Below are positions 1 to 9,907 of a stretch of 9,907 nt of DNA, piece after piece. The stretch is from Desulfobacterales bacterium (lineage in GTDB: Bacteria > Desulfobacterota > Desulfobacteria > Desulfobacterales > BuS5), in the NCBI GenBank assembly GCA_020056865.1, contig JAGVGX010000207.1, forward strand, positions 1 through 9,907. Reading direction: 5' to 3'. The notes below the pieces were generated by a model, which was not told the origin of the DNA, made no database searches, and saw nothing but the letters and a program-made list of their open reading frames with translations. The position numbers and the translations under genes were made by a program. Numbering within the stretch: position 1 is the stretch's first letter; each line of letters opens with the position of its first letter.

Positions 1-307
1 AAGGAAACACAATCATCTGAAAAAAATTTTTCTGACAACAAGTCAAATCAAATACCCGAGAAGTACGCTGGGTACCCATCTTCTGCTAACGGAAACGCTA
101 TGGCACAGATAATATCTGCTGGTTGCATTGAATGTCCTTGCAGGTGTTGTTATTGTATTGATGCTTGTCACGTTATTGAATAAAAGACGCGAGATTGATT
201 TTGATCATCTTTTTAAAATGATGCCGTTTATGAAAACATCTGATGAGCGTATTGAGACCATAGACGCTCAATTAAAAAACGCGTTTAAAAAATATGATGA
301 ATCCTGA
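1..307 (+). pseudogene. 3' part of a small one-helix membrane protein gene, apparently frameshifted
   Basis: Two reading frames together look like one protein. From base 1, frame 1 encodes a hydrophilic, Ser/Asn/Pro-rich stretch ending in NGNAMAQIISAG. From 113 to the TGA at 305-307, another frame encodes a hydrophobic helix (VALNVLAGVVIVLMLVTLL), then a basic NKRR stop-transfer and a charged tail ending in KNAFKKYDES. Removing one G from the GG at 121-122 joins them into a hydrophilic N-terminal part, one transmembrane helix and a cytoplasmic tail. As given, frame 1 stops at 181-183 and the second frame opens only after a TAA at 110-112. The helix frame could instead be its own gene starting at TTG 128 or ATG 161, but this would cut the helix. 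The start lies outside the window. I do not recognise the family. It lies 14 nt before the next gene, so it probably shares its operon. Confidence 0.45.
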
Positions 308-321
308 ATGCAGAGGATAAT

Positions 322-642
322 ATGACTGAAAGAGTCCTGGAAGAAATAACCGTTGGCCTGTCAGACGCGGAAAAAGATGATCTTGAAGAAATGATAAAGG
401 CGTTCAGGCAAAATCAAACTGCCGTACCAGAAACGCCGTCTTCTGAAGATGTGCATAAGCAGATATTATTAATAAGTGAAAACCTTGCTCAATATGGCAA
501 TATTTTGCTGAAATTTGATACAAAATTAAAATTATTATATGGAATTTTACACCTTTCAGACCAAAAAAACAGGATTATGAACCAGCGGATCGACACAATT
601 ATAGAACTGCTCCAAGGGCAAAAAACTTTAGCTGAAAAATAG
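322..642 (+). CDS. Small coiled-coil protein of unknown function (106 aa)
   Basis: The start ATG follows a GAGGA ribosome-binding site. The protein is soluble and highly charged, with no cysteine and no signal or membrane segment. Residues about 1-30 are acidic (EEITVGLSDAEKDDLEEMIK). A Pro/Ser linker follows (about 35-42), and the C-terminal half has heptad-like hydrophobic spacing (ILLISENLAQYGNILLKFDTKLKLLYGIL, then IDTIIELL), which suggests a helical hairpin or coiled coil. It sits between the membrane-protein remnant and the TPR/cNMP/PilZ gene, 33 nt from the latter, so a structural or adaptor role in the same complex is possible. This is inference; I do not recognise the family. Unlike its neighbours, this frame is intact. 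Confidence 0.7.
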   Translation: MTERVLEEITVGLSDAEKDDLEEMIKAFRQNQTAVPETPSSEDVHKQILLISENLAQYGNILLKFDTKLKLLYGILHLSDQKNRIMNQRIDTIIELLQGQKTLAEK

Positions 643-675
643 GTTTTTCTGTTAAGTATTAACTGGGAGGAGAAA

Positions 676-1008
676 ATGAACGACCGGATTGATAGACAGG
701 ACAGTGTTGTCAACCGCATCATCGATGGTTCTATTATTATTGATTCTATTGAAGAATTCGAGGACCTGCTCAAAGCCTTTCCAAATGACCCGAGACTCCA
801 TAGAGTATTTGCTGACCGACTATTAGAAAAAAAATCAATACATGCTGCTGAAGAATACAAGATGTCAGCCGGGTTTTTTATAGGAGCCGGCATGCCGCTG
901 CAGGCAATCACATGTAAACTCTTTGAGTGGCGAATCATCAAGCCCCATCCAAAGAAGAACGAACGGCCTTCCACTCAGCGCTTTGCGAATGCAATCCACA
1001 AAATATAG
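676..1008 (+). CDS. Fragment 1: N-terminal TPR-like segment (110 codons as read)
   Basis: This is the 5' open frame of the broken TPR/cNMP/PilZ gene, ending at TAG 1006-1008. Genuine sequence runs to about residue 90 (helices around EEFEDLLKAFPNDPRLHRVF and ADRLLEKKSIHAAEEYKMSA, the spacing of a TPR-type unit). The last 20 or so residues after IIKP are out-of-frame tail. If translated as it stands, it would give a domain without its nucleotide-binding partners. Confidence 0.5.
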   Translation: MNDRIDRQDSVVNRIIDGSIIIDSIEEFEDLLKAFPNDPRLHRVFADRLLEKKSIHAAEEYKMSAGFFIGAGMPLQAITCKLFEWRIIKPHPKKNERPSTQRFANAIHKI

Positions 1009-1247
1009 TAGCGCAGAAGTTTTTTACCAAACTGGCGTATGAGGAAATGATCGCTTTAATGAACAACATGGTGCTTCGTAACTATCCTGCCAATACCATG
1101 TTGAAGAAATTTGGAGATGAAGAAACCGAGTTGTGCTTTATCGTGTCCGGTGCATTGGAAGTGACCGATTACCATCGCCTTGAAGCCGATGCAAAAGTCC
1201 AAAAAAAATCTGCGACAAAATCTGATAGAAGGCGATATTTTTGGTGA
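927..1247 (+). CDS. Fragment 2: first half of a cyclic-nucleotide-binding-like domain
   Basis: This is the middle open frame of the broken gene. The apparent GTG at 927 lies inside the upstream coding part and has no convincing ribosome-binding site, so it is unlikely to be a true start. Genuine content runs from about 945 (PSKEERT) to the A8 run at 1201. It includes the start of the beta-roll with FGDEETELCFIVSGALEV, the usual 'GD..xx.fI..G.v.v' pattern of the CRP/cNMP family. The tail after QKK is out of frame. Confidence 0.4.
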   Translation: MANHQAPSKEERTAFHSALCECNPQNIVAQKFFTKLAYEEMIALMNNMVLRNYPANTMLKKFGDEETELCFIVSGALEVTDYHRLEADAKVQKKSATKSDRRRYFW

Positions 1248-1845
1248 GATTTATCCGTTTGAGGAGGATAAATTATCTGAATCAGACATTGCATCTATCA
1301 CTCGTGTTGAACTGTTGAAAGTCTCCAAAATAAAACTAACCGCACTTTGCAAAGAACATTCTAACCTTAATCTTCTCATGTGGAACCTGTGTAAATTCCA
1401 TTTTGGATCCGGCCGCGAAATATATTCAAAAACGGTCCGAAAAGCAACCCGGTATCAGTTGCCCATGCAGGTCAATCTGAAAATTTTTCAAGAAGAAAGC
1501 GGAAAATCGCCTTTAAATCTATCCGGATTTACAGACGATATCTCTCTGAATGGAACATGTATTGTTTTGGGGTCGCAATATCAAATCGGTGATATAACCT
1601 GTTTAACGGGAAAAAATGTAAAGATTCAAATGAGTTTACCCATAGAAGCTATCAGTCTCAGTGTCTTGGGCAGTATTGTCTGGAGCAAGAAAACGCCTGT
1701 CGAGGGCAAAAAAACAGCGATCATTGGTGTTCAATTTAAAGAGATAAATGATGTTGACCGCAAAATATTGAAAGACTACTGCTGTGGATCCGAAGCAGAA
1801 CAAAATCTGATCTGGAGCTTGTGGAGTTCGCTTATGGAAAAGTAG
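1180..1845 (+). CDS. Fragment 3: second half of the cNMP-like domain plus PilZ domain
   Basis: This is the 3' open frame of the broken gene. The ATG at 1180 lies within upstream coding sequence, and genuine content begins at NLRQNLIEGDIFGEI after the A8 run. Residues about 15-60 complete the beta-roll. About 60-85 form a helical linker, and about 88-215 form the PilZ beta-barrel with RKATR and DISLNG and an internal IGVQFKEI strand typical of PilZ ends. PilZ domains bind cyclic di-GMP and usually control motility, secretion or surface attachment. The C-terminus ends in an unusual Trp-rich helix (IWSLWSSLMEK). Confidence 0.65.
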   Translation: MKPMQKSKKNLRQNLIEGDIFGEIYPFEEDKLSESDIASITRVELLKVSKIKLTALCKEHSNLNLLMWNLCKFHFGSGREIYSKTVRKATRYQLPMQVNLKIFQEESGKSPLNLSGFTDDISLNGTCIVLGSQYQIGDITCLTGKNVKIQMSLPIEAISLSVLGSIVWSKKTPVEGKKTAIIGVQFKEINDVDRKILKDYCCGSEAEQNLIWSLWSSLMEK

Positions 1846-1870
1846 TTCATAATTTAATATCTCTATACGT

Positions 1871-1887
1871 TTACATGCATGTTGTAA
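1871..1887. promoter_or_regulatory. Dyad-symmetric site upstream of the ParA-like gene
   Basis: In the 96-nt gap between the PilZ gene and the ParA-like gene there is TTACA-N7-TGTAA (1871-1887), which overlaps a perfect 10-bp palindrome ACATGCATGT (1873-1882). It is 55 nt upstream of the ATG. It could be an operator for a dimeric regulator. No convincing -35/-10 pair was found beside it, so this is only a candidate. Confidence 0.25.
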
Positions 1888-1941
1888 TCAGGGACATGAT
1901 GATATTTCAAGCTATACATAGTGGAATAGTGGAGAACAAAA

Positions 1942-2595
1942 ATGGAAAATAGATCAACCCCCACGATATTGGCTGTCGGAGGGGGAAAAGGTGGTGCTGG
2001 AAAGAGCGTCTTCAGTTTGATTATGGCATTTTGGCTGGCCAGAATAGGCAAACGGACCATTTTAATGGATGTTGATCTGGGCGGTGCCAATCTCCACACC
2101 CTGCTTGGGATTAAGAGTCCTGACAGGACGCTAAATGATTTTCTTACAAGAAAATTTGATAAATTAGAAGATATTTGTATTGATACCAGTGAGAAAAACC
2201 TTCGCCTCATCAGCGGAGCCAGTGATGTTCTTTCCATGGCAAACCCACATTTCAGCCAAAAGATCAAACTCATGACCCACCTTTCAAGGCTGGATGCCGA
2301 TTATGTGGTGCTTGACCTTGGAGCTGGGACTTCTTTTAACGTGCTGGATTTTTTTCTTATCGCCCACAAAAAAATTATCGTCCTTACCCCGGAACCAACA
2401 TCGATTCAGAATGCATACATATTTGTTCGCAATGCAGTTTATCGAAAACTAAGCAGACTTTCCAGTAAAAATCCATCTCTCGATGCTCTGATTAAAATTG
2501 CCATGGACCCTAAAAATGCTTTGAAAATCCGTACAATCAAAGAACTTTTTCAGTTCATTGAGGCGTCCGACGAAAAAATATTATTGAGGTTCTAA
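1942..2595 (+). CDS. ParA/MinD/FlhG-like ATPase, N-terminal 217 codons as read
   Basis: This open frame contains the whole nucleotide-binding core of the ATPase: the Walker A GKGGAGKS at residues about 15-22, DVDLGGAN about 43-50, the DLGAG Walker B region around residue 128, and the adenine-side VLTPEPTS segment. Only the last few residues (LLRF) are out of frame. If expressed as written, it would be a C-terminally truncated ATPase. The lysine after the first GG of the P-loop is the signature residue of the MinD/ParA class. Confidence 0.7.
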   Translation: MENRSTPTILAVGGGKGGAGKSVFSLIMAFWLARIGKRTILMDVDLGGANLHTLLGIKSPDRTLNDFLTRKFDKLEDICIDTSEKNLRLISGASDVLSMANPHFSQKIKLMTHLSRLDADYVVLDLGAGTSFNVLDFFLIAHKKIIVLTPEPTSIQNAYIFVRNAVYRKLSRLSSKNPSLDALIKIAMDPKNALKIRTIKELFQFIEASDEKILLRF

Positions 2596-2636
2596 AAAAA
2601 AATATCCAAGATATCCATCTCCGGGTTGTCACCAAT

Positions 2637-2852
2637 ATGGTTAAAAAAGAAAAAGAAGAAAACGCGGGTCGTATTGTTCAGATCGTCGCTGAAAAATACC
2701 TGACCATACCTTCTACGAATTTGGGATGCGTCTTCTATGACCCGAATATCCATGCCATGGTGTCTGATATGGTTCCTCTAATCAATCTGGATAAGGCAAG
2801 TAAAGCTGTTGGAAATATTTATGAAATTGCCAGCAAGTTGTCGAGAGAATAA
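2637..2852 (+). CDS. C-terminal fragment of the ParA/FlhG-like ATPase
   Basis: This is the 3' open frame of the interrupted ATPase. Its apparent ATG at 2637 is an internal methionine (VVTNMVKKEKEENAG) without a ribosome-binding site. The frame is in fact open back to about 2577. Content such as LTIPSTNLGCVFYDPNIHAM resembles the FlhG-type C-terminal segment, where a predicted strand and 'YDPNIHAMV' precede the last helix. It is not an independent gene. Confidence 0.55.
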   Translation: MVKKEKEENAGRIVQIVAEKYLTIPSTNLGCVFYDPNIHAMVSDMVPLINLDKASKAVGNIYEIASKLSRE

Positions 2853-3217
2853 CCAGGTGGACAAGTAACATCGTGTTATGATTTTGCCTTGTTTCATAGA
2901 TACTTTTTTTGGCCTGCAATAGTTCACAATATCTGCTGAAATTTCTTGCAAATCCTTTTCGTTTTGATGTTTTCATGCCATTTCCAACTTTTTAATTCAT
3001 TTTGGTATTTAAATGCATTGCAGAAAATAAACCCTTCAGTTTCCCCATTACCTTTGGTAATTCAAAATGATCAGAAATAAGGAGTACTTGTGTCAAAATG
3101 GTTTGCATATGAGTTAAAATGTAATATATTTGATTTTTAGAAGACAAGACTTATACTTTAACAAAAAAGGGAACATAATTGATTACAAATTTTATTTGTC
3201 AGTGGGGGATATAGCAT
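2853..3217. other. 365-nt AT-rich intergenic region
   Basis: No convincing gene is visible here. It contains a weak stem TAACA-TCG-TGTTA (2866-2878) shortly after the ATPase stop, a 6-bp inverted repeat ATTACC-TTT-GGTAAT (3047-3061), and a short AT dyad ACAAA-N5-TTTGT (about 3185-3199) just upstream of the next ribosome-binding site. A candidate sigma-70 promoter at 3130-3157 is listed separately. A short open frame on the minus strand overlaps the ATPase 3' end and has no family resemblance. Confidence 0.5.
3130..3157 (+). promoter_or_regulatory. Candidate sigma-70 promoter for the V4R operon
   Basis: A -35-like TTGATT (3130-3135), a 16-nt spacer and a -10-like TATACT (3152-3157) would start transcription near 3164. 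That leaves a leader of about 54 nt before the V4R start codon. The -10 matches five of six consensus bases and the -35 four of six, so this is moderate support. Confidence 0.4.
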
Positions 3218-3760
3218 ATGTTTAAAGAAGAAAGAGTCCAAAGCATGTTTAAATGGGATGATCTTGGTGATCTGGATGAAGGCAGACCCAATTTGGGCAT
3301 GCATGTCCCTGTTCTGAACTACAGGCTTTTACAGTATACGTTGAGGGATGTTCTTATCCAGGAGCTTGGCGTACAAAGAACAAATGACATGTTTATTAAG
3401 GCCGGCAGATCCGCCGGGTATCATTTTTGTAAAAATGTATTAAATCCTGATCTTGGGTTTAATGAATTTGTTTCCGAACTTCAGAAAAAGCTTAAAGATA
3501 ACAAAATTGGCATATTAAGGGTGGAACATGTTGACCTTGATGCGTTAAAAATAACATTTACGGTTTCTGAAGACCTTGATTGCTCGGGATTGCCCTTATC
3601 AAATGAAGTTGTTTGCCATTACGATGAAGGCTTTATTGCTGGGATTCTTGAAGCGTATACGGGAAAGAAGTTTTGTGCAAAAGAAGTCGACTGCTGGGCA
3701 AGTGGAGAACGCGTGTGTCGATTTGAAGTGAGGTTGTCAGAAGATGAGCATGATAGTTGA
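3218..3760 (+). CDS. Stand-alone V4R (4-vinyl reductase) domain protein
   Basis: The protein has 180 residues. The ATG follows a GGGGG ribosome-binding site at 3204-3208. Residues about 25-175 fit a V4R domain: a helical N-terminal part (LLQYTLRDVLIQELG, AGRSAGYHFCKNVL) and the diagnostic C-terminal part (CHYDEGFIAGILEAYTG, then AKEVDCWASGERVCRFEV). The paired cysteines in DCWASGERVC match the spacing of the metal-site cysteines in V4R effector-binding domains of activators such as DmpR. V4R domains bind small hydrophobic or aromatic ligands and act as sensors, usually fused to a regulator. Here it is unfused and overlaps the HAMP/CxxC protein gene by 17 nt, so the pair probably forms a two-part sensor. 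Ligand identity is unknown; a hydrocarbon or its metabolite is an inference from the nearby fumarate-adding cluster. Confidence 0.85.
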   Translation: MFKEERVQSMFKWDDLGDLDEGRPNLGMHVPVLNYRLLQYTLRDVLIQELGVQRTNDMFIKAGRSAGYHFCKNVLNPDLGFNEFVSELQKKLKDNKIGILRVEHVDLDALKITFTVSEDLDCSGLPLSNEVVCHYDEGFIAGILEAYTGKKFCAKEVDCWASGERVCRFEVRLSEDEHDS

Positions 3761-4358
3761 AACGAAAAAGAAAGTGGATATCCTGCTGGCAGGTGCTATC
3801 CCCGATAAATACAATTTGCTTGAATATAAGAATGCAGATGAGCGTGAATTTGCTGAAGCTGCCAACCGGCTTATAGAATTTATGGCAGAGATACATTCTT
3901 ATATTGTACATCTGTCAAAAGGAGAATTACAAAATATTCGATTCAACCGAGACAATTTTCTTGCATCGCCATTTAAGGAATTAAATTCACGCCTGTTGAC
4001 GTTGACGTGGCAGGCGAAACAGATTGCCGATGGGGATTACTCCCAGCGGGTGGATTTTCTGGGAGAATTCGCAGAAGCTGTCAATGCCATGGTTATCAGC
4101 CTTGACAGCAAGGAAAAAGCACTCAAGAATAAAATTAAAGAGCTGGAACATGCACTTGGGCATATTAAAAAACTCGAAGGGATCTTGCCGGTGTGCTCAT
4201 TTTGCAAAAAAATAAGAAAAGAGGATAGTTCTGATAATGATGACGATCAATGGGTGCGTATAGAAAAATATATCCAAGACCGGACAGAGGCCATGTTTTC
4301 TCACTCCATATGCCCTGAGTGCATGAAGGTGAATTATCCGGAGTTTAGTATTGACTGA
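3744..4358 (+). CDS. HAMP/coiled-coil signalling protein with C-terminal CxxC..CxxC tail
   Basis: The protein has 204 residues. The start ATG lies inside the upstream V4R gene, and a second in-frame ATG at 3750 is an alternative. No membrane helix or kinase, cyclase or methyl-accepting domain is seen. Residues about 30-90 are helical. About 91-115 look like a HAMP-type AS2 segment (IADGDYSQRVDFLGEFAEAVNAM). About 115-150 form a charged coiled coil (KEKALKNKIKELEHALGHIKKLEG). The tail (about 150-204) carries LPVCSFCKKIRKE, a spacer with QWVRIEKYI, then FSHSICPECMK. This tail is familiar at the ends of many deltaproteobacterial PAS, GGDEF and response-regulator proteins; the four cysteines suggest a zinc site. 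With no output domain present, it may be a signal relay for the V4R protein encoded immediately upstream. Confidence 0.75.
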   Translation: MSMIVETKKKVDILLAGAIPDKYNLLEYKNADEREFAEAANRLIEFMAEIHSYIVHLSKGELQNIRFNRDNFLASPFKELNSRLLTLTWQAKQIADGDYSQRVDFLGEFAEAVNAMVISLDSKEKALKNKIKELEHALGHIKKLEGILPVCSFCKKIRKEDSSDNDDDQWVRIEKYIQDRTEAMFSHSICPECMKVNYPEFSID

Positions 4359-4378
4359 ATTTTTTCCAAGGAAATAAG

Positions 4379-4948
4379 ATGAAAATAACTACGAAAACAG
4401 GTGACCATGGAATGACCAGCCTGTTTAGTGGGCAGCGTGTTTCAAAACATCATATCCGAATTGAAGCAAATGGCGATGTAGATGAACTCAACGCTGCAAT
4501 CGGTGTTCTTGCAGCAGCATTGAGACAACAGTATTCAGATATATTCAGCGAACTCCAGGACATTCAGTCCGATCTGTTCAGCCTTGGTGCCTGGCTTTCT
4601 ATAACATCAGATTCTTCCTCGGCGATGCTTCTTGGTGAATTTAGCAATGATTTTACTAAAAAATTGGAAACAGCCATGGATCGCATGGAGAAAAAAATTC
4701 CTGATCTAAAAGGGTTTGTTCTGCCGGGTGGCCATGGTTTTGCTGCCCAGGCTCATGTTGCAAGAACGGTTTGTCGCAGGGCTGAAAGACGGGTGGTTGC
4801 GCTTGTTGATAAAACAGATAAAGGCATGGTGTATGACCAGCTTCAAAAGATTGTTATCTATTTAAACCGGCTTTCAGATTATCTGTTTGTTCTTGCACGG
4901 TATTGTAACGAGATGATGAAGGTAGGCGATGTTTTGTGGCAGAAATAA
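4379..4948 (+). CDS. PduO-type cob(I)alamin adenosyltransferase
   Basis: The protein has 189 residues, the normal size for PduO/MMAB-type ATP:corrinoid adenosyltransferases. These transfer the 5'-deoxyadenosyl group of ATP to cob(I)alamin to make adenosylcobalamin. The ATP-binding N-terminal signature is present (TKTGDHGMTSLFSGQRVSK, residues about 4-22), then GDVDELNAAIG (about 32-42), FVLPGG (about 117), the catalytic helix ARTVCRRAERR (about 128-138) and YLNRLSDYLFVLAR (about 160-173). The ribosome-binding site is AAGGAA, and the gap from the previous gene is 20 nt, so it is in the V4R operon. Its product is the cofactor of methylmalonyl-CoA mutase-type enzymes, which are used in propionate metabolism and in rearranging alkylsuccinyl-CoA during anaerobic alkane oxidation. 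The pathway link is inferred from the nearby fumarate-adding enzyme. Confidence 0.93.
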   Translation: MKITTKTGDHGMTSLFSGQRVSKHHIRIEANGDVDELNAAIGVLAAALRQQYSDIFSELQDIQSDLFSLGAWLSITSDSSSAMLLGEFSNDFTKKLETAMDRMEKKIPDLKGFVLPGGHGFAAQAHVARTVCRRAERRVVALVDKTDKGMVYDQLQKIVIYLNRLSDYLFVLARYCNEMMKVGDVLWQK

Positions 4949-5631
4949 TGCGACCTTTAAAAAGCACGACCTGTATTAGCACATACCATACACAACTTAT
5001 AAACCGGCGGAAGCTTTCTGAAAAAGCCTTTGAGGTTGAGTTTACCCGGCCCTGTGCTTTTGAGTTTTCCCCCGGCCAGCGCATACGTTTGATACATGAG
5101 AACATAGAAAGAGATTATTCACTGATTTGCGCTCCTGAGGATGCGACACTTTCTCTGTGCATCCGAAAGTATAAAGACGGGCAAATGTCTTCCATACTTG
5201 CAACAGCAGATATTGGCAGCTGGTTTCATTTTGCCGGCTCCTATGGTTATTTTTTGTTTCGGCCGTCTATAAAACAGGCGGTTTTTGTGGCAACGGGAAC
5301 CGGCATTGCCCCATTTGTCTCGATGGCGCGTTCAAAATCCAGGGGTTTTATTTTTCTTCATGGCGTAAGTACATGTTCTGAATTGTATTATAAACCTCTT
5401 TTAAAAAGTATGGTTCAACATTACATTCCTTGTGTTTCAGATGATATGCCTGGGCCGTACAGTTCTGGCGAGGCTTTTTCCGGGAGGGTCACCCAATATC
5501 TTGAACATCACCTTGACCCCGGAGTTTATGACTTCTACCTTTGCGGTAAGCAGGCGATGATCAAGGATGTTATGCATATAATAGATTCATATTTTTCAGG
5601 GTCTCTGGTTTACACAGAGCGGTTTGATTAA
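4936..5631 (+). CDS. FNR-type FAD/NAD(P) oxidoreductase
   Basis: Read from GTG 4936 the protein has 231 residues. ATG 4948, overlapping the previous stop as TAATG, is an equally possible start giving 227 residues. A GGTAGG at 4921-4926 favours the GTG; the TAATG overlap favours coupling to the ATG. The N-terminal half is a flavin-binding beta-barrel with FSPGQRIRL and the FAD motif RDYS. The C-terminal half is the pyridine-nucleotide fold with ATGTGIAPF, LHGVS, FYLCGKQAMI and the terminal YTERF. No cysteine cluster for an iron-sulfur centre is seen at the C-terminus, unlike PyrK. These enzymes move electrons between NAD(P)H and ferredoxin or flavodoxin. Tight coupling to the adenosyltransferase suggests that it may supply electrons for cob(II)alamin reduction (inference). 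Confidence 0.87.
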   Translation: MAEIMRPLKSTTCISTYHTQLINRRKLSEKAFEVEFTRPCAFEFSPGQRIRLIHENIERDYSLICAPEDATLSLCIRKYKDGQMSSILATADIGSWFHFAGSYGYFLFRPSIKQAVFVATGTGIAPFVSMARSKSRGFIFLHGVSTCSELYYKPLLKSMVQHYIPCVSDDMPGPYSSGEAFSGRVTQYLEHHLDPGVYDFYLCGKQAMIKDVMHIIDSYFSGSLVYTERFD

Positions 5632-5669
5632 TCGTGTCATCATACCCCTTTGTTTGTCTTGTTTCAGTT

Positions 5670-6440
5670 TTAAACCAGACCGTTCGTCTTTTTCCCTTTC
5701 CTGACGGCAGGGTTGACAGCTTGCCCACGGGACATGTTTTGTTTTTGTTCCGCTGATAAGACATCTTGATAGCGTTTTTTGATCAGCCTTGGAACAAAGG
5801 ATACAAGAACAAAAAAAATACCGGCTACTGCAAGATAGATAAATGTTTTTTTCAAATCCCCCTTGCCGCTGATCAGCGATCCTCCTGCAAACACATAGGC
5901 TACGGTACCTGGGAGCATGCATAACCAGGAAACCAGAAGATAGGTAAAAAACCGTATTTTGGTAAGTCCGTAAACGTAATTCTGGATGTTAAAAGGGAAA
6001 ATAGGAACCAGCCTGGTGATCATCAACATGCGCCATCCGTGAGTCTTAACACCTTCGTCGATTTTTTTAAGCTGTTTATTTTTTGAAATCCATCCTGTTA
6101 CCATTGATCGAGCGGCATAGCGTCCCATCAGAAAGGCGGCACCTGCACCAAGGGTTGAACCTATAGAAACGTAAACGGTTCCCAATATGGAGCCAAAAGC
6201 AACGGCGCCGGCCAGTGTGATGGGAATGCCGGGAAGAAAAAACACACACGAAAGGATATACAAAGCAATGTAAACAACAGGACCAAATATGCCAAAGCCT
6301 TTGATCCATTCATTGATTCTGGAAAGATTGTTTATATGGATGTACCCTGTCAGGCCTGATAAACGGATCAGAAGAATGACAATCAGCAACCCTGTGATGA
6401 TCATCACTGGTTTTATCCATTTTGAGGGTTTCCCGGCCAT
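5670..6440 (-). CDS. TVP38/TMEM64 (VTT domain) family membrane protein
   Basis: The protein has 256 residues with an AAAGGAG ribosome-binding site. An N-terminal membrane helix (about 12-32) is followed by the VTT/DedA-like core: FGPVVYIALYILSCVFFLPG (about 52-71), AGAVAFGSILGTVYVSIGSTLGAGAAFLMGRYAAR as a glycine-rich re-entrant region (about 77-111), RLVPIFPFNIQNYVYGLT (about 142-159) and further helices to about 220. The F.P.....R...R pattern and the RxxPxxPFNxxNYxxG element are the family signature. VTT proteins lie in the inner membrane and are linked to lipid or membrane homeostasis; the transported substrate is generally undefined. The basic C-terminal tail (KKRYQDVL, VRKGKK) is cytoplasmic. 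It is convergent with the oxidoreductase gene, 38 nt apart, and faces a long intergenic region with inverted repeats. Confidence 0.9.
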   Translation of the reverse strand: MAGKPSKWIKPVMIITGLLIVILLIRLSGLTGYIHINNLSRINEWIKGFGIFGPVVYIALYILSCVFFLPGIPITLAGAVAFGSILGTVYVSIGSTLGAGAAFLMGRYAARSMVTGWISKNKQLKKIDEGVKTHGWRMLMITRLVPIFPFNIQNYVYGLTKIRFFTYLLVSWLCMLPGTVAYVFAGGSLISGKGDLKKTFIYLAVAGIFFVLVSFVPRLIKKRYQDVLSAEQKQNMSRGQAVNPAVRKGKKTNGLV

Positions 6441-6476
6441 AACGCTCCTTTAACAAGCGAGTTATGTTAAGTTAAA

Positions 6477-6513
6477 AGCGTAAATAAAGAGAAAGCACCT
6501 GTTTTTTTACGCT
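6477..6513. repeat. 8-bp inverted repeat near the VTT gene start
   Basis: AGCGTAAA (6477-6484) is mirrored by TTTACGCT (6506-6513) with a 21-nt spacer. It lies 37-73 nt upstream of the VTT start codon, in the leader or promoter zone. The wide spacing fits two half-sites of a regulator better than a transcript hairpin. A chance match in AT-rich DNA cannot be excluded. Confidence 0.3.
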
Positions 6514-6534
6514 ATGGTTATCATATTATGACTT

Positions 6535-6559
6535 TTTTAACAAATAACATTTGTTAAAA
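6535..6559. promoter_or_regulatory. Perfect 11-bp dyad, candidate operator
   Basis: TTTTAACAAAT (6535-6545) and ATTTGTTAAAA (6549-6559) are perfect inverse complements around AAC. The dyad is about 95 nt upstream of the VTT gene (minus strand) and 430 nt upstream of the porin remnant. The stem has almost no G/C, so it is a poor transcription terminator but has the shape of an operator for a dimeric repressor or activator. No regulator gene is visible in the window. Confidence 0.45.
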
Positions 6560-6892
6560 CTTGTGCTGGTACTGGAACATCCATAGCTCTATTTCAGGTT
6601 CATCCCTGTTTTTTCATGGGTTCGATATTTTTCTATAATATAAAATTATAAAGCGAATGTATTTTGAATACAAAACAAAATGATACTTATATAGACAGAT
6701 AGAATTTATCTTGTTAAGATATTTTTGCTTGAAACCAGTATGCTTTTCATATGTGTGTCATGTAAAGAGCTGGTACTATTAATAAAATTGACTTATTAAT
6801 TCATTTTGATTTGTATGAAAACAAAATATATATTTATCTAAACATGATTTATATGTTCTTAAGAAAATTACAACGCAAGTATAGGGATTTAG

Positions 6893-6921
6893 TTGACATG
6901 TCCGGTTACACAAGTTATATT
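6893..6921 (+). promoter_or_regulatory. Strong sigma-70-like promoter of the porin remnant
   Basis: A perfect -35 TTGACA (6893-6898), a 17-nt spacer and a -10 TATATT (6916-6921) are present. Initiation would fall near 6928, leaving a leader of about 60 nt before the porin ATG. This is the best promoter match in the window, and it drives a gene that is now broken. Confidence 0.65.
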
Positions 6922-6989
6922 TTTATTTTTTGGTTTGCCTTTAATTAGTTTATTTTTTTTAAACTTAATTTAAAGAAAGGAGTATATAG

Positions 6990-7331
6990 ATGATAAGCAC
7001 TCTGGTTTTAAGCAAACGACAATGTGCTTTGATATTTGCTTTTCAGTTGATTGGGATTGTGTCTATTTTGATTGTTTCAGGAAATTCAGTAGCATCAGAT
7101 CAACCCAAGCGGACATTAAAAGGAAACATGATAGAGACCTACAACATTCTTCCACAGGATGCGTCAAACATTGGCGAAGTCTTTACCAAAGGCATGGTTT
7201 ACGGAAGACTTAGAACCAATTATTTCAGGTTTTTTTGGGAAGAAGAAAAAACCACCCACAATCCGGTTGGTTTTGGAGTTGGTGGCAGCCTGATCGCCAA
7301 GTCTGCCCCATTCGGTGGTTTTAGCGATTAG
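6990..7331 (+). CDS. Porin remnant, 5' frame with signal peptide (113 codons)
   Basis: This open frame holds the intact secretion signal and the first beta-hairpins of the porin. Translated alone it would export a short fragment unable to form a barrel. The genuine sequence ends around GGFS; the final D is out of frame. Confidence 0.55.
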   Translation: MISTLVLSKRQCALIFAFQLIGIVSILIVSGNSVASDQPKRTLKGNMIETYNILPQDASNIGEVFTKGMVYGRLRTNYFRFFWEEEKTTHNPVGFGVGGSLIAKSAPFGGFSD

Positions 7332-7423
7332 GAGGTTATGCATCCCAAAATCTTGATGCTTTAGATGATGAGGACGCTCAATCCGGTGCAGCGGGTAAGG
7401 ACACCTTTTCCCGATTTGATGTA

Positions 7424-7708
7424 TTGAGAAAAAATCGATGGGGCATGACGGTTCTTGCCCAGGCGTATCTGCAGTACACCTTCATGAAGACCGATATTAA
7501 AATAGGACGTCAGATATGGGAAAGTTTTTTGGCACAATCAAATGACACCAAAATGATACCGAACACGTTTGAAGGTGTTTCCTTAACAAGCCGTTATGTG
7601 CCGTACACATCGGTTTTTAATCCAATTTTTTCAAATGCAACCGTCCCCCTCATGTCAAGAAGACAGGGACGGTTGTATTTTATATGTTCTGGCCCATATC
7701 GACGATAG
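7424..7708 (+). CDS. Porin remnant, 3' frame (internal start, 94 codons)
   Basis: This frame continues the porin after the break. It is actually open from 7325 (RLGGYASQNLDALDDEDAQ); the start codon at 7424 is internal with no ribosome-binding site. Porin-like sequence runs to about YVP near 7608. The last ~33 codons read through the hairpin and the end of the opposite-strand gene and are probably meaningless. Confidence 0.4.
   Translation: MRKNRWGMTVLAQAYLQYTFMKTDIKIGRQIWESFLAQSNDTKMIPNTFEGVSLTSRYVPYTSVFNPIFSNATVPLMSRRQGRLYFICSGPYRR
7638..7675 (+). terminator. Hairpin between the porin remnant and the convergent PNPOx-like gene
   Basis: CAACCGTCCC (7638-7647) pairs perfectly with GGGACGGTTG (7666-7675). 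Inside, TGTC (7653-7656) can pair with GACA (7662-7665), extending the stem past a 5-nt bulge. On the plus strand it is followed by TATTTTATAT, a moderate U-tract, so it probably terminates rightward transcription from the porin promoter. The right arm ends 4 nt before the stop codon of the leftward gene, but the minus-strand side lacks a good U-tract. Confidence 0.55.
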
Positions 7709-8093
7709 GTCTTGTTTTAAGAATATCAAAAGCGACAAGATGCTTGAGCATTTCAGCAGCATCCCCGACTTTTGCTCTGACGCCTGCTTTCACCTTGTCA
7801 TACATGGTTCCGCTATCTTCAATACGTTGTAATTTAAGATAAATACGACACCCTTCTGTCTGCATACCGGTTTTCCCGGGGGCAATAACAAGCAGGGAAG
7901 CCAGAGGGTTTTCTTTTAGATTTGCAAAGGTGTGGTTGTCGCCTAGCATGAGCATAATGGTTTTTTTATCAGCCATGAACAAAGACCCGAAGATGGCGAT
8001 ATTGGTTTCACCGTTTTTATTTGATGTGCTCAATATATTCATTTTTTCCGGAAGCGACAGATAGCCTATAACTTTTTCACTAAGTACACTCAT
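7680..8093 (-). CDS. Pyridoxamine 5'-phosphate oxidase-like split-barrel protein
   Basis: The protein has 137 residues with a strong AAAGGAGG ribosome-binding site. The pattern fits the PNPOx-like FMN-binding split barrel: an N-terminal helix (VIGYLSLPEKM), first strand NILSTSNKNGETNIAIFG, then TIMLMLGDNHTFANLKENPLASLLVIAP (the conserved 'T..NL..NP..s..v' element), and a final helix-strand part. Members bind FMN, F420, heme or nothing, and many reduce small organic substrates; true pyridoxine-phosphate oxidase is longer and is unlikely here. It is the last gene of the leftward fumarate-adding cluster, 94 nt after the SCP2-like gene. A redox or cofactor-binding role beside the glycyl-radical enzyme is inference. 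There is no signal peptide, so it is cytoplasmic. Confidence 0.8.
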   Translation of the reverse strand: MSVLSEKVIGYLSLPEKMNILSTSNKNGETNIAIFGSLFMADKKTIMLMLGDNHTFANLKENPLASLLVIAPGKTGMQTEGCRIYLKLQRIEDSGTMYDKVKAGVRAKVGDAAEMLKHLVAFDILKTRPIVDMGQNI

Positions 8094-8187
8094 GTGATAC
8101 CTCCTTTTGTTTTACGTTCGTATGGGTTGTATTCAGCTAATGCCTGGTTAAGCAAATATTGGTTGTCAGATAACCTGGTGCCTTGTA

Positions 8188-8577
8188 TTATCCAACCGAT
8201 CCCATTACTTCAATGAAACGGGTGACTGCCCCGATATTGCTGGTCAGTTTTGCAATGGATCCTTTTTTAAGCTTGAACGCCCCAATGGTCAGCGCCATTA
8301 CAACATTTTTTTTCCCGTCAAGAACTTCTGTGTAGATCCCAGCTTTTCCTTCAATAATAATATCAACATCATTGTTTTCTGTTTCGCCATACCAGTTGGG
8401 TTCTCCAGATGGTAAGTACATGCCGAACGATACATCGTTGCTCAGTTTTGCTTTACGGTCCTGAAGTACCCTGAAGTGTATCTTGCTGTCGAAACCCTTG
8501 CCTTTTTGCAGGAGGTCTTCATCTTTTTTAACCTTTTCTACCACAGTTTCAAACCATTGTTTGCCGAACCTGCTCAT
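8188..8577 (-). CDS. SCP2 sterol-carrier-like lipid-binding protein
   Basis: The protein has 129 residues with an AAGGAGA ribosome-binding site. Its length and pattern match single-domain SCP2 proteins: an N-terminal helix (WFETVVEKVKKDEDLLQKGKGF), strands with IHFRVLQDRKAKLSNDVSFGMYL, the central DVDIIIEGKAGIYTEVLDGK, and a C-terminal hydrophobic part (MALTIGAFKLKKGSIAKLTSNIGAVTRFIEVMG) corresponding to the 'G.lk..G.....l...........' end that closes the lipid tunnel. SCP2 domains bind fatty acids, acyl-CoAs and sterols in a hydrophobic cavity. It sits 98 nt downstream of the small cysteine-subunit gene in the fumarate-adding cluster. Holding or delivering the alkane substrate or alkylsuccinate product is an attractive but untested idea. 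There is no signal peptide. Confidence 0.78.
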   Translation of the reverse strand: MSRFGKQWFETVVEKVKKDEDLLQKGKGFDSKIHFRVLQDRKAKLSNDVSFGMYLPSGEPNWYGETENNDVDIIIEGKAGIYTEVLDGKKNVVMALTIGAFKLKKGSIAKLTSNIGAVTRFIEVMGSVG

Positions 8578-8618
8578 TTGCGCTCTCCTTATTAAAATGC
8601 TAAATTCATATGAAACCC

Positions 8619-8640
8619 TTTTTAGACGATAGCCTAAAAA
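8619..8640. repeat. 7-bp inverted repeat between two genes of the fumarate-adding cluster
   Basis: TTTTTAG (8619-8625) and CTAAAAA (8634-8640) flank an 8-nt loop in the 98-nt gap between the 126-aa cysteine protein and the SCP2-like gene. It could be a weak processing stem or attenuator lowering expression of the two distal genes. The stem is A/T-rich and has no clear U-tract on the minus strand after it. Confidence 0.25.
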
Positions 8641-8675
8641 TGGTTTTTAATGCAAGACGAAATGGCGTCAGAATC

Positions 8676-9056
8676 CTATTTTTGAAACTTTTCCATCTGC
8701 CTCTGGGTTCTTCTATAATGAGGATCTGCACATTCGGTCCCATCCGTATCAATAATTGCCATTTCTACATAATATTGACAAGCTGACGCATTCACATTGA
8801 AAAAAGTTATGAAAGAGTTTTCCCCTTCCGTATGATATACTGGTGGATTAAGCGTAATATCACTGCCGGTTTTTAATATTTCACAGAAACCTCTTCCGTC
8901 TGATCCATAAGCACTTTCAGAAAAATGCTTGCATTTCCCGCATGCTGTATCAGGCACCAACTCACGTGCTTCTACACCCTTGTTTTTTGTCAGGTTGCTG
9001 GTCATGGTGTCGCGCATCTTGTCCCATTCGTTCCGGCGCGATTTGCGTCTGGACAT
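8676..9056 (-). CDS. Small cysteine-rich (iron-sulfur type) subunit of a fumarate-adding enzyme, candidate
   Basis: The protein has 126 residues with a perfect AGGAGG ribosome-binding site. The first ~30 residues are basic (SRRKSRRNEWDKMRD). Cysteines occur at 39, 42, 58, 93 and 109: CGKCKHFSESAYGSDGRGFC, then ASACQYY. The C-x2-C ... GRGFC ... NxSAC arrangement resembles the HiPIP-like [4Fe-4S] small subunits (BssB/BssC type) that bind and protect the glycyl-radical catalytic subunit in benzylsuccinate synthase. The known small subunits are about 60-80 residues, so this one is longer at both ends. Gene order, two positions after the catalytic subunit, supports a subunit role. I do not assign a specific Ass/Mas letter because naming differs between systems. 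C109 would be left over if four cysteines hold one cluster. Confidence 0.65.
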   Translation of the reverse strand: MSRRKSRRNEWDKMRDTMTSNLTKNKGVEARELVPDTACGKCKHFSESAYGSDGRGFCEILKTGSDITLNPPVYHTEGENSFITFFNVNASACQYYVEMAIIDTDGTECADPHYRRTQRQMEKFQK

Positions 9057-9126
9057 GGATAACCTCCTATAAATTATAACATGTTAGTAATGTTAACAGT
9101 TTTTTTAATCACTGCATTTGTATTAA

Positions 9127-9342
9127 TTAATCAGATGCTGTCCCTTCAATACCGGCAGATTTTCCCCATGGGGAACTTCCGGCTTTGATGACTTGTATAG
9201 ATTCCTGCTTCATCTGATCCACCCCGATCCATTGCTGACATTTGGGACACTGTCGTACAGCAAGGGATGCATCTATCCGAGGGTTATATAGGTATCGAAA
9301 TTCGTTTATGGGCGCTTCAAAGGCGCAGCTGGAGCATTTCAT
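9127..9342 (-). CDS. Small CxxC..CxxC (zinc-ribbon/rubredoxin-like) protein of the fumarate-adding cluster
   Basis: The protein has 71 residues with an AAAGGAG ribosome-binding site. Cysteines at 3, 6, 32 and 35 form two CxxC knuckles (MKCSSCAFEAP and RQCPKCQQWIG) separated by an aromatic-rich segment (FRYLYNPRIDA), the shape of a rubredoxin- or zinc-ribbon-type metal site. The C-terminal half is low in structure (Gly/Ser-rich, GSSPWGKSAGIEGTASD). It begins 65 nt after the catalytic-subunit stop. Alkylsuccinate synthase clusters are known to encode additional small proteins beside the catalytic subunit, and this fits one of them. A structural zinc rather than iron site cannot be excluded. No signal peptide. 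Confidence 0.62.
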   Translation of the reverse strand: MKCSSCAFEAPINEFRYLYNPRIDASLAVRQCPKCQQWIGVDQMKQESIQVIKAGSSPWGKSAGIEGTASD

Positions 9343-9407
9343 TTTATTTCTCCTTTCAACAATCTAATAATAAACTGTTTTTTTAAAAGCATCAAACTAT
9401 ATAAAAA

Positions 9408-9907
9408 CTATAAACCGACAACAGTTCTTTGTATGATGTTATCCTGAGTCTTTCTGCTGATATCAACAAAATGAGCGCTGTATCCTGCTACACGTACGAT
9501 GACTTCCTGGTACTTTTCTGGATCTTTTTGCGCTTCTCTCAAGGTTGCATCATCAACCATATTAAACTGAACGTGATCAATCCCCAGTTCAGCCCAGGAA
9601 TCCATATAGGCCTTCCAGAGTTTATACCCCTTTTCCCCGGTCAGCTGTGTTGGAGAAAGGCGCTGATTTAAAAGGAATGCCCGACCATCTTTAACGTGAT
9701 CAATTTTACTGCATGATTTTAGAACTGCAGTCGGCCCTTTTTTATCTAAACCCGGTCCTGGAGAAATTCCGCCGTCATATGCGGCATCCCCTAATCTTCG
9801 TCCATTGGGCAGTGCACCGATCAGGCTTGCGTAGTGAATGTTTCCACTAACATTTTCGGGAAGAGCCGGCCAATTGTTGCCGCTTGGGCATTTAATCTCG
9901 TGAGAAT
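9408..9907 (-). CDS. assA: Fumarate-adding glycyl-radical enzyme, catalytic subunit (probably alkylsuccinate synthase), C-terminal part
   Basis: The frame is open from the window edge to TAG at 9408-9410 and gives the last ~165 residues; the 5' portion, including the active-site cysteine, lies outside. It contains the glycyl-radical motif RVAGYSAHF with the radical glycine encoded at 9483-9485, followed by VDISRKTQDNIIQRT. Upstream are GNIHYASLIGALPNGRRLGDAAYDGG, ISPGPGLDKKGPTAV and LGIDHVQFNMVDDATLREAQ, all typical of the pyruvate formate-lyase superfamily end domain. The exact motif and the neighbouring small cysteine proteins favour the fumarate-adding group (Ass/Mas, Bss, Nms) over pyruvate formate-lyase, which has RVSGYAVRF. 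Such enzymes add a hydrocarbon C-H across fumarate to give a substituted succinate. Alkane versus alkylbenzene specificity cannot be decided from this end alone; alkylsuccinate synthase is my preferred reading. Confidence 0.8.
   Translation of the reverse strand, partial: SHEIKCPSGNNWPALPENVSGNIHYASLIGALPNGRRLGDAAYDGGISPGPGLDKKGPTAVLKSCSKIDHVKDGRAFLLNQRLSPTQLTGEKGYKLWKAYMDSWAELGIDHVQFNMVDDATLREAQKDPEKYQEVIVRVAGYSAHFVDISRKTQDNIIQRTVVGL

Follow-up and report, generated by a model that had tools for sequence, protein, structure and literature searches.

The closest described system is the (1-methylalkyl)succinate synthase (MASS) of strain HxN1 (PDB 9o8u), whose alpha, MasB (beta) and MasE (delta) chains match genes of the DNA analysed here. 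In the section of PMC12358834 that describes it, the HxN1 mas cluster comprises masA-G, without SCP2 (sterol carrier protein) or split-barrel genes, unlike the locus described below, and the recombinant MASS complex is reported there to be low-yielding and unstable. Another example is found in toluene degraders, where, according to the cluster description in PMC7285207, the bss clusters (bssDCABEF) include bssE, encoding an AAA+ protein, and bssF, encoding a von Willebrand protein. By domain, bssE and bssF correspond to the MoxR and VWA genes that usually adjoin the gene pair considered here. Conserved small genes in alkane-type clusters are candidates for factors still missing from the picture of how anaerobes supply a water-soluble radical enzyme with an alkane that is both insoluble and inert, and of how this enzyme is activated and protected. 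The candidates are a carrier, a flavin protein and, among relatives, a selenoprotein.

The window, a stretch of 9,907 nucleotides from a Desulfobacterales bacterium, carries the following features at its tail:

9408..9905, minus strand: C-terminal part of the predicted alpha subunit of an alkane-type X-succinate synthase (AssA/MasD), open at the window edge
9483-9485, minus strand: predicted glycyl radical Gly codon of alpha, within the RVAGY motif
9127..9342, minus strand: masE-type gene, predicted delta subunit, rubredoxin-like fold, 71 aa (9o8u_D, E 1e-23)
8676..9056, minus strand: masB-type gene, predicted beta subunit, 126 aa (9o8u_B, E 3e-34)
8188..8577, minus strand: predicted SCP2-fold small protein, 129 aa (2cx7 match)
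7680..8093, minus strand: predicted PNPOx-like FMN split-barrel protein, 137 aa (3in6 match)
7633..7680, no strand assigned: strong inverted repeat, possible terminator (-26.6 kcal/mol on the plus strand)

As the initial annotation had described, the five genes share one strand, the four small genes have strong ribosome-binding sites, and the gaps measure 65-98 nt (65, 70, 98 and 94 nt along the run). An AGGAG-type site lies 6-7 nt ahead of the ATG in all four small genes, for example AAGGAG at 9350-9355 for the masE-type gene and AGGAGG at 9063-9068 for the masB-type gene. The inverted repeat is located directly behind the split-barrel gene, between the cluster and a convergent broken porin, and holds a 10-pair terminator-like site on the minus strand; since 3 such sites were found where 2.7 were expected, this site is by itself no evidence.

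By sequence comparison, the window tail has been shown to be the end of a predicted alkane-type X-succinate synthase cluster, with alpha, delta, beta, SCP2-fold and split-barrel genes in this order. The alpha part is nearest to MasD of 9o8u (E 4e-86, as opposed to 1e-37 for the alpha subunit of BSS), matches the Gly_radical Pfam family at 1e-30 and contains RVAGY, an assignment made on the last 165 residues, which cover this motif while the active-site Cys lies out of view. Over the best segment it is 66-92% identical to its counterparts at 78 assA/masD loci, and MasC (gamma) and MasG (activating enzyme) would be expected past the window end. The two small cysteine proteins noted initially are indeed present; rather than unknowns, they are the counterparts of MasE (delta) and MasB (beta) in the solved synthase complex. 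Searches of plasmids yielded three short matches in the glycyl-radical region (one so annotated, two unannotated) and otherwise nothing.

The 129 aa protein has no Pfam or NCBIfam family at E 0.1. It nevertheless matches the sterol carrier protein 2cx7 at E 1e-5, and at 2e-14 with a family profile, which places it in the SCP2 fold by the fold test applied; its identity to 2cx7 and the Thermus protein 1wfr is 25%. In the alkylsulfatases SdsA1 and PisA1 and in UbiJ, the SCP2 domain is either a fused domain or part of another pathway, while the title of structure 1pz4 describes an SCP2 domain with fatty acid bound. The 137 aa protein matches the FMN-binding protein Swol_0183 (3in6) at E 1e-7, and at 3e-13 with a family profile; it passes the split-barrel fold test and has a TYANLK stretch in common with 3in6. 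Its PNPOx_N Pfam score of 26.0 bits is below the curated cut-off of 28.1, while most of the 120 homologues listed carry PF01243 in the database. The fold is also that of the Desulfovibrio vulgaris FMN-bp and of HupZ. FMN binding by the window protein is a prediction. HutZ is catalogued as a heme protein. HupZ is likewise a heme protein.

Of the 78 assA/masD loci, 20 have a split-barrel relative, which at 16 of these loci comes after MoxR and VWA genes of the bssE/bssF kind, and six have an SCP2 relative. In one class, sampled with 389 genomes, 11 of the 28 genomes with an alkane-type MasD have a close split-barrel homologue, as do 2 of the 361 others, and 4 of the 28 have a close SCP2 homologue (scored on at most two MasD candidates per genome with an E limit of 1e-150, and at most 11 SCP2 and 10 split-barrel candidates). 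When the genomes used to train the profile were removed, SCP2 presence (1/25 vs 1/361, p 0.13) was not significant, so that the case is carried by adjacency and not by presence. Desulfatibacillum alkenivorans gave no match to the SCP2 gene, and this, together with the 4 of 28, rules out that the reaction requires the SCP2 protein.

Across at least two phyla, co-location of the pair is conserved in clusters of the alkane type, and the pair has been shown to be co-inherited with the synthase. Absence beside all other fumarate-adding clusters, which the initial annotation had named as an outcome that would speak against its proposal, is not what was found. The association it drew with fumarate-adding clusters holds for the alkane type; it does not extend to many alkane-type loci or to 15 loci whose synthases are further removed (MasD identity 38-50%; 11 at about 40%, four at 46-50%), where neither gene was seen, one 20-bit split-barrel match at L135 being left out of the count. 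The 11 loci at about 40% are presumed to be of the toluene or naphthalene type and show no homologue of either protein. A general occurrence of the pair in fumarate-adding clusters is therefore not supported by these 15 loci; within the alkane type, the pair is optional.

Several genomes depart from the common arrangement. G303 has both genes and lacks a MasD match; the first genes on its contig, L139, are f1-MoxR-VWA genes (f1 is described below), and the synthase cluster appears to be cut at the contig start. In G209 (contig L143), two split-barrel copies precede a GAF/kinase-like gene, with no MasD, VWA or SCP2, and in G019 SCP2 is present with no adjacent split barrel. Less similar SCP2 homologues, at E 1e-18 to 1e-29, in G047, G285, G339 and G391, all lacking a MasD match, were left out of the family count; those of G285 and G339 adjoin carboxylase-like genes. 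A broader split-barrel family (96-131 bits), also left out of the counts, is the best match in 32 genomes, two with an alkane-type MasD and seven with a more distant synthase. Samples of the phylum and of the class of L071 at E 1e-20 returned already known members only (1/326 and 1/113).

The reading preferred here is that the SCP2/split-barrel pair forms an accessory module of alkane activation; with the roles included, this explanation is given a probability of about 0.45. In this module, the SCP2 protein would most likely hold a very hydrophobic chain, by analogy with the fatty acids held by SCP2 domains, and this chain could be the n-alkane entering the gated channel of alpha or the outgoing alkylsuccinate. 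For the split-barrel protein, FMN is the most likely ligand, and its task would be that of a small partner, in redox or in protection from oxygen, to the radical enzyme or its activating enzyme. As initially stated, neither family is known to have a characterised role in this reaction, and a search of the open-access literature found no paper tying either to alkylsuccinate synthase. Such searches also found none joining the synthase with von Willebrand proteins or with a selenoprotein; for selenocysteine together with benzylsuccinate synthase, two papers came up, whose titles concern pyruvate formate lyase and Geobacter aromatics. A term search of the available text of the Desulfococcus biacutus acetone paper (PMC4103992) found no sterol-carrier mention.

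Another possibility is that SCP2 acts downstream, where its cargo between synthase, CoA ligase and mutase would be (1-methylalkyl)succinate, free or as the CoA ester, rather than the alkane. The bound fatty acid of 1pz4 would suit such a carrier, as would the ligase-like family f10 (present at 27 of the 78 loci) and the mutase-like families f7 (32 loci) and f11 (26 loci), all named by eye. However, none of the six SCP2-bearing loci shows the f10 gene on the locus DNA examined, and what follows the pair is of a different kind: in L001, L002, L004 and L139 an uninterrupted run is formed by SCP2, split-barrel, GAF/kinase-like and response-regulator-like genes, and the last two of these likewise come next in L140. 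A downstream carrier is considered unlikely. The same order would favour a regulatory role in which SCP2 offers hydrocarbon to the sensor encoded next to it, the GAF/kinase-like protein, but the sensor family was not seen on the locus DNA of L013, L071 and L142, and L138 has the sensor pair near a more distant synthase with no SCP2 gene. This role is considered very improbable.

The usual position of the pair directly after MoxR and VWA genes could instead mean that the two proteins carry nothing and are further structural components or maturation factors, cooperating with a MoxR-VWA machine on the synthase in assembly, remodelling or radical repair. In the part of PMC5874301 that deals with these genes, bssE is reported to be essential and disruption of bssF, possibly via downstream genes, stops growth on toluene. 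In contrast, the split-barrel gene adjoins synthase genes in the window, which has no MoxR-VWA pair, and in L017, where none is adjacent, and a maturation role is considered distinctly unlikely. In the relative L004, an f1-MoxR-VWA block that is missing from the window lies between masB and SCP2, as might be expected if an assembly accident had joined unrelated genes here. Accident or chance is nonetheless extremely improbable, as the order is conserved over numerous independent contigs, one of them the complete chromosome behind L002 (Desulfosarcina alkanivorans), and the identity matrices match; chance neighbours were ruled out on these two grounds.

The accessory module might also be part of a larger, dedicated and undescribed apparatus, in which SCP2 would pass the water-insoluble alkane on into the gated channel and an FMN split barrel would feed or protect the radical, often with a selenoprotein coupled to MoxR-VWA. 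This fuller proposal is doubtful; under it, f1 would be longer than the delta subunit and distantly related to it, and the carrier/flavin pair of the window would have stayed with the enzyme although the selenoprotein-MoxR-VWA block was lost or moved.

The family f1 is an unannotated, rubredoxin-like selenoprotein family of the sister clusters, with no member in the window, and present annotation cuts the selenoprotein short. At one column, 23 members have UGA and 17 have Cys, never UAA or UAG, the column being placed by profile alignment in those with a shorter loop (five actinobacterial Cys members, L071 and L134). Behind the UGA of 21 members, a stem forms 136 of 147 pairs, where synonymous shuffling gives 96.4 (sd 5.3) and 0 of 2000 shuffles come up to the observed count, while at the same place 12 Cys members form 56 of 84 pairs, as opposed to 52.6 (481 of 2000). 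The stem behind the UGA is not explained by synonymous shuffling. A tRNA-Sec of at least 60 bits is found in 18 of 23 UGA-type genomes and the other five have about 47 bits or less, where 60 is the threshold chosen here, 47 is that of Rfam and control genomes also show weak matches; UGA and Cys genomes are not told apart by this tRNA (18/23 vs 12/16). The Cys member L139 keeps 7 of 7 stem pairs, and a further f1 copy, in G214, bears a TGA plus a TAA.

On the minus strand of the window, five frames between 7680 and 9907 share one orientation and are separated by 65, 70, 98 and 94 nt. Each of the four small genes has an AGGAG-type ribosome site 6-7 nt upstream. This confirms the co-location of a glycyl radical enzyme (GRE), two cysteine proteins, an SCP2-like gene and a split-barrel gene described in the initial annotation. 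The frames named here are as follows.

First frame of 7680-9907, minus strand: last 165 residues of a GRE with the RVAGY motif, nearest solved chain MasD
8188-8577, minus strand: SCP2 gene (129 aa)
7680-8093, minus strand: split-barrel gene (137 aa, PNPOx-like FMN type)

The GRE fragment matches MasD of strain HxN1, in the solved (1-methylalkyl)succinate synthase complex 9o8u, at E 4e-86, far better than benzylsuccinate synthase (1e-37). The second and third frames correspond to chains D and B of that complex. Chain D is described as MasE, a delta subunit of rubredoxin-like fold, and chain B as MasB, a beta subunit plugging the substrate channel (PMC12358834). The two small cysteine proteins are thus established parts of the synthase.

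Alkane-type clusters genuinely include the SCP2 and split-barrel genes as an optional component, and no description of them as such was found in the open-access literature. Among 78 loci retrieved with the window GRE fragment, many of them short contigs, split-barrel homologues occur in 20 (including one partial gene at the end of a contig) and SCP2 homologues in six. Neither gene was found in 15 more distant loci, comprising 11 around enzymes of about 40% identity (12.6-19 kb each) and four around enzymes of 46-50% identity (10.7-19 kb). One common arrangement runs activating enzyme, masD, masE/masB, f1 (a small-protein family), MoxR, VWA, (SCP2) and split barrel; 3' of the split barrel lie either genes resembling enoyl-CoA hydratase and ligase, or a GAF/kinase-like gene with a response-regulator-like one. 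Several of these names are based on motif and length only. In 16 of the 20 loci VWA precedes the split barrel, either directly or with SCP2 in between. Identity matrices built for SCP2, the split barrel and fragments of MasD agree with one another (r 0.81, 0.82 and 0.52 over 9, 8 and 19 loci), a single MasD being taken from each locus. When 22 split-barrel proteins are placed on a tree, the presence of an SCP2 neighbour requires 2 changes, against 7.2 in shuffles. In one locus (L143), the split-barrel gene is present as two tandem copies.

Presence was also compared across 389 genomes from the class that includes Desulfosarcina alkanivorans, with at most two MasD candidates scored per genome; MasD of at least 67% identity occurs in 28, only 38-41% enzymes in 13, and 46-50% enzymes in four. 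Close homologues of the split barrel (at least 189 bits) were found in 11/28 alkane-type genomes, 0/17 with other synthase types and 2/344 without a MasD match (p 2e-12), and the association persists when five profile-training genomes are removed (6/23 vs 2/361, p 6e-7). Close SCP2 homologues (E below 1e-60) were found in 4/28 alkane-type genomes against 1/361 (p 1e-4), which is not significant once training genomes are removed (1/25 vs 1/361). The case for SCP2 association is adjacency: all three homologues from outside the profile (G019, G030 and G303; E 4e-47 or better) lie beside VWA or a split barrel following VWA. Among word-sharing candidates, a database search with SCP2 gave 66 clusters whose lower boundary was clear, and on a 53,285-base Bacillota contig the entries P0060 and P0250 carry neighbouring locus tags, 08935 (SCP2) and 08940 (f1).

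In the nearest relatives (L001, L004 and L139) the SCP2 gene lies behind VWA, whereas in the window it lies behind masB after 98 nt, and f1, MoxR and VWA were found nowhere in the window. This block may be elsewhere in the organism's genome or may have been lost. Comparable rearrangements are seen in L041 and L078 (split barrel behind MoxR, without VWA), L017 (directly behind masD) and L071 (further downstream of SCP2).

By domain, the counterparts of MoxR and VWA in toluene degraders are bssE and bssF, described as an AAA+ protein and a von Willebrand protein (PMC7285207); disruption of bssF has been reported to prevent growth on toluene, downstream genes as the cause being left open by the authors (PMC5874301). 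In 9o8u, the alkane channel is described as blocked by beta and Trp185, with a large hydrophobic entry (PMC12358834), and SCP2 domains are known from a structure with bound C16 fatty acid (1pz4) and from alkyl sulfate enzymes. For the two accessory proteins, we infer an SCP2 carrier with a flavin partner at the synthase, to which a probability of roughly 45% is assigned: a soluble SCP2-fold protein would be a sensible vehicle bringing alkane to the gated channel, or carrying the surfactant-like alkylsuccinate away from it, and a flavin-type split barrel could supply the activating enzyme with electrons or scavenge oxidants. That the SCP2 protein is instead a downstream carrier is considered unlikely, and that the pair are assembly or maturation factors somewhat more so. 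An essential role is disfavoured because Desulfatibacillum alkenivorans has the split barrel with no SCP2 match, and the HxN1 cluster is described in its structural report without either gene (PMC12358834).

The f1 frame, of about 111 codons, occurs in 36/78 loci and four later-fetched loci (L134, L139, L140 and L142), usually directly 5' of MoxR, and is regarded here as a real, unannotated rubredoxin-like selenoprotein family, tied to the synthase by location only. Members with UGA, none of them in the window, include the following.

L004, 3806-4138: f1 with UGA
L002, 11339-11671: f1 with UGA
L039, 11251-11583: f1 with UGA
20 further members: f1 with UGA

The family carries CxxCG and CPxCG knuckles, with C-x3-X-x2-C between them in the main group; X is UGA in 23 members and Cys in 17, with no other stop there. 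A 7-pair stem beginning 7 nt behind UGA keeps 136/147 pairs in 21 UGA members of equal spacing, against 96.4 (sd 5.3) in synonymous-codon shuffles with weights pooled from the family, where 136 was never reached in 2000 trials. Twelve Cys members keep 56/84 pairs vs 52.6 in shuffles (481/2000 as high), and one Cys member, L139, retains the full stem; synonymous shuffling thus accounts for the stem in the Cys group but not in the UGA group. This comparison excluded the UGA members L071 and L134 and five actinobacterial Cys members, whose spacing differs. Of the UGA-type genomes 18/23 have a tRNA-Sec scoring at least 60 bits, as do 12/16 of the Cys-type ones. When a profile made only from Cys members was run on a class sample of 301 genomes, it found 21 copies in 20 genomes (4 stop-free, 16 with a single TGA, and one, in G214, with TGA and TAA); 19 of these genomes belong to the 28 with alkane-type MasD, and the remaining one is G303, where the cluster seems cut. 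Four members scanned reached no Pfam or NCBIfam cut-off, and database entries are fragments 62-81 residues long, a length consistent with truncation at the UGA. Since the profile weakly matches MasE and related small proteins (18-32 bits), f1 and the delta subunit are probably distant relatives, f1 being the longer.

In one genome (G250), the GAF/kinase-like and response-regulator-like pair known from the alkane clusters (L138, 572-2825) is also found, here at a distance of about 6 kb from a synthase of the more distant kind and with neither SCP2 nor split barrel. Weaker SCP2-fold homologues, with neighbours named by eye, adjoin hydantoinase/acetone-carboxylase-like genes (L090 and L091); in L087 the flanking genes resemble aldehyde ferredoxin oxidoreductase on one side and iron alcohol dehydrogenase on the other. 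Anaerobic catabolic enzymes may repeatedly be accompanied by small SCP2 proteins. Some synthase clusters share further genes close to VWA: MoaD-like, ThiF/E1-like (L125) and unnamed "MIVDxPxSHF" genes recur, also named by eye, at the following loci.

L125, 1260-2899: recurrent near-VWA gene
L013, 15208-16130: recurrent near-VWA gene
L044: recurrent near-VWA gene
L071: recurrent near-VWA gene

Convergent with the window cluster is a broken OprD-type porin gene (6990-7708, plus strand), in two pieces in different frames, the second a weak match to OprD (E 1.5e-4, below cut-off), and it ends close to a strong inverted repeat. Three further genes, identified by domain matches, are located a few kb away from the alkane cluster.

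3218-3760, plus strand: V4R-domain protein
4379-4948, plus strand: cobalamin adenosyltransferase
4936-5631, plus strand: FAD/NAD oxidoreductase-domain protein

Relatives of the window's alkane cluster encode mutase-like proteins, which would need adenosylcobalamin.
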